Both the position numbers and the translations under genes were made by a program. The notes beneath the pieces are model-generated. The model saw only the letters and a list, made by a program, of their open reading frames with translations. It was not told where the DNA came from and ran no database searches. From Rhodospirillales bacterium (GTDB lineage: Bacteria; Pseudomonadota; Alphaproteobacteria; TMED109), in contig JAPPED010000015.1 of the NCBI GenBank assembly GCA_028824295.1, forward strand, positions 124,001 through 188,000: a DNA stretch of 64,000 nt, read 5' to 3'. This document shows, one piece after another, positions 1 through 64,000 of this stretch (its first letter is position 1; each line of letters opens with the position of its first letter).

Positions 1-672
1 GAGCTCCGCCTGCTGGCCGAGGTGGCGGAGATCGAACCGTTGCGGGAAGCGTTCCGCGACGGCGCGGACATTCACACGCTCACGGCCGCCAGCGTCTTCG
101 CGGTTGCCGTCTCGGAGGTGGACGCGGAAATGCGGCGCCGGGCCAAGACGGTCAACTTCGGGCTGATCTACGGACAGAGCGCATTCGGGCTGGCCCGGCA
201 GTTGGGCATCCCCAAGGGTGAGGCCCAGGGGATTATCGACGCCTACTTCAAACAGTACCCCGGCATCGAACGGTACATGGAGACCACCAAGCAGTTCGCC
301 AGGGACCACGGCTACATCGAGACCATGTTCGGGCGCCGTTGTCACCTGCCGAACATTCGCGCCCGGAACTTCTCGGCTCGGGCTGGGTCCGAGCGGGCGG
401 CCATCAATGCGCCGCTGCAGGGGGCGGCCGCCGACATCATCAAGCGCGCCATGGTTCGCATGCCGGATGCGCTGCGCGGGGCGGGGCTCCAGGCCGACAT
501 GCTGCTGCAGGTCCACGATGAACTGGTCTTCGAGGTTCCCGAGGCGGAGGTCGAGGCGACTTCCGCGGTGGTCAAGCGGACCATGGAGACGGCGCCGTTG
601 CCGGCGTGCGCCATGTCGGTGCCACTGGTGGTGGACGTCGGTGTGGGTGCCAGCTGGGAGGCGGCCCACTGA
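1..672 (+). CDS. polA: DNA polymerase I, C-terminal part (cut by window start)
   Basis: This is the last ~223 residues of DNA polymerase I, the repair and Okazaki-fragment polymerase. The reading frame is open from base 1, so the gene begins upstream of the window. Family A polymerase motifs are visible: the O-helix region (RRRAKTVNFGLIYGQSAFGLA, residues ~45-65), the FGRRCHLPNI segment after it, and the motif C dipeptide in LLQVHDELVFEVP near residue 175, which carries the catalytic Asp and Glu. The stop at 670-672 follows the usual short tail. The N-terminal 5' nuclease and 3' exonuclease domains cannot be seen. Identification is secure. Confidence 0.97.
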   Translation, partial: ELRLLAEVAEIEPLREAFRDGADIHTLTAASVFAVAVSEVDAEMRRRAKTVNFGLIYGQSAFGLARQLGIPKGEAQGIIDAYFKQYPGIERYMETTKQFARDHGYIETMFGRRCHLPNIRARNFSARAGSERAAINAPLQGAAADIIKRAMVRMPDALRGAGLQADMLLQVHDELVFEVPEAEVEATSAVVKRTMETAPLPACAMSVPLVVDVGVGASWEAAH

Positions 673-971
673 AACACGGATGGTCGGACGCGGGCCTCCC
701 GCCGGTGTCGGTACGAGGACGGGGCTGACACCCGGAACTTGGCCGGGCGGCCATGCGGCGCGGCCGACGCGGTCTCGGCGTCGACGAAATCCGTCCGTCC
801 GGCGCTCCGCGGGCGACCCCGGGACAGCCGCGCACCCGGCGGCGCCCTACGCACCGATTTCCACGCGGCCGTCGGCGGCCCTAATTCAAGCCGCGCCCAC
901 GCGCATGTTTCGATGTGCACTTGACCTGGGGCGGTCCTACCGGTCAGGCTGAGGGCAAGGCGGAGGTCTCG
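673..971. other. intergenic region polA-LysR gene
   Basis: About 300 bases with no convincing gene. The overlapping open frames here are arginine/proline-rich GC artefacts. A purine-rich Shine-Dalgarno-like AAGGCGGAGG lies just before the LysR gene start at 972. No clear -35/-10 pair or terminator was found. Confidence 0.5.
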
Positions 972-1958
972 ATGGCGGTATCGCTCACTCACATGCGCGC
1001 CTTCTGGGCAGTGGCCAAAGCGCGGTCATTTACGCGGGCCAGCAAACAGCTGGGCGTGGCGCAGGCCACGATCTCGCAGCACATCTCCAAGCTCGAGGAC
1101 GAGTTGGGCGCACAGGTGCTGCGGCGCCACGGCGGAACCATCGACCTCACCGACGCCGGCCGGTACCTCCTGCGACGGGTGGAACGAATCCTCAGCGACT
1201 ACGACGAGGCCATGGACGGGATCGGGCAGTTCACCGCCGGCACGCGGGGCATGCTCAAGCTGGGAATCCTGAGTTCCGTCGCCCGAAACCTGCTGCCGGA
1301 GGCGATGCGCAGTTTCGCAGTGTCCTTTCCGAACGTCGAAATTGACGTCCAGGAAGTGCCGCCGGCCGAGACGATCGATCTCCTCTACGCGCGCCGCATT
1401 TCGATTGGCGTGGTGGCGTCGGACTCGATCGCGTCAAGCAATCTTCCGTTTGCCCAGACCGAACTCTTCGTGGATCCCTATGTCCTCGCGGTCCCAGAGG
1501 GATTGGCGCTCGAAGCGGTCGAGGATCCGACGGAGGACGTCAAGCCGGCCGTCGCCAACGTGCTGAACAGCACGATCCGGTTCGAGTACGGCAACCAGCA
1601 CAAGCGTCGGATCGATGAGTGGTACAAAGGCGTGCTGCCGAAAGCGCGGGTCGAGGCGACCACCCGGACCTACGAAGTGGCGCTGTCGATGGTCCAGGCC
1701 GGACTGGGTGTAGCGGTCGTACCGGCGCTTGCCGCCGAAATCGGGCCGGGCCATGGCTTCCGGGTCGACCTGTACCGGACGCAACTGGAGGACCGACGGA
1801 TGGCGGCCATGGTGCCCGACCAATACCTGAGGATCGATCCGCACCGGACGTTTATCGGGGCGCTGGCAGAGGCGGGGCAGGCGCTCGAACTGCCGGCAAT
1901 ACTGGAAGCACCGTTTCTCGGCAGACCAACGGCTCGCCAGCGCCAGTCTGCAGCCTGA
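972..1958 (+). CDS. LysR-family transcriptional regulator
   Basis: A 328-residue LysR-type activator/repressor. The N-terminal winged helix-turn-helix (residues ~1-60) has the family pattern: MRAFWAVAKARSFTRASKQL, then the recognition helix QATISQHISKLEDELGAQVL. The rest is a periplasmic-binding-like effector domain. I chose ATG 972 rather than the longer frame from 915 because the HTH then begins at the usual distance from the start and AAGGCGGAGG stands just upstream. The effector and targets cannot be read from sequence. It is transcribed in the same direction as the outer-membrane protein gene 80 bases downstream, which could be a target or co-transcribed; that is inference. Confidence 0.9.
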   Translation: MAVSLTHMRAFWAVAKARSFTRASKQLGVAQATISQHISKLEDELGAQVLRRHGGTIDLTDAGRYLLRRVERILSDYDEAMDGIGQFTAGTRGMLKLGILSSVARNLLPEAMRSFAVSFPNVEIDVQEVPPAETIDLLYARRISIGVVASDSIASSNLPFAQTELFVDPYVLAVPEGLALEAVEDPTEDVKPAVANVLNSTIRFEYGNQHKRRIDEWYKGVLPKARVEATTRTYEVALSMVQAGLGVAVVPALAAEIGPGHGFRVDLYRTQLEDRRMAAMVPDQYLRIDPHRTFIGALAEAGQALELPAILEAPFLGRPTARQRQSAA

Positions 1959-2038
1959 CCGTCGTCCCGGTCGGGGCGCCCGGCAAATTCAGCATCTTCG
2001 CCGTCGACGAAACCCAAGGACAATCGGGAGTTCAGCGC

Positions 2039-2917
2039 ATGGGTGCCGTGTCCGGGTTGCTCCGCACCTCCGGCGTGCTGCTGGGCCTGCTGATCCTGTT
2101 TGGCCTGCCTGAGGTAGTCCGTGCCGCAGGGCCGGAACGTGCCGCGTGGTACGTGAACGTGGGAAGTGGTGTGGGCTGGAGCGCGACCATGGACAAGGCC
2201 GGGCACAACCGCGACACGACGTGCAGTCCGAACCGCGACTGCGGCCGAAGTGTCGAGGGGTTTCGCTGGTTTCAGGATCTGGTTCCCGAAACCGGCCACA
2301 CCTTCGGGATCGCGGCGGGCCGACAGATCGGGCGGCTGCGGTTTGAACTGGCGGCGACTCAGCAAACCCATCCCGTTGCGCTGGAGTTCATCGGCATCAC
2401 GTATCTGGACGGCTCTGACCGCGCGCCGTACGTTGTCGACAGCCCCTATGCATCGCGCTCCACGAACCTGGTGGACGAACTGACGACACGCTCGCTGTCG
2501 GTGAACGTCTACCGGGACTTTCCGGTGCCGGGGATCCGGGCGACCCCGTATCTCGGCGCCGGCCTGGGCATCACGTACGTCGAGGTTTCCGGGCTCTACT
2601 TCCACAGTGACTACTTCTGCCGGGAAGGCCGATCGTGTGACCCGCCCGCGGACCGCTACGACACCGTGAAGTCCGCTGATCTCACCGACGTGGTCCCGGC
2701 GGCCCATCTTTTTGCCGGGGTGGCATGGCATGTGAGCGACCGGTGGGCGCTTGATGTCAAGCTTGCCTATCGCACCGTCGGCGACCTCGCGCATCAGTCC
2801 GCGTACGTTCAGCACGAATTCCCCGACCTCACGTTTCACGAGGCAGTCCGCGGTATCCGGCAGGGGTCGGTTCTGCTCAGCGCGCGATACACCTGGGCTG
2901 ACGGCACGACGCCGTAG
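2039..2917 (+). CDS. outer-membrane beta-barrel protein (porin-like)
   Basis: A 292-residue protein with an N-terminal hydrophobic signal peptide (about residues 1-29, ending VVRA) and then alternating aromatic/polar strands. These include RAAWYVNVGSGVGWS, PYLGAGLGITYVEV, AAHLFAGVAWHVSDRWALDV and a C-terminal strand GSVLLSARYTWADG. This pattern is typical of small 8-10 strand outer-membrane barrels of the OmpA/opacity type. Four cysteines lie in two probable external loops (TTCSPNRDCG and DYFCREGRSCD) and may form disulfides. The start at 2039 is chosen because it places the signal peptide at the N-terminus; the open frame extends upstream through the LysR gene. Function beyond surface or structural is unknown. 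Confidence 0.7.
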   Translation: MGAVSGLLRTSGVLLGLLILFGLPEVVRAAGPERAAWYVNVGSGVGWSATMDKAGHNRDTTCSPNRDCGRSVEGFRWFQDLVPETGHTFGIAAGRQIGRLRFELAATQQTHPVALEFIGITYLDGSDRAPYVVDSPYASRSTNLVDELTTRSLSVNVYRDFPVPGIRATPYLGAGLGITYVEVSGLYFHSDYFCREGRSCDPPADRYDTVKSADLTDVVPAAHLFAGVAWHVSDRWALDVKLAYRTVGDLAHQSAYVQHEFPDLTFHEAVRGIRQGSVLLSARYTWADGTTP

Positions 2918-3241
2918 CCGACCAGCGGCGGCAGGGCACCGGCGTCCGTTGGGGTGCCGCTTTGCGTCGGGTGGTGTTCCGGGCGTCCCGTCGGCGGGTC
3001 CCTGCCGTCGGCGTGCGAGGCGCTCGGACAGACGGTCGGGCTCCGGCGGTCACGGCGTCTGCCGCGCGGTCTTGCCGTCACCGGCAGGAGAACGTACGGC
3101 GCGGCACGATCGCGTTGCAGGCCGCACGACACACGTGATAGGTTGCCTCTGCACTTTTTGTCCCTGTTCCCGCCATTTGCTCGTCCCGGACGACTGCCAT
3201 AGGTCGAGGGTCAGGTTTGCTGCGGAAGTACGAACAAGCTC
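2918..3241. other. intergenic region before the MoxR cluster
   Basis: About 320 bases with no supported gene apart from the weak hairpin at 2935-2958. The promoter of the MoxR/DUF58 operon should lie here. TTGCAG at 3115-3120 followed by GATAGG at 3137-3142 is the nearest thing to a sigma-70 pair that I can see, and it is not strong. Confidence 0.4.
2935..2958 (+). terminator. possible terminator hairpin after the outer-membrane protein gene
   Basis: Eighteen bases after the stop codon, GGCACC (2935-2940) pairs with GGTGCC (2953-2958) across a 12-base loop. A short TTT follows at 2961. The stem is only six pairs and the T-run is short, so this is a weak candidate. Confidence 0.35.
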
Positions 3242-4261
3242 ATGCCACCAGCCAAACCTTCGCCTCTGGCGGCGGTCGCCCAGAATGACGATTTTGTCGC
3301 CCAGATCGAAGCGGCGAACGAAGCGGTCGCCCGCGCCCGCGCCCACATGGCCGAGCTCGTGTTCGGTCAGCCGCACGTTGTGGACCACGCGATCATCACG
3401 CTGCTCGCCGGCGGGCACGCGCTGGTCATCGGCTTGCCGGGGCTGGCCAAGACCCGGCTCGCGCGCTCGCTCGGCACGGTCTTCGGACTGGTGGACAAGC
3501 GGATCCAGTTCACGCCGGACCTGATGCCCTCCGACATCGTGGGGTCCGAGGTTCTCGAGGAAGCAGATGGCGGGCAGCGGGCCTTCCGTTTCATCGAGGG
3601 CCCGGTGTTCTGCCAGCTGCTCCTCGCCGACGAGATCAACCGGGCCTCGCCCCGAACCCAGTCCGCGCTCCTGCAGGCAATGCAGGAAAACGAAGTGACC
3701 GTGGCCGGCCGCGCGCATCCGCTCCCATCACCGTTCCACGTCCTGTCCACGCAGAACCCGATTGAACAGGAAGGCACCTACCCGCTGCCGGAAGCCCAAC
3801 TCGACCGGTTTCTCATGCGGATCGACATCGGCTACCCCGACCGTGATTCCGAGCGCACCATGCTGATCGCGACGACCGGGCCCAAGGAGACCGACCCCGA
3901 GCAGATCATTTCGGCGCAGGAACTCCTCGACATGCAGGCACTGGTACGTTCGATTCCCGTGGGCGACAGCGTGGTGGAAGCCATTCTGACGTTGGTGCGC
4001 CGCGGGCGGCCCGACCTCTCTGAAATCGAGATGGTGCGTGAGCACGTGTCGTGGGGTCCGGGGCCGCGCGCCAGTCAGGCGCTGATGCTGTCGGCGCGGG
4101 CCCGCGCGGTGCTGGACGGGCGCCTCGCGCCGTCGGTGGACGATGTCGTGGCGCTGGCCCGCCCGGTGCTGCGGCACCGGATGGACGTGACGTTCGCTGC
4201 CCGCGCGGACGGCCTGAGTGTCCTGGACGTTATCGATCGTCTGACCGAATCCATCGCCTGA
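3242..4261 (+). CDS. MoxR-family AAA+ ATPase
   Basis: A 339-residue MoxR-type AAA+ ATPase. MoxR proteins act as chaperone-like ATPases that assemble or activate partner proteins carrying von Willebrand A (VWA) domains. Visible motifs are the Walker A loop GLPGLAKTRLARS (~residues 62-74), Walker B LLLADEINRASPRTQSALLQ, sensor-1 STQNPIEQEGTYPLPEAQLD, and the arginine-finger region LDRFLMRIDI. The length matches the family. It heads a run of four same-strand genes (DUF58, BatA/DUF4159 protein, VWA-like membrane protein), the usual alphaproteobacterial arrangement. The DUF58 gene starts within 10 bases of its stop, so they are surely co-transcribed. Confidence 0.93.
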   Translation: MPPAKPSPLAAVAQNDDFVAQIEAANEAVARARAHMAELVFGQPHVVDHAIITLLAGGHALVIGLPGLAKTRLARSLGTVFGLVDKRIQFTPDLMPSDIVGSEVLEEADGGQRAFRFIEGPVFCQLLLADEINRASPRTQSALLQAMQENEVTVAGRAHPLPSPFHVLSTQNPIEQEGTYPLPEAQLDRFLMRIDIGYPDRDSERTMLIATTGPKETDPEQIISAQELLDMQALVRSIPVGDSVVEAILTLVRRGRPDLSEIEMVREHVSWGPGPRASQALMLSARARAVLDGRLAPSVDDVVALARPVLRHRMDVTFAARADGLSVLDVIDRLTESIA

Positions 4262-4269
4262 GCCGTTTG

Positions 4270-5154
4270 GTGCCGACGCCTGATCCCGCTCCTCGGGACC
4301 GTGCTGAACGTCTCGCTGCCGGTCTTCCTTCCTTTTCCATCCGCGCGCTCCGTGTTGCCGCCGGTGTAATCAGCGGGGTCCACGGCCGGCGCCGCCGCGG
4401 GCGCGGCGAGAGTTTCTGGCAATTTCGGCAGTTTCAGCCGGGTGATCCGGTGTCCTCCATCGACTGGCGGCGCACCGCGGCCTCGCAGGACATCTTCATC
4501 CGCGAACGCGAGTGGGAGGTGGCGCAGCAGGTATGGCTCTGGTGCGACCGGTCACCATCCATGGACTACGCCTCGTCACCCGAACTCGAACCGAAGCGGA
4601 CGCGGGCGGCACTGATCACGCTGGCGCTGGCGGCGATGCTGCTGCAGGGAGGCGAAACCGTGGGGCTGCTCGGCGCGACACCGCGCACCGGCCGGGGACG
4701 GGCGATGCTCGGACGGATCGCCGAACATCTCGTGGCCGACGCTCCGCCCGGCTCTGGCATGCCGGCCGCGATCCGGGTGGAGCGCCACGCACAAACGGTC
4801 TTGGTTGGCGATTTCCTCGAGCCGCTGGAGACGATTGCTGCCCGCGTGCGCGGTCTTGCCAACCAGGAGGTGGCGGGGCATCTCGTTCAGGTCCTCGATC
4901 CGGCGGAGGAGCTGCTGCCCTTCCGCGGTCGTATCCGGTTCTTGGGCGCCGAGGAGGAGGGAGACCTCCTGATTGGCAGAGTGGAAGCCGTGAGCCGCCG
5001 CTACGTGCGTCGGGTCGAGGAGCACCGGCAGGGGCTTGCCGACATCGCCCGCAAGCATGGCTGGGGCTTCCTGACCCACCGGACCGACCGGGGGCCGGAA
5101 CCGACCCTGCTGGCGCTCCATCAAGCGCTCTCCGGCGCGTTCGAACGGTTCTGA
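4270..5154 (+). CDS. DUF58 domain-containing protein
   Basis: A 294-residue DUF58 protein, the regular partner of MoxR ATPases. The conserved block RRGRGESFWQFRQFQPGDPV then SSIDWRRTAASQDIFIRERE is the DUF58 signature. A VWA-like segment follows, starting VWLWCDRSPSMDYAS, whose D-x-S-x-S resembles a metal-ion-dependent adhesion site. The start is GTG 4270 (or TTG 4267), a few bases after the MoxR stop. The longer open frame from 4051 overlaps moxR and is rejected. No membrane segment is evident. Its biochemical role is not established; by context it is a client or adaptor of the MoxR ATPase. Confidence 0.88.
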   Translation: MPTPDPAPRDRAERLAAGLPSFSIRALRVAAGVISGVHGRRRRGRGESFWQFRQFQPGDPVSSIDWRRTAASQDIFIREREWEVAQQVWLWCDRSPSMDYASSPELEPKRTRAALITLALAAMLLQGGETVGLLGATPRTGRGRAMLGRIAEHLVADAPPGSGMPAAIRVERHAQTVLVGDFLEPLETIAARVRGLANQEVAGHLVQVLDPAEELLPFRGRIRFLGAEEEGDLLIGRVEAVSRRYVRRVEEHRQGLADIARKHGWGFLTHRTDRGPEPTLLALHQALSGAFERF

Positions 5155-5157
5155 GCC

Positions 5158-7872
5158 GTGCCGTTTTCGTTTGCCGCACCCTGGGCCCTGGCGGCCCTGG
5201 CCGGGCTGATCGCCGTGTGGTGGTTGCTGCGGCTTCGACCCCCGGCCCCCCGCCGGCTCCGATTCCCTGCCATCCGGCTTCTGTTCGGCCTCGACGATCG
5301 CGAGGAACCGCCGCATACCACGCCGCTGTGGCTGCTGATCCTCAGGATGGCGCTGTTCACACTGGTGGTCCTTGCCGTTGCCGGGCCTCGCTGGGACACG
5401 GACCCGACGCTGGAGGCGGACGGCACGCTCGTCGTCGTCGTCGATGACGGCTGGGCAAGTGCGCGCGGGTGGGAGAGCACGCGGCGGTCCCTGCTGCAGG
5501 TGATCGATGCCGCGCGGGCACAGGACCGTTCAGTGGTGCTGGCAGGCACGGCACCGGGAACCGACTGGTTCCGCTCGCAGGTGCCCGCCGGTCCCGAAGA
5601 AGCCGCGCGCTTGGCCCGGGTGCTGGCACCGCAGCCGTGGGGCGTCGACCGGCGGGCATTTCTCGAATCGCTCGTCGGCGCAGAGTTTGTCGACGTCGGC
5701 GAGGTCATGTGGTTCTGGGACGGTACGGACGGGGGTGACCCGGAAGCGACGGCACTCCTGGCGCAACAGTTGTCCCGGGTCGGCGCGCTGTCCGTGATGG
5801 CCGGGCCGGAGCACGAGGCCCCGTTGTCGCTGCTGCCGGCCGCGGAAGATGCAGACGGGATGGCACCGCGGCTCCGCCGCACGCACGACACGGGGCTCCA
5901 GGAGGCATGGGTGCGGGCGCTCAGTCTGGACGGTCGGGTGCTGACGCGGGTATCGGCAACGTTTGCAGACGGGGAGAGGACGGCCAGTGCGCCGCTGGGC
6001 CTTCCGCGCGAGCTGCGCCGCGAGGTCACCCGGATCGAGATCGAGGGTCAGCGCCACGCCGGCGCGGTCGTGCTCGTCGACGATCGCTGGCAGCGTCGCA
6101 CCGTCGGGCTGGTGACGCTGGGCGACGACTACGCCGCCCGCCCGCTGCTGGCCCCGACCTACTACCTGCGGCGGGCGCTGGAACCGTTCGCCGAGGTCCG
6201 CCAGGGGCCGCTGGGGACGCTGCTGGAGGATCCGCCGTCGGTGATCGTATTGGCGGACGTTGGCCAGCTCCGTCCGGAGGGCCGCGACGCCCTTGAAGCC
6301 TGGCTGGAGTCAGGCGGCACGCTGGTGCGCTTTGCCGGCGAACGCCTCGTGGACGCGGACAGTCCGCTGCTCCCGGTGCGACTACGGGAAGGCGAAATGC
6401 GCTCGCTGGGCGGCGCGTTCAGCTGGGAGCAGCCGTTCACGCTGGGACCGTTCCCCTCGGAATCGCCGTTCGCGGGACTGGCTGTGCCGGAAGATGTCGT
6501 GGTCCACCGGCAGATGATCGCGGAACCATCGGCAACACTGGACGATCTGACGCTGGCGCGCCTGGCGGACGGGACACCGCTGGTGACGGCGGCGCGGAGT
6601 GGCCGCGGGGAGCTTGTGTTCTTCCACGTGACAGCGAACACGGACTGGTCGAACCTGCCGCTGTCCGGCCTCTTCGTGAACATGTTGCAGCGGATTGTCG
6701 AGCGGGCGGAAGGCGGCGATGCGCAACTGGGGTCTGAAGTGCTGCCGCCACTCTCGGTGTTGGACGGTTTCGGCCGGGAGATGCCGCCGCCGGCGGACGC
6801 CGTTTCGGTCGACGCTGCGCAGCTGCTGGAAGGGACCCCGGGGCCCGGTCACCCGCCCGGCTATTACGGCCATGACCTGTTCCGGCGAGCCCTGAATCTC
6901 GGTGGGACCATGGCGGACGTGCAGGCCTTCCGGGGCCCGCTGCCGGACGGCGTGGAACCCGTTGCCAGGTTCGGCACGACGACCGTCGACTTGTCGGCGT
7001 GGCTGTTTGCCCTCGCGCTCGCTCTGCTCCTGGTGGACATCGTGGCGGGTCTGGCGCTGCGCGGGCTGATCGGCGGCCATGGATGGGTCTCCACGGCGGT
7101 CGTCATCATCGTGCTCGGCGCCACCGAGGTGCGCGCCGAGGATTCCGTGCCCCTGGGAGCGCTGGCCATCCAGTTTGGCTACGTGGAGACCGGCAATCCG
7201 GAGGTCGATCAGACGAGTGCGCTGGGACTGGCAGCGCTCGGCCGGGTGCTGGGCGAGCGCACGTCGGTCGTGCCCGTGCCGCCGAAGCCGATTGACATCG
7301 AGCGGGATCCGCTGGTGTTTCATCCATTCGTGTATTGGCCGATCACCGATCGCCAGGAGGCGGTCTCGGAGCGGGCGGTGGAACGCATCGAGGCCTACTT
7401 GCAGACGGGCGGCATGATCGTGTTCGACACGCGCGACGGATCGCCGGTGGCCCAGCTTGAGTCGTCGCGTCACGGGGATCCGCGGCTTGCCGCGGTGCTC
7501 GGCTCGCTCGACCTCCCGCCGCTGGTTCCGGTCTCCGCCGGGCACGTGCTCGGCCGGTCCTTCTATCTGCTGGGCGCGTTTCCCGGACGCTGGGCGGGCA
7601 ATCGGGTCTGGGTCGAGAGCACGGCCGAGCGATCCCGCGACGAGGTCGCAAGCGTGGTGGTCGGAGCGGCGGGTTGGGCGGCTGCCTGGGCCACGGATCC
7701 CTCCGGCCGGCCGCTGTTCCCGGTAACCCCCGGCGGTGAGCGCCAGCGCGAAATGGCCTACCGGTTCGGCATCAATCTGGCGATGTACGCAATGACCGGC
7801 AACTACAAGTCGGATCAGGCGCACACCCGGACCATTCTGCAGCGGCTGCGGCGCGCGGCGGAACGGCGCTGA
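5158..7872 (+). CDS. BatA/DUF4159 membrane protein
   Basis: A 904-residue protein of the alphaproteobacterial BatA-plus-DUF4159 type. The N-terminus has two membrane helices (about residues 5-22 and 55-75) around an Arg/Pro-rich linker, the BatA N-terminal pattern (FAAPWALAALAGLIAVWWLL). Next come a VWA-like region and a glutamine-amidotransferase-like fold near 310-420. Two more hydrophobic segments lie near 605-655, and the C-terminal DUF4159 domain (about 665-895) begins LAIQFGYVETGNPEVDQ. GTG 5158 starts 3 bases after the DUF58 stop. It probably anchors a MoxR-dependent complex in the inner membrane, with envelope integrity or stress the usual suggestion for the family; the exact task is unknown. 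Confidence 0.85.
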   Translation: MPFSFAAPWALAALAGLIAVWWLLRLRPPAPRRLRFPAIRLLFGLDDREEPPHTTPLWLLILRMALFTLVVLAVAGPRWDTDPTLEADGTLVVVVDDGWASARGWESTRRSLLQVIDAARAQDRSVVLAGTAPGTDWFRSQVPAGPEEAARLARVLAPQPWGVDRRAFLESLVGAEFVDVGEVMWFWDGTDGGDPEATALLAQQLSRVGALSVMAGPEHEAPLSLLPAAEDADGMAPRLRRTHDTGLQEAWVRALSLDGRVLTRVSATFADGERTASAPLGLPRELRREVTRIEIEGQRHAGAVVLVDDRWQRRTVGLVTLGDDYAARPLLAPTYYLRRALEPFAEVRQGPLGTLLEDPPSVIVLADVGQLRPEGRDALEAWLESGGTLVRFAGERLVDADSPLLPVRLREGEMRSLGGAFSWEQPFTLGPFPSESPFAGLAVPEDVVVHRQMIAEPSATLDDLTLARLADGTPLVTAARSGRGELVFFHVTANTDWSNLPLSGLFVNMLQRIVERAEGGDAQLGSEVLPPLSVLDGFGREMPPPADAVSVDAAQLLEGTPGPGHPPGYYGHDLFRRALNLGGTMADVQAFRGPLPDGVEPVARFGTTTVDLSAWLFALALALLLVDIVAGLALRGLIGGHGWVSTAVVIIVLGATEVRAEDSVPLGALAIQFGYVETGNPEVDQTSALGLAALGRVLGERTSVVPVPPKPIDIERDPLVFHPFVYWPITDRQEAVSERAVERIEAYLQTGGMIVFDTRDGSPVAQLESSRHGDPRLAAVLGSLDLPPLVPVSAGHVLGRSFYLLGAFPGRWAGNRVWVESTAERSRDEVASVVVGAAGWAAAWATDPSGRPLFPVTPGGERQREMAYRFGINLAMYAMTGNYKSDQAHTRTILQRLRRAAERR

Positions 7873-7878
7873 AGCGGG

Positions 7879-9924
7879 ATGGACGGGTACACGCTGACAT
7901 TTGCTCCGCTGTTGCCGTGGAGCCTGTTCGCGGTCATGGCAGCGGCCACCACGGCGGTCCTCGGACTGGGTCTTCGAAAGCGGTCGTCCGGGATCGGCTT
8001 TCGGACGCTGGCAGCTGCGGCCCTGCTCCTCGCGATCGCACGTCCGACGGTAACCGCAGAGCAACGGACCGAACTCGCCGACGTCGTGCTGGTGGTGGCG
8101 GACGCCAGTCCAAGCCAGCAGCTGGGTGACCGCGCGGCGGCGACGTCGGCGGCGGTGCAGGCGATCCAGGACGAATTGACCGACGACGAGGGCCTCGAGG
8201 TGCGGGCCGTGACGGTGGCTGGCGGTGGCCCCGGAACAAACCTGTTTGCTGCCGTGCGTTCGGCCGTCGCGGACGTGCCGCCGGACGGTGTTGCCGGCGT
8301 GGTGCTGGTCACCGACGGACAGGTGCATGACGTGCCGGAAGACGTGTCGGCACTAGGCTTCGACGCCCCGGTGCATGCCCTGCTGACCGGGGCGCCCGGC
8401 GAACGGGACCGGCGCCTGGTAGTCGATGGGGCGCCGCGATACGGCATCGTCGGCGAGGCCGTGAAATTCCGGGTCACGCTGCTGGATGAAGCGGCGGTGG
8501 GGCAGGCGGAACCCGTCCACATCACCGTGCCGGGAGGGCACGTTGCGGAGCGGGTGCTGCAAGTCGGGATGCCCGCGGAATTCGAGCTGCCGCTGGAGCG
8601 GGCGGGCGTGGTCGCCGTGGCGCTGGAAGTGGCAGCCATTCCCGACGAACTCACGCCCGACAACAACCGGGTCGTCGTCCATGTGAACGCTGTCCGCGAC
8701 CGGCTCCGTGTGATGCTGGTCTCCGGCGAACCCAGCATGGGATTGCGGCACTGGCGGAACCTGCTGCAGGCAGACCCGGCAGTCGACCTGGTGCATTTCA
8801 CGATCCTGCGACCGCCCACCAAGCAGGATGCCACCCCGGTCCAGGAGCTGTCCCTGATTCCGTTCCCGGCCCGTGAACTGTTCGACGCCAACCTCGACGA
8901 TTTCCACCTCGTGATCTTTGATCGGTATCACCTGCGCGGAATCCTGCCGCCGCAGTACCTTTCGAACATCGCCGAGTACGTGGTCCGCGGCGGGGCGCTT
9001 CTCGACATTGCTGGCCCTAGCTACGCTGGTCGCTTCAGCCTCGTGAACACGCCCTTGCGGGAAATTCTCCCGACCCTGCCGGCCGGGGACGTCATCGAGC
9101 GCCCCTTTGTGCCGGAGCTCTCGGAGGCCGGGCAAAACCACCCCGTGACCGCGGGCCTCGCCGCCGGCGCCGCCGACTGGGGTCCCTGGTACCGGATGGT
9201 GCGGGGCATGCCGGTGAAGGGCGAGTCCTTGATGTGGGGCGCCGACGGATGGCCGCTCCTGCAGCTGAGCCGTGTCGGCGAAGGCAGGGTGGCGCAACTT
9301 CTCTCGGATCAGTCCTGGGTCTGGACCCGGCCGGGTCCCGGCGGCGGACCGAGGGCGGAGTTGTTGCGCCGCGTCGTGCACTGGCTGATGAAGGAGCCGG
9401 ACCTCGAGGAACATCTCCTGAAGGCGACGGTGTCCGATCGGCGCATCGATGTCCTTTACCGGAGTGTGGATACCCCGCTCCGCGAGATTACGGCGGTGGC
9501 ACCGTCCGGCGCGTCTACGACGGTCCCGCTGGGGCCTGCCGCGGCCGGAACCGCGATCGCCTCGTTCGAGGCCAGCGAACCCGGACTGTGGACGTTGCAA
9601 GGGGGCAACCTGAGCGCAACGGCACTGGTCGGGGCAGCGGACGCGCTGGAACTGACGGAAATGCGGGCAGATCCCGGACCGCTGAAAGCGTTCGTCGGCG
9701 CCACGGGCGGCGGAGTGTTCTGGCTGGTGGATCACGGCGGGCCGCCGCCGTTCCGGCCGGTGACGGCCGGGCAGACCGCGGCCGGCGACAGCTGGCTCGG
9801 CCTGCGGCGTCATGGCCGTCACACGGTGACGGGCCTCGCCCAGTCACCGCTGCTGCCGTGGCCGGTGCTCCTGGCATTGGCGATGGGCGCGCTCTTTCTC
9901 GCGTGGCATCGGGAAGCGCAGTAG
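7879..9924 (+). CDS. large membrane protein with VWA-like and amidotransferase-like regions
   Basis: A 681-residue protein, last of the MoxR cluster, six bases after the preceding gene. Two N-terminal membrane helices (about residues 7-30 and 36-58) are followed by a VWA-like segment whose VVADASPSQQ contains a D-x-S-x-S motif. A region near 275-490 starts LRVMLVSGEPSMGLRHWRNLL and resembles the class I glutamine-amidotransferase-like fold found in these proteins. One membrane helix (about 657-676) lies at the C-terminus, before a short basic tail. No catalytic Cys-His-Glu triad is apparent, so enzymatic activity is not suggested. By context it is a structural or regulatory partner of the MoxR/DUF58 pair. 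Confidence 0.8.
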   Translation: MDGYTLTFAPLLPWSLFAVMAAATTAVLGLGLRKRSSGIGFRTLAAAALLLAIARPTVTAEQRTELADVVLVVADASPSQQLGDRAAATSAAVQAIQDELTDDEGLEVRAVTVAGGGPGTNLFAAVRSAVADVPPDGVAGVVLVTDGQVHDVPEDVSALGFDAPVHALLTGAPGERDRRLVVDGAPRYGIVGEAVKFRVTLLDEAAVGQAEPVHITVPGGHVAERVLQVGMPAEFELPLERAGVVAVALEVAAIPDELTPDNNRVVVHVNAVRDRLRVMLVSGEPSMGLRHWRNLLQADPAVDLVHFTILRPPTKQDATPVQELSLIPFPARELFDANLDDFHLVIFDRYHLRGILPPQYLSNIAEYVVRGGALLDIAGPSYAGRFSLVNTPLREILPTLPAGDVIERPFVPELSEAGQNHPVTAGLAAGAADWGPWYRMVRGMPVKGESLMWGADGWPLLQLSRVGEGRVAQLLSDQSWVWTRPGPGGGPRAELLRRVVHWLMKEPDLEEHLLKATVSDRRIDVLYRSVDTPLREITAVAPSGASTTVPLGPAAAGTAIASFEASEPGLWTLQGGNLSATALVGAADALELTEMRADPGPLKAFVGATGGGVFWLVDHGGPPPFRPVTAGQTAAGDSWLGLRRHGRHTVTGLAQSPLLPWPVLLALAMGALFLAWHREAQ

Positions 9925-9926
9925 CC

Positions 9927-10565
9927 TTGAGCAGGGTTCCGGCCCGGGGCACCGTGCCCGAGTGGTGGGATCAGGCCACCCGAGCGCTGGCCCGGCGCGA
10001 TCCGGTGCTGCGGCGGGTCATCGGCGCCTCGAAGGGCATGGCGCTCAAGTCCCGAGGCAACGCTTTCCAGTGCCTGGCCCGGTCGATCGTCGGTCAGCAG
10101 ATTTCGGTGAAGGCCGCGCACGCCGTGTGGCTGCGGCTCGAAGCGCGCCTGGGGCGGGTCTCCCATCAACGAGTCACGGCCTCCGACTTGACCGAATTAC
10201 GGGACGTCGGCCTGTCCGCGCGCAAAGCGGAATACATCATGGAACTGGCGACCTGGTTCGCGTCGCGTGCCGGCCGCCGGGTTCACTGGCCCGACCTCAC
10301 CGACGCGGAGGTCATTTCCGTTCTCACCGAGCGTCGTGGGATCGGCCGCTGGACAGCGGAGATGTTCCTGATCTTCTGCCTGCTGCGTCCCGATGTCTTT
10401 CCGGTGGACGACCTTGGGCTTCTACGCGCGCTCAGTGAGTTGTATGGTAGTGAGAAGGGCCAGCGCTCGGCGGCTGAACAGTTCGGCGAGCAGTGGGAAC
10501 CATGGCGTTCCTGCGCTACATGGCATCTTTGGCGCCACTTGGACCCGGTTCCAGTCGCCTACTAG
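9927..10565 (+). CDS. AlkA-type DNA-3-methyladenine glycosylase (HhH-GPD)
   Basis: A ~212-residue HhH-GPD glycosylase that removes alkylated bases to start base-excision repair. Seen in sequence: ARSIVGQQISVKAAHAVWLR near the N-terminus, the helix-hairpin-helix in LTERRGIGRWTAEMFLIFCL, and the catalytic aspartate in VFPVDDLGL. The length matches the short bacterial AlkA/Mag1-like enzymes that lack the N-terminal AlkA extension. No ATG fits. Candidate starts are TTG 9927, GTG 9954 and GTG 9903, the last overlapping the previous gene by 22 bases. The RND adaptor gene starts 73 bases downstream, but a functional link is not evident. Confidence 0.85.
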   Translation: MSRVPARGTVPEWWDQATRALARRDPVLRRVIGASKGMALKSRGNAFQCLARSIVGQQISVKAAHAVWLRLEARLGRVSHQRVTASDLTELRDVGLSARKAEYIMELATWFASRAGRRVHWPDLTDAEVISVLTERRGIGRWTAEMFLIFCLLRPDVFPVDDLGLLRALSELYGSEKGQRSAAEQFGEQWEPWRSCATWHLWRHLDPVPVAY

Positions 10566-10638
10566 CGTTAGGCATGTGGCCAGCCTGGGCGCGGCGTTGC
10601 CGCACCCGCACGTATCGCGAAGTTGGGGTTTGCTGGTG

Positions 10639-11832
10639 ATGTGGATTCGGTGTGTCGCAGGTACTGCTCGCTGTCTGCTTGTGGCAGGAGCATTGGTGTG
10701 GGTAGCGTCGCCGGCCTCGGCGCAGCAACCCGCGGTGGTGGGGACTGACAAGGTGACGGCGGAAGCGGTCGATCAGACGGCTCCGACCATCGGTCGCTTC
10801 GTGACGCTGTTCGAGGCTGTCGTCCCAGCGCTGCTTGCGAGTCATGTAACCGAGATTCCAGTCAACATCGGTGATCGATTGGCCGTGGGCGATATCATTG
10901 CGGTGCTCGATATCGACCGACTGCGCTGGCAGGTCCAGCAGGCAAAAGCGAGCGTCGCTCAGAGCGAGGCAGGGCTGGCCGTGGCGCATGCACGGGCGGA
11001 CCTCGCCCAGCGGCGTTTGGAGCGGGCCGAGGGCCTGCGTGAATCCACGGCGTTCAGTCAGGCGCAGCGGGACGATGCGCGGGGCGAAGCGGACATTGCT
11101 GCGGCGCAGGTTCAGGTTGCCCTGGCGGCACTCGAAGAGGCCAATGCGCGGCTGGACACCGCGGAGGATGACTTCGCGAGGGGCACCGTCGTCGCACCGT
11201 TCGACGGAGTGGTCGAGGAGCGCCATGCGGACCTCGGCGAGGCAGTACAGCCCGGCGGGCCTGTTGTCACACTGGTCAGCGAGAAGGCCCTCGAGATTGA
11301 AGCGGACGTTCCATCACAGCGGGTTGCCGCCCTGAATCCGGGCGCGAGGATCGAGGTGACGCGCGCGTCCGGCGAATCCGTCGGGACGACCGTGCGCGCG
11401 GTCGGTACGGTCGAGAATCCGCGGACCCGCACGCGGCGGGTGCGGCTGGTTCCGGAGCTTGCCGACTTGCAGCACATTCCCCCGATCGGCGAGGGCGTTA
11501 CGGTGCACGTTCCCATCAGTGACACCGCCGTGCTGCCGACGGTTCATAAGGACGCCATCCTGCAGCGGCGGGGCATCTCGGTGGTGTACGTCGTCGTCGA
11601 CGGCAAGGCGGAGGTTCGCCCGGTACAGCTGGGCGATGCGGTGGGAGACCGGTTCGTGGTGCTGTCCGGCGTGCAACCCGGCGAGGTCGCCGTCGTCCGC
11701 GGCAACGAGCGTCTGCTTCCAGGCCAGGCGGTGGCGGTGGCCCCACCCGCTGAAGGTGGGCAGGGAGACCAGTCGGACGCAGTCGCAGAGGCCGCCGCGA
11801 CATCGGACGACGCGAAAGAATCCGCCCAATGA
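10639..11832 (+). CDS. RND efflux periplasmic adaptor (HlyD/MFP family)
   Basis: A 397-residue membrane-fusion protein linking an RND pump to an outer-membrane channel. ATG 10639 opens a clear signal peptide ending VASPASAQQ. The lipoyl half-motif (VPALLASHVTEIPVNIGDRLAVGDIIAVLD) precedes an alpha-helical hairpin rich in Ala, Glu, Gln and Arg. The second lipoyl half (GTVVAPFDGVVEERHADLGE), a beta-barrel and a membrane-proximal domain (RGISVVYVVVDGKAEVRPVQ) follow. The upstream part of the open frame, back to 10393, overlaps the glycosylase gene and is not used. Its stop overlaps the pump start by four bases (ATGA). No TolC-like channel gene is in the window. Confidence 0.9.
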   Translation: MWIRCVAGTARCLLVAGALVWVASPASAQQPAVVGTDKVTAEAVDQTAPTIGRFVTLFEAVVPALLASHVTEIPVNIGDRLAVGDIIAVLDIDRLRWQVQQAKASVAQSEAGLAVAHARADLAQRRLERAEGLRESTAFSQAQRDDARGEADIAAAQVQVALAALEEANARLDTAEDDFARGTVVAPFDGVVEERHADLGEAVQPGGPVVTLVSEKALEIEADVPSQRVAALNPGARIEVTRASGESVGTTVRAVGTVENPRTRTRRVRLVPELADLQHIPPIGEGVTVHVPISDTAVLPTVHKDAILQRRGISVVYVVVDGKAEVRPVQLGDAVGDRFVVLSGVQPGEVAVVRGNERLLPGQAVAVAPPAEGGQGDQSDAVAEAAATSDDAKESAQ

Positions 11833-14800
11833 ACCTCATCCGCCTTTCCATCGAGAAGCCGATCGCCGTCCTGGCGCTGGTCGTCATGATCGTGGTGCTG
11901 GGCTTTCTGGCCCTCACCCGGATCCCGATCCAGTTGGCGCCCGACGTGTTTACGCCGGTGATCTCGGTGACGACTTGGTGGTACGGCGCCAGCCCGTACG
12001 AAATCGAGCGCGAGATCGTCAATCGCCAGGAAGAGGTGCTCAGAGGTTTGGAGGGGCTTGAACGCATGGAGAGCACCTCGCGCGACGGGCAAGCCGAGGT
12101 GAAGCTCGAGTTCAATGTTGGGATCAACATGGACCGGGCGCTCCTTCTGGTCTCCAACCGGCTCAACCAGATTGACGACTACCCGGATGATGCCGGCGAA
12201 CCGCAGCTCGATACCGCCGGTCTCGATGACAACGCGGTCGCATGGTTCATTCTCACGCGCACCGAGGGCAATGAGCGCGCCATTTCGACGTACGGCGATT
12301 ACGTCGAGGACGTGATCCAGGACCGCTTGGAGCGGGTTCCCGGCGTCGCGCGGACCAACCTGTACGGTGGCACGCAGCGCGAGTTGCAGGTCACCGTGCA
12401 ACCAGAACAGCTCGCCACCCATCGCCTCACTGTTCCGGCTGTGGTGGATTCGCTGCGGCTCGCCAACGCTTCGGTGTCCGCAGGGGATGTCGACGAGGGC
12501 AAGCGCCGCTACGTCGTTCGGGCCGAGGGCGAGCTCCAGACCCCCGAGCAGGTTCGGGATGTGGTGCTGGTGACCGACGAAACGGAGTCCGGTCGTATCG
12601 GACGCACCCGGATCGGAGATATCGCCAACGTCGAATTCGGGTACAAGACCCCGCGCGCCGATATCCGCTTCCTCGGGGAGTCGGCACTTGCCGTGAATGC
12701 GATGCGCCAGAGCGGCGCCAACATCATTGACACCATGGACGGGGTGCGGGACGCGATTGACGAACTGAACGAGTTCGCTCTGCCGAGCGTGGGCCTCACG
12801 ATGCGGCAGGTGTACGACGAAACCATCTACATCGATTCGGCGATCGAACTGGTCCGCCAGAACATCTGGATCGGCGGGTTGCTCGCCGTGGTGGTCCTGC
12901 TTCTGTTCCTTCGTTCCTGGCGCGCGACGGTGATCATCGGACTCGCTATCCCGGTGTCGGTCGTGGCTTCCTTCGTCGCCATGGCGGCGCTGGGACGTTC
13001 GCTCAACGTGATTTCACTGGCCGGCATCGCGTTTGCCGTCGGCATGGTCGTCGATGCGGCCATCGTGGTGCTGGAGAACATCTACCGTCACAGGGAGGGT
13101 GGTCGCTCAGGGCCGGAGGCGGCGCATGACGGCACCCGTCAGGTCTGGTCGGCCGTGATGGTCTCCGCGCTCACGACGGTACTGGTCTTCATTCCGATCC
13201 TCGTCATGCAGCTTGAAGCCGGGCAGCTGTTCCGCGACATCGCCGTGGCTATCTCGGTGGCCGTCCTGATGTCTTTGCTGGTGTCGGTGACGGTTATTCC
13301 CGCGCTCGCGACTTGGCTGCTTGGCCCGGGCCGGGGATACCGCCGGATCAGCCTTGGCCCCATTGACTGGATTCCGCGCTTGGTGGCGCGCTTCTTCACG
13401 GGATACGTGAAGCTGGTCCTCCGTTCCCGGATGGCTTCGGCGGCGATTGCGTTGAGTGTCGCGACGGTCGCGCTGTTCGTGAGCTGGCAGCTGCTGCCGA
13501 AGCTGGAGTATCTGCCGGAAGGCAACCGCAACCTGATATTCGGCGTGATGCTCCCGCCCCCCGGCTACAATCTTGAAACGCTTACCGAGATTGCGGAGCG
13601 AGTGGAGATTCCGGTTCGGCCGCTCTGGGCGAGTGAGACCGGTCCCGAGGCGGAACCCGGTCAACCGCCCAAGATCAAGAACTACTTCTTTGTGGCCATT
13701 CGCGATGGTCGAACGTTCTTCGGCGCCAGCGCGATGCAGGAAACGCGGGTCCGCGAGCTCATTCCGGTTCTGACCCGGTCGTTGTTCGGCGAACCGGGAA
13801 CGTTCGGCTTCTTCACGCAGCCGAGCTTGTTTCAGCGCGGCTTTGGGGGTGGGCGTGCGATTGATATCGATATCAGCGGCCCCTCCCTCGAAAACGTCGT
13901 GGCGGTCGCGCAGCAGGCCGCAGGCCTGATCGGCCAGGGATTCCCGCGCGAGCAAGGCAACCAGATGCGTCCGATCCCCGGGCTCGATCTGGGATCGCCT
14001 GAGGTGCAGGTCCGCCCGGACCGGGTACGCCTGTCGGACAATGGTGTGACGGCTCGCGAACTCGCCATGAGCGTCGACGCTTTCAATTCCGGGCTCCGCG
14101 TCGCCGAAATCACCGTGAATTCGGAGCGGCTTGACCTGACGCTGCAGGGCCCGCAGAACGATATCGACCACACGCAAGGCATCGAGACCCTGCCGGTCGT
14201 GACCCAAAGCGGGGAAATTCTCCCGGTAAGCTCGGTTGCCGATGTCCTGGTGACGTCAGGCCCCACGGAAATCCGGCACATCGAGCGGGAGCGCACGATT
14301 ACGCTCCAGCTGCGGCCCTCTGACCAAATCCCGCTCGAAGCTGCGATTGACAAGGTCGCCGCCGAAGTCGTCGGCCCGCTCGAGGGCCAGGGGCTGCCCG
14401 CCGGGGTGAAGATCGCGATTTCCGGAACTGCGGACGAACTTACCCAGACGTGGAACGCGATGGTGGGGAATCTCATCGTCGCGGTGGTGATCGTCTATCT
14501 GCTGATGGCGGTCCTGTTCTCCAGCTTCCTCTATCCGTTTGTGATCATGCTGTCCGTACCGCCGGCGACGGCAGGCGGGGTGATCGGACTCTGGATCCTG
14601 AACTTCTACACGGTCCAGCCGCTCGACATGCTGACGATGCTCGGATTCGTCATCCTGATCGGCATCGTGGTGAACAACGCCATCCTGCTCGTGCATCAGT
14701 CGTTGCTGCACATCCGCCACGAGGGCATGCAGCCGCAGCCGGCGATTGTCGAGGCCACCCGTAACCGGGTGCGCCCGATCTTCATGTCAACGCTGACCAC

Positions 14801-15041
14801 GGTTGCGGGAATGATGCCCCTGATCCTCTTCCCCGGCGCCGGCTCCGAGCTCTATCGGGGCTTGGGTTCAGTGGTCGTTGGAGGCCTGACGCTGTCAGCA
14901 CTGATCACATTGATTATTGTTCCGCCCATGCTTCGAATCTTCGTCGCAGGTGAATCCAAACCGGCGACCCGGCAGCGCATGGCGGAACCGGAATCGGACG
15001 TGCTACCGCCCATACACGCGCCCCAGCCGTCGGAGGTGTAA
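11829..15041 (+). CDS. RND efflux pump, AcrB/MdtB-like inner-membrane transporter
   Basis: A 1,070-residue RND transporter of the hydrophobe/amphiphile efflux type, driven by the proton gradient. The first helix is preceded by LIRLSIEKPIAVLALVVMIV, two large periplasmic domains are present, and each half has a cluster of membrane helices. Helix 4 contains GIAFAVGMVVDAAIVVLENIYRH, with the acidic pair expected of proton-relay RND pumps. The second half has the equivalent FVILIGIVVNNAILLVHQ. Length and twofold repeat are typical. It is translationally coupled to the adaptor upstream, and apbE starts seven bases after its stop, which is an unusual neighbour. Substrate cannot be predicted. Confidence 0.93.
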   Translation: MNLIRLSIEKPIAVLALVVMIVVLGFLALTRIPIQLAPDVFTPVISVTTWWYGASPYEIEREIVNRQEEVLRGLEGLERMESTSRDGQAEVKLEFNVGINMDRALLLVSNRLNQIDDYPDDAGEPQLDTAGLDDNAVAWFILTRTEGNERAISTYGDYVEDVIQDRLERVPGVARTNLYGGTQRELQVTVQPEQLATHRLTVPAVVDSLRLANASVSAGDVDEGKRRYVVRAEGELQTPEQVRDVVLVTDETESGRIGRTRIGDIANVEFGYKTPRADIRFLGESALAVNAMRQSGANIIDTMDGVRDAIDELNEFALPSVGLTMRQVYDETIYIDSAIELVRQNIWIGGLLAVVVLLLFLRSWRATVIIGLAIPVSVVASFVAMAALGRSLNVISLAGIAFAVGMVVDAAIVVLENIYRHREGGRSGPEAAHDGTRQVWSAVMVSALTTVLVFIPILVMQLEAGQLFRDIAVAISVAVLMSLLVSVTVIPALATWLLGPGRGYRRISLGPIDWIPRLVARFFTGYVKLVLRSRMASAAIALSVATVALFVSWQLLPKLEYLPEGNRNLIFGVMLPPPGYNLETLTEIAERVEIPVRPLWASETGPEAEPGQPPKIKNYFFVAIRDGRTFFGASAMQETRVRELIPVLTRSLFGEPGTFGFFTQPSLFQRGFGGGRAIDIDISGPSLENVVAVAQQAAGLIGQGFPREQGNQMRPIPGLDLGSPEVQVRPDRVRLSDNGVTARELAMSVDAFNSGLRVAEITVNSERLDLTLQGPQNDIDHTQGIETLPVVTQSGEILPVSSVADVLVTSGPTEIRHIERERTITLQLRPSDQIPLEAAIDKVAAEVVGPLEGQGLPAGVKIAISGTADELTQTWNAMVGNLIVAVVIVYLLMAVLFSSFLYPFVIMLSVPPATAGGVIGLWILNFYTVQPLDMLTMLGFVILIGIVVNNAILLVHQSLLHIRHEGMQPQPAIVEATRNRVRPIFMSTLTTVAGMMPLILFPGAGSELYRGLGSVVVGGLTLSALITLIIVPPMLRIFVAGESKPATRQRMAEPESDVLPPIHAPQPSEV

Positions 15042-15048
15042 GGAATTC

Positions 15049-16071
15049 ATGGCTTCACGACGCATCCCGGCGCTCGCCGCCAACGGAATAAGTCGCCGCC
15101 GCGTCATCACGATCCTCGGCGCTACTGCGGGCGGCCTCACGTTGGGAGGGGGTGCACTGCTTCTGGGCGGTTCGCGAGAACTTGAGGCCGTCGAATGGAG
15201 CGGGGTCGCGCTTGGGTCACCAGCGAGGATCGCGCTGTACAGCGATGACCCGGCGCGTGCCCGGTCGCTGCTCGCGCAGGTCGCTGATGACATCCACACG
15301 CTTGAGGATGAGTTCAGCCTCTACCGGCCAGGATCTGCGATATCGCGACTGAACCGCACTGGCCGGATCGACAAACCCGGTCGGGAGTTCCTGCATCTGC
15401 TTGACGAATCCGCCCGGATGGCGGAACTGACTGGCGGCGCTTTCGATCCGACGGTGCAGCCGATCTGGGACGTCACGGCTGAGAGCTTTCGGAGCACCGG
15501 TCTGCCGCCTTCTCTCGACGCGCTGGACCGGCTCCGTCCGCTTGTGAACTGGCAGGGTGTTGATGCCTCGTCAGATGCCATTCGGTTCGCGCGCCCCGGC
15601 ATGGCAGTAACGCTGAACGGAATTGCGCAGGGATTCATTACCGATCGCGTAGCGGACCGCCTCCGGGAAGGAGGGCTTCAGCACGTGCTCGCGGAATTGG
15701 GTGAAACACGGGCAATCGGGCGGCACCCCGATGGACGCCGTTGGCGGATAGGGATACCGGACCCGGATGGCGAGATGCTGATCGAGACGGTTCAGCTCGG
15801 CGACGAAGCCATCGCTACATCCGGTGGATACGGCACACGCTTTGATGCGGAAGGAAAGTGGCATCACATTTTCGATCCTGCTACGACCCAATCCGCCCAT
15901 CGTCATCGCAGCGTTTCCGTGATCGCACCAACTGCTACCCAAGCAGACGCGCTGGCAACCGCATTCGCTGTGATGCCCGAGCGGGCAGCCGTGGAGGTTG
16001 CGACCAGCCTGCCGAACGTGCGCGTCCGCGTGGTCGACAACGCAGGGGTAGCACGCCCGCTGGGCGCGTGA
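15049..16071 (+). CDS. apbE: FAD:protein FMN transferase (ApbE)
   Basis: A 340-residue ApbE-family enzyme, which uses FAD and a divalent metal to attach FMN covalently to Thr/Ser of extracytoplasmic flavoproteins. ATG 15049 gives an N-terminal export signal with a twin-arginine-like SRRRVITILGATAGGLTLGG. Recognised motifs are LTGGAFDPTVQPIWDV, VTLNGIAQGFITDRVADRL, AIATSGGYGTRFDAEGKWHH followed by IFDPATT, and the metal-binding QADALATAFAVM near the C-terminus. It follows the RND pump by seven bases and is likely in its operon. No FMN-binding-domain substrate (RnfG/NqrC/NosR type) is encoded nearby, so the target lies elsewhere or is unrecognised. Confidence 0.92.
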   Translation: MASRRIPALAANGISRRRVITILGATAGGLTLGGGALLLGGSRELEAVEWSGVALGSPARIALYSDDPARARSLLAQVADDIHTLEDEFSLYRPGSAISRLNRTGRIDKPGREFLHLLDESARMAELTGGAFDPTVQPIWDVTAESFRSTGLPPSLDALDRLRPLVNWQGVDASSDAIRFARPGMAVTLNGIAQGFITDRVADRLREGGLQHVLAELGETRAIGRHPDGRRWRIGIPDPDGEMLIETVQLGDEAIATSGGYGTRFDAEGKWHHIFDPATTQSAHRHRSVSVIAPTATQADALATAFAVMPERAAVEVATSLPNVRVRVVDNAGVARPLGA

Positions 16072-16506
16072 ACTTCCGGAGACTATCCCCGCAGTCTGGT
16101 CGAGAACTGCGTCGATAGGGATGGGGCGGCCCGACCGTCGGGCAGACCAGAAGTGGCCGCGCAGGCCCCGCGTCGCGTTGCCGTGATTTGCTCGCGTCGC
16201 GAGTTTCAGGGTGCCCGACCCCGCCATCGTTCCGTGTGCGAGGCTCGCGCGGCAACTGCGCATGCGGCGGTACGCCGCACGGCCTGAGCTGCTCGGCCAG
16301 CACCGGCAGTCCCTAGCCAGGCGGACCCGGGGTTCGGGACCGCTACTATCAATTGATTCCTGGCCAACCCAACGCGACTGCTGGTACATCATGCCGAGCT
16401 CCGACACCGGGCTCGATCACGCCGCGCCGGGTCGGCTACTCCGACACCCGAGGGTGCCGGACGCGGAAGTGTTCAACACGCGATGCTCACCCTGAAGGGA
16501 ACCGCC
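16072..16506. other. intergenic region apbE-aldolase gene
   Basis: 435 bases with no supported gene. Besides the nested hairpin near the apbE end, I see only a good Shine-Dalgarno (AAGGGA) just before the aldolase start at 16507. Confidence 0.45.
16095..16151 (+). terminator. nested hairpin after apbE
   Basis: TCTGGTC (16095-16101) pairs with GACCAGA (16145-16151). Inside lies a second hairpin, GCCCGA (16129-16134) with TCGGGC (16138-16143). There is no T-run, so a Rho-independent terminator is only a possibility. The nested pairing 24 bases after the apbE stop may be an mRNA 3' structure. Confidence 0.3.
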
Positions 16507-17295
16507 ATGACCCTCAAAGAGATGACCCGGACCCGGTCGTTGAAGACCGGGACGTTCGTCGTCGAATTCAACACCCCTGGAATTGGCCATGTGCTGAAGG
16601 CGGCAGGCTGCGACTTTGCCTTCCTGGACACCGAGCACAGCGGCTTCGGAATGGATGCGCTTAAGGCCGCGCTTCGTTACATGGAGGCCGCCGCGCTGCC
16701 CACGATCGTGCGGGTCCCGTCGGGAGAAGCCCACCACGTCAACCGGGCGCTGGACGCCGGGGCCGAAGGCATCATGGTGCCGAAGGCCGAATCGGTTGCT
16801 GACGTGAAGGCACTCATCGCGGCCTCCAAGTACCCGCCGGCAGGAGAACGGGGCGTCGCCCTCGGGATCCAGCACGACCGCTTCACGGAAGGGGCGGTGG
16901 ACGACAAGTTCTCGGCGGCGAATGCGCGGACCGTCCTGTCGGTTCTGGTGGAGACGCAAGGTGCGGTGGATGATATCGATGCCATTGCCGCTCTTCCGGA
17001 CATTGATTTGCTCTGGATCGGGCATTTCGATCTCAGCGTCAGCCTGGGAATTCCTGGCGAGTTCGATCACCCGGCATTCAAGGACGCGGTTGCGCGTACG
17101 GAGGCCGCTGCGCGCAGGCACGGCAAGTCGCTTGGGCGCCTGATCATGGATCCGGCGGCGGCTCCACCCCTATTTGCGGCTGGCGTGGATTTCTTCTGTT
17201 ATTCAGGTGACGCGTGGCTGCTCCAGCAGGCGTTCCGGGATGGAGCCGCCACCATTCGGGGCGCCTGTACCGGCGACGTGCCCCGGGATCCATGA
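16507..17295 (+). CDS. HpcH/HpaI aldolase/citrate-lyase family protein
   Basis: A 262-residue class II (metal-dependent) pyruvate aldolase-like protein, the family of HpaI, GarL and RhmA, which reversibly cleave 2-keto-3-deoxy acids to pyruvate and an aldehyde. The TIM-barrel motifs are present: LKTGTFVVEFNTPGIGHVLK, CDFAFLDTEHSGFGMD (catalytic loop), VPSGEAHHVNRALDAGAEGI then MVPKAES, LVETQGAVDDID with the metal-ligand Glu, and DLLWIGHFDLSVSLGI with the metal-ligand Asp. ATG 16507 follows AAGGGAACCGCC; the open frame also has an ATG at 16483, which is less well placed. It stands alone, so its pathway is unknown. Confidence 0.87.
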   Translation: MTLKEMTRTRSLKTGTFVVEFNTPGIGHVLKAAGCDFAFLDTEHSGFGMDALKAALRYMEAAALPTIVRVPSGEAHHVNRALDAGAEGIMVPKAESVADVKALIAASKYPPAGERGVALGIQHDRFTEGAVDDKFSAANARTVLSVLVETQGAVDDIDAIAALPDIDLLWIGHFDLSVSLGIPGEFDHPAFKDAVARTEAAARRHGKSLGRLIMDPAAAPPLFAAGVDFFCYSGDAWLLQQAFRDGAATIRGACTGDVPRDP

Positions 17296-17517
17296 CGATC
17301 CGGATGGAACAGGCGTCGTCGTCGGCTCCAGCCCCGGTCACCGATCTTCTGCGAACTTGAAGAGGGTCCTGCCTCCCCCTCGGGGAGTCGTTGCGCTCGG
17401 ATCTCCGTGGCTTCGGACTGCCACGCGGGTCCGGGGCTATGCTCTCCGCCCAGCGGATGCACATACCCGAAGCCGTTCGCGTCGTGACGAGGCGGCTTCA
17501 GCGGTGGGGAGGAGATC

Positions 17518-18294
17518 ATGAGCGATCAACGCGATAGCGGTCGAGGGAGTCGGACAAGGATCTCTCGAATCGCCCTGCTGGGGTTTGCGGTCGCAGTTCT
17601 GGCGGCGATAACGATGATGGCGGCGGCGCTTGGCTATCGCCTGGGCCTCTGGTCCTTTCGATTCGCCTTGCTGACGCTGACCGACTACGCCGCATACGCG
17701 GCGTTTGCCGGCGGCGCCATCTCGCTGATTGGCCTGGGCCGAAGCCTCCCTGGCAATCTTCCAGGCGTGGTCGTGTCGGTGATCGGCATCGCGGTTGGGG
17801 GTTACAGCTGCCACATGATCTACCAGCAGTGGGTGACCGTGAAGAGCGTACCGTTCATCCATGACATCACCACCGATACCGTGAATCCTCCGGCGTTCAT
17901 CGCAGTCGTTGCGGCGAGAGAGGCGGAAGGCGCCAATCCGCATGACTACGCCGGAGAAACGGTCGCCCGTCAGCAGGAATGCGGTTATCCCGAGCTCGAG
18001 TCCTTCATCACTGACGCAGAGCCTGCGACGGCCTACGACCGCGCCCTCGATGTCGCCAACAGTATGGACTGGGAGATCGTGGCGGCCGACCGCGCGCTGG
18101 GCAGGATCGAGGCAACGGACACGTCGACTTGGTACGGCTTCAAGGATGACATAGTCGTTCGCGTCATCTCGGAAGCTGCAGGCACAGGTTCTCGGGTCGA
18201 TGTGCGCTCACTCAGCCGGGTTGGGCGCAGCGACGTCGGGGTCAATGCCGCGCGAATCAAGGCTTTTCTTGCTGCACTTGACGTTGCGCTCTAG
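17518..18294 (+). CDS. DUF1499 membrane protein
   Basis: A 258-residue protein with an N-terminal membrane part and a C-terminal DUF1499 domain. Hydrophobic helices lie at about residues 17-43, 49-76 and 83-103. The DUF1499 region (about 125-258) starts with the conserved FIHDITTDTVNPPAF, continues with YDRALDVANSMDWEIVA, and ends with SLSRVGRSDVGVNAARIKAF. A GGAGATC Shine-Dalgarno precedes ATG 17518. The family is common in proteobacteria and has no assigned biochemical activity. No close same-strand neighbours suggest an operon. Confidence 0.85.
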   Translation: MSDQRDSGRGSRTRISRIALLGFAVAVLAAITMMAAALGYRLGLWSFRFALLTLTDYAAYAAFAGGAISLIGLGRSLPGNLPGVVVSVIGIAVGGYSCHMIYQQWVTVKSVPFIHDITTDTVNPPAFIAVVAAREAEGANPHDYAGETVARQQECGYPELESFITDAEPATAYDRALDVANSMDWEIVAADRALGRIEATDTSTWYGFKDDIVVRVISEAAGTGSRVDVRSLSRVGRSDVGVNAARIKAFLAALDVAL

Positions 18295-19012
18295 TGCTGG
18301 CCGCGAGTGCCTGTCGTTGTGACCAGGCGTGCCCGCGGAGACCGCCGTACTCGGCCGGGAAATCACTCGAGGCGGCTGCGGCATCGGTTGCTCCCGTAGG
18401 GCGAGCGCGATTGGCGGCGACGTCCCCGGGGGCATGAGCTCGCTGCCGCTGCGACGGGGGTGGTCCTGGCAGCTGCCGTAGGGCGCCACCGCGTTGACCG
18501 GAGTCGGCGCTCGCGCGGTGTCGTTTCGGGCCAATGCGGTGGTCGTCTGACCCCTTGTCCGCGACAGCGCTGTCGGAAATGCACGGCTGCGGGAAACACG
18601 TGCTGACGCGTGTGGCTGTCGTTCCCGCATCTGCCTTGTGAGATCTCGAGTCGATTGAGCGGTCTTTTTGCCGGGTGCAATCGCTGGACTTGAACCGTCC
18701 AGCTGCGTGCTGCGATGGAGACTTACTGATACCTCCGATACTGCCCCGGCAGCATCGAGACCCTCAGGGTGCAAGAACCACTTCCGCGATGCCGGGCTAC
18801 GTGGCACGCAAAACCGATCTACGTGCAACCGGCGTGTCAACTTGTCGCGTATATCGTAAGTTATGACATTACTTGACAAAATAGTGTTTGGATAGTAAGT
18901 AATATCAGCCTGAAAGTGCCGGATGAGGGGGGCGCTTCTGTCCGGCTTGTGTAGTGCGTTTTGGATTGCGCGGCCCGCGAAATCCAGAACGCCGTGTCAA
19001 GGGGGACAAGTC
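18295..19012. other. gene-poor intergenic region with AT-rich 3' end
   Basis: 718 bases without a supported gene. Open frames on both strands here are low-complexity. It contains a 14-base perfect palindrome CGACAGCGCTGTCG at 18562-18575, a 7-bp hairpin GCTGGAC/GTCCAGC at 18683-18703, and a weak stem at 18645-18659 followed by CTTTTT at 18664-18669. The final ~60 bases become strikingly AT-rich and hold the putative porin promoter. Confidence 0.45.
18868..18905 (+). promoter_or_regulatory. putative promoter/operator of the TorF-type porin gene
   Basis: A perfect TTGACA (-35 consensus) lies at 18873-18878 in an AT-rich patch that stands out from the GC-rich surroundings. No perfect -10 is present; TAAGTA (18896-18901, 17-base spacer) and TAATAT (18900-18905) are candidates. 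An inverted repeat, ATTACTT (18868-18874) and AAGTAAT (18897-18903), brackets the element and could bind a dimeric regulator. The porin start is about 110 bases downstream. Confidence 0.45.
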
Positions 19013-19717
19013 ATGAAACGATCGCTGGTTCTCGGAATTCTCACCGCCTTTCTCAGTATGGCGGTGTACGGCGTGGCGCACGCAGAATTCTCTGGTGGCC
19101 TGAAGCTGGCGTCTCACTATGCCTGGCAAGGTGGGTCCGAATCCGACGAGGAGCCGGCGCTGCAAGGCAGCATGTACTACAATTTTGACGCCTGCTATGC
19201 GGGGTTCTGGGCGTCGAGCGCTGATTATCCCGGGGGCATTGAAATTGATTATGAAGCCGGGTGCGGAGGTTCGCTGACGGATAACCTCGGGTGGAGCGTT
19301 GATTTAATTTATCTGACCTATCCGGGTGCGACCGAAGAGAACCTGTTCGAGGCTCGCTTCAAGCTGAGTGCTGATCTCGGAGTGGCAAGCGTTTGGGGCA
19401 GGGTGCTGTTCCCGACGTGGCCGGATCAGGATGGCCCAAACCAAAATACCAGCGGGCACAATCGCCCTCAGTTCGGACTCACTGTGCCGCTCGGGGACGC
19501 ACCGGTCAGTGTCTCGGCAACCTATGGTCAGGACAACAACCGGCCGAATTGCGACGACTACGACTGGTATCACGTGTCGGTGGACACCTCGTTCAAGGGC
19601 TTTGGATTGAGCGCGTTCTATTCTGACCGCAGTGACCGTGAGCCGAGGTGCGGTGAGTCCGGTCCAGGCAAGGCAGAGGACGGAATTTTCGGCGTGTCTA
19701 TTTCGCGAGGTTTTTGA
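19013..19717 (+). CDS. TorF-family putative porin (TIGR02001-like)
   Basis: A 234-residue outer-membrane protein with a signal peptide (residues 1-24, ending VAHA). The mature start, EFSGGLKLASHYAWQGGSES, and the following PALQGSMYYNFDACYAGFWA match the TorF/TIGR02001 porin-like family. A run of amphipathic beta strands ends in FGVSISRGF, with the C-terminal Phe typical of outer-membrane barrels. GGGGGACAAG upstream of ATG 19013 is a good ribosome-binding site. The gene has its own promoter region, stands alone and is followed by a long hairpin, so it is probably monocistronic and well expressed. Function is presumed passive or structural. Confidence 0.85.
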   Translation: MKRSLVLGILTAFLSMAVYGVAHAEFSGGLKLASHYAWQGGSESDEEPALQGSMYYNFDACYAGFWASSADYPGGIEIDYEAGCGGSLTDNLGWSVDLIYLTYPGATEENLFEARFKLSADLGVASVWGRVLFPTWPDQDGPNQNTSGHNRPQFGLTVPLGDAPVSVSATYGQDNNRPNCDDYDWYHVSVDTSFKGFGLSAFYSDRSDREPRCGESGPGKAEDGIFGVSISRGF

Positions 19718-20268
19718 CGACTGACACGCGGGTCATCAACGGGTCACGGCGTGGGGCCTTTGACCTGTTGTTGGCTTGAGTCAGTACGGGCGCGTCGCCT
19801 GTGCTTGTGCGTGACGCCACTCAGTCGGGCGTATTGAAACGGATCGGACATTTGGGCGAGTGGCGCTTGCGCCGCCGTCAACTGCAGGTTCCCGCGGGTT
19901 CAGGCAAGTTGACGGCGGCACTTTCATTTGGCGCGGTCAGACCTCGCGAGAACAGCCGCAACTTCCTGATGTTGGGGCAGGGCCGGATCTTCCGTGCCGT
20001 CGCACAGCGACAGCCCAGCGCAAACCGGGCTGGATCAGCATGAACGGCACATTCCGAAGTCCGGCATTCCAGACCGCGGAAACCTCACCTTCAGGCCGTC
20101 AATGTTGGCATTGGCGGCTTGTTGCCGGTGCAAGCGGAAAAGCAGGGGGCTGTTCGGGCGCGTTCCGGGCGGCCGGAGGATTGGTGACGGGCTTCACGGA
20201 ATAAGTTGGCTACGGTTTGGCGGCTAGCGTACGCTCCCCAACGACAAGCTTGGCTGAGGGAGGCCCTC
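19718..20268. other. intergenic region porin-amidohydrolase
   Basis: 551 bases. Apart from the long hairpin at 19871-19919 no gene is supported; the short frames overlapping it are repeat-derived. A Shine-Dalgarno (CTGAGGGAGG) precedes the amidohydrolase start at 20269. Confidence 0.45.
19871..19919 (+). terminator. 13-bp perfect-stem hairpin downstream of the porin gene
   Basis: GCCGCCGTCAACT (19871-19883) is the exact reverse complement of AGTTGACGGCGGC (19907-19919). The 23-base loop itself contains the palindrome CCCGCGGG (19891-19898). The next bases are ACTTTCATTT, a weak T-tract. It is the strongest inverted repeat I found in the window. It may be a terminator or mRNA-stabilising structure for the porin transcript, or part of an unannotated small RNA. 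Confidence 0.5.
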
Positions 20269-21660
20269 ATGGCTTTTCGGAATGATCCTGACGGCACCAG
20301 GCTGCCGGTCAAAGTCGATCCCACATCGAATGGCGAGTTTGTGCCGGTGCCGCTGGATCCGGTCAGTCGCGGCGCCAATCGCCTGGCTCACGGGTGGGCC
20401 AACGAGAACGCCGGGCGCCTGGGACTGTCCCGCCGGGCATTCCTGGTGTCCTCGGCCGGTGCGGCCACGACACTCCTCGCCTTCAATCGGGCGAATGCTG
20501 ATGCAGGCCGAACCGGGGGCTTCTTCGACATCCCGCAGGTTGCTGCCCTCGATGTCGAAGCGGCAAGAGAAAGCCTTGAAGGTCGTGAGTTCGTGTTCGA
20601 CGTGCAGGGTCACTTTGTTGGCCAGCACGGTTTGGGACGGATTGGGCTTGGTGGATCCGAAGCATTCATCAAGGACATCTTCCTGGATTCCGACACCGAC
20701 ATGATGGTCCTGTCCTTCATTCCTTCGAATCGCGAACGTGAGCTGCTGACCATCCAGGAGGCAGACGAAACCCGCCGGATCATCGACGCCATGGACGGAA
20801 GCCATCGCCTGCTGGTCCACGGCCGCGTCAATCCCAATCAGGACGGCGATCTGGACGGCATGGACGAGTTGGCCGAACGTTGGGGCGTGTCCGCCTGGAA
20901 GACATACACACAGTGGGGCCCCGACGGTGCCGCGGGGTTTTTCCTGCACGAACCCGGTCCCGGCATTGCGCTGATCGAGAGGGCGCGCGCGCTCGGAGTC
21001 AAGAACATTTGCGTGCACAAGGGGCTGCCGTTCGGTCGTCGGTCCTACCGTCACAGCTTGTGCACCGATATCGGGCCGGCTGCGAAGATGTTCCCGGACG
21101 TGAATTTCCTCGTCTACCACTCCGGATTCATCAGTGGCCAGTCCGAGGGGCCGTATGACCCCGACCGAGGCGAGGGCGTCGACGAACTGATTCGTTCGGT
21201 CGAAGAAAGCGGGATCGGCCGCAACGCCAACGTCTACGCGGAGCTCGGCAGTACCTGGCGGTTCCTGATGCGTGACCCCGATGGCGCGGCGCACACGGTC
21301 GGCAAGCTCGTGAAGCATATTGGCGAGAACAACGTGCTCTACGGCTCCGACTGCATCTGGTACGGCTCCCCGCAGGATCAGATCCAGGCCTTCCGCACGT
21401 TCCAGATTTCCGAGGCGCTTCAGGACGCGCACGGTTATGCCCCGATGACCGACTCCCTGCGGGCACGAATCTTTGGTCTCAACGCGGCCAGGGTCTATGG
21501 GATCGATGTGGAGGAGGTGCGGCAGAGAGCAGGTCGCGACCGGGTCGGCAAGCGGCGCACCGAGTATCGCACTGCCCCCGATCCGCATTTCCTGACCTTT
21601 GGCCCGAAGACGCGGCGCGAGTTCGCGGCATTGCTCAAGGCCCGGGGCGGCCCGCTGTAG
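20269..21660 (+). CDS. secreted amidohydrolase-family protein (PF04909-like)
   Basis: A 463-residue metal-dependent hydrolase of the amidohydrolase-2 TIM-barrel group. A twin-arginine-type export motif SRRAFLVSSAGAATTLLAF lies unusually far in (about residue 48), after a polar leader. Barrel motifs are DVQGHFVGQHG (β1), HKGLPFGRRS, LVYHSGF and YGSDCIWYGSPQDQIQAF (β8 Asp). The usual D-x-H-x-H of β1 is here D-V-Q-G-H, so the first metal ligand is Gln. This is seen in some members of the family, which include decarboxylases and lactonases. The shorter ATG 20269 is preferred for its GGGAGG site. The substrate is unknown. Confidence 0.8.
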   Translation: MAFRNDPDGTRLPVKVDPTSNGEFVPVPLDPVSRGANRLAHGWANENAGRLGLSRRAFLVSSAGAATTLLAFNRANADAGRTGGFFDIPQVAALDVEAARESLEGREFVFDVQGHFVGQHGLGRIGLGGSEAFIKDIFLDSDTDMMVLSFIPSNRERELLTIQEADETRRIIDAMDGSHRLLVHGRVNPNQDGDLDGMDELAERWGVSAWKTYTQWGPDGAAGFFLHEPGPGIALIERARALGVKNICVHKGLPFGRRSYRHSLCTDIGPAAKMFPDVNFLVYHSGFISGQSEGPYDPDRGEGVDELIRSVEESGIGRNANVYAELGSTWRFLMRDPDGAAHTVGKLVKHIGENNVLYGSDCIWYGSPQDQIQAFRTFQISEALQDAHGYAPMTDSLRARIFGLNAARVYGIDVEEVRQRAGRDRVGKRRTEYRTAPDPHFLTFGPKTRREFAALLKARGGPL

Positions 21661-21955
21661 TCGTCGCCTTGCCGACCAGGTCCCGGAGCGGGTGCGCGCG
21701 ATTCGGCAGCGGCCATACCGGTTCACACGCCGGTCATGCGAGAGCGAGTCCCACCGGGTTGCCGCGGCTGGGCGGCGATGGCCGCTGGCAGTGTGGCGAG
21801 AGGAGGGCAGTGGGGGGGCCGCCCCCGGGGTGACGCGGAGCTGGCGACACTCGTCCTCAAACCGGCCGCGCACGAGAACAGGTGAGCTCATTGCGAACTC
21901 CTGTCCAAGTTAAGATGTCATAGACATCAAATCGCTACATCAGTATAGTGCTTTA
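21661..21955. other. intergenic region before vapBC
   Basis: About 295 bases with no gene. A G-run/C-run hairpin (GGGGG 21814-21818, CCCCC 21822-21826, three-base loop) could terminate the amidohydrolase transcript, although it lacks a T-run. The last 45 bases are AT-rich and hold the vapBC promoter/operator. Confidence 0.45.
21914..21949 (+). promoter_or_regulatory. vapBC promoter with overlapping palindromic operator
   Basis: GATGTC (21914-21919) and GACATC (21923-21928) form a perfect inverted repeat with a 3-base centre. TAGACA (21921-21926) is a 5/6 match to the -35 box. Seventeen bases later TATAGT (21944-21949) is a 5/6 match to the -10 box. The palindrome covers the -35, as expected if the ribbon-helix-helix antitoxin represses its own gene. 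Transcription would start at or within a few bases of the ATG at 21956, so the mRNA may be leaderless. Confidence 0.65.
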
Positions 21956-22225
21956 ATGCGTACTACTCTCACTATCGACGACGATATCGCCGCCCGGATC
22001 GAAGAGCGACGGCGCACGGACGGGCGATCGCTGAAGCAGGTCGTCAACCAGCTGCTACGCGCGGGTCTACGAAGCAGCGAGGGGCCGCCCGAGGCGAGGC
22101 CGTATCGCACAAAGACGCAGAAGCTTCACCTGCGGCCCGGCTTCGACGCCGCGCGGCTCAACCAGTTGGTGGACGAACTGGAGACCGAGGAGCGCACGGC
22201 ACGGGAGGCCGTTTTGCGCCAGTGA
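21956..22225 (+). CDS. vapB: VapB-type antitoxin (ribbon-helix-helix)
   Basis: An 89-residue antitoxin. The N-terminal ~45 residues are a ribbon-helix-helix DNA-binding unit (TTLTIDDDIAARIEERRRTD then SLKQVVNQLLRAGL). The C-terminal acidic/Arg-rich tail is the part that usually wraps and inhibits the toxin. The stop overlaps the toxin start by four bases (GTGA), giving translational coupling with antitoxin first. There is no Shine-Dalgarno because the predicted transcript begins at the start codon. The palindrome upstream is its likely operator. Confidence 0.85.
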   Translation: MRTTLTIDDDIAARIEERRRTDGRSLKQVVNQLLRAGLRSSEGPPEARPYRTKTQKLHLRPGFDAARLNQLVDELETEERTAREAVLRQ

Positions 22226-22653
22226 TCGTGCCGGACGTCAATTTGCTCGTTTATGCGATCGACGAGACGAGCCCATTCCATGCCCGAGCCCGTCGCTGGT
22301 GGGACGAGGCGCTCTCATCGGCCGAGATCGTGGGTCTGTGTTTCCCCACTCTTCTCGGGTTCGTCCGAATAACGACGAACCGGCGTGTCTTCGACTCGCC
22401 GCTCGGCATTGGTGATGCGCTCGACCGCATCGAGAGCTGGCTCGATCAGCCTAATACCGAGTTGCTATCGCCCACGCCACGCCACTGGGCCATTCTGTCC
22501 GAGTTGTTGCGGGCGGCGGCCATGGGTGCCAACCTGACAACGGATGCACACATCGCCACGTACGCGATCGAGCACGCCAGCACGGTGTACTCGAACGACA
22601 GCGACTTCGCACGCTTCGAGGGACTGCGCTGGAGGAACCCGCTGTCGTCCTGA
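22222..22653 (+). CDS. vapC: VapC-type PIN-domain ribonuclease toxin
   Basis: A 143-residue PIN-domain protein, a Mg2+-dependent RNase toxin. Acidic PIN motifs are seen: VPDVNLLVYAIDE at the N-terminus, a central Glu region, and NLTTDAHIATYAIEHASTVY then SNDSDFARF at the C-terminus, which supplies the third and fourth Asp. The start is GTG 22222. It matches the group of PIN toxins paired with ribbon-helix-helix antitoxins. All catalytic acidic residues appear intact, so the toxin is probably active. Confidence 0.87.
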   Translation: MIVPDVNLLVYAIDETSPFHARARRWWDEALSSAEIVGLCFPTLLGFVRITTNRRVFDSPLGIGDALDRIESWLDQPNTELLSPTPRHWAILSELLRAAAMGANLTTDAHIATYAIEHASTVYSNDSDFARFEGLRWRNPLSS

Positions 22654-22959
22654 GGATGTCCGCCGGTCCTACCGCGATATCTGAGGTCTGTCGTCTCGTC
22701 GCGGAGCCTGAAGGGTGGCCGGGCCCATCGGATGGCCACGTCGTACCGATACCGTCGCGATGGCAGTCCCATCCGGCGGTGAGCAGATTGGCAGTGCGGG
22801 TCAGGTTGTAGGCGGTTGCGGTAGGCCGGGCCTGAAGGAGGGGCATCGCCGACCCATCGTCCGACGCGGGCCAGCTTGGCCGCGGCGGAACGACGAACGG
22901 CCGCTCGAACCCGTATCGGCAAGCCCGGTCGGCCCGCCAGCGCGCTGTCGTGGAGCCGA
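22654..22959. other. intergenic region vapC-bufD, with a possible transposase remnant
   Basis: 306 bases between convergent genes, with no intact gene. On the minus strand, around 22840-22781, one frame reads ATAYNLTRTANLLTAG, which resembles the C-terminal tail of some IS1182/IS5-type transposases. The surrounding frame is not coherent, so at most this is a decayed fragment. No clear terminator. Confidence 0.3.
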
Positions 22960-23427
22960 CTACGCGGTCCGGTTCCGATAGGCCCGTTCGATCAGGTGAT
23001 CGACCGACGCCTGTCCGGGCCCCTTCCCGATCACGTAGAGCAGCACGAAGAACCAAAGAATATGGAAGGTCCAGAAGCCTTGTGGCGCCACGATCTGGAT
23101 GACGATGGTCATGACGAACAGCGCCAGGGCGGACAGCCTGGTGGCGAGCCCGACCACCAGCAGGATCGGAAGGATGTTCTCGGCCAGCGCCGCGAGGTGC
23201 GCCGATAGCACCGGAAAGGGCATTCCGAACTCGTGCTCGAACAGGAAGATGGTGCTGTCATTCACCGAAAATCCACTGATCTTCGCTTGTCCTGAGCGAA
23301 AGAAGGTTGGCGCAATTGCCACCCTCGCCAGAAGCTGCAGCAACCAGTCCGGGATCCGCGCCATCACTGTGTTCGCGCAGCTCACGATCTTGCCGAACTG
23401 CCTCATGCCGTTCGCTGGTGCACTCAT
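22960..23427 (-). CDS. bufD: DoxX-family membrane protein of the bufferin operon
   Basis: A 155-residue DoxX-family inner-membrane protein with four hydrophobic helices. The N-terminal part has IPDWLLQLLARVAIAPTFF then RSGQAKISGF, and the later helices are LAENILPILLVVGLATRLSA, LFVMTIVIQIV and FHILWFFVLLYVIGKGPG. It is the last gene of a four-gene set with a DUF2282 precursor, a DUF692 enzyme and a DUF2063 protein. In that context DoxX proteins are called BufD and probably act at the membrane in redox or export steps; the exact role is not established. Its start overlaps the stop of bufC by four bases. I chose the longest ATG start for that reason. Confidence 0.85.
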   Translation of the reverse strand: MSAPANGMRQFGKIVSCANTVMARIPDWLLQLLARVAIAPTFFRSGQAKISGFSVNDSTIFLFEHEFGMPFPVLSAHLAALAENILPILLVVGLATRLSALALFVMTIVIQIVAPQGFWTFHILWFFVLLYVIGKGPGQASVDHLIERAYRNRTA

Positions 23428-24239
23428 GACGGGTCTCCATCATCGGAATTACTGGTATCCGCGGCGAGCCGATAGTCCGTAAACGTCCCGCCTGCAAAGA
23501 ATCCTGCAAGGTGTCCCTGAAGATCAAAGTTCGGATCCAACTTGGAGGCTGCCTCCCAGGCTCCACCCAATGCCAGTCCCCTGCTCAACGCGAACCCGAA
23601 GTGATAACCGGCTTCCGAAAGTGTGCGTACTTCCACCTCCGCATCCGGCCGTATAACCATAAGCCATTCAGGTCCGCCCTCAACTTCGATGGGGGCGTCG
23701 GGTTCGTTCTCATCGCGTGCGAGCCGCCAAATCTCGGACACCGGATAACGCGATTCCAGCCATTGGCAGCTCGGGTGTACCGTCAGTTCGATCATGCTCA
23801 TCCGGTCCGGCGGGACAGCCCCGAGTTCACCGATCTGGAGGCTTGGAGCTTCCGTGGCGGCATATGCGCGGTGCCAGGCCACTTCAAGCCGCGCCACGTC
23901 GGCAAACCAGGTGTAGGCAGCCGCAGCCTCGTAACCGGAGACAAAGTCGGGAAATTCGGACCCGTACTCGACCAGACGACCATGGGGCGGGGGGTAGGCC
24001 CGGGCAAAGTCTGCAGCGATCCGTTCGAAGAACGCCTGGCCCATGAGGCGGCAAAGAGACGGATACAGGGCTTCCATGGCCCTGACTACCGAGTAGGCGA
24101 TGTTGTTTCGATAGACGTTGAGCCGCGTGGTGATATCAGGGCCGTCGGAGGGCTGCGCGAGTAGTTTCGTGATTCTCTCGTCGCCGCCTTCCTCCATGGC
24201 GGTACGAAAGGCCGATTGAACTTCAGCGAGACGGGACAA
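23424..24239 (-). CDS. bufC: DUF2063 (HvfC/BufC) partner protein
   Basis: A ~271-residue protein of the HvfC/BufC family. The N-terminal DUF2063 domain is recognised by VQSAFRTAMEEGG, DITTRLNVYRNNIAYSVVRA then MEALYPSLCRLMG, and FARAYPPPHGRLVEYGSEFP. The C-terminal half (LTVHPSCQWLESRYPVSEIW) is the usual second domain. In MNIO systems this protein binds the DUF692 enzyme and the precursor peptide. The likely start is TTG 24239, since the longer frame back to 24323 would overlap bufB heavily. The ATG nearest the bufB stop is out of frame. It is coupled to bufD by a four-base overlap. Confidence 0.83.
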   Translation of the reverse strand: MSRLAEVQSAFRTAMEEGGDERITKLLAQPSDGPDITTRLNVYRNNIAYSVVRAMEALYPSLCRLMGQAFFERIAADFARAYPPPHGRLVEYGSEFPDFVSGYEAAAAYTWFADVARLEVAWHRAYAATEAPSLQIGELGAVPPDRMSMIELTVHPSCQWLESRYPVSEIWRLARDENEPDAPIEVEGGPEWLMVIRPDAEVEVRTLSEAGYHFGFALSRGLALGGAWEAASKLDPNFDLQGHLAGFFAGGTFTDYRLAADTSNSDDGDPS

Positions 24240-24249
24240 CGCGCATACC

Positions 24250-25200
24250 CTACGTGCCCGGATCGACACGAACCGGTGCCGACGTGGCACTGTCCCTGGC
24301 CGGGGGAGACCAATCGTCGTCAACGTGGGTGATGTGCTCGCGCATAATCCGTGCAGCTAATTGCGCCTCAGCAACCAGATCGCGCAGCTGCGGCAGGTTG
24401 GCGTCCCGTTCGATCAGCGTCGGCGTCGGTCCTCGGCGCTGAATGACGGTGCGGTAGAGTTCCCACACGTCCGCCGGCACCGGTGAACCGTGATCGTCGA
24501 TACGAATGGCCTGTCCGCTTGCCCGATCGACCGCGTGACCGGCCAGATGGATTTCTTGGACGGCCTCCAGGTCGAATGCGTCAAGCCACTCGATCGGGTC
24601 GAACCCCTGATTGAACGAAGAGACAAAGAGGTTGTTCACGTCCAGTAGCAGGCCGCAGCCCGTCCGTCGCGACAGTTCACGGAGGAATTCAGGTTCCGGG
24701 ATCTCTGGTTCGGAAAACTGGAGGTACGCCGAAGGATTTTCGATCAAGAGAGTTCGGCCAAGATGATCCTGCGCCCGGCAGACGTTGGCCGACACGGTTC
24801 GCAGCGTTTCGTGTGTCAGGGGGAGTGGGAGCAGGTCAGCGAAGAACGTGTCCTCGATCCGGCTCCATGAGAGATGTTCGGAAACGACGAAGGGCTCGAA
24901 CCGATCGATCAGGACAGACAATCGATCAAGGTGACTGGGCAAAGGAGGTTCGACCGACCCAAGCGACATGCCTACCCCGTGCAGGGACAGAGGGTAATGG
25001 CTTCGGATGGCTTCCAGGTATCGGAGCGGCGGGCCGCCCGCAATCATGTAGTTCTCGGGATGAACCTCAAACCAGTCCACCGGTGGGGAAGTGTCCAGCA
25101 CTTCCTTGTAGAACTGCGACTTGAGGCCGATGCCACTGCTCTGGGCCATAGACCGGTCCGAGGCAACTGCTGATGCCGGCTCAACTGACGCGTCAGGCAT
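24250..25200 (-). CDS. bufB: DUF692 multinuclear non-heme iron oxidative enzyme (MNIO, BufB)
   Basis: A ~316-residue DUF692 TIM-barrel enzyme. MNIOs use two or three iron ions to modify cysteines of peptide precursors, for example to thiooxazole or oxazolone-thioamide. Ligand-bearing motifs are intact: WFEVHPENYMIAGG, LSLHGVGMSLGSVEP, LIENPSAYL, LLLDVNNLFVSSFNQG, EIHLAGHA, IDDHGSPVP and TLIERDANLP. ATG 25200 is used; ATG 25149 (MAQSSGIGLKSQFY) would match the usual family start more closely. The adjacent DUF2282 gene 52 bases upstream encodes its presumed substrate. Together with bufC and bufD this is the layout of bufferin operons. Confidence 0.9.
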   Translation of the reverse strand: MPDASVEPASAVASDRSMAQSSGIGLKSQFYKEVLDTSPPVDWFEVHPENYMIAGGPPLRYLEAIRSHYPLSLHGVGMSLGSVEPPLPSHLDRLSVLIDRFEPFVVSEHLSWSRIEDTFFADLLPLPLTHETLRTVSANVCRAQDHLGRTLLIENPSAYLQFSEPEIPEPEFLRELSRRTGCGLLLDVNNLFVSSFNQGFDPIEWLDAFDLEAVQEIHLAGHAVDRASGQAIRIDDHGSPVPADVWELYRTVIQRRGPTPTLIERDANLPQLRDLVAEAQLAARIMREHITHVDDDWSPPARDSATSAPVRVDPGT

Positions 25201-25252
25201 GCGCGGCTGCCCCGGTCCGGGTGACAGGATGTCAGTGGATCAGATGAACCGA

Positions 25253-25525
25253 TCAGCTCTCCTCGAGGCTGCCGCCGACCAGTTTCTCGCAGAGGCCTGT
25301 CGGCACAAGAATCCAGGCATTCTTCTGGCCATCCACGGTTGAGGTGCCCTGGCACGTGGTGCCCTCGCCGGCCGCACAGTCGTTCTGACCGGCCTTGGCG
25401 ACCCCGTAGCATTTTTCCATGTCGCCTTCAGCGGACAGCGCTGTCGTTGCCGGGGCGGCCACCAAGAGCGCGGTCAGTGCCCCCGCTACGACCATGGCGG
25501 CGGAAGCCCGTTTGTGATCAGCCAT
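25253..25525 (-). CDS. bufA: DUF2282 bufferin-type RiPP precursor (BufA1)
   Basis: A 90-residue DUF2282 protein. Unlike most RiPP precursors it has a Sec signal peptide (residues 1-31, hydrophobic [20 protein letters not shown]). The core has four cysteines in the family pattern [14 protein letters not shown], then TTC, then the conserved ending [15 protein letters not shown]. Bufferins are exported peptides whose cysteines are modified by the MNIO enzyme to bind copper in the periplasm. ATG 25525 is preceded by GAGAGGAAC; the open frame to 25591 has no comparable site. It is first in the operon with bufB, bufC and bufD, and an ECF-like promoter stands upstream. Confidence 0.9.
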
Positions 25526-25577
25526 TTTTTTGTTCCTCTCAGGATTTAGACGAAGGTCATGCCGGAAACCGTCAACC

Positions 25578-25604
25578 AACGGCTTCGCCAATTGTGAACA
25601 TTCC
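25578..25604 (-). promoter_or_regulatory. possible ECF-sigma promoter of the bufferin operon
   Basis: Read on the minus strand, GGAATGT (25604-25598) is followed after 16 bases by CGTT (25581-25578). This resembles the GGAAC/T…CGTC/T bipartite pattern used by many ECF sigma factors. It would give a leader of ~45 bases. Known bufferin operons are reported under ECF (SigF-type) control, which makes the match more interesting. No sigma/anti-sigma gene is in the window. Short motifs of this kind arise by chance. Confidence 0.35.
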
Positions 25605-26119
25605 CACCGTGTGCGGCGAGAGTGAATTCAAACGGCATACACGAGATATATGTTTGGCAAGCCGCCGTGACCACGTGGCCTTGACAGTTGGTGGCCCATA
25701 TTGCTCCAGCCAGTCACCGCCTGGTGCCGGCACTCGTTTGCTTCCTGCATCGAGCCGCGATCTGGGCGCGGGGGACGCTTGCTGGCATCCCTGCCTGGAG
25801 CACTCGGTCGGCCGAAACCCGATACTTGACGCAAGGGAGGCGCCTTGGCGGCGCCGTGCGGCAGCGAGCCGGCGCGGCGACGCGCTTGGCGAGGGAAAGG
25901 CGTCCGAGCACGGGTCATTCGGAACGCCGGTGAAGGCTACTCATACAGCCAGCAATGTGTATAACCGTTGCGCGGCTCGGGCTGTGGCTTGTGGCGCAGG
26001 TCCTCGCGCCCGGTGGCTCTGCGCGAAGCCCGGGGCCCGTTCGCGCGGTAGTGGGCGGCCATGCGGGATCCCAACTTGGGCCGTGCCAGCGAGTGAACCC
26101 CTCTGCGGAGTGCATTGTC
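25605..26119. other. intergenic region between the bufferin operon and the GST gene
   Basis: About 515 bases between divergent genes. Long open frames cross it on both strands, but their composition (Arg/Pro/Cys-rich) and lack of recognisable domains argue against genes. A TTGACA at 25681-25686 has no adequate -10 partner. Confidence 0.4.
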
Positions 26120-26752
26120 TTGAAACTCTACGATTTCGGCCCTGCGGCCAATTCCAAACGCGTACGCATGTTCCTGGTGGAAAAGAACATGGACGTACCC
26201 ATCGTCGAATTGAACGTGCGGGATGATGAACAGTTCAAAGAACCGTACACTTCGATGAATCCGTTTCACTGCGTACCATTTCTTCAACTCGATGATGGCA
26301 CGGTGATCGCTGAATCGATCTCAGTCTGCCGGTATCTTGAGGAGTTGCAGCCGGAACCGTCGATGTTTGGTCGTTCGGCTGTGGAACGGGCGACCATCGA
26401 CATGTGGAATCGCAGGGTGGAGCTCGACGGCTTCATGCCGATCTTGCATGCAACGCGGAACCAGGTCCCCCTGTTCGCGGGCCGTGTCGTGCCCGGAACG
26501 CGTACGGACTTGCCTCAGTTGCCTGCGATGGTGGAACGCGGTCAAGAGATGCTGCACATTTTCCTGCAACGACTGGATCCTCAGCTGGCGGGCAATCAGT
26601 TTGTTGCTGGAGACCAAGTCAGCATTGCCGACATCACCTGTTTCTTCGTGATCAATATGGCCAATCGTTTCGAGATGGGCGTGCAGGAGCGGTATCCGGG
26701 CATTTACCGTTGGCATTCGGAGTTTTCGGAGCGTCCATCAGCGAGTGCCTGA
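26120..26752 (+). CDS. glutathione S-transferase
   Basis: A 210-residue GST. The thioredoxin-fold N-terminus starts LKLYDFGPAANSKRVRMFLV. The cis-proline motif is in HCVPFLQLDDG, and the glutathione-binding Glu-Ser is in VIAESISVCRYLEEL. The all-helical C-terminal domain has the N-capping box QVSIADITCFF. The start is TTG 26120, which begins the β1 strand exactly, as GSTs usually do. The open frame to 25955 is longer but carries no GST sequence. A catalytic Ser/Cys/Tyr is not obvious in the N-terminal segment; Ser at about position 11 is the best candidate. Substrate is unknown. Confidence 0.85.
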   Translation: MKLYDFGPAANSKRVRMFLVEKNMDVPIVELNVRDDEQFKEPYTSMNPFHCVPFLQLDDGTVIAESISVCRYLEELQPEPSMFGRSAVERATIDMWNRRVELDGFMPILHATRNQVPLFAGRVVPGTRTDLPQLPAMVERGQEMLHIFLQRLDPQLAGNQFVAGDQVSIADITCFFVINMANRFEMGVQERYPGIYRWHSEFSERPSASA

Positions 26753-26775
26753 ACGAACGGCCGTTTCCCGTTCGT
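26753..26775 (+). terminator. hairpin directly after the GST stop codon
   Basis: ACGAACGG (26753-26760) pairs perfectly with CCGTTCGT (26768-26775) over a 7-base loop, starting on the base after the stop codon. There is no T-run. It sits between convergent genes and could serve transcripts from either side. Confidence 0.5.
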
Positions 26776-26919
26776 CCTGAGCGTGGGGCCGGGGCGCCGG
26801 TGGTTCACGTGACATGTGAGATGGCCTCGATAGAAAGTAACGGAGGCCGGCCGGCGGTTGTGGTGCCGGGTTCTTGGCATCGAAGGTCGGTGGTGGAAGG
26901 GTGGCTGCCCGGTTGCCCG

Positions 26920-27756
26920 CTACCGGCCGACCGGGCCCTGTCCACCACGCTTTCGCAAGTATTCCACCACGCCCAACAGGACGAGTACGAAGGCGACCAG
27001 GAACGTAGCCACTGCAAGTATTTCCGGACTGATTTGTTCGCGAATGCCGGCCCACATCTGCCTTGGGATGGTGCGTTGCTCAAGTCCTCCGAGGAACAAT
27101 ACGGTGACTACCTCGTCAAATGACGCGGCAAAAGCGAACAAACCCCCGGCGATGACGCCGGGGGCAATCAACGGCAACTGGACGCGACGAAAGACCGCAA
27201 ACGGTCCAGCGCCCAGACTCGCAGCGGCACGTGCCAGATTCTGGTCAAACCCGCTGAGCGTGGCCGTCACGGTGATCACCACGAAGGGCGTGCCGAGGGC
27301 GGCATGGGCGAGGATCAGGCCGAGGTGCGTCTGAGAGAGGCCCAGCTTCGAATAGAAGAAAAACATGCCAGCCGCCGAAATAATGATCGGAGTAATCATC
27401 GGCGAGATCAGTAGCCCGGTGACGAATGCGCGGCCAGGCATCGCGGGGCTGGCCAGTCCGAGCGCAGCCAGCACTCCGAGGACTGTCGCCAGGGCTGCAG
27501 CGACGAGGCCGATGAACAGGCTGTTGGTCAGGGCAAGACGCCACTCCTCATTCACGATCACGCTGCGATACCAACGCAACGAATACGCATCAGCATCGAG
27601 GGCCAGCATTCCCTGGCTGAACGTGAAATAGGGTTCGGCGTTGAAGCTGAGCGGAACCACGACCAGCATCGGGGCTATCAGGAATGCGAAGACCGCGATG
27701 CAGAAGGCAAGGTACAGTCCGCGCCCAAGGCGCTCAGCGAGATTGTGGCCGGTCAT
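26920..27756 (-). CDS. potC: ABC transporter permease, PotC-like
   Basis: A 278-residue inner-membrane permease of the spermidine/putrescine family. There are six predicted helices, beginning with LYLAFCIAVFAFLIAPMLVV. The cytoplasmic EAA-loop is recognised by RAAASLGAGPFAVFRRVQL then PLIAPGVIAG, which docks on the ATPase. ATG 27756 starts 11 bases after the PotB-like gene stop; the open frame upstream is out of character. It is the last gene of the minus-strand operon of ATPase, binding protein and two permeases. Confidence 0.87.
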   Translation of the reverse strand: MTGHNLAERLGRGLYLAFCIAVFAFLIAPMLVVVPLSFNAEPYFTFSQGMLALDADAYSLRWYRSVIVNEEWRLALTNSLFIGLVAAALATVLGVLAALGLASPAMPGRAFVTGLLISPMITPIIISAAGMFFFYSKLGLSQTHLGLILAHAALGTPFVVITVTATLSGFDQNLARAAASLGAGPFAVFRRVQLPLIAPGVIAGGLFAFAASFDEVVTVLFLGGLEQRTIPRQMWAGIREQISPEILAVATFLVAFVLVLLGVVEYLRKRGGQGPVGR

Positions 27757-27767
27757 GCCATACCGAA

Positions 27768-28964
27768 TCAGGTGAACCGCATCCGTTCGATGCCTACGAG
27801 CCGATTGAACAGGCAATAGAGCAACGCGACACAGACCAGCAGGATGGCGCCGAGGGCTGCGGCGAGGCCCCAATTGAGGGATTGCTGCATGTGGTACGCA
27901 ATCAGGTTGGAGATCAATTGACCCGTGCGTCCACCAACCAGGGCCGGTGTGATGTAGTAGCCGATGGACAGGATGAACACGAGCAGAGATCCGGCCGCTA
28001 CGCCGGGGACGGACTGCGGCCAATACACACGCACGAACGTTTGCCGAAACGTGGCGCCCAAGGCTGCTGCCGCTCGCATCTGGGACGGCGAAATGGTTCG
28101 CATGACGGCGTAGAGAGGCAGGACCATGAAGGGCAGGAGGATCTGGGTCATCGCTACCAACGTGCCCGTCATGTTGTAGATCATGGGGAAGCGTGTCTCG
28201 TCAGTGGTCACCCCGACCGCGACCAACAGGTCGTTGATTACCCCTTGATTCTGAAGAAGGACGATCCAGGAAGTGGTACGAACCAGTAACGATGTCCAGA
28301 ACGGAACCAGTATGAGAAGCAGCAGGAGGTTGGCTTTCGAGGGGCTGCTGTTCGCGATGAGGTAGGCCACCGGATAACCGAGGATCAGGCAGAGCATGGT
28401 GATCGCGATGCTGACTGCCAACGTCCGTCCAAGGAGGGGGAGGTAAATGCGCCGATCTGGCGGCTGGAGAACCACCTTCCCAGCTGTGTCTTGTCCCAGA
28501 TCGAGGGCGTGCAGGAAGTGGCGCGCAGTGTACCGCTCGCCGGAGCGCTGGAGCGCCCGCCACGCCTTCGCCTCTCCCCAAACTGGGTCGGCGGCGGTCA
28601 CGGCCTCCTGCCACGAGTCGGGGTTGACGTCGTGGAGCTTCCGGGCCGTGCGGACGATCGCACTGCGCATGCCGGTTTCCAGGCGGTTGACGCGCGTGGC
28701 GACGCCGCCGAGGGCCCGTTGCTCGTGCAGCTTTCGAAATTCCAGCCCCAGTGCACGAAATACTTTTTCACCCGGAATCGACGTACCGTCCCAGTCGTCA
28801 AGCAACGCGAGAGTGTCGGGTAAGGAGTCGGCAACCAAGGGCTCGTGAACACTGCGAACCAGCATCGTGCCCAGCGGAGCCAGGAACGTGACACCGATGA
28901 AGGCAACGAGCGGCAGCGTCAGGGCTGCCGCCCGAAACCGCGCTGCCGCTAGCGAGAGAGCCAC
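27768..28964 (-). CDS. potB: ABC transporter permease, PotB-like with periplasmic insert
   Basis: A 398-residue permease. The first helix (about residues 12-35) is followed by ~145 hydrophilic residues before the second (LLGRTLAVSIAITMLCLILG), so it is longer than PotB of ~285 residues. Such inserts are known in alphaproteobacterial PotB homologues. The EAA-loop MRAAAALGATFRQTFVRVYW then PQSVPGVAAG is intact. The start overlaps the end of the binding-protein gene by 16 bases, showing tight coupling. Substrate is polyamine-like by family; the insert may contact the binding protein. Confidence 0.87.
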   Translation of the reverse strand: MALSLAAARFRAAALTLPLVAFIGVTFLAPLGTMLVRSVHEPLVADSLPDTLALLDDWDGTSIPGEKVFRALGLEFRKLHEQRALGGVATRVNRLETGMRSAIVRTARKLHDVNPDSWQEAVTAADPVWGEAKAWRALQRSGERYTARHFLHALDLGQDTAGKVVLQPPDRRIYLPLLGRTLAVSIAITMLCLILGYPVAYLIANSSPSKANLLLLLILVPFWTSLLVRTTSWIVLLQNQGVINDLLVAVGVTTDETRFPMIYNMTGTLVAMTQILLPFMVLPLYAVMRTISPSQMRAAAALGATFRQTFVRVYWPQSVPGVAAGSLLVFILSIGYYITPALVGGRTGQLISNLIAYHMQQSLNWGLAAALGAILLVCVALLYCLFNRLVGIERMRFT

Positions 28965-30067
28965 ACGCTAAAGCGCTCGTTCATTTCCTCGCCGTTGTCG
29001 CTCCACCACTCCCAATCATTTCGCACCACGCGGCCCATGTTCTCGGGAGCGCTCGGCATGTGTGGCCGCATTTCCACACCGGTTTCGTGGTGCGTAGAAA
29101 TCAAGTCAATGCCTGAACGACGCGTCGGACTGTAGGCAATGTATCGGCCAATGGCAGCCATGTTTTCAACCCGCGAGGCAAACAACAAGAAGCGTTTGGC
29201 CGCTTCTAGGTTGGGCGTCCCGGCGACAATGGCGAACTGCGAATAGTCAAGCATCTGGCCGTCCCAGACGATGGTGAAGGGTTGTTGTTCCAGAACTTGA
29301 GCGTTGAAAATGCGTCCGTTGTACGCGGTACTCATGAGGACTTCTTGGTCGGCCAGCATCTGGGGTGGTTGCGCGCCCGCCTCCCACCAAACAATGTGTT
29401 CCTTGATCGTGTCGAGCTTGTTGAAGGCCCGGCTCAGACCTTCGGGGGTGTTCAGAACTTCATAGACTTCTCCCGGCGGCACCCCGTCCGCCATCAATGC
29501 GAATTCGAGGTTCCCGACGGCCGTTCGACGCATGCCGCGACGCCCCGGAAACTTCTCAATATCGAAAAAATCCTCAATGGTGGTGGGCCGCTCCCCGCCA
29601 AAGCTCTCATTGTTGTAGGCGTAGACGGTGGAGTAAAAGATGCCGCCACCGCCGCACTCCGAGTACGTGCCCTCGTAGTAATCGTCGCGTGCGGGCGTGC
29701 CGTCTGCAGCCGGCGGTAGTTCGTCGATGTCGATGAGCTCCAACAGGCCCTCGTCACATCCGCGTACCAAATCCGCGAACTCCAGATCGACCACGTCCCA
29801 GTGGACGCTGCCGGTTTCTACCTGGGCTCGAATCTGGGCAAGGCCGCCGTTGTAGCTTTCAAGGCGGACCTCGATGTCGGTTTCGTTTGTGAATGGGTCC
29901 ATCACCGCCTTTCTGCATGCTTCCGCATATGATCCGCCCCAGGACACCACGGTCACGGAACTGTCGGCCACCGCCTGCGGAACTGCAACGGCATGCATTG
30001 CCAGTGCGACGATGAATGCCAGGACACCTTGCTGGAGCTTGGTGCGAGATTTGTGAGGCGCACTCAT
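28949..30067 (-). CDS. potD: ABC transporter substrate-binding protein, PotD/PotF-like
   Basis: A 372-residue periplasmic binding protein with a signal peptide (about residues 1-34, ending QAVA). The mature N-terminus VTVVSWGGSYAEACRKAVMD is typical of the extracellular solute-binding family 1/8 that takes spermidine, putrescine and related compounds. Later family landmarks are HWDVVDLEFADLVRGCDEGL and YNGRIFNAQ. The start overlaps the stop of the ATPase gene by four bases. The exact ligand cannot be read; polyamine, or another cationic or opine-type amine, is possible. Confidence 0.87.
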   Translation of the reverse strand: MSAPHKSRTKLQQGVLAFIVALAMHAVAVPQAVADSSVTVVSWGGSYAEACRKAVMDPFTNETDIEVRLESYNGGLAQIRAQVETGSVHWDVVDLEFADLVRGCDEGLLELIDIDELPPAADGTPARDDYYEGTYSECGGGGIFYSTVYAYNNESFGGERPTTIEDFFDIEKFPGRRGMRRTAVGNLEFALMADGVPPGEVYEVLNTPEGLSRAFNKLDTIKEHIVWWEAGAQPPQMLADQEVLMSTAYNGRIFNAQVLEQQPFTIVWDGQMLDYSQFAIVAGTPNLEAAKRFLLFASRVENMAAIGRYIAYSPTRRSGIDLISTHHETGVEMRPHMPSAPENMGRVVRNDWEWWSDNGEEMNERFSVWLSR

Positions 30068-31284
30068 ACGCCATCCTCCTGATGAGATTGAGCCAGTAGC
30101 GTATCGTTCGTTCGCCCCGTTTTTGGCGTCCCGGCGTCCACGGGGGTTCGCGATTGGTTCTCGGCGCCTTGCTGATTCACTGAGATCGGGCCTGAACCAC
30201 CTTCCTCGTCAGGCAGGGCGCGGCAGTCCATCACGCTCCAGCCGATGCGGATGCGGTCGCCTTCCAAGACTGCGCTGTGACCCACCGTGTTTTGAATCTT
30301 GACAACGAAATTGGGGTTGCCGCACAGGTTGACGCGCAGTCGAAGATGGTCGCCTATGAACAAGATGTCCTCGACGACCGCCTCGAACTCGTTCGTGTAG
30401 ACACCCGGTTTGGTGAGGCTCACACGTTCCGGGCGGATCGCCAGAACGGATCTATCGCCGGGGCGACAATGGTGCACCGGGAATGCCCTGACGGTTCCGC
30501 CCGGCGTCTCGATGTCGCAGAAATCGCGCTCCACTTTCCGGACGTGCCCTCGCAACATGTTGTTGTCACCAATGAAGCTCGCGACGAATTCGCGCTCGGG
30601 TTCTTCATACAATGTCTCCGGTGCGGCGACTTGCTGAATATGGCCGCGGTGGAACACCGCGACGCGTGATGACATCGCCATCGCCTCCTGCTGGTCGTGA
30701 GTGACGTAAACGACGGTCACGCCCAAGTCCTGCTGCATTCGGCGAATCTCGAATTGCATCTCTTCGCGTAGGCGCCGGTCCAATGCACCGAGCGGTTCGT
30801 CCATCAGCACCAGCGACGGGTTGAACACCAACGCCCGGGCAATCGCGACACGCTGCTGTTGACCTCCGGAGAGCTCCGCAGGCCGGCGGTCTTCGAACCC
30901 GTCAAGCCGGACAACCTCGAGCGCCTGCCGAATCCGCTGTCTTCGACTGGCTGCCGAGATCCCGCGCACCTCCAGCGGAAACGCTAGGTTCCGTCTTACA
31001 GTCATGTGGGGAAACAGAGCGTAATTCTGAAATACCACGCCGATACCCCGCTTCCGCGGCGGCAGGTGCTGAACGGACCGGCCCGACAAACGAATTTCCC
31101 CGGACGACGGTGCTTCGAAGCCTGCCAGCATCATCAAACAGGTGGTCTTTCCGGACCCGGACGGGCCTAGCAACGTGAAGAACTCGCCTTCCTGTACGCG
31201 TAAATCAAGGTCCTGGACAACCATGGTCCGCCCGTCGTAGGTCTTGCTGACACCTCGGAACTCAACATGCGGCGCGGACTGCAT
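30064..31284 (-). CDS. potA: ABC transporter ATP-binding protein, PotA-like
   Basis: A 406-residue ATPase that powers the importer. It shows Walker A GPSGSGKTT, Q-loop FQNYALFPHM, signature LSGGQQQRVAIARAL, Walker B LVLMDEPLGALD and switch YVTHDQQEAMAMS. A C-terminal TOBE domain includes CRPGDRSVLAIRPERVSL. The last ~45 residues form a polar, unstructured tail beyond the usual PotA length. ATG 31284 is preceded by GTAGGAA. It is the first gene of the operon, with an inverted repeat 30-50 bases upstream of the start. Confidence 0.92.
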   Translation of the reverse strand: MQSAPHVEFRGVSKTYDGRTMVVQDLDLRVQEGEFFTLLGPSGSGKTTCLMMLAGFEAPSSGEIRLSGRSVQHLPPRKRGIGVVFQNYALFPHMTVRRNLAFPLEVRGISAASRRQRIRQALEVVRLDGFEDRRPAELSGGQQQRVAIARALVFNPSLVLMDEPLGALDRRLREEMQFEIRRMQQDLGVTVVYVTHDQQEAMAMSSRVAVFHRGHIQQVAAPETLYEEPEREFVASFIGDNNMLRGHVRKVERDFCDIETPGGTVRAFPVHHCRPGDRSVLAIRPERVSLTKPGVYTNEFEAVVEDILFIGDHLRLRVNLCGNPNFVVKIQNTVGHSAVLEGDRIRIGWSVMDCRALPDEEGGSGPISVNQQGAENQSRTPVDAGTPKTGRTNDTLLAQSHQEDGV

Positions 31285-31611
31285 TTCCTACAACCTTCAG
31301 GAGCAGATTTTTCGGCAACAATTGTACCTGTTGCCCTGCGGGCGACCACCGAAAATGCCCCTATGGCGGCCTCGCATCGACCTCACTGTGGGTTCAGCAA
31401 CCGTTCGGGCGACGCGGATTCCAGGCCCGTTCGCACGCAGGCGCCGTGGACCCGGCACCGTTGGCACCCCCACGCGCGCTTCACTTCTGGTCGTGCGCGG
31501 CAACGCGGCGACGGCTTTGCGAGGTCTGGGCACCATCCGGAAGGCGGGTATCACGCGTCATCTGAGGCGGCCAATTGGATCGCACCGACTTTTCAGAACG
31601 TTGGGCTGATC
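31285..31611. other. intergenic region potA-phosphatase gene
   Basis: 327 bases. It contains the inverted repeat at 31314-31335 and nothing else I can support. Transcription of the PP2C gene (minus strand) ends at its right side and that of potA begins at its left. Confidence 0.4.
31314..31335 (-). promoter_or_regulatory. inverted repeat in the leader of the polyamine-type transporter operon
   Basis: GGCAACA (31314-31320) and TGTTGCC (31329-31335) are perfect reverse complements separated by 8 bases. The repeat lies 30-51 bases upstream of the first gene of the operon. It could be a dimeric operator or a 5' leader hairpin. No regulator gene is adjacent. Confidence 0.4.
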
Positions 31612-32577
31612 TCAAAAGTGAACTTTCACCACCGAGAAGTCGTCGGGTAGCGCACCTTCACCGTACTGGGACTGCACCCACTCGTATATTTCTGCCGGTC
31701 CCCGACCGGCATCGGCGCTTGCAAAATCGACCAGGTCTTGCTGGGACAGCATCTGGTCGTCTGCGACGGGGATTTCGTACGCTCCGTCGCTATAGACCAG
31801 CAATTGATCATGTGTCTTTACGATGGTTGTCGCTTCAGGGAATTGCAGGCCCGGAAACGTGCCGATTGCAACGTTTCCCTTGTTACCCAAGAGCCTGGTG
31901 GACACCGCACCACTATCACCCGAGTCATCACGATCAACGCTGAGCAGGATCGCGGCCGGATGTCCTCCGGACGAATACCGCAGCTCGCCGCTTCGCTGAT
32001 CATGGACGCCGTACCAGATCGTAAAGAACATATTGTTCTGGTTTTCCATGGGAAACGTATCGTTGAGGGCGGCGAGGACCGAACTCGGGTCCCGAAATTC
32101 GGCGCTCGACATCGCCTGCGTCCGCAGGACATTGATGATGGTTGCGGACAGGAGGGCAGCGCCGATGCCGTGCCCGCAGACATCAATCAGGTAAATCGCG
32201 AAATGATCCGGATCTATATGGTGGTAACCAAACGAGTCACCGCCTAACTCTGTCGATGGCTCGAAATACCATTCGGTGCTCGGCCATTCGGAACGCGGCT
32301 CCGGTAGAATCGAACATGCGTAACGAGAGGCATCGTTCAGTTCTTCTTCCAGCCGTGCTTGCGTGCGTTGCAGCAGGATGTTGCTTTCCGCAAGCTGATC
32401 CTCAACCGCCTCGCCGTGAGCGATAGTGGCCTCGTAAAGCAGCTGGAGATCACTGTGCTCAGCCTCCAGCTCAGCAAGCTTGCCTCTGGTTTCCGCGAGC
32501 ATGCCAGCGAGGGCAGGTGCTACCCGCGCTTCTGCCAATTCCTGCTCAGTCAGGCTCTCAGCCGTCTCGGTGGACAT
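31612..32577 (-). CDS. cytoplasmic PP2C-type (SpoIIE/RsbU-like) phosphatase with coiled coil
   Basis: A 321-residue protein phosphatase. Residues ~25-85 form a coiled coil (LAETRGKLAELEAEHSDLQ). A PPM/SpoIIE domain follows with the metal-binding motifs LGGDSFGYHHI, LIDVCGHGIGAALLSATI and the C-terminal PDDFSVVKVHF. There is no membrane or sensor domain, so it is cytoplasmic and presumably controlled through the coiled coil. Such phosphatases dephosphorylate STAS-domain anti-anti-sigma proteins. It is divergent from the slr1658/slr1659-like cluster and is its probable second phosphatase. GCGGAG upstream of ATG 32577 is a fair ribosome-binding site. Confidence 0.87.
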   Translation of the reverse strand: MSTETAESLTEQELAEARVAPALAGMLAETRGKLAELEAEHSDLQLLYEATIAHGEAVEDQLAESNILLQRTQARLEEELNDASRYACSILPEPRSEWPSTEWYFEPSTELGGDSFGYHHIDPDHFAIYLIDVCGHGIGAALLSATIINVLRTQAMSSAEFRDPSSVLAALNDTFPMENQNNMFFTIWYGVHDQRSGELRYSSGGHPAAILLSVDRDDSGDSGAVSTRLLGNKGNVAIGTFPGLQFPEATTIVKTHDQLLVYSDGAYEIPVADDQMLSQQDLVDFASADAGRGPAEIYEWVQSQYGEGALPDDFSVVKVHF

Positions 32578-33625
32578 CGGCTCCGCTTGGCCTCAGCAAT
32601 GGACAATGCATCCTTGTGAGAATTTTGATCGCCATGCACGGTCGTGTCAAATCATGAGCTTCGGCATCTGGTGCGCAGAAACGCAAGTAAATGTCTGATC
32701 TGCGGCGCACTGTCGGGATGGCGCACACGAGTAGAACCTGATCGGTGCTGCCGGGATCCTGTCACCACTTCCGGCCCGCGCTGGCAAGTCTGCGGACCTC
32801 GGCCAAGAATTGGGGTTGGCGCGCTGGTTCGACAGGTTGAAAGATGTGGGAATGGAACGGTCCTGGGAACTCGTGCGCGTGGCGAGGTCCGGGCGGGAAA
32901 CGTGGCGCGGACTTGCGCGCAAACGGCGATCTCGGTGATCCGGCAATCGGTCAACTAGGTGGTAGCGAGCCCGGCAATGGTTCCTAGCGAGATGAGGTCG
33001 AAACCCCCAGTTCGCTGGACGCCCGGAAAGACGTCACGTGTCGTCGTGCAAACCGCTACAAGGCATATTCGTCATGGCGGGAGTGCGGTCGCTGCCGGCT
33101 GTTGGTGCACCAATCCTGTTCGGGTCGTGATTGCTCTCTGTCACGTGGCCTCGCGTGCCGCTGTCACGCATCGCCATCGGATGGGCGGGGAAAAATGCGG
33201 GGGAGTCCTGCAAGTGGCTATTCGCCGCTGTGACCAGAGGTCAGGGCCAGCCGTGAAACGGTTTCTGTGCAAGTGGGCCTTCCGAAGCAAGCTTGGTCAC
33301 GCATCCTGGTCGGATCGATCCCGCTGCGAAAACGCGCACATGTGCGCTGGTTGCCCCATTATGGCTAGCTGCAGTAGCCTGTACATAGTAGCCAACCTGT
33401 GCTATAGGTCACTGGCAAGCGGTTGGCGATGCTCTGCTAGCCTGTTGTGCGCAATAGCTTCTTCCGGCGATTGTGGAGCAGCATCCGATCTTTCTGAGAG
33501 TTCTACATGATGGCGGCCGAACGGTTGCGCACCACTCTGGCCCCGTTCAATGGTGACGGGTGCCGGAGCCGCGGCTTGCCCCGGAACCGCAAATGTGCGG
33601 ACAGGTGTGCCGGGCTGGTAACTGC
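32578..33625. other. 1-kb gene-free region between divergent signalling genes
   Basis: This must hold the promoters of both the phosphatase (minus) and the partner-switching operon (plus). Frames of 104-183 codons occur, but they have GTG starts, no ribosome sites and Cys/Arg/Ser-rich random composition. TAGCCTGT occurs at 33375-33382 and again at 33438-33445, with a variant TAGCCAACCTGT at 33389-33400. These could be regulator sites. No known RNA family is recognised. Confidence 0.4.
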
Positions 33626-34147
33626 ATGACCGATACGCAGAACAACAGCCTCCCTGAGGATGGCTACGACCTCCTTCTGGAATTCGATTTGGACACCAAG
33701 GTCTTGGATGACCAGTGGGACTATTGCGATTACATGTCGTCGTACGTTGCGCGGATGGTTAGCCATGATCGCGCTGACCCGTTCATGTTTTCGAACCTTC
33801 TGTCAGCGACCCTGAATGAGCTATTCGAGACGGTCTACCGCACTCGCAAAGAAGCGGGACAATTCCGTTTTCAGCTTCTGCGAAAAGGCCCCATTGACCG
33901 GATCACAATGCTGGTGCCCTGCGCAGCGGACGAACAGGAGTTCTACATCAAGACAGCGGAGGAACTCTGTACGGCGGACGCTTCCGAAAAATACCTGGAT
34001 CTCCTTTTTTCGGACGAGGGCTTCGACCGTCGTGTCGGGCTGTTCGAACTCGCAATTTCATACAAGGCCGCAGTATCAGCTGATGCGGTTGAGGATCGCG
34101 CGCTTCGCCTGACGGTTGACTTGGCGTTGGAGCCAGAGCCGGACTAA
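33626..34147 (+). CDS. slr1658-like (HATPase/anti-sigma-like) protein, degenerate
   Basis: A 173-residue protein that I align by eye to the product of 37715-38266. Shared points are an N-terminal W-x-x-C segment (DDQWDYCDYMSS), an N-box-like LLSATLNELFETVYRTRKEA, and the same strand order afterwards. The second protein's G-box (TGSGLGLLTLMSDYG) is replaced by DRRVGLFELAISYKA, so ATP binding and kinase activity look lost. The family corresponds to the slr1658-type regulators found beside slr1659-type STAS proteins. It overlaps the STAS-methyltransferase gene by one base (TAATG) and is presumably its binding partner. The function is inferred. Confidence 0.6.
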   Translation: MTDTQNNSLPEDGYDLLLEFDLDTKVLDDQWDYCDYMSSYVARMVSHDRADPFMFSNLLSATLNELFETVYRTRKEAGQFRFQLLRKGPIDRITMLVPCAADEQEFYIKTAEELCTADASEKYLDLLFSDEGFDRRVGLFELAISYKAAVSADAVEDRALRLTVDLALEPEPD

Positions 34148-35322
34148 TGGCAAACCCTGACTCAGCATCGTTTCAGTTCGGGTTCGACGAGAACGACCAG
34201 GTGTTCACGTTGAGTGGTTCGATGCGGCCGAAGGAGGCCAGCGAGATCAGTGCGTGTCTGGAGTCACTCCGGGCCTGTGCAATGCGAGCAACCGGGATGT
34301 TCTACGTCAACGTCCGGCGGTTACTGCAGTCCAACAACGTCGCATTCAATGGCATGGCTTCCGTGCTGTTGGAAGTCTGCCGGGAACGGCCTGACGTAAA
34401 CGTTACGATCACGATGTCCAGTGTGGTGGGGTGGACACCCAGAAAATTCAGGGTACTGCAACGAAAGATTCCTCGTATCGACGTTGTGGAGTACGACAAG
34501 GATTTCTACCCTGGACAGGCATTTGTCGAAGACAGTTCGTTTGTGTCCGTGTTGCGGAGACAGACGACGATGACATGGCGACACGAGAAGCACATACTCC
34601 CGCGTCATGGCATCGGAGAGGGTATGAAGATCGCCGACATTTGCTGCGGTATCGGCGATTTCGCAATATTGCTGTTCAAGGAGTTCAATCCGACTTACGT
34701 TGTAGCCCTCGATCACGCCAAGTCCAGTCTCGAATACGCCCGCAAGATGGCAAAGGAATTCGATGTGACCGGTGTCGAGTACGTCTACGGCGATGCTGCG
34801 GAGATGTTATTGCCAAATGGCGAGTTCGATTTCGTAACGTGCCGACACTCCCTCCAGGTCTTTGATCAACCTGAGCGCATATTGTCGGAACTGCTCCGAA
34901 TCTGTAAGCCCGGCGGCCGCGTTTACGTCACCAACGAGAAGAATTCTCACTGCCTGGGCGAGCCGCGCTCAGAATCCATCCAATGGACCTACAACGAAGT
35001 TGCTAAGCTTTGGAAGCACTTCAACATGGACATCGAAATCGGCCCAAAGAGTCGCAGGTTGTTACTTGACGCCGGCTTCGTCGATATCCGCATGGAATCG
35101 TTCATGGTGACCAATCTTGATGGTGATCCGGAGGAGTTTGCGGAGGTCGTAAGAACTTGGAGGCACATGTTCGCCGAAAGTATGGCCAGAGAGCGCGGTG
35201 ACGACGAAGCATTCATAGAGAAGTTTAAGAAGGGTTTCGACGACCATATCTTTGCTGCCCTGCATCCCAAGGGATATGCGGGCTGGCCGATATGGGTGGC
35301 TTCTGGGCGAAAGCCGCTATGA
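34147..35322 (+). CDS. STAS-like domain fused to SAM-dependent methyltransferase
   Basis: A 391-residue two-domain protein. Residues ~8-122 are an slr1659-like STAS domain: LSGSMRPKEASEISACLESL, VAFNGMASVLLEVCRERPDV and GWTPRKFRVLQRKIPRIDVV line up with the stand-alone STAS protein at 38341. Where that protein has LNSSGINLL, with the phosphorylatable Ser pair, this one has VAFNGMASV, so the phosphosite is lost. Residues ~145-391 are a class I methyltransferase: motif I KIADICCGIGDFAILLF, acidic loop ALDHAKSS, YVYGDAAEMLL and ELLRICKPGGRVYVTNEKN. The methyl acceptor is unknown. It is coupled to the genes on both sides (1-base and 4-base overlaps). Confidence 0.75.
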   Translation: MANPDSASFQFGFDENDQVFTLSGSMRPKEASEISACLESLRACAMRATGMFYVNVRRLLQSNNVAFNGMASVLLEVCRERPDVNVTITMSSVVGWTPRKFRVLQRKIPRIDVVEYDKDFYPGQAFVEDSSFVSVLRRQTTMTWRHEKHILPRHGIGEGMKIADICCGIGDFAILLFKEFNPTYVVALDHAKSSLEYARKMAKEFDVTGVEYVYGDAAEMLLPNGEFDFVTCRHSLQVFDQPERILSELLRICKPGGRVYVTNEKNSHCLGEPRSESIQWTYNEVAKLWKHFNMDIEIGPKSRRLLLDAGFVDIRMESFMVTNLDGDPEEFAEVVRTWRHMFAESMARERGDDEAFIEKFKKGFDDHIFAALHPKGYAGWPIWVASGRKPL

Positions 35323-37700
35323 GCTCCCGTCAGGGTGATAGCGGTAAGTTGTCGTTGGGGCGCTTCTCGCTTCGCAGTTTCCGCGCCAAGTTCGTGCTCG
35401 TCGTCGGCGCTGCGGTGGTGTTTGACCTGGCGATGTCTGGCGGGGTGTCAATCTGGAACATGCAGCGACTGTCCGAAGGAGCGCGGGAAGAGATCAGTGA
35501 AGGCCTGACCCAATCTACCGAGCAGTTCCTGCAGACGTCCATCGAAATGACGACGTCCCAAGCCGACCTGCTACTGGAACGAGTGCATTCCGAAGTCACG
35601 ATGTTGGCTAACGGGATGCAACTTCTGATCGACCACCCTGATGTGAAAGGTGAACTCGGCGCCGCGATTGCGGCTGACCCGGACCTGACCAGCCCGTTGG
35701 TTTACAGCGCCGAGGGTGGGTGGTCGCAAAATCTGCCGGGTGCGCCTTCCGCCGTCAGCGTCTGGGGGTATCTCTTGGATGAGAACCGCCGGCCTCTCCC
35801 CAGCACTGCCCAAGAAATTCAGGACAGCAAGTTTCTCGACCTGATGGGGCCCGCGGTTATGAAGACCGGTGCCCCCAAGTTGCAGGTCTATTACGTCGGC
35901 CCCAAGCACGCATCAATCTTGAGAGCCACGCCGTATTCGGAACAGGCCCAGACATTCGACAAACTTTATCCCGGACACAATGAAGGTCCAAATTTCTGGG
36001 ACTTTTTCTTTCCGGGGGTGTACGAGGGCTGGCAGGCTTGGTTGACTGACCCAGACGCTAGGCAGGTCGATTCCAACATTGTGATGACCGAACCCTACGT
36101 GGATGCGATCACCGGCATATTGATTGTGAGCTTTTTCCATCCGCTCTGGACTGCCGATCGCACCGACGTCGCCGGAATGGTTGCCGTCGACATCACGCTC
36201 GACCAATTGACCTCGCTCGTTGAGAGCATCACGATTGCCGATACCGGTTTCGGTTATCTGCTGATGTCGAATGGAAATGTGATTGCCATAAACGAGTCCG
36301 GTGAAGCGACAATTGGACTGGTTGCTAGCGAAGGTGGGGGACAAGGTGTAACCGGTATTGACAGATCGATCCGTAACAGTGTTCACCCGGCCATTGCGGA
36401 CATGCAATTGCCGACTGGAAGTGACGTAACCATCCAGCACTTGACACTTGACCAGAATGGCGAGGACACCGACTACCTGATCGTTCAGAAGCAGTTGCGC
36501 CCGACAAACTTGTGGAATGTCGACGGCATCGGCAAGGAAAACATGACGGTTGGTTTCGTCGTGTCGGAAGAGGAGGTGTACCAGTTACTGACGGCCGTGG
36601 AGAGCGGGATTTCCGACGCCACATCGAGAATCTACAATTTGCAGATCGCCGTATTGCTGGTCAGCCTACTTATCGTTTTCTTCGCAGTTTACGCGATATC
36701 CGGACGCATTACGGCGGGTTTAAGTGCGCTTGCCAGCGCTGCGAGGAGTTTGGAACGGAAGGACTATTCGGTTCGGGTCAACATTCCCACGCGCGACGAA
36801 GTGGGCAAGGTGGGAGTTGCGTTTAACAGCATGGTGCAGGAAATCCAGTACCATACCGAGAACCTAGAGAACTTAGTTGAAGAGCGCACTCGCAACCTTG
36901 AAGAAGCAAACCGGGAAATTGTTTCCCTTAATCAGCAGCTTCGAAGTGAGAACTTACGCCTCGGCGCTGAACTCGATGTTGCGCACCGGATTCAGAAAAT
37001 GGTGCTGCCGCGGGTCAGCGAGCTGGACCAGATACCCAAGCTGGAAATTGCCGGATACATGGAGCCAGCCGATGAAGTCGGGGGTGACTACTACGACGTG
37101 CTTCAGGACGGCTCTCGCATCAAGGTAGGTATCGGTGACGTAACAGGTCATGGCCTCGAGAGCGGCGTATTGATGCTGATGGTCCAGTCAGTGGCCCGGG
37201 CTCTTTACGAAAAAGGGGACCAGGACAACGAACGGTTTCTCGAAATCGTAAACCGTGCCATCTTCAAGAACATAGAGCGTACCGAGTCGGACAAACACTT
37301 GACCCTCGCTTTCGTCGACTACGAAGAGAACGAAGTCACGCTGACCGGACAGCACGAGGAAGTCTTGTTGGTGCGGAGCAATGGCTCGCTTGAACGTATC
37401 GATACCATGGACCTCGGGTTCCCTATCGGCCTCGAATTCGACATAGCGCAGTTTATTGGCACGCGTAAATTGAACTTCTTGAGCGGCGATACCCTCATTC
37501 TCCATACCGATGGCGTGACCGAAGCGGAAAATTTGGAAGGCGAGCTCTTTGGGCTGGAACGCCTGTGCGAGAGTGCGAAGCAGAACAGTGATGGCTCTGC
37601 TGTCGACGTGGTCAACGGAATTGTCATGGACCTCAAGTCGCACATCGGAACGCAGAAAATTCACGACGACATTACCCTCGTGGTCATGAGGCACCGGTAA
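35319..37700 (+). CDS. membrane sensor phosphatase: Cache, HAMP, coiled coil, PP2C
   Basis: A 793-residue transmembrane phosphatase. Its parts in order are: helix 1 (about residues 20-42); a large extracytoplasmic Cache-type sensor (about 50-440, including SPLVYSAEGGWSQN and SFFHPLWTADRTDVAG then MVAVDITLDQL); helix 2 (YNLQIAVLLVSLLIVFFAVY); HAMP (LERKDYSVRVNIPTRDEVGK); and a coiled coil (VEERTRNLEEANREIVSLNQ). The C-terminal SpoIIE/PP2C domain has GGDYYDVLQDG, VGIGDVTGHGLESGVLML and HDDITLVVM. ATG 35319 overlaps the previous stop (ATGA). By analogy with SiaA and RsbU it dephosphorylates a STAS protein when its ligand is sensed; the downstream STAS protein is the obvious substrate. Confidence 0.88.
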   Translation: MSSRQGDSGKLSLGRFSLRSFRAKFVLVVGAAVVFDLAMSGGVSIWNMQRLSEGAREEISEGLTQSTEQFLQTSIEMTTSQADLLLERVHSEVTMLANGMQLLIDHPDVKGELGAAIAADPDLTSPLVYSAEGGWSQNLPGAPSAVSVWGYLLDENRRPLPSTAQEIQDSKFLDLMGPAVMKTGAPKLQVYYVGPKHASILRATPYSEQAQTFDKLYPGHNEGPNFWDFFFPGVYEGWQAWLTDPDARQVDSNIVMTEPYVDAITGILIVSFFHPLWTADRTDVAGMVAVDITLDQLTSLVESITIADTGFGYLLMSNGNVIAINESGEATIGLVASEGGGQGVTGIDRSIRNSVHPAIADMQLPTGSDVTIQHLTLDQNGEDTDYLIVQKQLRPTNLWNVDGIGKENMTVGFVVSEEEVYQLLTAVESGISDATSRIYNLQIAVLLVSLLIVFFAVYAISGRITAGLSALASAARSLERKDYSVRVNIPTRDEVGKVGVAFNSMVQEIQYHTENLENLVEERTRNLEEANREIVSLNQQLRSENLRLGAELDVAHRIQKMVLPRVSELDQIPKLEIAGYMEPADEVGGDYYDVLQDGSRIKVGIGDVTGHGLESGVLMLMVQSVARALYEKGDQDNERFLEIVNRAIFKNIERTESDKHLTLAFVDYEENEVTLTGQHEEVLLVRSNGSLERIDTMDLGFPIGLEFDIAQFIGTRKLNFLSGDTLILHTDGVTEAENLEGELFGLERLCESAKQNSDGSAVDVVNGIVMDLKSHIGTQKIHDDITLVVMRHR

Positions 37701-37714
37701 CCGGGTAGCGACAG

Positions 37715-38266
37715 ATGCGCAAGCAGGTAGGGAACACAGGCATCATCAGCACGTTCAAGGCCGGTTCCTTGCGTTTGAAGCTGTTTCCCGTCCCGCTCGG
37801 CCTTGCCTGGAAACATTGCGGAATTACTTCAGATTTCCTTGGGGACTTTTATTCTGCACGTGCTGTTAGAGGTTCCGTCGATGCGAACGAGATACGTCAC
37901 AATGTGTGTTATCTTGTAAACGAAATATTAGAAAACGCTGTAAAGTTCAGGACGTCGGGTGATATTGTCATCGAATCTTCTTTGGAGAACGGTAACTTTC
38001 GGCTTTGCATCGCTAACGCTATCAGTAAAGAGGGTGCACTGCGGTTCCAAGATGTATTGAGTGGGCTGCAGGGGAGGGATCCTTCGGAGCTCTTGATCGA
38101 ACGGATAGAGCGAAATGCGGCCGATCCCAATTCAACAGGATCTGGCCTCGGCCTGCTGACGTTGATGAGCGACTATGGCGTGCAGTTGGGCTGGGATTTC
38201 CAGGCGTCCTCCGACGCGGAGGGCACGGTCCAATTGGCAACCTACGCAGTTTTGCCATTGCCATAG
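37715..38266 (+). CDS. slr1658-like HATPase-type regulator (putative STAS kinase/anti-sigma-like)
   Basis: A 183-residue protein of the slr1658 type. The N-box CYLVNEILENAVKFRTSGD and G-box STGSGLGLLTLMSDYG are those of GHKL ATPases such as RsbW, so it can probably bind ATP and phosphorylate a STAS partner. It begins 14 bases after the phosphatase and is followed by the STAS gene. Codon use here is noticeably more AT-rich than in the rest of the window (for example 37900-37950). It is the intact counterpart of the degenerate protein at 33626-34147. Confidence 0.75.
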   Translation: MRKQVGNTGIISTFKAGSLRLKLFPVPLGLAWKHCGITSDFLGDFYSARAVRGSVDANEIRHNVCYLVNEILENAVKFRTSGDIVIESSLENGNFRLCIANAISKEGALRFQDVLSGLQGRDPSELLIERIERNAADPNSTGSGLGLLTLMSDYGVQLGWDFQASSDAEGTVQLATYAVLPLP

Positions 38267-38340
38267 AGTACGATATGCTGGTACTTGCGTGTTTTTCAAG
38301 CGCATCCCCCTCCCAAATGAACCACGGGTGATTCTGTCAC

Positions 38341-38679
38341 ATGGAAATCAAGACCAGCGAATACCGCATATGGGTAGAGGATGCGGTGATCCATTACGAA
38401 GGGACAATGCGACTGTCTGGAACGGAGGCCTATCAGCCGATTATGGCGATGATGAATGACGTCCTGGAGTCGCAACCTGAAGAAATCACCCTTGATTTGG
38501 TGGGACTGGAGTTTCTAAATAGTTCCGGCATTAACCTGCTTGCGCGTTTCACAATAGAAGTACGTAAGCAAAAGAGTATTGCAATTGCCGTAAAGGGTTC
38601 AACACGAATTCCTTGGCAATCGAAGTCGCTGCCGAACCTACGGAAGCTCCATCCGACGCTGCAACTGAACTTCGTTTAG
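38341..38679 (+). CDS. slr1659-like STAS-domain protein
   Basis: A 112-residue single STAS domain. The core strand-helix EEITLDLVGLEFLNSSGINL contains the Ser-Ser-Gly where anti-anti-sigma factors are phosphorylated. The end (IPWQSKSLPNLRKLHPTLQL) is characteristic of the slr1659 group. It should be phosphorylated by the slr1658-like protein upstream and dephosphorylated by one or both PP2C enzymes. No sigma factor or diguanylate cyclase is adjacent, so the output is either elsewhere or the STAS-methyltransferase of the same operon. Confidence 0.8.
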   Translation: MEIKTSEYRIWVEDAVIHYEGTMRLSGTEAYQPIMAMMNDVLESQPEEITLDLVGLEFLNSSGINLLARFTIEVRKQKSIAIAVKGSTRIPWQSKSLPNLRKLHPTLQLNFV

Positions 38680-39483
38680 ACATCGCCGATCGTTGCCGCG
38701 GAGGCCAAGCCCAAATGCGGCCATTGTCAGAGAGATTGAGGAAGGCGCGCGAAGAAACATAGGGGCAAACTGTCCCAGTTGCGGATAGTGGTGGCATGCC
38801 GTCGTGGGCGAACCCCGCCTGCAGAACCTGTCGCGGAGATCGCCGATCTTAAGCATGGCTCTGGGCCCGATTTGGAGGTTCACCTACAAGCGAAGGCATC
38901 GGGTTCCGGCTTGCCGTCAGACAAACTTTCCCGGCGCACAAGTCGAACGCGCCGACGACGTGCGCAAGTTCAGTGACCACGTCGGCAGTCCGGTGGAGAC
39001 GGTGGCCGACGGGCGCTTGAAGTAGCGCTGGAAAGGGAACGTGCAGGCGATACACAGAGGGGAGCGGTTATCGTTTTGAAATGCGCTCGACAGGCGGGCT
39101 GGGCACGCTTTAGTTTTGGGTCGTCGGGCCGCGAGTCCCCCAGCGCTGATCAACCATGGACGTACCTGCTTGTCGAGGTGCAAACCGGTCAGTTCTTGCG
39201 TACTCGCACCTGATCAAACTGGAGGGTCGTGTCCGTTGCAATGACATTGCCCTACAACGGGTTTCTCGCTTGAGAGTCCGCTCGGAAGAGTCCCGCCGGT
39301 ATTGCCACCTGACTGGTTCAGGATTCATTCTGGGCATAGTGTTGGAACAGGTAACAGTCTGCGTCCTGATCGGGTTACGATGAAGCGCGGACCGATCGCT
39401 CCCGCGGCCGATTCGGCGGGCAATTTTTGCCGGGCATACGGGCCAGAGCGCCGAGCGCGGACCAGCATGTTGGTGAGAGGTAC
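38680..39483. other. 0.8-kb gene-free region before acs
   Basis: No supported gene. Short frames on both strands lack ribosome sites and recognisable domains. One plus-strand frame near 39148-39210 (WTYLLVEVQTGQFLRTRT) faintly recalls Rpn-type nuclease sequence but ends at once. A GAGAGG site precedes the acs start at 39484. Confidence 0.35.
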
Positions 39484-41421
39484 ATGAACGACACGTTATT
39501 TCCGGTACCGGACGCAACCGCTGCGGCCGCTCACATAGACGCGCAGCAGTACGAGGCCTTATATCGCGCTTCCATCGCTGACTCGGAGACGTTCTGGTCG
39601 GAACACGCCCGAACGATCGACTGGATTCGTCCTTACACCCGGGTGCGCGATGTCAGCTACGCATCCGACGACGTCCACATCCGGTGGTTCCAGGACGGGA
39701 CCCTCAATGTGTCCGCGAACTGCATCGACCGGCATCTCGCGTCCCGCCGGGATCAGGCAGCCATCGTCTGGGAAGGCGACCGTCCCGGAGACAATCGTAC
39801 TGTCAGCTACGGCGAACTCCATGAGGAGGTTTGCCGCATGGCCAACGTCCTCCTGCAACGCGGGGTTCGGAAGGGTGACCGTGTAACGATCTATATGCCG
39901 ATGATCCCCGAAGCGGCTTACGCACTTCTTGCCTGTGCCCGAATCGGCGCCATTCACTCTGTTGTCTTTGGCGGCTTTTCTCCGGAGTCGCTGGCGGAGC
40001 GGATACTGGACTGTGGGTCAACCTGTGTGATCACGGCCGACGAGGGACCTCGAGGCGGCAAGCTGGTGCCCCTCAAGGCAAATACGGACCAGGCGCTTCA
40101 GCGTTGCCCGGATGTGCACACGGTGTTGGTCGTGGAAAGAACCGGCGGCGACGTGGCCATGCAGAATGGCCGGGACGTGTCATGGTCCGCGATGCGTTCA
40201 GGCGTCGATGCCAATTGCCCGCCTGCCGAGATGTCGGCCGAGGACCCGCTTTTCATCCTCTACACATCCGGTTCCACCGGTCGGCCCAAAGGCGTTTTGC
40301 ATACCTCAGGCGGGTACATCGTCTATGCGTCCATGACGCATCGCTTTGTCTTCGACTATCGGGACGGAGAAGTCTACTGGTGCACCGCTGATGTCGGCTG
40401 GGTGACCGGTCACAGCTATATCGTCTACGGCCCACTTGCCAACGGGGCGACAACCCTGATGTTCGAAGGTGTGCCCAATTGGCCGGATTCGTCACGCTTT
40501 TGGCAAATCTGCGATGAGCACCAAGTCAACATCTTCTATACGGCACCTACCGCGATCCGCGCTCTCATGCGGGACGGCGAGGAGCCCGTGCGCAAGACCA
40601 GTCGCTCATCACTTAGGATCCTCGGTTCTGTCGGCGAACCCATCAACCCCGAGGCATGGCTCTGGTACCACCGGGTTGTGGGCGAGGAACGTTGCCGCGT
40701 AGTTGATACCTGGTGGCAAACCGAGACCGGCGGCATCTTGATCGCGCCGCTTCCCGGCGCTACCGCGCTGAAACCGGGCTCGGCCACCCTGCCCTTCTTC
40801 GGAGTGCGCCCGGGCATCGTCGACGACGAGGGAAATCTCCTGGAAGGGCCCGCGTCCGGGAAGTTGGTGTTGCTGGACAGTTGGCCGGGGCAGATGCGAA
40901 CCGTCTACGGCGATCACCAAAGATTTGTTGACACCTACTTCGCGACGTACCCAGGAATGTACTTTACTGGCGATGGCGCAAGGCGCGATGAGGACGGCTA
41001 CTATTGGATCACCGGCCGTGTTGACGATGTCATCAACGTTTCCGGACATCGGATGGGGACCGCGGAGATCGAGAGTGCTCTCGTGGCACACGAAGCTGTG
41101 GCTGAAGCAGCCGTGGTCGGTTACCCGCACGAGATCAAGGGGCAAGGAATTTACGCTTACGTGACGTTGGTTGCCGGAGTTCCGGCTTCGGATGACCTCC
41201 GGGTAAAGCTCGGTCAGTGGGTGCGGAGAGAAATCGGCCCGATTGCCAGACCTGATCTGCTGCAGTGGGCTCCGGCCCTTCCCAAGACCCGGTCGGGCAA
41301 GATCATGCGCCGTATTCTCCGAAAGATCGCTGCAAACGAGCACGATGAGCTTGGGGATACTTCGACGCTCGCTGACCCGGCGGCGGTCGATGATCTCGTT
41401 CAGAACAGGCTCAACCGATGA
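39484..41421 (+). CDS. acs: acetyl-CoA synthetase
   Basis: A 645-residue AMP-forming acyl-CoA synthetase that activates acetate via acetyl-AMP. Motifs are the phosphate loop [45 protein letters not shown] (A5), [20 protein letters not shown] (A7/A8), and the C-terminal [17 protein letters not shown], whose Lys is the acetylation-controlled catalytic residue. WWQTETGG with the Trp is typical of acetate-specific Acs rather than propionyl-CoA synthetase. ATG 39484 follows GAGAGGTAC. The next small secreted protein gene overlaps its stop by four bases. Confidence 0.95.
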
Positions 41422-41762
41422 TGCGTTCGTTTGCCGTTGCCCTGGCTGGAATCGCATTTCTCGTTCCGGCCGCATCTGCCGCCGAGGCCGTCTGCGTGAC
41501 TAACACGTTTGAAGTGGCGTGGGTGCACCCGGGAATCTATTTCTACGCCAACGAGGACCAGTATCGCTGCGAAGGGCCCTCCGTGCGTGTGAAGCAAGGG
41601 GAGACCGGCTGCTTTGCGGCTGAACTGGTAGCCCCGGGCAGCCGGTATTTTCTGGCTGGCGAACACGCAGTGTCGGGCAAATGCGTGCCGATCTGCGAGA
41701 CGACCCGAGCCGAGACCACGGTGGTCTTTGATCTAGAGAACACGTACGCCTGCGCCGAGTGA
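41418..41762 (+). CDS. small secreted six-cysteine protein, unknown function
   Basis: A 114-residue protein with a signal peptide (residues 1-21, ending ASAAEA). A ~93-residue mature chain follows with six cysteines (AVC, YRC, TGC, GKC, PIC, YAC), which could make three disulfides in the periplasm. I do not recognise a family. ATG 41418 overlaps the acs stop (ATGATG), so it is translationally coupled to acs; a second ATG at 41421 is possible. The link to acetate metabolism is only positional. Confidence 0.7.
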
Positions 41763-41851
41763 CTTGACGCTACTCGGTTAGGCGGACTACCAACCCTTTT
41801 GGCCTCGTTCGCGCAGCTTGCAGGCCGCTCACTGCCGGATTTGAAGACGAT

Positions 41852-44503
41852 ATGGCGACTGCCACGACCACATCGGAAATTCGTGCCGCGTTCCTAGATT
41901 ACTTTCGGGCGCACGGGCACGAAGTGCTCCCGTCGTCGCCGCTCGTGCCGCGCAACGACCCCACGCTGCTGTTCACCAGCGCCGGCATGGTGCAATTCAA
42001 GAACATCTTTACCGGCCAGGAGACGCGCAGCCATCCGCGCGCTGCCACGTCGCAGAAGTGTCTACGGGCCGGCGGCAAGCACAACGACCTTGAGAACGTC
42101 GGCTACACCGCCCGGCATCACACATTCTTTGAAATGCTCGGGAACTTCAGTTTCGGCGACTATTTCAAGGAACAGGCCATTGAGCACGCCTGGACGCTGG
42201 TGACGAGGGAGTTTGGCGTCGCTTCCGACCGGTTGCTCGCGACGGTCTATGCGGACGATGACGAGGCATACGATCTCTGGCGGAAGATTTCCGGGTTACC
42301 TGAAGAGCGTATTTTGCGGATTGCCACTTCTGACAATTTCTGGGCTATGGGCGACACCGGCCCGTGCGGTCCGTGTTCGGAGCTCTTCTTTGATCACGGA
42401 GACCAGATACCCGGCGGCCCACCCGGCAGCCCCGATGAAGACGGGGACCGGTTCGTCGAGATCTGGAACCTCGTATTCATGCAATACGAACAGGAATCCT
42501 CTGACCACCGGGTCCTGCTGCCACGACCTTCAATCGACACCGGTATGGGGCTGGAACGCATGGCGGCCGTCATGCAGGGGTTTACGGACAATTACGACAT
42601 CGACCTGTTTCGCACCCTGATCGAAGCGTCGAAGGCGGCGACGGGCGCGGACGAGAACGAGGGGCGCTCGGTCTCGCACCGGGTGATCGCGGATCACCTG
42701 CGCGCTTCGGCGTTCGTCATTGCGGAAGGCGTGCTCCCGTCAAACGAGGGGCGCGGTTACGTGCTGCGCCGCATCGCGCGGCGAGCCATGCGGCATGCCC
42801 ATCTGTTGGGCGCCCGCGAGCCGGTATTGTGGAAAATCGCCGGAAGTGTCGTTGCGGAAATGGGAGACGCTTTCCCGGAACTTGCCCATGCCCGCACATT
42901 GATTGCGGAGACCTTGAAGGGCGAGGAGACGAGATTTGGCGAAACGCTCGAACGCGGCATGCGCCTGCTCGCGAACGAGACGTCGAAGCTTGCAGACGGT
43001 GCCGCGTTGCCTGGAGCAACCGCGTTCCAACTCTATGACACGTATGGTTTCCCCATCGACCTGACGGAAGACATTTTGCGGAGCGAGGGGCGCGCGTTGG
43101 ACCGGGCCGGGTTTGAGGCAGCAATGGCAGAGCAACGTAGGAAGGCGCGCGCCGCATGGTCGGGAACGGGAGACACCAAAGCGGAGCGGGTCTGGTTTGA
43201 GGTTCGTGATGAGGCCGAACCCACTGAGTTTCTGGGCTACGCCGGGACCAGTGCGGAGGCGGTGGTGTCGGCGATCGTGACCGATGGCGAGCAGGTTCGT
43301 GTAGCCGATTCGGCCAGTGGGACCATCGGCGTGATATGCAACCAAACTCCGTTCTACGCTGAAGGTGGAGGTCAGGTCGGCGACACCGGTACGATCCGTT
43401 GGCCCAACGGAGCCATGACGGTGTCGGATACCCACTCCCGCGCCGAAGCACTCCACGTCCATTACGGGACCGTCAACGAAGGCGAATTACGCGTTGGCGA
43501 GGCGGTCGAGCTCGCTGTCGACGAGGATCGGCGCGCGGGCTTACGGATTCATCACTCGGCAACCCACCTGTTGCACGCCGCGTTGCGCGAGCGCCTCGGC
43601 GGGCACGTCATCCAGAAGGGATCCCTGGTTGCCCCTGACCGCCTCCGCTTCGATATCAGCCACCCGCGTGCAGTTACTGCTGAAGAGCTCGAGGACATCG
43701 AGTGCAAGGTCAATGGCTGGATACGGGCGAACGCGTCGGTGGAAACCCGACTTCTACCGCCGGATGACGCCATGAATTCCGGCGCGCTCGGCTTGTTTGG
43801 GGAGAAATACGGCGATGAAGTACGGGTGGTTCGCATGGGCGCGGAGGCCGGCCCGACGTTTTCGCTCGAACTGTGCGGAGGAACGCATGTGGGCCGAACC
43901 GGCGAGATAGGCGTTCTGAAGATCGTTTCGGAGTCGGCGCTCGCTTCCGGCGTGCGCCGACTGGAGGCGGTAGTGGGCCCCGCCGCGTTGAAGCTGTTCC
44001 AGGACCACGCCCATGTGCTTGACGGGCTTGCCGCCGGTCTAGGGGTTCGGCAGAACGAACTCGCGAATCGTATTGAGCGGCTCCTGAAGGAACGGCGCGA
44101 ACTCGAACGTACGATTGAGGACCTGCGCCAGAAGCTTGCTCGCGGAGATACCGAAACTACTGCCCCGACCGAAATCGCCGGCGTGCGCGTTGCGGGAAGG
44201 GTTCTCGACGGCGTCCCTCCGAAGGTGCTTCGCGGCCAAGCCGAAGAGCTGAGGAACACTCTGGGAAGCGGCTTGGCGGTAGTGGTGACGTCCTTCGAAG
44301 GGAAAGGTTCGTTGGTGGTCGCCGTCAGCGAGGACCTGACGAATCGATTTGATGCAGTGGACCTGGTGCAGGCCGGCGTGGCGGCGCTCGGCGGGCGAAA
44401 GGGAGGCGGCCGTCGCGACATGGCCCAAGGCGGCGGGCCCGATGGTGCGGCCACCCGGAAGGCCCTGCAGGCCGTGCAGCAGGCCATTGGCGAGACGGGC
44501 TAG
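41852..44503 (+). CDS. alaS: alanyl-tRNA synthetase
   Basis: An 883-residue AlaRS charging tRNA-Ala. The catalytic domain begins SEIRAAFLDYFRAHGHEVLP then SSPLVPRNDPTLLF; class II motif 2 is near FEMLGNFSFGDYFKEQAI. The editing domain carries the zinc-binding HHSATHLLHAALRE (about residue 566) and CGGTHVGRTGEIG (about 674). A coiled coil and C-Ala domain ending in a Gly-rich GGRKGGGRRDMAQGGGPDG follow. Length and domain set are standard. It is convergent with icd, whose stop lies 13 bases away; alaS beside icd is a common alphaproteobacterial arrangement. Confidence 0.97.
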   Translation: MATATTTSEIRAAFLDYFRAHGHEVLPSSPLVPRNDPTLLFTSAGMVQFKNIFTGQETRSHPRAATSQKCLRAGGKHNDLENVGYTARHHTFFEMLGNFSFGDYFKEQAIEHAWTLVTREFGVASDRLLATVYADDDEAYDLWRKISGLPEERILRIATSDNFWAMGDTGPCGPCSELFFDHGDQIPGGPPGSPDEDGDRFVEIWNLVFMQYEQESSDHRVLLPRPSIDTGMGLERMAAVMQGFTDNYDIDLFRTLIEASKAATGADENEGRSVSHRVIADHLRASAFVIAEGVLPSNEGRGYVLRRIARRAMRHAHLLGAREPVLWKIAGSVVAEMGDAFPELAHARTLIAETLKGEETRFGETLERGMRLLANETSKLADGAALPGATAFQLYDTYGFPIDLTEDILRSEGRALDRAGFEAAMAEQRRKARAAWSGTGDTKAERVWFEVRDEAEPTEFLGYAGTSAEAVVSAIVTDGEQVRVADSASGTIGVICNQTPFYAEGGGQVGDTGTIRWPNGAMTVSDTHSRAEALHVHYGTVNEGELRVGEAVELAVDEDRRAGLRIHHSATHLLHAALRERLGGHVIQKGSLVAPDRLRFDISHPRAVTAEELEDIECKVNGWIRANASVETRLLPPDDAMNSGALGLFGEKYGDEVRVVRMGAEAGPTFSLELCGGTHVGRTGEIGVLKIVSESALASGVRRLEAVVGPAALKLFQDHAHVLDGLAAGLGVRQNELANRIERLLKERRELERTIEDLRQKLARGDTETTAPTEIAGVRVAGRVLDGVPPKVLRGQAEELRNTLGSGLAVVVTSFEGKGSLVVAVSEDLTNRFDAVDLVQAGVAALGGRKGGGRRDMAQGGGPDGAATRKALQAVQQAIGETG

Positions 44504-44516
44504 GGCTCTGGTCGGC

Positions 44517-45728
44517 TCAGAGGGCCTGTCTCAGATTTTCGGCAATCGCGTCAAGGAACGGTTCGGTTTCTAGCCAACCTTGGGCCGGACCGACGAGCAG
44601 GGCAAGATCCTTGGTCATCTTGCCGGATTCGACCGTATCCTGGCACACGCGCTCGAGCGTTTGGGCAAACCGCTGTACCTCTGGCGTGTCGTCGAATCGG
44701 CCGCGGTGCCACAGTCCCCGCGTCCAGGCGAAAATCGATGCGATTGGGTTGGTCGAAGTCGCTTCACCTTTCTGGTAGGCCCGGTAGTGCCGGGTGACGG
44801 TACCGTGGGCCGCTTCCGCCTCGATCGTCTGTCCGTCGGGGGTCATCAGCACCGAGGTCATGAGGCCAAGCGACCCAAATCCCTGCGCAACGAGATCAGA
44901 TTGAACGTCACCGTCGTAGTTCTTGCAGGCCCATACGAAACCGCCGTCCCACTTGACTGCGCTGGCCACCAGATCGTCGATTAGACGGTGATCGTATTCC
45001 AGGCCGGCTTCGTTGAAGCTCGTGGCGAACTCGGCGTCGAAGATCTCCTGGAAGATGTCCCGGAATCTTCCATCATATTGTTTCAAGATGGTGTTCTTGG
45101 TCGACAGATAGACCGGCATCTTGAGATTGAGGCCGTACCGCAGACAAGCCCTAGCGAAGCCTCGGATGGATTCGTCCAAGTTGTACATCCCCAGCGCAAT
45201 ACCGGCCTCCCGGAATCGAAACACTTCGGTTTCGGTGGGCGATTCCCGCCCGTCCGGTTCGAAGCGCATCACAAGGCGCCCCGGGCCGGGGACCTGCAAC
45301 TCGGTGGCGCGGTACTGATCACCGAACGCATGCCGACCAATTACGATCGGCTTGGACCAGCCAGGCACATACTTGGGAATGTTGCGGCAGATGATCGGCT
45401 CACGAAACACCGTGCCGCCGAGGATGTTGCGGATGGTCCCGTTCGGGGACCGCCACATTTTCTTCAGGCCGAATTCGGAGACTCGATCCTCGTCGGGAGT
45501 GATGGTCGCGCATTTGACGCCGACACCGTGTTCACGGATGGCGTGTGCCGCCTCCACCGTCACTTTGTCGTCGGTCTGATCGCGGCTCCTGACGTGCAGG
45601 TCGTAGCTGACCAGGTCCACGTCGAGATGGGGGAGAATGAGACGCTCCCGGATCATTTCCCAGATGATCCGGGCCATTTCGTCCCCCTCTAGTTCGACGA
45701 GAGGGGAAGCAACCTTGATCTTGCTCAC
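44517..45728 (-). CDS. icd: NADP-dependent isocitrate dehydrogenase
   Basis: A 403-residue type II (eukaryote-like) homodimeric isocitrate dehydrogenase, oxidising isocitrate to 2-oxoglutarate with NADP+. Landmarks are [35 protein letters not shown] then [50 protein letters not shown] and [23 protein letters not shown] 45728, with GGAG upstream, gives the usual start ([14 protein letters not shown]). The longer frame to 45797 adds only non-family sequence. The LOG-family gene ends 52 bases upstream on the same strand and may be co-transcribed. Confidence 0.95.
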
Positions 45729-45780
45729 GGAATGCGCGCTCCAAATGACAAAGATGAGTGACTGCAGGGGATGACTACGT

Positions 45781-46422
45781 TTAGCCGCCAGGTGCAACCG
45801 ACGCCGGTGTTGCGAGCTGCTCGCTCACTGCCTGAACCGCCGCCTCGGCGGATTCCACCTTGATCACCATTGAATCAAGAATGTCGGGAAGAAATTTCTG
45901 TTCGACCATGCGTTCGAGCATCGCGAACATCGGCGCCCAGTACTGATCGATATCGATCACCACGATGGGGCGCGGGTGTTGCTTGAGTTCGCGCAGCACC
46001 AGCGTTTCCATGATCTCGTCCATGGTTCCGATCGCACCGGGGAGCGCTACACAGATGTCAGAGGCGTTGAACATCATGGTTTTGCGATCAGCCAGTGAAT
46101 CCACGACCACCGTTCGCTCCAGCGCTGAATGCATTTCTTGCATGGACGCAATGTAGATGGGGATGAAACCGGTCGTACGTACGCCTGCTTCCAGGGCGCC
46201 GTCGGTTACGGCGCCCATAAGCCCATGCTGTGAACCGCCGGTGACAAGACCGTAGCCAGCTTCGCCCAGCTTCCGACCCAGCTCGCGGGCCTCCTCGGCA
46301 AACCTAGGGTTGCTGCCCACCCGCGAACCACAAAACACCAGCACGGTGCGCTTCTTACCATCTTCCGAGCGGCTACGTTGATCGCACGCAGGTAGCGTCG
46401 TCCTGCCCAAAGACTGTTCCAT
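45781..46422 (-). CDS. LOG-family (TIGR00730) Rossmann-fold protein
   Basis: A 213-residue protein of the Lonely-guy family, whose active members release cytokinin bases from nucleoside monophosphates or hydrolyse other nucleotides. The first motif, [13 protein letters not shown], is intact. The second, normally PGGxGTxxE, reads PGAIGTMDE, with the second glycine replaced by alanine. The catalytic Glu is present. Neighbouring conserved features are [17 protein letters not shown] and LYGVQ-equivalent spacing. An N-terminal polar extension of ~24 residues precedes [15 protein letters not shown], so the true start may be internal. Confidence 0.85.
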
Positions 46423-46622
46423 CTACAACCCGTCTCAAGACGCGGTGAACCTACCGGCCCCCCGCGGGTTCGTCCAGCAAAAGTCACGTTCCGTGTCTGG
46501 GAGTGATTTAGCTCTTCCGGATGGCCGATCCAGCATCTGGCGGCCCGGTGATTCGCCGGCTGCCAAGCAGCCTTGAAACAGGCAGTCGCACAGGGCGGGA
46601 CCGACCGAACGCGACGGTCCGT

Positions 46623-48005
46623 CTACCGGGTCCAAAACCAGGGGCTGAGCACCGCTACGAGGGCGATCACCTCAAATCGTCCAAGCAGCATCCCGGCCAT
46701 CAACACCGTCGTGCCAGTGGAGCCGCCCGGAACCGTTACTGCACCGACGAGAGTGGACATGCCTGGGCCCGTATTGGTGAGCGCGGCCACTGCGCCCAAG
46801 ATGGCGTCTTCCGCAGTCACTCCAGTCACGGAAAGGAGCGCCGCCAATCCAGCGCAGGCGCTGAACCAAAGGACCGCAAACGCGAACAGAGCCGAGACCA
46901 AGCCCGGTTCTGCAGTCTGACCGCCATAGCGCAGAGTTCGGACTTCATGGGGCTGCACACCGCGATTCAGCTCGTTCCAGATGACCGCGCCCAGGAGCCA
47001 TGCGCGGCGGAGACGAAGGCCGCCTGAAGCTCCAGCCACCGAGCCGCCGACGACCGCGAGAGCAAGCAGCGGCGTAATGGAGGCGTCTCGAGCCTCGGTT
47101 ACGATGCCGGACGTGCTGATCAGGGAGGCGGTGACAAAGAAACTGTCGATCAGGCCCATGTCCGGCACTGCCAGCCAAGCGAAGCTGATACCTCCCGCCA
47201 CCAATGCCGCCAACAGCAACGTTTCCCGGTTCCGGACCATCGCGGCGATCAACACGCGGGGCTGATTAGGGGTGCCGGGAAACCACAGGGCGCCGATGAG
47301 CATGAAGACGCCCAGAATCAGTTGGGTGCCGGCGCCCGGAATCGAGGACGGATAGCCCTTGGGGTCACCGCCGGTCGCGATTGCGGATAGCGCGTACAGG
47401 ACACCGTCAAACGCACTCACTCCGCCAGAGAAGAGAAGAAATACACAAGTCACTGTCAGCGCCGCATAGGCGACCGTGACCCCGCGGAACACCGAGGGCA
47501 CCAAGCTGCTGACGCCGGCGGTCGATCCCGGGGTTGCGAACGCGGCACCGCCCAGCCCGGCCGGAAGAAACACGATGGCAGCCAGCAGGAGCGTGGTCAG
47601 ACCTCCGATCCACTGCAGCACGGCCCGCCAGAGCACAAGGGCAGGGTCAGCCCCGCCGATCTGAATCGACCAGTAACCTGTGGTGGTAACGGCGGAGACG
47701 GAATCGAACAGCGCGGCATAGGGATCGGCCCCTGCAACCCAGAACGGAATGAGCCCGCCGATTGAAAGGGCCCCCCAGATCGCGGCCGCGCTAAGCAGGG
47801 CCGTCCTCCTCGTCCAGCTGCGGCCACGACTGCGAGTGGCGAGAAGTATTCCGCCGCTGACGAAGAGAGTACCGGTCGTCAGCAGCAGAAATCCACCCGC
47901 TGATGGAAGTCCGTCAAACCATGCCCAGAAGCCGACGACTCCTGCGAGCAGCCCTTCGGCACCCAGCGCCAACGCCAGGGCTCGCGAAATGGAGGCGAGT
48001 ACCAC
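46623..48005 (-). CDS. trkH: TrkH-family potassium uptake channel subunit
   Basis: A 460-residue membrane protein of the TrkH/KtrB superfamily. Four pore repeats are visible with selectivity-filter-like segments: SVSAVTTTGYWSIQ, LSAIATGGDPKGY, TASLISTSGIVTE and VAALTNTGPGMST. About ten hydrophobic helices surround them. The start is GTG 48005, which abuts the trkA stop directly. TrkA is the cytoplasmic NAD/ATP-binding regulator of this channel, so the pair forms a complete Trk-type uptake system driven by the proton or sodium gradient. Confidence 0.9.
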   Translation of the reverse strand: MVLASISRALALALGAEGLLAGVVGFWAWFDGLPSAGGFLLLTTGTLFVSGGILLATRSRGRSWTRRTALLSAAAIWGALSIGGLIPFWVAGADPYAALFDSVSAVTTTGYWSIQIGGADPALVLWRAVLQWIGGLTTLLLAAIVFLPAGLGGAAFATPGSTAGVSSLVPSVFRGVTVAYAALTVTCVFLLFSGGVSAFDGVLYALSAIATGGDPKGYPSSIPGAGTQLILGVFMLIGALWFPGTPNQPRVLIAAMVRNRETLLLAALVAGGISFAWLAVPDMGLIDSFFVTASLISTSGIVTEARDASITPLLALAVVGGSVAGASGGLRLRRAWLLGAVIWNELNRGVQPHEVRTLRYGGQTAEPGLVSALFAFAVLWFSACAGLAALLSVTGVTAEDAILGAVAALTNTGPGMSTLVGAVTVPGGSTGTTVLMAGMLLGRFEVIALVAVLSPWFWTR

Positions 48006-49397
48006 TTAGAGCTTGACGGTTCCGAATGCAGCCTCGAGCGCCTGGACCTTCTCGTGGGTAACGAGGACAATGACTCGGTCGTGAGGGCGGATCACGGTGT
48101 CTCCGACCGGCAATATCACTTCGCCGTTTCGCACGATGGCACCGACCGCGATGTCGGAATCCAGTTTCAGGTTGCGGAGCGAAGTTCCGGCAATGTTGGA
48201 AGTGTCGAGCGCTTCGTAGTCCATGACTTCGGCACGTCCGTCATGCAGGGTATGGACAGCTTGGACGCGTCCGCGCCGCACCCATCGCAGGATCTTGGAC
48301 ACCGTCGCCGACCGGGGAACGATAGCCTGGTCGATCCCGAGCTGGCTTAGCAGGGAGCCGTACTTGTTGTCGTGCGTCACCGTCGCTGCGTAGGGACAGC
48401 CCTTTTGTTTGGCCAGCGCCGAAACAAGCGTGTTGACCTCGTCGTTCTCGGTGACTGCGAGGAGCATCGCCGCGTCGTGCACTCCGGCTTCTTCCAGCAC
48501 GCCGTCGTCACGCGGGTCGCCGACTAGGACCTTCATGCCGTCGAGAATTTCGTCCGCCTGATGGGCGATATTCGGATCGGCCTCGAGAATCGTCACGCCC
48601 TCGGCTGACTCCTGTTTGGCAATCCGTTGCGCGACCAACCGGCCTAGGTTGCCGCCCCCGACAATCAGGATGCGTCGAGATGCCTCGATGTCCCGCCCAA
48701 AGGAACGGAGTACGCGATTGACGCGGTTGGCTTCCGTGACGACGAAGACCTCGTCTCCGACGGTCAGCGTCTCGTCTTTCCTGGGCACGATCCCGACACC
48801 GTCACGCACGATATAGACAACCCTGGCGTGGAGTTCGGGAAACAGCTCCGTCAGCTCGTGCAGGGGATGCGACAGGACCGGCGACTGTTGGTCCAGCTTC
48901 ATGCCGATGAGCTGGACCCGGCCGCCCACAAAACCGACGGCATCGCTTGCCCCGGGCAGTGCGACCAGTCGTGACAGCGCGATTGCCACCTCTCGTTCCG
49001 GCACAATGATCTCGGCTGGCAGGTCGTTACGGCCGTATAGCTGCGGCCAGTCCTCCTCCTGGTAGGCCGGGTTGCTGACGCGGGCAATGCGCGTTCGAAT
49101 CGAAAACACGCTGTGTGCCACCTGGCAGGCAACCATATTGGTCTCGTCGCTCCGGGTAACAGCTACCAGCAGATTCGCATTGTCGGCGCCGGCATCGCGC
49201 AGCACGGGAGGATGCGCCGGGTGCCCGTGGAGAGTTTCGATTCCAGCCGTGTCCCGGCGCGCCCGATCCAGGAATTCGGCTTCCTGGGCGACCAGCGTGA
49301 CCGCGGCTGCTTCCTCCTCGGCAAGGTGCCGGGCGATGCTGCGGCCAACCTCCCCGGCCCCACAGACGATGGCCCGGAACTGGGCGTCTTCGTTCAC
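48006..49397 (-). CDS. trkA: Trk system potassium uptake regulator TrkA
   Basis: A 463-residue peripheral protein with two tandem RCK (NAD-binding plus TrkA-C) units. The nucleotide-binding glycine motifs are VCGAGEVGRSIARHLAEE and, in the second half, ILIVGGGNLGRLVAQRIAKQ. Each is followed by an acidic residue position (LEADPNIAH). It gates the TrkH channel. GTG 49397 overlaps the ntrX stop (GTGA). ntrX followed by trkA is a hallmark alphaproteobacterial order. Confidence 0.94.
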   Translation of the reverse strand: MNEDAQFRAIVCGAGEVGRSIARHLAEEEAAAVTLVAQEAEFLDRARRDTAGIETLHGHPAHPPVLRDAGADNANLLVAVTRSDETNMVACQVAHSVFSIRTRIARVSNPAYQEEDWPQLYGRNDLPAEIIVPEREVAIALSRLVALPGASDAVGFVGGRVQLIGMKLDQQSPVLSHPLHELTELFPELHARVVYIVRDGVGIVPRKDETLTVGDEVFVVTEANRVNRVLRSFGRDIEASRRILIVGGGNLGRLVAQRIAKQESAEGVTILEADPNIAHQADEILDGMKVLVGDPRDDGVLEEAGVHDAAMLLAVTENDEVNTLVSALAKQKGCPYAATVTHDNKYGSLLSQLGIDQAIVPRSATVSKILRWVRRGRVQAVHTLHDGRAEVMDYEALDTSNIAGTSLRNLKLDSDIAVGAIVRNGEVILPVGDTVIRPHDRVIVLVTHEKVQALEAAFGTVKL

Positions 49398-50830
49398 GGT
49401 GTCTCCTGCTTGGAGCCGGTCTCGTCGGATATGCCCAGGAGCCGCAGCTTGCGATGCAGCGATGTGCGTTCCATGCCGACGAAAGCGGCCGTGCGCGTGA
49501 TGTTGCCACCGAAACGCGCGAGTTGAGACGACAGGTACTGGCGTTCGAACTGTTCCCGGGCGGCCTTCAGCGGGTGGCTCATGATCGAGTCAGTTCCGAA
49601 GCCCCCGCCGGTTTCTCCGTGTTCGTAGAGTACGTCGTCGGGCAGCATCGAAGCCCGCACCGGACTGGCTTCCGAATCCGGTGCCAGGATCAGGACGCGC
49701 TCGATCACGTTTCGAAGTTGGCGAACGTTCCCGCGCCAGTTGTAGGCCTGCAGTCGGGCTTCCGCTTCTGCGTCAATTGGGCGCGGTGGCCTGCCCAGCG
49801 CCCGCGCGCATTGCGTCATGCAATGCCAGGCCAAGGCCGGAATGTCTTCCCGGCGTTCAGCCAGGGACGGCACGCGAATGGGCACGACGTTGATTCGGTA
49901 GTACAGGCTGGCCGACAGCCGGTCCTGGCGGATGTAGGTTTCGGGGTCCACGCTGGTTGAGGCGACGACACGAACGTCCACCTTTACGGGGGTTTGCCCG
50001 CCCACTCGCATGAAGCTGGGATTCTGGAGTGCCCGCAGCAGCCACGACTGGGCGTCCATCGACATTTCGGCGACTTCATCCACGAACAGTGTGCCGCCGT
50101 GGGCCTGCTCAAGCTGGCCGACGCGAAGGATGCGTCCGCTTTCATCCTCGCGGCCGAACAATTCCTCCTCGAATCGGTCGGCCGACGTGCGCGGAGCGTT
50201 CATCACGACAAACGGGGCATTGCGACGGTGCGATTGGGCGTGAATGGCGCGGGCTGCGGTCTCCTTGCCGGAACCGGGTTCCCCGGTGATCAGGACCCGG
50301 CTATTCGTGGTCGCCACGCGCGCGATCGCGTTCTTGAGGGCACGAATGGCCGGCGAAGTCCCCACAATCGCGTCCGTGGTGCCGGTGCGGTTCACCAGCA
50401 CGGCATTTTCTCGGCGAAGATGCTGGGTCTCCAGGCTCCGCTTAACCACGTGCAGCAGCAGTCCGCTGTCGAACGGTTTTTCGAGGAAGTCGACCGCGCC
50501 GAGATTCATGGCGTCAACAGCAGTGCGTACTGATCCGTGCCCGCTGATCATGACGACCGGGAGGCCCTGAAATCGAGTGCCGATCGTCTCCAGGAGGTCG
50601 ATGCCTTCTCGTTCGCCGTTGCGAAGCCAGATGTCGAGCAGCACAAGCGAAGGTACCCGTTCCGCCAAGGCGGCCAGCGCGCTATCGGTGTCGCTGGCCA
50701 TTCGCGTCGTGTACCCCTCGTCCTGTAGCAAGTCCTGCACCGCCGCACAGATGTCCGGCTCGTCATCGACGATCAATATCTCGCCCATCCAATTGGTCGC
50801 CGTTCGAGAATTCTTGGACGAGGTGACCAT
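49394..50830 (-). CDS. ntrX: nitrogen-regulation response regulator NtrX
   Basis: A ~478-residue sigma-54-type response regulator. Its receiver domain (ILIVDDEPDICAAVQDLL, phospho-Asp in LVLLDIWLRNG) is followed by an AAA+ domain with Walker A GEPGSGKETAARAIHAQS, Walker B GGTLFVDEVAEM and a Fis-type HTH (GGNITRTAAFVGMERTSLHR). The GAFTGA sigma-54-contact loop is absent: after EEELFGREDES the sequence goes straight to RILRVGQLEQAHGG, as in other alphaproteobacterial NtrX. That suggests a sigma-54-independent mode. ATG 50830 lies five bases after the ntrY stop; ATG 50788 (MGEILIVDDE) fits the family start equally well. Confidence 0.93.
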   Translation of the reverse strand: MVTSSKNSRTATNWMGEILIVDDEPDICAAVQDLLQDEGYTTRMASDTDSALAALAERVPSLVLLDIWLRNGEREGIDLLETIGTRFQGLPVVMISGHGSVRTAVDAMNLGAVDFLEKPFDSGLLLHVVKRSLETQHLRRENAVLVNRTGTTDAIVGTSPAIRALKNAIARVATTNSRVLITGEPGSGKETAARAIHAQSHRRNAPFVVMNAPRTSADRFEEELFGREDESGRILRVGQLEQAHGGTLFVDEVAEMSMDAQSWLLRALQNPSFMRVGGQTPVKVDVRVVASTSVDPETYIRQDRLSASLYYRINVVPIRVPSLAERREDIPALAWHCMTQCARALGRPPRPIDAEAEARLQAYNWRGNVRQLRNVIERVLILAPDSEASPVRASMLPDDVLYEHGETGGGFGTDSIMSHPLKAAREQFERQYLSSQLARFGGNITRTAAFVGMERTSLHRKLRLLGISDETGSKQETP

Positions 50831-50835
50831 GATGA

Positions 50836-53046
50836 TCAGGCCGCCACGGCGGGCGTGGTCGGTGTGGACGGGGCGCAAGGAAGTGTCAGCATCACACGGG
50901 CGCCGCGACCTGTGTTGGCGAGGCTGATCTTTCCGCCCTGGTCCTCGACGATTCGACGGACGATCGCTAACCCGAGGCCGGTTCCGCCTTGGCGGGTGGT
51001 GACGTAGGGCTCGGTCGCGCGGTCAAGGAAGTCGTCGGGAAACCCGCCTCCATCGTCCTCGACCGTGACGTGATAGGTGTCGCTGTCGTCGGCCGCTTCC
51101 AAGATGATGTCGATGTTGCCCAACGCCGCAGCAGGTTCGGCGTGACCGTGAATGGCCTGGACGGCATTCTGGACCAGGTTTCCGAGGGCGCGGTCCAACT
51201 GGCTCGCGTCGCACAGAACGTACACGGGTTGGTCGGGGACGTGCGCGCTGACGCGGATATTGACGTGTGCCGTGTCATTGATGGCCTGGACGCCATTGAT
51301 CAGGGCCACCATGTCGACCCGGCGCAACACTGGGGGCGGCAGCCGCGCAAACTCCGAGAATTCGTCAACCATTCGGGTCATTTCCACGACTTGGCGCACG
51401 ATCGTATCGATGCAGGATTCAAATACTTCCGGCTCGGTCCGTACTTCCCCGGCGTAGCGGCGCTTGAGCCGTTCGGCGGCCAGGCGGATCGGGGTCAGGG
51501 GATTGCGGACTTCGTGGGCGATCCGCCGGGCCACGCCACGCCATGCCGCCGCCCGTTGGGCGAGAATCCGTTCCGTCATGTCGTCGAACGTGATGACGTA
51601 CCCTTGGACCCGGGTGTTCCGGGTCGCGGCGTTGACACGCACCAGCAACACGCGCTCTTGTCCGTTTCGGGTCGTAACGACCTGATCCTGATTGACCCTG
51701 CTTGGGTAAATGGCCGCGCGGTGGAACAAGTCTGACATCGCCGGAATCGCTTGAGCGAAAGGCCGCCCGGTGAGCGAGTCCTCGGGCACGCCCAAGAGGT
51801 CCGACGCGGAGTGATTGGAGAGAAAGATCACGCCGCGGGAATCCACCGCGACCACCCCGGCGCTCACCCCTGCCAGCACCGCCTCCGTGAATCGCCGGCG
51901 CGTGTCGAGTTCGCGGTTGGCGGCTACGAGTTCGTAGCGCTGGTCCTCAATCTGGCCGGTCATGCGATTGAATGCGCGGAGCAACAGCAAGAGCTCGCCG
52001 CTCTGGCCCTCTTCCTTGACGCGGGCACTCAGATCGCCATCCCGCACTCGGTTGGCGGCATGGGCCAGTTCCGATACTGGACCGGCAAACCGGTTGGCGA
52101 CCTGGAACCCGATCCAGGCGGCGACGGCCACGAGCAGTACGGCCACCGCGATGAACACCATCGTAAAAGTGATGTGCAGGCTGGCCCGCTCGCGTTCCGC
52201 CTGCTGGTATTCCCCCACCGCCGTTCGCACGGCATCGATGTTGCGCAGTACATTGGTGTCGATGTAGCGCCCCACATAGAGCAGCTGGTCGGCGAGTCCC
52301 GAGAGCGGAGCCAGTGCCCGCACGCGGTCGCCGCCGCGGATCTGAAACACGACGGTCTCACCCTGTAGCGCCCTCTGCAGCGCCCCTGCCGGTAGCTGGT
52401 CGAATGCCAGCAGCAGACTCAGCGAACTACGGGCCAAGATTTGCCCGTCCGCCCGAAGCACGAGAGCTTCGGCAATCCCACGCTCGGTCACCAGTTGGTC
52501 AAGTGTCGCGGTATCCAGGCGATTCTCGGTTGGGGTACGCGCGAGCCGGTTGGCAATCCACAACACGTCGGCCAGCACCAGTTTCCGATGATCTTCGTAG
52601 TAGGCGTCCGCCACGGCCATCGAATGCGTCAGCGCCGATGAGACGCGTTCCGAAAACCAGCCCTGGATGCCGATCGTGAAAAACCCTGCAGCCCCGGCGG
52701 CCACGATGACTGCCGGAGTGGCGGCCAGCAGGCCGAACGCGACGACCAGCTGGACGTGGAGTCGCGCACCCGGCTGCGCTCGCCGTCGCCGTGCCCAGAG
52801 CAGGGCTATCCGGCGCGCGAGGATCAACGTCAGCAGCAGGAGAACGAGCAAGTCGGCGTACAGGAGCGCAAGGATCAAGTCGGGATCCGAGTCCGCGCTC
52901 GGGGTCAGCACGGCGAACGTGACGACGCCCAGCACCGCTCCGGTCAGCGCGAGACCCCAGGCGAGCCACAGCTTTACCCGCTTGCTGCCGGCCAGCTGCC
53001 GAACTCGCGTCCGCAACGGCGCCCAGACGAACGTGACGGCAGTCAT
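50836..53046 (-). CDS. ntrY: nitrogen-regulation sensor kinase NtrY
   Basis: A 736-residue membrane histidine kinase, partner of NtrX. N-terminal helices (about residues 25-50, 57-77, 97-120) and a periplasmic segment are followed by helix 4 ([20 protein letters not shown]) and HAMP ([20 protein letters not shown]). PAS ([20 protein letters not shown]), the dimerisation/H-box [20 protein letters not shown], and the HATPase with N-box [15 protein letters not shown] and G-box [20 protein letters not shown] complete it. It overlaps ntrC by four bases (ATGA). It probably senses redox or nitrogen state; no heme-binding signature is apparent by eye. Confidence 0.95.
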
Positions 53047-54506
53047 TCGGCTGCTCGCCGGCGACGCGGCAGTGCCCGGAGATCGAGATCGCGGATCTTC
53101 TTTCGGAGCGTGTTCCGGTTGATTCCCAAGAGCTCTGCTGCCCGGATCTGGTTGCCCCCGGTGGCGCGCAGGGTTCGCAGGATCAGCGGCCGTTCAACCT
53201 CTTGCACGAATCGCCGGTACAGCCCGGCAGGAGGCAAGGTATCTCCATGCGCCGCGAAATAGCGATGCAGGTGGCGCTCGACGCTGGCACCAAGCGTGGA
53301 GCCTTCGGTATCGGGCCTTACCGTTGACTGATCTGCACTGCCAAGCTCTTCCTCCACTGTATCGGCACTGATCACGTCCCCGGCTGTGAGCACCACCATC
53401 CGCCGGAGGAGGTTTTCCAGTTCGCGGACGTTTCCGGGCCACGTGTGTTCCGTCAGGCGTGTCAGGGCCTCCTCGGAGATCCGCTTGGGCTCCATACCGT
53501 CTTCCGAGGCGCGCGCAAGGAGATGCCGGGTCAGCAGGGGAAGGTCTTCCAATCGGTCCCGAAGCGGCGGCATACGGATCGGGACCACGTTCAATCGGTA
53601 GTACAGGTCCTCGCGGAACAGGCCTTCGCGGACCAAGGCGCCCAAGTCCCGGTGTGTGGCGGCGACGATGCGGACATCGGCCTGAACGGGAATCATTCCG
53701 CCGACGGGATTGAACTCGCCCTCCTGAAGCACGCGGAGAAGGCGGGTCTGTGCATCGGGCGGCATGTCCCCGATCTCGTCGAGGAACAGCGTTCCGCCCT
53801 CGGCCTGCCGAAAGCGCCCAGCGGACGCACGGTGTGCACCGGTAAACGCTCCGCGTTCATGCCCGAACAGTTCGCTCTCGATCAGGTCGCGGGGAATGGC
53901 CGCCATGTTGAGTGCAACGAATGGACGCGCCCGGCGTGGACTGAAATCATGCAGCGCCCGGGCAACGAGTTCCTTGCCCGTTCCCGATTCGCCAAGCACC
54001 AGAACCGTGAGGTTGGTGTTCACCACTCGGGCGACCACCCTGTACACGCGCTGCATCGCGGGCGACCGTCCGACCATTGGCAAGTCGTCCGGCGAAGTGT
54101 CGGCGGCGGATGGAGCGGGCACGCGGGTTTCCGCAATGGCGCGTCGGACGGTCGCCACGAGCTCGTCTAGGTCGAACGGTTTCGGGAAGTACTCGAAGGC
54201 TCCGCGCTCACCGGCCCGAAGGGCGGTCAGCATCGTGGACCGGGCGCTGATCACGATGACCGGAAGGTCGGGCCGAACCTTTCGAACCCGGGGCAGCAAA
54301 TCAAGGCCGTTGCCGGATGGCATTGCGACATCGGTGATGACGAGATCGCCCGCTCCGGAGCTGATCCAGGACCAGAGTTCGCCCATGTCGCCGGTATCGC
54401 GGGCCGCGAAACCGTGCCGGTGCAGGGCACGCCGGACGACGGTCCGGATGGCCGCGTCGTCGTCGCCCACCAGGATAGTGGCGGTAGGGGATGTCAGCGT
54501 ATTCAA
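53043..54506 (-). CDS. ntrC: nitrogen regulation protein NtrC
   Basis: A 487-residue sigma-54 activator. The receiver domain begins [16 protein letters not shown], with phospho-Asp in VITDVAMP. The AAA+ domain has Walker [21 protein letters not shown], the sigma-54-contacting GAFTGA ([14 protein letters not shown]), Walker [13 protein letters not shown] and the sensor [12 protein letters not shown]. The Fis-like [23 protein letters not shown] is near the C-terminus. The start codon is TTG 54506, overlapping the ntrB stop (TTGA). It drives nitrogen-starvation genes with NtrB and the PII proteins. Confidence 0.95.
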
Positions 54507-55642
54507 CGCGCTGTGTCCGTCGGCGAGGGGGCTTGGACCCCGTCTGTCGAGGAATTGACGGCCGGGAGGTACACCGTAAAGCGTGTCCCGGATCCGGCCG
54601 TCGCGTCCGTGACCTCCACCACGCCACCGTGGTCCTCGATTACCCGGGCCACCAACGAAAGTCCCAGACCGCGTCCGCCGGACTTGGTGGTAACGAACGG
54701 CTCGAATAGATGCTGGCGCATGTCTTCCGGAATACCGGGTCCGCTGTCCTCGATAGCGACAAACACCGGCAGCCCCCGGTGGGCCGCCGTTCCCGTCTGA
54801 ACCCGCAGTCCATGTCGAATACCGGTGATCAGTCGAATGGTCCCCTCTGGATTGGCCTCGGCTGCATTCTTGGCGAGGTTGAGGAAGGATTGGACCAGCC
54901 GGTCGCGATCTCCTGGAACCATGGGGATGGAAGGATCGTACTCGCGCGTGAACGAAGCGTTCTTGGCAAACCCGTTCTTGGCCAGCATGAAGACTCGATC
55001 GAGCACAACGTGCACGTTCACGGGAGCAGTTGGCACGGTGGCCCCATCCACGAAGGTGTCGAACCGGGCGAGCAGCTTGCCAATTCGGTCGGTCTCGTCG
55101 CGGATCAGGCGGGTGAGCTCGCGGTCGGACGGACCGACGGCTTCTTCCAGCAGCTGGGCGGCCCCGCGGATCCCGGAGAGCGGGTTCCGAATCTCGTGGG
55201 TCAGGGTCTCCGCGAAACCGGTCGCCGAGCGCGCAGCGCTCATTTGCCCGAGGCGGTGCCCGCCAATCGACTGGGCTACCGACCGTGCGTGCAACGTCAG
55301 CACGATCTGATGGTGTGCGTCATGGCAAGGAGATGCCCGGGCATCGACGATCCGTGGCGCCATGGCAGGCCCGGTCAGGCGAATGCCGTACTCGACGGCG
55401 CTGCTGCCGCGGCGAACGACACGGTCGAGCATGGCGAGCACGGGGCTGTCGCCGGAGAGAAAGTTTCGGATCGGTCGCCGCAAGAGGCTGCGGGCACCGG
55501 TTCCGAACAGGTGCTCGCCGGCTGGATTGACATAGAGAATATGGCCGGTGTCAGAGATCAGGAAGACCGGCACTGCCATTGATTCGAGCAGATCCTGAGG
55601 ACCGACAGCCGTTTGGGTGGAGGTGTCGCGGGACTCCGCCAC
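54503..55642 (-). CDS. ntrB: nitrogen regulation sensor kinase NtrB
   Basis: A ~379-residue cytoplasmic histidine kinase. It has an N-terminal PAS domain ([20 protein letters not shown]), H-box [21 protein letters not shown]-box [15 protein letters not shown], and G-boxes [20 protein letters not shown] and [20 protein letters not shown]. It phosphorylates NtrC under PII control. The start is GTG 55642, preceded by AGGAG at nine bases; the longer frame to 55756 adds a short hydrophobic stretch untypical of NtrB. The usual upstream dusB gene is missing; a flavin monooxygenase gene lies 311 bases upstream instead. Confidence 0.92.
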
Positions 55643-55953
55643 TGCGCGGTACTCCTGCACAAGGATTAGGCACAACACACTAATACCAGAACACACTCCA
55701 GCCCAACATTGCGCAACGGTACGAGCGGCGACGTCGTCGCAGCGCTGGCCCGGCACAAGTCTTGCGACCGTCGGTCCAGCTTGCGAGGCCCGTTTGCGGA
55801 TTCTCCACTGCGAACCTGTGCTCGGCGAGAGCTCGAGACCTTCTACGCCGGTTGCCGGTCCTCTACAGCGGCCCGGTTTCGCACCTGTCCGCCGTCAGGC
55901 TGGCGAGGGTCGGTCACCCAGCCGAGCCGACGTCCTCGGATCAGCGGCAACGA
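55643..55953. other. intergenic region upstream of ntrB
   Basis: 311 bases between the end of the monooxygenase gene and the ntrB start on the same strand. No gene is supported. The ntr operon promoter should lie here but I cannot point to a clear sigma-70 or sigma-54 (GG-N10-GC) site. Confidence 0.4.
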
Positions 55954-57792
55954 TCACCCATCAGCACTGACCACAGGACCAGATCCGTCGCCAGTGAGTG
56001 CTGGTCGCGTCAGCGGGATCATGCCTTCGTCACACGCTTTGATCTGGAGTGCCAGGTATTTCGAGTAGATCCGGCACTGGGCGAAGCTGCCCGCGATGAA
56101 CCAGAGTCCCGGCTGCCCGGTCCGGGTCCATAGGTTGCGGAGTTCCTGCTGTTCGGGATCGAACCCCCAGATTGGGCCGACCCGATCCGCGACATCATCG
56201 CCGAACAGTTTTCGGACCAGATAGTCCTGGCCCTTGAAGCCAGTGGCCAGCACGATGAGATCAGCTGCCCGCATATCGCCGCTTCGCATGCGGGCCCCGT
56301 TGGCGACGAACTTGTCGATATCGGAGAACTGGATCAGCGCGATCTTGCCATCGGCGATCAGGTCCGAGCAGCCGACGTTGAAGTAGTATCCGCCGCCGCG
56401 CTCGAGATACTTGAATTGCCACCCTGTACCGTCGGTTCCGAAGTCAAGCTTGAAGCCCGCGCGCGCAAGGCCGTCGAGAAGATCCCGGTCGAGAGCCTTG
56501 GCTTGCTCGGTAATCTGCTGGTGCGTTTTCCTCAGTAACTTCAAGGGTATCGACGTGGTGATGAGATCGCAGTCCGCCAGAGAAGGGCCCTCGTCGTACA
56601 GGGCGTAGGGAAGCTGTGCGCTCGGCTCAATGTTGACGATCAGGGTCGGGTTCCGCTGGACCAGCGTGACATTCGCACCGTGCGAATACAGGTCCTGCGC
56701 AATGTCATGGCCGCTGTTGCCCGTCCCGAGAACCAGCACGTTGCTGTCGGCCCAATCGGCACCTTCCCCGAATTCACTGGAATGCAGGACCTGGCCGGCA
56801 AAATCCATCAAGCTCGGAATATCCGGTCGGTTGGGAACGCCGCTGACACCAGTCGCCATGACGATATGGCGAGGATGGATCTCCCGTGTGCTGCCGTCGG
56901 GCAGACGCAGCATCACCGACCATCTCTCGTCCCGCTCTTCGTAGGTGCCGCCGGCGAACTCGGTGCCCGTCCAGAAATTGAGCTCCATGATTTCGACGTA
57001 GGCCTCGAACCAGCCGGCGATCTTGTCCTTGGGGATGTAGGTCGGCCAGTTCGGCGGGAAGGGCAGGTAAGGCAGATGATTGACCTGGACCTGGTTGTGC
57101 AGGGTCAGCGCATGGTATCGGTTGCGCCAGTTGTCCCCGATGCGTTCTTCGCGGTCAACGATGAGCGTGTCAATCTGCAATTGTGTCAGTTGCGCTGCGA
57201 TGGACAGCCCTGCGTGCCCTCCGCCGACCACAAGGACCGTCGGATCCCGGTCCGCATAGGCGACGGAGGATTGCCGCTGGTCGAACCAGTTTGGTCCTCG
57301 GAAATCCCTCGAATAGGACTGGCCTGTTGGCCTGGCATCACCAACTGCTGCTTCAAACCCTTCGATCTCGCTGAGCGCTGTTAGCAGGGTCCACGCCTTC
57401 ACAACTCCATCTTCGTCGTCGCGGATCAAACGAAGGACGCCTTCCGCCGGGCCGAATGCGCTCGTGAACCCGAATATGGCTTCGATTCCTTCCGTTCCTG
57501 CCCGGGTGACGAGGCGGGGCGGCGTCCGACCCGGATCCGTTTCGAAACTGCCGGGTTGGGCGTGGGGTCCGTGTTGCTTCAACGCCTTGACGATGTTCGT
57601 CTTGCCACTGATGGTCTGGACGTTCCAAGTGAGGGCGAGGAGATCGCGCCAGTGGCTGTTGCGGAGAAACAACGACTCGAGCGCCTCTGGATCGGAGGCG
57701 GAAATAGCCGACTCGAAATCTGCTAGCCAGCGGTCAACAGCCCGGACCGGGGAGTCCTCCAACCCAACTAACATGCTTTGTTCCTCGTCCAT
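55954..57792 (-). CDS. flavin-containing monooxygenase with NTF2-like N-terminal domain
   Basis: A 612-residue FAD/NADPH oxidoreductase. Residues ~1-150 form an NTF2/SnoaL-like domain (AISASDPEALESLFLRNSHW then RDLLALTWN). The catalytic part starts with the FAD-binding VLVVGGGHAGLSIAAQLTQL. It has an FMO/BVMO-like identifier FAGQVLHSSEF and a second Rossmann motif VLVLGTGNSGHDIAQDLYSH for NADPH. The C-terminal ATG-like motif is LIVLATGFKGQDYLV. Members of this group (YUC-like, Baeyer-Villiger-like) oxygenate N, S or ketone groups; the substrate is unknown. It is upstream of ntrB on the same strand but probably a separate transcript. Confidence 0.87.
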   Translation of the reverse strand: MDEEQSMLVGLEDSPVRAVDRWLADFESAISASDPEALESLFLRNSHWRDLLALTWNVQTISGKTNIVKALKQHGPHAQPGSFETDPGRTPPRLVTRAGTEGIEAIFGFTSAFGPAEGVLRLIRDDEDGVVKAWTLLTALSEIEGFEAAVGDARPTGQSYSRDFRGPNWFDQRQSSVAYADRDPTVLVVGGGHAGLSIAAQLTQLQIDTLIVDREERIGDNWRNRYHALTLHNQVQVNHLPYLPFPPNWPTYIPKDKIAGWFEAYVEIMELNFWTGTEFAGGTYEERDERWSVMLRLPDGSTREIHPRHIVMATGVSGVPNRPDIPSLMDFAGQVLHSSEFGEGADWADSNVLVLGTGNSGHDIAQDLYSHGANVTLVQRNPTLIVNIEPSAQLPYALYDEGPSLADCDLITTSIPLKLLRKTHQQITEQAKALDRDLLDGLARAGFKLDFGTDGTGWQFKYLERGGGYYFNVGCSDLIADGKIALIQFSDIDKFVANGARMRSGDMRAADLIVLATGFKGQDYLVRKLFGDDVADRVGPIWGFDPEQQELRNLWTRTGQPGLWFIAGSFAQCRIYSKYLALQIKACDEGMIPLTRPALTGDGSGPVVSADG

Positions 57793-58304
57793 GGCGGCAA
57801 CTTGTCTGTTATTGAGGTCCCGTTGTCGTGCAGCGCCGGGGACGTTCCGCGCCCTGCCGTCACTCGTTCATCGGACACTGCCGGTCGGGCAGTCTAGGCA
57901 GCCGGCCAGCTTGCATCGATGGGCCCAGACGGAATGTTAGTGCACGGCGGGTTCAGCGGCCAAGTTTGACGGATGGCCGAGCTAAGCGGCGCCGGATGCA
58001 CGGACCTGGCGGCCTGACGGCGTTCGATGCCCGTGTGCGGCAACCCAGTCCCGGGCCGCCGCACCGTGTGGTAAGGGTGACGCCAGATGTCGATCTGCAG
58101 TCGGACGTCGCCACGTGAGAAGAAGATCTCCCGATGGGACAGCCCGTCCCGTAGATCGCCGTTTCCTGTGGACCGCCCCGGTGGAATCCGGGGTAGGGGG
58201 GAACGCGACGAAGCGCGTCGGGTGTTCAGGGTTTCTGCCCGTGTTCCGGCGTTGCGCTGCTGTGCACCCTCCGGCACATTGCGCCCGGACTGAGGAGAGG
58301 GTTC
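57793..58304. other. divergent intergenic region between monooxygenase and GMC oxidoreductase
   Basis: 512 bases. No gene is supported; frames on both strands are GC artefacts. Promoters for both divergent genes must be here. A GGAGAGG ribosome site ends the region before ATG 58305. Confidence 0.45.
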
Positions 58305-59918
58305 ATGCGTTCACAGGCGCGGAGTCTCGGCACGTTTGACTATGTGGTGGTGGGCGCAGGATCAGCCGGGTGCGTGCTCGCCAACCGACTGAGCGCGGAT
58401 CCCGGCACTCGCGTGCTGCTTCTGGAGGCGGGCGGCTCGGACCGTTGGCACTGGATCCGTATCCCGGTGGGGTACCTCTATTGCATGGGCAATCCGCGGG
58501 TGGACTGGTGCTTCTCGACCGAAATCGAGGCGGGGTTGGGGGACCGTGCAATACCCTATCCACGGGGCCGGGTGCTCGGTGGCTGTTCCTCCATCAACGG
58601 CATGATCTACATGCGCGGCCATGCCGCGGACTACGACCATTGGCGCCAACTCGGCAACGCCGGTTGGTCCTGGGATGACGTGCTCCCGTACTTCATCCGT
58701 GCGGAAGACCATTGGCGGGCTGACGATTCGATGCACGGCCAGGGCGGGGAGTGGCGGGTCGAGCAGGCCCGAATCCGATGGGACATCCTCGACGCCTTTC
58801 GTGCGGCCGCTCGGGAGGCGGGCATTCCGTCGACCGAAGATTTCAATCGGGGTGACAACGAGGGCTGCGGCTACTTCGAGGTCAATCAGCGGCAGGGCAT
58901 GCGCTGGAACGCGGTACGGGGATTCTTGGACCCGGTGCGCCGCCGGCCCAACCTCGAGGTGGTTCAGGATGCGCATGTCAGGCGGGTTCGGATCGAGGAA
59001 GGGCGGGCCGTCGGGCTCGATCTCTGGCAGGGAACCGAGGCCGTCCGTGTGGACGCTGCAAACGAGGTGGTTCTCGCGGCCGGCGCCATCGGCTCACCTC
59101 AACTCCTGGAGCTCTCAGGAGTTGGCCAACCGGGGCGACTGACGGAGCTCGGGGTGACTCCGGTCGTGGACCGTGCAGCAGTGGGCGAGAATCTCCAGGA
59201 CCACCTGCAGGTGCGCCTGGTTTACCGCGTGCAGGGCATACGCACCCTCAACGAAACCGCCGGGACGCTCAGGGGCAAGGCGGCGATTGCGCTGCAGTAC
59301 CTGCTGTTCCGTCGCGGGCCGATGACGATGGCCCCGAGTCAGCTTGGTTGTTTCGCGCGTTCCGATCCGGATCGCGATGCGGTCAACCTGCAGTATCACA
59401 TTCAGCCGCTCAGTCTCGACCGCTTCGGCGCGCCCCTGGACCCGTACCCGGCCTTTACTGCCAGTGTCTGCAACTTGGCGCCGGAATCGCGTGGGAGCGT
59501 GCACGCAACGTCTCCGGATGCCCGGAAAGCGCCAGCCATCCGGCCCAACTATCTTTCGGCCCCGGAGGACCGGCGGGTGGCGGCCGATGCGATTCGGCTG
59601 ACCCGGCGTATCTGTGCGCAGCCCGCGTTGCAGCGATACAGTGCGACGGAGATTCGCCCGGGGCCCACTCCGGACGATGACGAAAGCCTGGCCAGTGCCG
59701 CCGGCGCGATTGCCACATCAATCTTTCACCCGGTCGGAACGTGCCACATGGGCCGTGACGGGGTAGTCGACGAGCGCCTTCGGGTCCATGGGGTTCGCGG
59801 ACTGCGAGTGGCGGATGCGTCCGTGATGCCGACGATTACGCACGGCAACACGAATGCACCGACCATGATGATCGCGGAACGGGGCGCGGACATGATTCGC
59901 CGGGACGCGCGCGCGTGA
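58305..59918 (+). CDS. GMC-family FAD oxidoreductase (choline dehydrogenase-like)
   Basis: A 537-residue glucose-methanol-choline oxidoreductase. The ADP-binding motif FDYVVVGAGSAGCVLANRLS is followed by LLLEAGGSD. GMC signature 1 is in PRGRVLGGCSSINGMIYMRG and signature 2 in GAIGSPQLLELSGVG. The C-terminal catalytic block is HPVGTCHMGRDGVVDERLRV followed by VADASVMPTITHGNTNAPTM, with the His and Asn of the active site. It oxidises an alcohol; which one is unknown. The gene begins a string of six overlapping genes and overlaps ispDF by four bases (GTGA). Confidence 0.92.
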   Translation: MRSQARSLGTFDYVVVGAGSAGCVLANRLSADPGTRVLLLEAGGSDRWHWIRIPVGYLYCMGNPRVDWCFSTEIEAGLGDRAIPYPRGRVLGGCSSINGMIYMRGHAADYDHWRQLGNAGWSWDDVLPYFIRAEDHWRADDSMHGQGGEWRVEQARIRWDILDAFRAAAREAGIPSTEDFNRGDNEGCGYFEVNQRQGMRWNAVRGFLDPVRRRPNLEVVQDAHVRRVRIEEGRAVGLDLWQGTEAVRVDAANEVVLAAGAIGSPQLLELSGVGQPGRLTELGVTPVVDRAAVGENLQDHLQVRLVYRVQGIRTLNETAGTLRGKAAIALQYLLFRRGPMTMAPSQLGCFARSDPDRDAVNLQYHIQPLSLDRFGAPLDPYPAFTASVCNLAPESRGSVHATSPDARKAPAIRPNYLSAPEDRRVAADAIRLTRRICAQPALQRYSATEIRPGPTPDDDESLASAAGAIATSIFHPVGTCHMGRDGVVDERLRVHGVRGLRVADASVMPTITHGNTNAPTMMIAERGADMIRRDARA

Positions 59919-61105
59919 CGGCGGACGCGGCGGGGACGCCGCCGGGCCGCGTCGATGCGCTGGTCGTGGCTGCGGGTCGCGGCGAACGTGTCGGGGGCAG
60001 AGTGCCCAAGCAATTCCGCGTCGTTCAGGGCCGACCCGTCGTCCGCTGGGCCGTGGAAGCATTCACCCGCCACCCCCAAGTTGAACGTGTACTGACCGTC
60101 GTCGCTCCCGGTCAAGCCAACGCTGCTGCCGCCGCACTAAGAGGTGTGGAGGTTCGCATCCTGGATCGCGGCGGCGCCACCCGGCAGGAAAGTGTGGCGG
60201 CGGGTCTCGAGGCGCTCGCCTCGGATCCGCCGCAGACCGTGCTCATCCATGATGGGGCCCGTCCCCGACCCGGCGCAGCGCTGATCAGTCGGGTCATCGA
60301 TGCCCTGTCCAATGCCGACGGCGTGGTGCCGACCGTGCCGCTGAGCGATACCCTGAAGGAAACCGGTGACGACGGGCACGTCCGGCGGACCCTCCCGCGG
60401 ACCGGCTTGCACGGTGCGCAAACGCCGCAGGGCTTCCGCTTCGACCTCATCCTCGGCGCGCATCGGGCGGCGTCGGAGGAGACCGGCGCGACCGACGACT
60501 CCTCGCTGCTCGAAACGGCTGGTCATGTCGTGCAGGCGGTTGCGGGGGATCCCGAGAACCTGAAGGTCACCGCCCCTGGCGACTTTGCCCGGGCTGAGAG
60601 GTTATTCGGGGAACGCCTGCCCCGGACCGGGCAGGGCTTCGATGTACACCGGTTTGGTCCGGGGGAATCGGTTCAATTGCTAGGCGTCAGACTCCCGCAT
60701 GATCAGGCGCTGGTCGGGCACTCTGACGCAGACGTCGGACTGCATGCCGTGACGGACGCCATTCTGGGTGCCCTTGCCCAGGGTGACATCGGGCAACATT
60801 TCCCTCCGGGAGACCCACGGTGGCGCGACGCCAATTCGGCCAAGTTTCTTCAGCACGCCGGAGCCATGGCGCACGAAGTAGGTGCAGAAATCACGCATAT
60901 CGACGTCACCATCATTTGCGAAGCTCCGGCGGTTGCCCCGCATCGCGAGCGCATGCGGCAGTCCGTAGCCGGCATCCTGGGCCTGCCGGCCGCAGCGGTG
61001 AGCGTGAAAGCCACCACGACCGAGGGTCTCGGCTTTGCTGGTCGTCGTGAAGGGATTGCGGCGTTTGCTTTGGCCACGTTGCTCGTACCGAACGAGAGTG
61101 CATGA
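59915..61105 (+). CDS. ispDF: bifunctional IspD/IspF of the MEP isoprenoid pathway
   Basis: A 396-residue fusion enzyme. The N-terminal half (~1-225) is 2-C-methyl-erythritol 4-phosphate cytidylyltransferase with LVVAAGRGERVGGRVPKQF and VLIHDGARPRPG. The C-terminal half (~235-396) is 2,4-cyclodiphosphate synthase with metal-ligand QGFDVHRFGPGES, VGHSDADVGLHAVTDAILGA and KATTTEGLGFAGRREGIAAF. The fusion is typical of alphaproteobacteria and skips only the IspE step. GTG 59915 overlaps the GMC gene stop. It is followed by pgpA with a four-base overlap. Confidence 0.96.
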   Translation: MTADAAGTPPGRVDALVVAAGRGERVGGRVPKQFRVVQGRPVVRWAVEAFTRHPQVERVLTVVAPGQANAAAAALRGVEVRILDRGGATRQESVAAGLEALASDPPQTVLIHDGARPRPGAALISRVIDALSNADGVVPTVPLSDTLKETGDDGHVRRTLPRTGLHGAQTPQGFRFDLILGAHRAASEETGATDDSSLLETAGHVVQAVAGDPENLKVTAPGDFARAERLFGERLPRTGQGFDVHRFGPGESVQLLGVRLPHDQALVGHSDADVGLHAVTDAILGALAQGDIGQHFPPGDPRWRDANSAKFLQHAGAMAHEVGAEITHIDVTIICEAPAVAPHRERMRQSVAGILGLPAAAVSVKATTTEGLGFAGRREGIAAFALATLLVPNESA

Positions 61106-61581
61106 ACGCGATGGTCAGTGACCGTCTGGCCGAATCCGTGGCACTGGTGGGTGGCCTGGGCCGGGTCGGGCCAGCGCCCGGTACCGTCGCGTCCTTGGCG
61201 ACGATCCCAATCGGCGTGGCCCTGCATGTCCTCGGCGGCGCGGTGGCTGTGGGCGTAGCGGTTGCCTGCGTGGTGGCGTGTGGCTGGTGGTCAGCAGAGC
61301 GATACGGGAGGCTGACCGGCCGCCATGATGCGCCCGAGGTGGTCGTGGACGAGGTGGCCGGAATGCTGGTACCACTAGCCGCGGCTGGAAGTGACATCGT
61401 GCTGGTACTGGTCGCGTTTGGTCTGTTTCGCCTGCTCGATATCGTGAAGCCGTTCCCGATCTCGTGGTTGGACACAAAGGTTCCCGGAGGATTGGGGGTC
61501 ATGGCTGACGATCTGGCTGCGGGTTGCTTGGCAACGGCAGGTACCCTCGGGTTGGGAGTCTTGCGTGACGCCTGGTTCTGA
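61102..61581 (+). CDS. pgpA: phosphatidylglycerophosphatase A
   Basis: A 159-residue integral membrane phosphatase that makes phosphatidylglycerol. The family motifs are GRVGPAPGTVASLATIPIGV, the acidic WWSAERYGRLTGRHDAPEVV then VDEVAGMLVPL, and FRLLDIVKPFPISWLDTKVP then GGLGVMADDLAAG. Three hydrophobic helices are visible. ATG 61102 overlaps the ispDF stop (ATGA). It is followed by a cinA-type gene whose GTG start lies 17 bases inside its end. Confidence 0.93.
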   Translation: MNAMVSDRLAESVALVGGLGRVGPAPGTVASLATIPIGVALHVLGGAVAVGVAVACVVACGWWSAERYGRLTGRHDAPEVVVDEVAGMLVPLAAAGSDIVLVLVAFGLFRLLDIVKPFPISWLDTKVPGGLGVMADDLAAGCLATAGTLGLGVLRDAWF

Positions 61582-62062
61582 GCTACGGAAGGTCAGCGCG
61601 GAATGCCTGCGATTGCTTGATCGCGTCGACCTGACGCTGGCAACGGCCGAGTCGTGCACCGGCGGGATGATCGCGACCGCACTGACCGATCACCCGGGCG
61701 CGTCGCGAGTGCTCAGCCGTGGCTTCGTGGTGTACTCCGACGATGCCAAGGAACAAATGCTCGGCGTCCCCCGCAGCGTTCTGACGGCCTGCGGCGCCGT
61801 GAGCGAGGAGGTCGCTCTGGCCATGGTCAGGGGTGCGCTTGCGCAGGCGCCGGTCGACCTCGCGGTCGCCGTGACCGGGATCGCCGGACCGGACGGTGCG
61901 ACCACGACGAAGCCTGTTGGGCTCGTGCACATCGCTGCCGGCCGACGTGGGGATCGGGCGTGCCATGAACGTCTGCAACTGACCGGTGACCGGCAGACCG
62001 TCCGAGAACAGTCCGCAGTATGCGCTCTAAGGTTGCTGATGCAGACGGCAGTCCAATCGTGA
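61565..62062 (+). CDS. pncC: CinA C-terminal-type nicotinamide-nucleotide amidohydrolase
   Basis: A 165-residue protein equal to the C-terminal domain of CinA, which deamidates NMN. Motifs are LATAESCTGGMIATALTD, GFVVYSDDAKEQMLGVP, AVSEEVALAMVRGAL and VAVTGIAGPDGATTTKPVGL. The start is GTG 61565, overlapping pgpA by 17 bases. In alphaproteobacteria it is regularly found after ispDF and pgpA. The stop overlaps the next gene by four bases. Confidence 0.9.
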   Translation: MTPGSELRKVSAECLRLLDRVDLTLATAESCTGGMIATALTDHPGASRVLSRGFVVYSDDAKEQMLGVPRSVLTACGAVSEEVALAMVRGALAQAPVDLAVAVTGIAGPDGATTTKPVGLVHIAAGRRGDRACHERLQLTGDRQTVREQSAVCALRLLMQTAVQS

Positions 62063-63018
62063 AGGGCGCACATGCGTTGCTGGTCGGCGGCGCTGGGTTT
62101 GTCGGCGGCTGGACGGCACGGGCGTTCTTGGATGCTGGATGGCGCGTGACGGTCGTCGATCCCTCCGCGGCAATCGCGAGCCGGCTGCCCGGGGGCTGTA
62201 CCAGCGTGGCTCGGCCAGCGCGCGCTGACGTTCTCAATGACATTCTGACAGCAGATCCGCCTCAGGTTGCGGTCGGGCTCGGTGCGTTCGGTTCCGGTGG
62301 GAAGGGGCTTCTGGCGGCGGCGGACCGCGACCCCGGGTCCGCCATTGCCGTCAATGCCGGGGGGCTCGCAACCCTCCTGGAAGCAGCGGCTGCGGCTGGT
62401 GTGCGAAGGGTCCTTTGGACCAGCTCCACGGTGGTGTACGGCCGGTCTGCGGATGGCGGCCCGGCGCCAGCCCACGAGTCGCTACCGGCGAATCCGGACA
62501 CGGCCTACGGTCTCTCGAAGCAGCTGGCGGAGGCCACGGCGGAGTGGTTCCGGGCGCATCGACCGGTCGAGCCAACGGGGCTACGGTTGCCACTGGTGCT
62601 GGGACCAGGCCTCCACTACCGTGGCGCAGCGGCGGAATTCCTGGATGTCATGATGGCTGCCGTTGCCACGGGCACCGTTCCGGCCCGGCTGGCGGCCGAT
62701 TATCGGAGCGATGTGCTGTACGTGAAGGACGCTGCCCGGCTGCTGGTATCACTGGCAGAATTTCCCAGCGACCTGGCGCCGGTTTACAACGCCCCGTCGT
62801 TTTCGCTTCAGCTTTCCGAGTTCGTGCGTCAGCTGGCTGCGGAAACGGGCAAGATCGTTACGCTGCCTAGGGTTGCCGAAGCAGATACGGAACCCAATTG
62901 GCGTACTCTTTCTGACGCACAGCTGCGTGCAGATACGAAGTTTGCGCCCGCGTTCGACGTTGCTGCAATGATTTCAGACTGGCTGGGGGAGGCCGCAGAA
63001 GGGACACGGAAAGCATGA
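62059..63018 (+). CDS. NAD-dependent epimerase/dehydratase (SDR superfamily)
   Basis: A ~319-residue extended SDR protein. The Rossmann motif is LLVGGAGFVGGWTARAFLDA. The active-site TSSTVVYGRS supplies the Ser/Thr and YGLSKQLAEATAEWF the Tyr-x-x-x-Lys. The arrangement resembles NDP-sugar epimerases and dehydratases, although the sugar-nucleotide pocket cannot be assigned by eye. GTG 62059 overlaps the previous stop (GTGA); the longer frame from 62020 lies inside pncC. It ends overlapping the creatininase-family gene by four bases. Confidence 0.87.
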   Translation: MKGAHALLVGGAGFVGGWTARAFLDAGWRVTVVDPSAAIASRLPGGCTSVARPARADVLNDILTADPPQVAVGLGAFGSGGKGLLAAADRDPGSAIAVNAGGLATLLEAAAAAGVRRVLWTSSTVVYGRSADGGPAPAHESLPANPDTAYGLSKQLAEATAEWFRAHRPVEPTGLRLPLVLGPGLHYRGAAAEFLDVMMAAVATGTVPARLAADYRSDVLYVKDAARLLVSLAEFPSDLAPVYNAPSFSLQLSEFVRQLAAETGKIVTLPRVAEADTEPNWRTLSDAQLRADTKFAPAFDVAAMISDWLGEAAEGTRKA

Positions 63019-63779
63019 CCGACATCCTCGAAATGGCACGACTGACTTCACCGGAAATGGCCGCCGCCATTCCGGACATCGAAGTCGCCCTGCAGCCGAT
63101 CGGGGCCACAGAGCAGCACGGCCCCAACCTGGCGCTCGGTACGGATTTCGTGGCGGCCGACCGAATTGCACGCCGCGTTGCCGCCGAGCTGGGCCGCAGG
63201 GCGTTGCTTATGCCCGTATTGCCGTTCGGATTGTCACCGCACCACATGGGTTTCCCCGGTACGATCACGCTTGACGCGGAAACGGTGATCCGGTTGTGTT
63301 TCGACGTCGCGCGCTCGATTGACCGGCAGGGGATCAAGGCGATTGTGTTCGTCAACGGACACAATGGAAATTCTGCGGTCCTGCAAGTTGCTGCCACCAA
63401 GATCCGCTACGAACTCGGGATGCGCGCGGCTGTCGCCTTCTACTTTGCCCAGGCCTCGGATCGGGTGCGGGCGCACGGGCGCACGCAGCGTTTTGGCCAC
63501 GCATGTGAAGTCGAGACCAGCGTTCTGATGCACCTCGACGCGGCTTACGTCCGAGCCGACGCGCTTGTAAAGGGTGAGATGAAGGAGACCGGGCTCGCGC
63601 ATGGGTTCAACAATGATCCGTTTGCGTTGCAGGTGCCGGTGCCGTTTGATCGGCAGACCGCGAACGGCGTCTTCGGGGACGCCCGCCTGGCGTCGGTCGA
63701 GGCGGGACGTGACATTGTTGACACCGCGGTCACCCGGACGGTTGCCTTCATCGAGAGCCTGAAGACCGCTTCCATCTGA
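63015..63779 (+). CDS. creatininase-family amidohydrolase
   Basis: A 254-residue binuclear-metal hydrolase of the creatininase fold. Its metal-ligand motifs are IGATEQHGPNLALGTDFVAA (Glu, His, Asp), PFGLSPHHMGFPGTITLDAE (His), FVNGHNGNSAVLQV and FGHACEVETSVLMHL (His, Glu). This family includes creatinine amidohydrolase and the MftE-type and FAPy-type hydrolases. The substrate is unknown and no creatine-pathway genes are nearby. ATG 63015 overlaps the SDR gene, and it is the last gene of the overlapping operon. Confidence 0.88.
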   Translation: MTDILEMARLTSPEMAAAIPDIEVALQPIGATEQHGPNLALGTDFVAADRIARRVAAELGRRALLMPVLPFGLSPHHMGFPGTITLDAETVIRLCFDVARSIDRQGIKAIVFVNGHNGNSAVLQVAATKIRYELGMRAAVAFYFAQASDRVRAHGRTQRFGHACEVETSVLMHLDAAYVRADALVKGEMKETGLAHGFNNDPFALQVPVPFDRQTANGVFGDARLASVEAGRDIVDTAVTRTVAFIESLKTASI

Positions 63780-64000
63780 ACAGGAAGATGAAGGCTGCTC
63801 CGCAACCATGGGGAGCGCCGTGAATTCCTCGGTACCCCAACGAGTTGCCAGCAAATGCGACGAACCAGGTTTGTAGGAATGCCCAGCCCGACACGATCGC
63901 CAAGCCTGGTACCAGGACGGGGGTCTCCTGCGGTCGCGCGACCCGCAGAGCGCGGTCCCGAATTCATTCGACGTTCGGTACGGATCGTGTGCAGCCTGGC
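63780..64000. other. window end, no gene
   Basis: The last 220 bases carry no supported gene. A perfect palindrome CCTGGTACCAGG lies at 63905-63916. A hairpin (CTGCGGTCG 63928-63936 with CGACCCGCAG 63939-63948, one bulged base) follows closely, and may terminate the upstream operon. Confidence 0.35.

Follow-up and report, generated by a model that had tools for sequence, protein, structure and literature searches.

A candidate binding-only kinase/STAS pair joined to a methyltransferase in bgr-type operons

We analysed the window, a stretch of 64,000 nucleotides (G000:C15:124001-188000) from a host genome of 3.0 Mb and 97.9% completeness, and compared its S-T-U-W-V operon across 57 loci, including regions fetched from 40 more genomes. 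The core order S-T-U-W-V is constant in 56 of these loci, and the 57th ends with its contig after T. Two arrangements precede the core and never occur together: type I (39 loci) has a same-strand GGDEF-EAL gene in front, and type II (18 loci, among them the window and locus L011, whose PP2C gene is cut by the contig end) has a divergent PP2C phosphatase gene. Because orthologues of all parts recur in the same order elsewhere, chance open reading frames are ruled out. The features of the window operon are the following.

31612–32577, minus strand: divergent stalk-PP2C phosphatase of 321 residues (PF07228, E 3e-37), confined to type II loci, with none in type I
32350–32469, minus strand: conserved stalk segment of the PP2C protein, residues 37–76, with LLYEATIAHGEAVEDQLAESN, near-invariant in a 10-row alignment; candidate STAS-binding site
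33353–33550, no strand assigned: conserved non-coding block 5′ of S, marked by invariant columns; probably a promoter or leader
33626–34147, plus strand: S (BgrS-like), seemingly silent slr1658/SiaB-type GHKL protein of 173 residues (NF047703, E 3e-9; fold match to SiaB 6kko; 57 loci)
33815–33844, plus strand: N-box remnant of S, NELFETVYRT, with the Glu kept and Thr at the Mg-ligand Asn position (Asn absent from 57/57 S, present in 56/56 W)
34025–34045, plus strand: G-box position of S, DRRVGLF versus GSGLGLL (G box lost in 57/57 S)
34147–35322, plus strand: T (BgrT-like), fusion of a slr1659-type STAS domain and a class I SAM methyltransferase, 391 residues (profile matches, model, 57 loci)
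34168–34512, plus strand: STAS domain of T, approximately residues 8–122 (NF047705, E 3e-6; STAS-like element order in the model)
34333–34344, plus strand: tetrad NNVA of T facing the acceptor tetrad NSSG, with Ser replaced by Asn64 (alignment with V and relatives)
34561–35319, plus strand: methyltransferase domain of T, with the SAM motif DICCGIGD kept (PF13649, E 7e-18; dN/dS 0.014–0.058)
35292–37700, plus strand: U (BgrU/SiaA-like), dCache-HAMP-SpoIIE phosphatase (PF07228, E 5e-35, HAMP and dCache; SiaA NF038263, E 9e-36)
37715–38266, plus strand: W (BgrW-like), predicted live slr1658-type kinase with N box and GSGLGLL intact (NF047703, E 3e-49)
38341–38679, plus strand: V (BgrV-like), predicted live slr1659-type STAS protein (NF047705, E 1e-42)
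38518–38529, plus strand: acceptor tetrad NSSG of V (56/56 loci)

For U, the ATG at 35319, which forms an ATGA overlap with the stop codon of T, is the likelier start. The gap between the PP2C gene and S (32578–33625) is about 1 kb long in the window's genus and in L017, a metagenome-assembled genome (MAG) filed as Gammaproteobacteria; in the remaining type II loci it does not exceed about 250 nt. The block at about 33353–33550 has a fraction of invariant columns of 0.42–0.62, versus 0–0.2 across most of the gap; an Rfam search of this block gave no match.

Judged by its sequence, S is a diverged slr1658 relative, homologous though below the family cut-off: it matches NF047703 (slr1658 superfamily) with 36.4 bits (E 3e-9), the curated cut-off being 100 bits, and has in common with W the family positions Trp, Asn-Glu, and Glu. 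Its AlphaFold2 model has a mean pLDDT of 80, obtained with an input alignment of eight rows only. Among PDB entries, this model is matched best by the SiaB chain of 6kko, a SiaB-SiaC complex (Foldseek E 6e-4, TM 0.60), and SpoIIAB entries come next. The catalytic Glu of the N box is retained in all 57 loci, and the N-box Asn is in every case replaced by V, T, M, L, or I. The loss of the G box, which the preliminary description had read from the window's S, extends to the whole set, with DRRVGLF at the GSGLGLL position and no intact G box in 57 orthologues. The S proteins of L060 (8459-8974) and L061 (8498-9004) carry the public annotation "ubiquinone biosynthesis methyltransferase UbiE", a label that is wrong on sequence grounds, as domain searches with the window's S matched no methyltransferase.

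T is, as had been proposed, a STAS-like domain fused to a SAM methyltransferase: residues 8–112 match NF047705 (slr1659 superfamily) with an E-value of 3e-6, below the curated cut-off, and residues 158–265 match a class I methyltransferase with an E-value of about 1e-17. In the model, which is poor (pLDDT 59), the N-terminal 116 residues follow the STAS strand/helix order, with Asn64 opening the second main helix. The methyltransferase domain (residues 139–391) scores 65 bits against PF13649, for a cut-off of 27, and matches PDB methyltransferases by both sequence and fold. The SAM motif is kept in 56 of the 57 loci and reads CSGIGD in the remaining one. The preliminary description had also set AFNG of T opposite the phosphoacceptor segment NSSG; the loss of the acceptor stands, but the register was off by three residues. 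NSSG of V aligns with NNVA (T residues 63–66), and AFNG, which sits three residues downstream of NNVA, is ruled out by relatives with NSTA, NMTA, and NNTA. At the acceptor position, the Ser of T is lost in 55 of 57 loci (Asn in 51, Met in 4, Ser in 2), and the Asn that matches SiaC N67 is retained in all 57. One of the two proteins that keep the Ser (NSTA) is encoded by L054 (9934-11112, minus strand); the other is probably that of its tree sister L129.

Comparison with the second kinase/STAS pair of the same operons sets these losses apart: W keeps the N-box Asn in 56/56 loci, its G box is present throughout, with a Gly-to-Arg change in one case, and V keeps NSSG in 56/56. Both members of the S-T pair appear, as suspected earlier, to be catalytically silent, and the orthologues offer an intact G box nowhere and the acceptor Ser in just two cases. 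The dN/dS values are 0.09–0.20 for S, 0.08–0.21 for the STAS domain of T, 0.014–0.058 for its methyltransferase domain, and 0.07–0.18 for the live W, the most constrained of the compared parts being the T methyltransferase and V. S and T, like the live pair, are under purifying selection and are maintained rather than decaying. Their genes also overlap, the shared stretch being 1 nt long in the window (TAATG) and 4 nt long in 40 of the 57 loci, in agreement with the translational link noted before, and this start-stop overlap suggests a stoichiometric pair. S is the fastest-evolving core protein by mean distances, which, together with the losses in both halves, would suit a pair of relics, or a STAS domain that is just a dimerisation handle on a constitutive methyltransferase unrelated to the switch. 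We regard this explanation as very unlikely: the dN/dS of S and the T STAS domain (0.08–0.21) is like that of the live kinase, and the pair persists, with order and overlap fixed, in 57 loci drawn from Alphaproteobacteria and from the single MAG filed under Gammaproteobacteria. The relic or pseudogene form of this explanation is ruled out by dN/dS and conservation.

T is present in 7/7 genomes of the window's genus and in 0/21 other genomes of its family, the class and phylum samples being partial and draft genomes liable to miss genes. The L017 MAG carries T with 76% identity, along with the whole six-gene set; no T was found in other genomes of its order. The initial picture of a restriction to one genus was overturned by a slr1659 family search, which revealed the same pair spacing in a second alphaproteobacterial family, and by a search of that Rhizobiaceae-like family, where T occurs in 46 of 395 genomes and 15 of 109 genera. 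Matching plasmid records suggest that this second family is Rhizobiaceae: T is found in 120 plasmid records from Sinorhizobium, Rhizobium, Ensifer, Aminobacter, and Phyllobacterium. On pSymB of S. meliloti 1021, T lies at 461168-462325 and its product is 61% identical to that of the window.

In a maximum-likelihood tree of T, types I and II fall on opposite sides of one branch, with a support of 100/100. Searches for GGDEF and EAL profile matches gave none in the window's genome, six congeners, and L017, eight incomplete drafts that agree, while control genomes were positive. With no detectable GGDEF/EAL gene, the operon is therefore without a c-di-GMP route there, as far as the assemblies show. 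The methyltransferase is the likeliest output in the window's genus, because it is the sole conserved operon enzyme left beside the phosphatases and the kinase.

The two types also differ at the third position of the T tetrad. Of the 39 type I loci, 36 have Thr there (NNTA in 30, NMTA in 4, NSTA in 2); all 18 type II loci have Val, Ile, or Leu. This distribution would be expected if type I T proteins were still phosphorylated on the Thr of NNTA and the pair were silent in type II only. Such an arrangement seems very unlikely to us, since the acceptor of SiaC is the second position of its tetrad, T68 of N67-T68-S69 (PMC8457831), and since an ATP site is missing from S in every locus, which would leave W to act on T. 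The two T proteins with Ser (NSTA) and the Thr next to the lost acceptor in most type I T proteins (NNTA) nevertheless count against a T that is silent throughout, and T may, on sequence grounds, be phosphorylated in these Ser- and Thr-keeping loci.

The type II PP2C protein carries an N-terminal stalk segment that is nearly invariant in a 10-sequence alignment and visible in all PP2C rows. It resembles the stalk of a GGDEF protein encoded beside a U-W-V trio in genome G454 (E 4e-6 and E 1.6e-6), in pairwise comparisons with the window and R. jaguaris PP2C which, between coiled coils, are weak evidence. A profile of the PP2C stalk gave no match to SiaD 7e6g, and a search for the stalk in plasmids gave none either. 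SiaC binds repeated motifs on the stalk of SiaD (PMC8457831). By way of suggestion only, V might bind the PP2C stalk, which would make the stalk a candidate site for STAS binding, carried by a phosphatase and not by a cyclase. The G454 locus (L058, G454:C96) is simpler: it lacks S-T and encodes a SpoIIE phosphatase, slr1658 and slr1659 proteins, and a GGDEF protein whose stalk has two repeats. It is a possible ancestral form of the operon. Alongside a PP2C relative in Nostoc, no slr1658/1659 pair was recognised. Near the R. jaguaris type II operon, genes resembling type VI secretion TssB and TssA were noticed by eye (L134, 852-3295, minus strand); none were found beside the other loci.

Work on SiaC indicates what a STAS protein without its acceptor can do. 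Biofilms still form with the T68A and T68A/S69A variants, whereas SiaD binding is prevented by phosphorylation or by the N67A/T68A/S69A substitution, Asn67 contributing to that binding (PMC8457831). A permanently binding-competent STAS domain in T fits this pattern, because the acceptor is lost and the Asn matching SiaC N67 is kept.

We lean towards the following explanation as the probable one: the locus is a bgr-type operon in which S-T is a duplicated kinase/STAS pair that has been stripped of phospho-chemistry and controls the fused methyltransferase. A kinase/STAS pair would have been duplicated, the chemistry removed on both sides with the folds kept, and the STAS half joined to a methyltransferase. 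The STAS domain of T would be locked in the unphosphorylated, binding-competent state, and S, without kinase activity, would serve as the dock on which T is held, this hold determining how active the methyltransferase is. Whether V is phosphorylated would be decided by U, the dCache phosphatase, together with the kinase W. Unphosphorylated V, or W when free, would compete for binding to S or T, and in this way a signal from outside would release the methyltransferase or shut it down. Control would thus come by competition from the live pair, since T is always able to bind and S is never able to phosphorylate. We infer this competition step and its direction, activation or inhibition; the same goes for the holding or freeing of the methyltransferase by the pair, as proposed earlier. 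V has a further target in rhizobia, the diguanylate cyclase BgrR, whose place is taken in type II by the stalk-PP2C protein; V may also act on targets outside the operon. The idea of a binding-only module, put forward in the preliminary description, gains support as the best reading, as both halves have lost their catalytic residues together and these losses are conserved across orthologues.

The live pair might instead regulate T directly, either because the T STAS domain is a decoy that W binds but cannot phosphorylate or because W is common to V and T, with S merely a structural or folding subunit of T. W keeps its full binding and catalytic apparatus, and the partial distance correlation between W and the T STAS domain is 0.82, as high as that between S and the T STAS domain in type I. 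This weight is reduced by the mirror-tree test itself, in which all operon pairs correlate and S-T, S-V, and W-T binding are not discriminated. S is, moreover, always present directly before T, usually overlapping it, and has family positions of W in common. We therefore consider direct regulation of T by the live pair unlikely, and a docking role for S in a chemistry-free pair remains our preferred explanation.

Known partner switches act by releasing a sigma factor or by controlling c-di-GMP enzymes. In every copy of the present operon, including that of the model organism S. meliloti, the second and silent switch pair is linked to a different enzyme class. Only one of the two clades has the c-di-GMP enzyme; the methyltransferase and the silent pair are common to both. 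We tentatively propose, at somewhat less than even confidence, that a copied, chemistry-free switch serves as a binding-only adaptor that passes an outside signal to methylation, and that, where a bacterium lacks c-di-GMP enzymes, the output is methylation and neither c-di-GMP nor a sigma factor. It would be a case of a signalling pair retained for binding alone, and the roles of bgrS and bgrT become open to direct testing in S. meliloti, the alfalfa symbiont.

The domain and SAM motif of T are those of UbiE/MenG-type methyltransferases, but T falls below every equivalog cut-off, and its closest STAS-free methyltransferase relatives in the plasmid set share about 30% identity with it. Within the slr1658 and slr1659 superfamilies (NF047703 and NF047705), W and V score above the cut-offs, whereas S and the T STAS domain score below and are without the catalytic residues. 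The preliminary description knew of no system of this kind, and here it has to be corrected: the operon corresponds to bgrRSTUWV of S. meliloti, a system named BgrSTUWV in PMC8457831. According to the papers citing it, the phosphatase BgrU and the kinase BgrW together control how far BgrV is phosphorylated and hence how active the cyclase BgrR is, in mixed-linkage β-glucan synthesis (Baena et al. 2019, doi 10.1111/1462-2920.14624, via PMC8457831 and PMC7647112). In pSymB of S. meliloti 1021 we find a GGDEF-EAL gene, S, T, a SpoIIE phosphatase, a slr1658 kinase, and a slr1659 STAS protein, and we take this locus as the bgr operon because number, order, and roles match R-S-T-U-W-V. By sequence, BgrS and BgrT would then be the counterparts of S and T. 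A bgrR gene is missing from the window, with the divergent stalk-PP2C gene in that place and no detectable GGDEF/EAL in the genome; as the diguanylate cyclase that forms the first gene is absent, its operon is a variant of bgr, not a full member. The motifs of U, W, and V are intact in the window operon, and control of V phosphorylation by U/W is published for S. meliloti only. In the citing papers through which Baena et al. 2019 is known to us, we did not find described the conserved silent S-T pair, the two exclusive architectures, or the genus without GGDEF/EAL. The second related system is SiaABCD of Pseudomonas aeruginosa, which likewise combines a membrane-sensor SpoIIE-type phosphatase, a GHKL kinase, and a STAS-like phosphoprotein, with an output by protein binding, not transcription, and whose SiaB fold is seen in S. 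The two differ in the phosphoprotein, SiaC belonging to DUF1987 (PF09345) and V of the window to slr1659, with the SiaC Pfam model reaching V at an E-value of 0.019, below the cut-off. They differ also in the output, which is a cyclase in SiaABCD and, in the window, probably a methyltransferase that carries a second, silent STAS domain.
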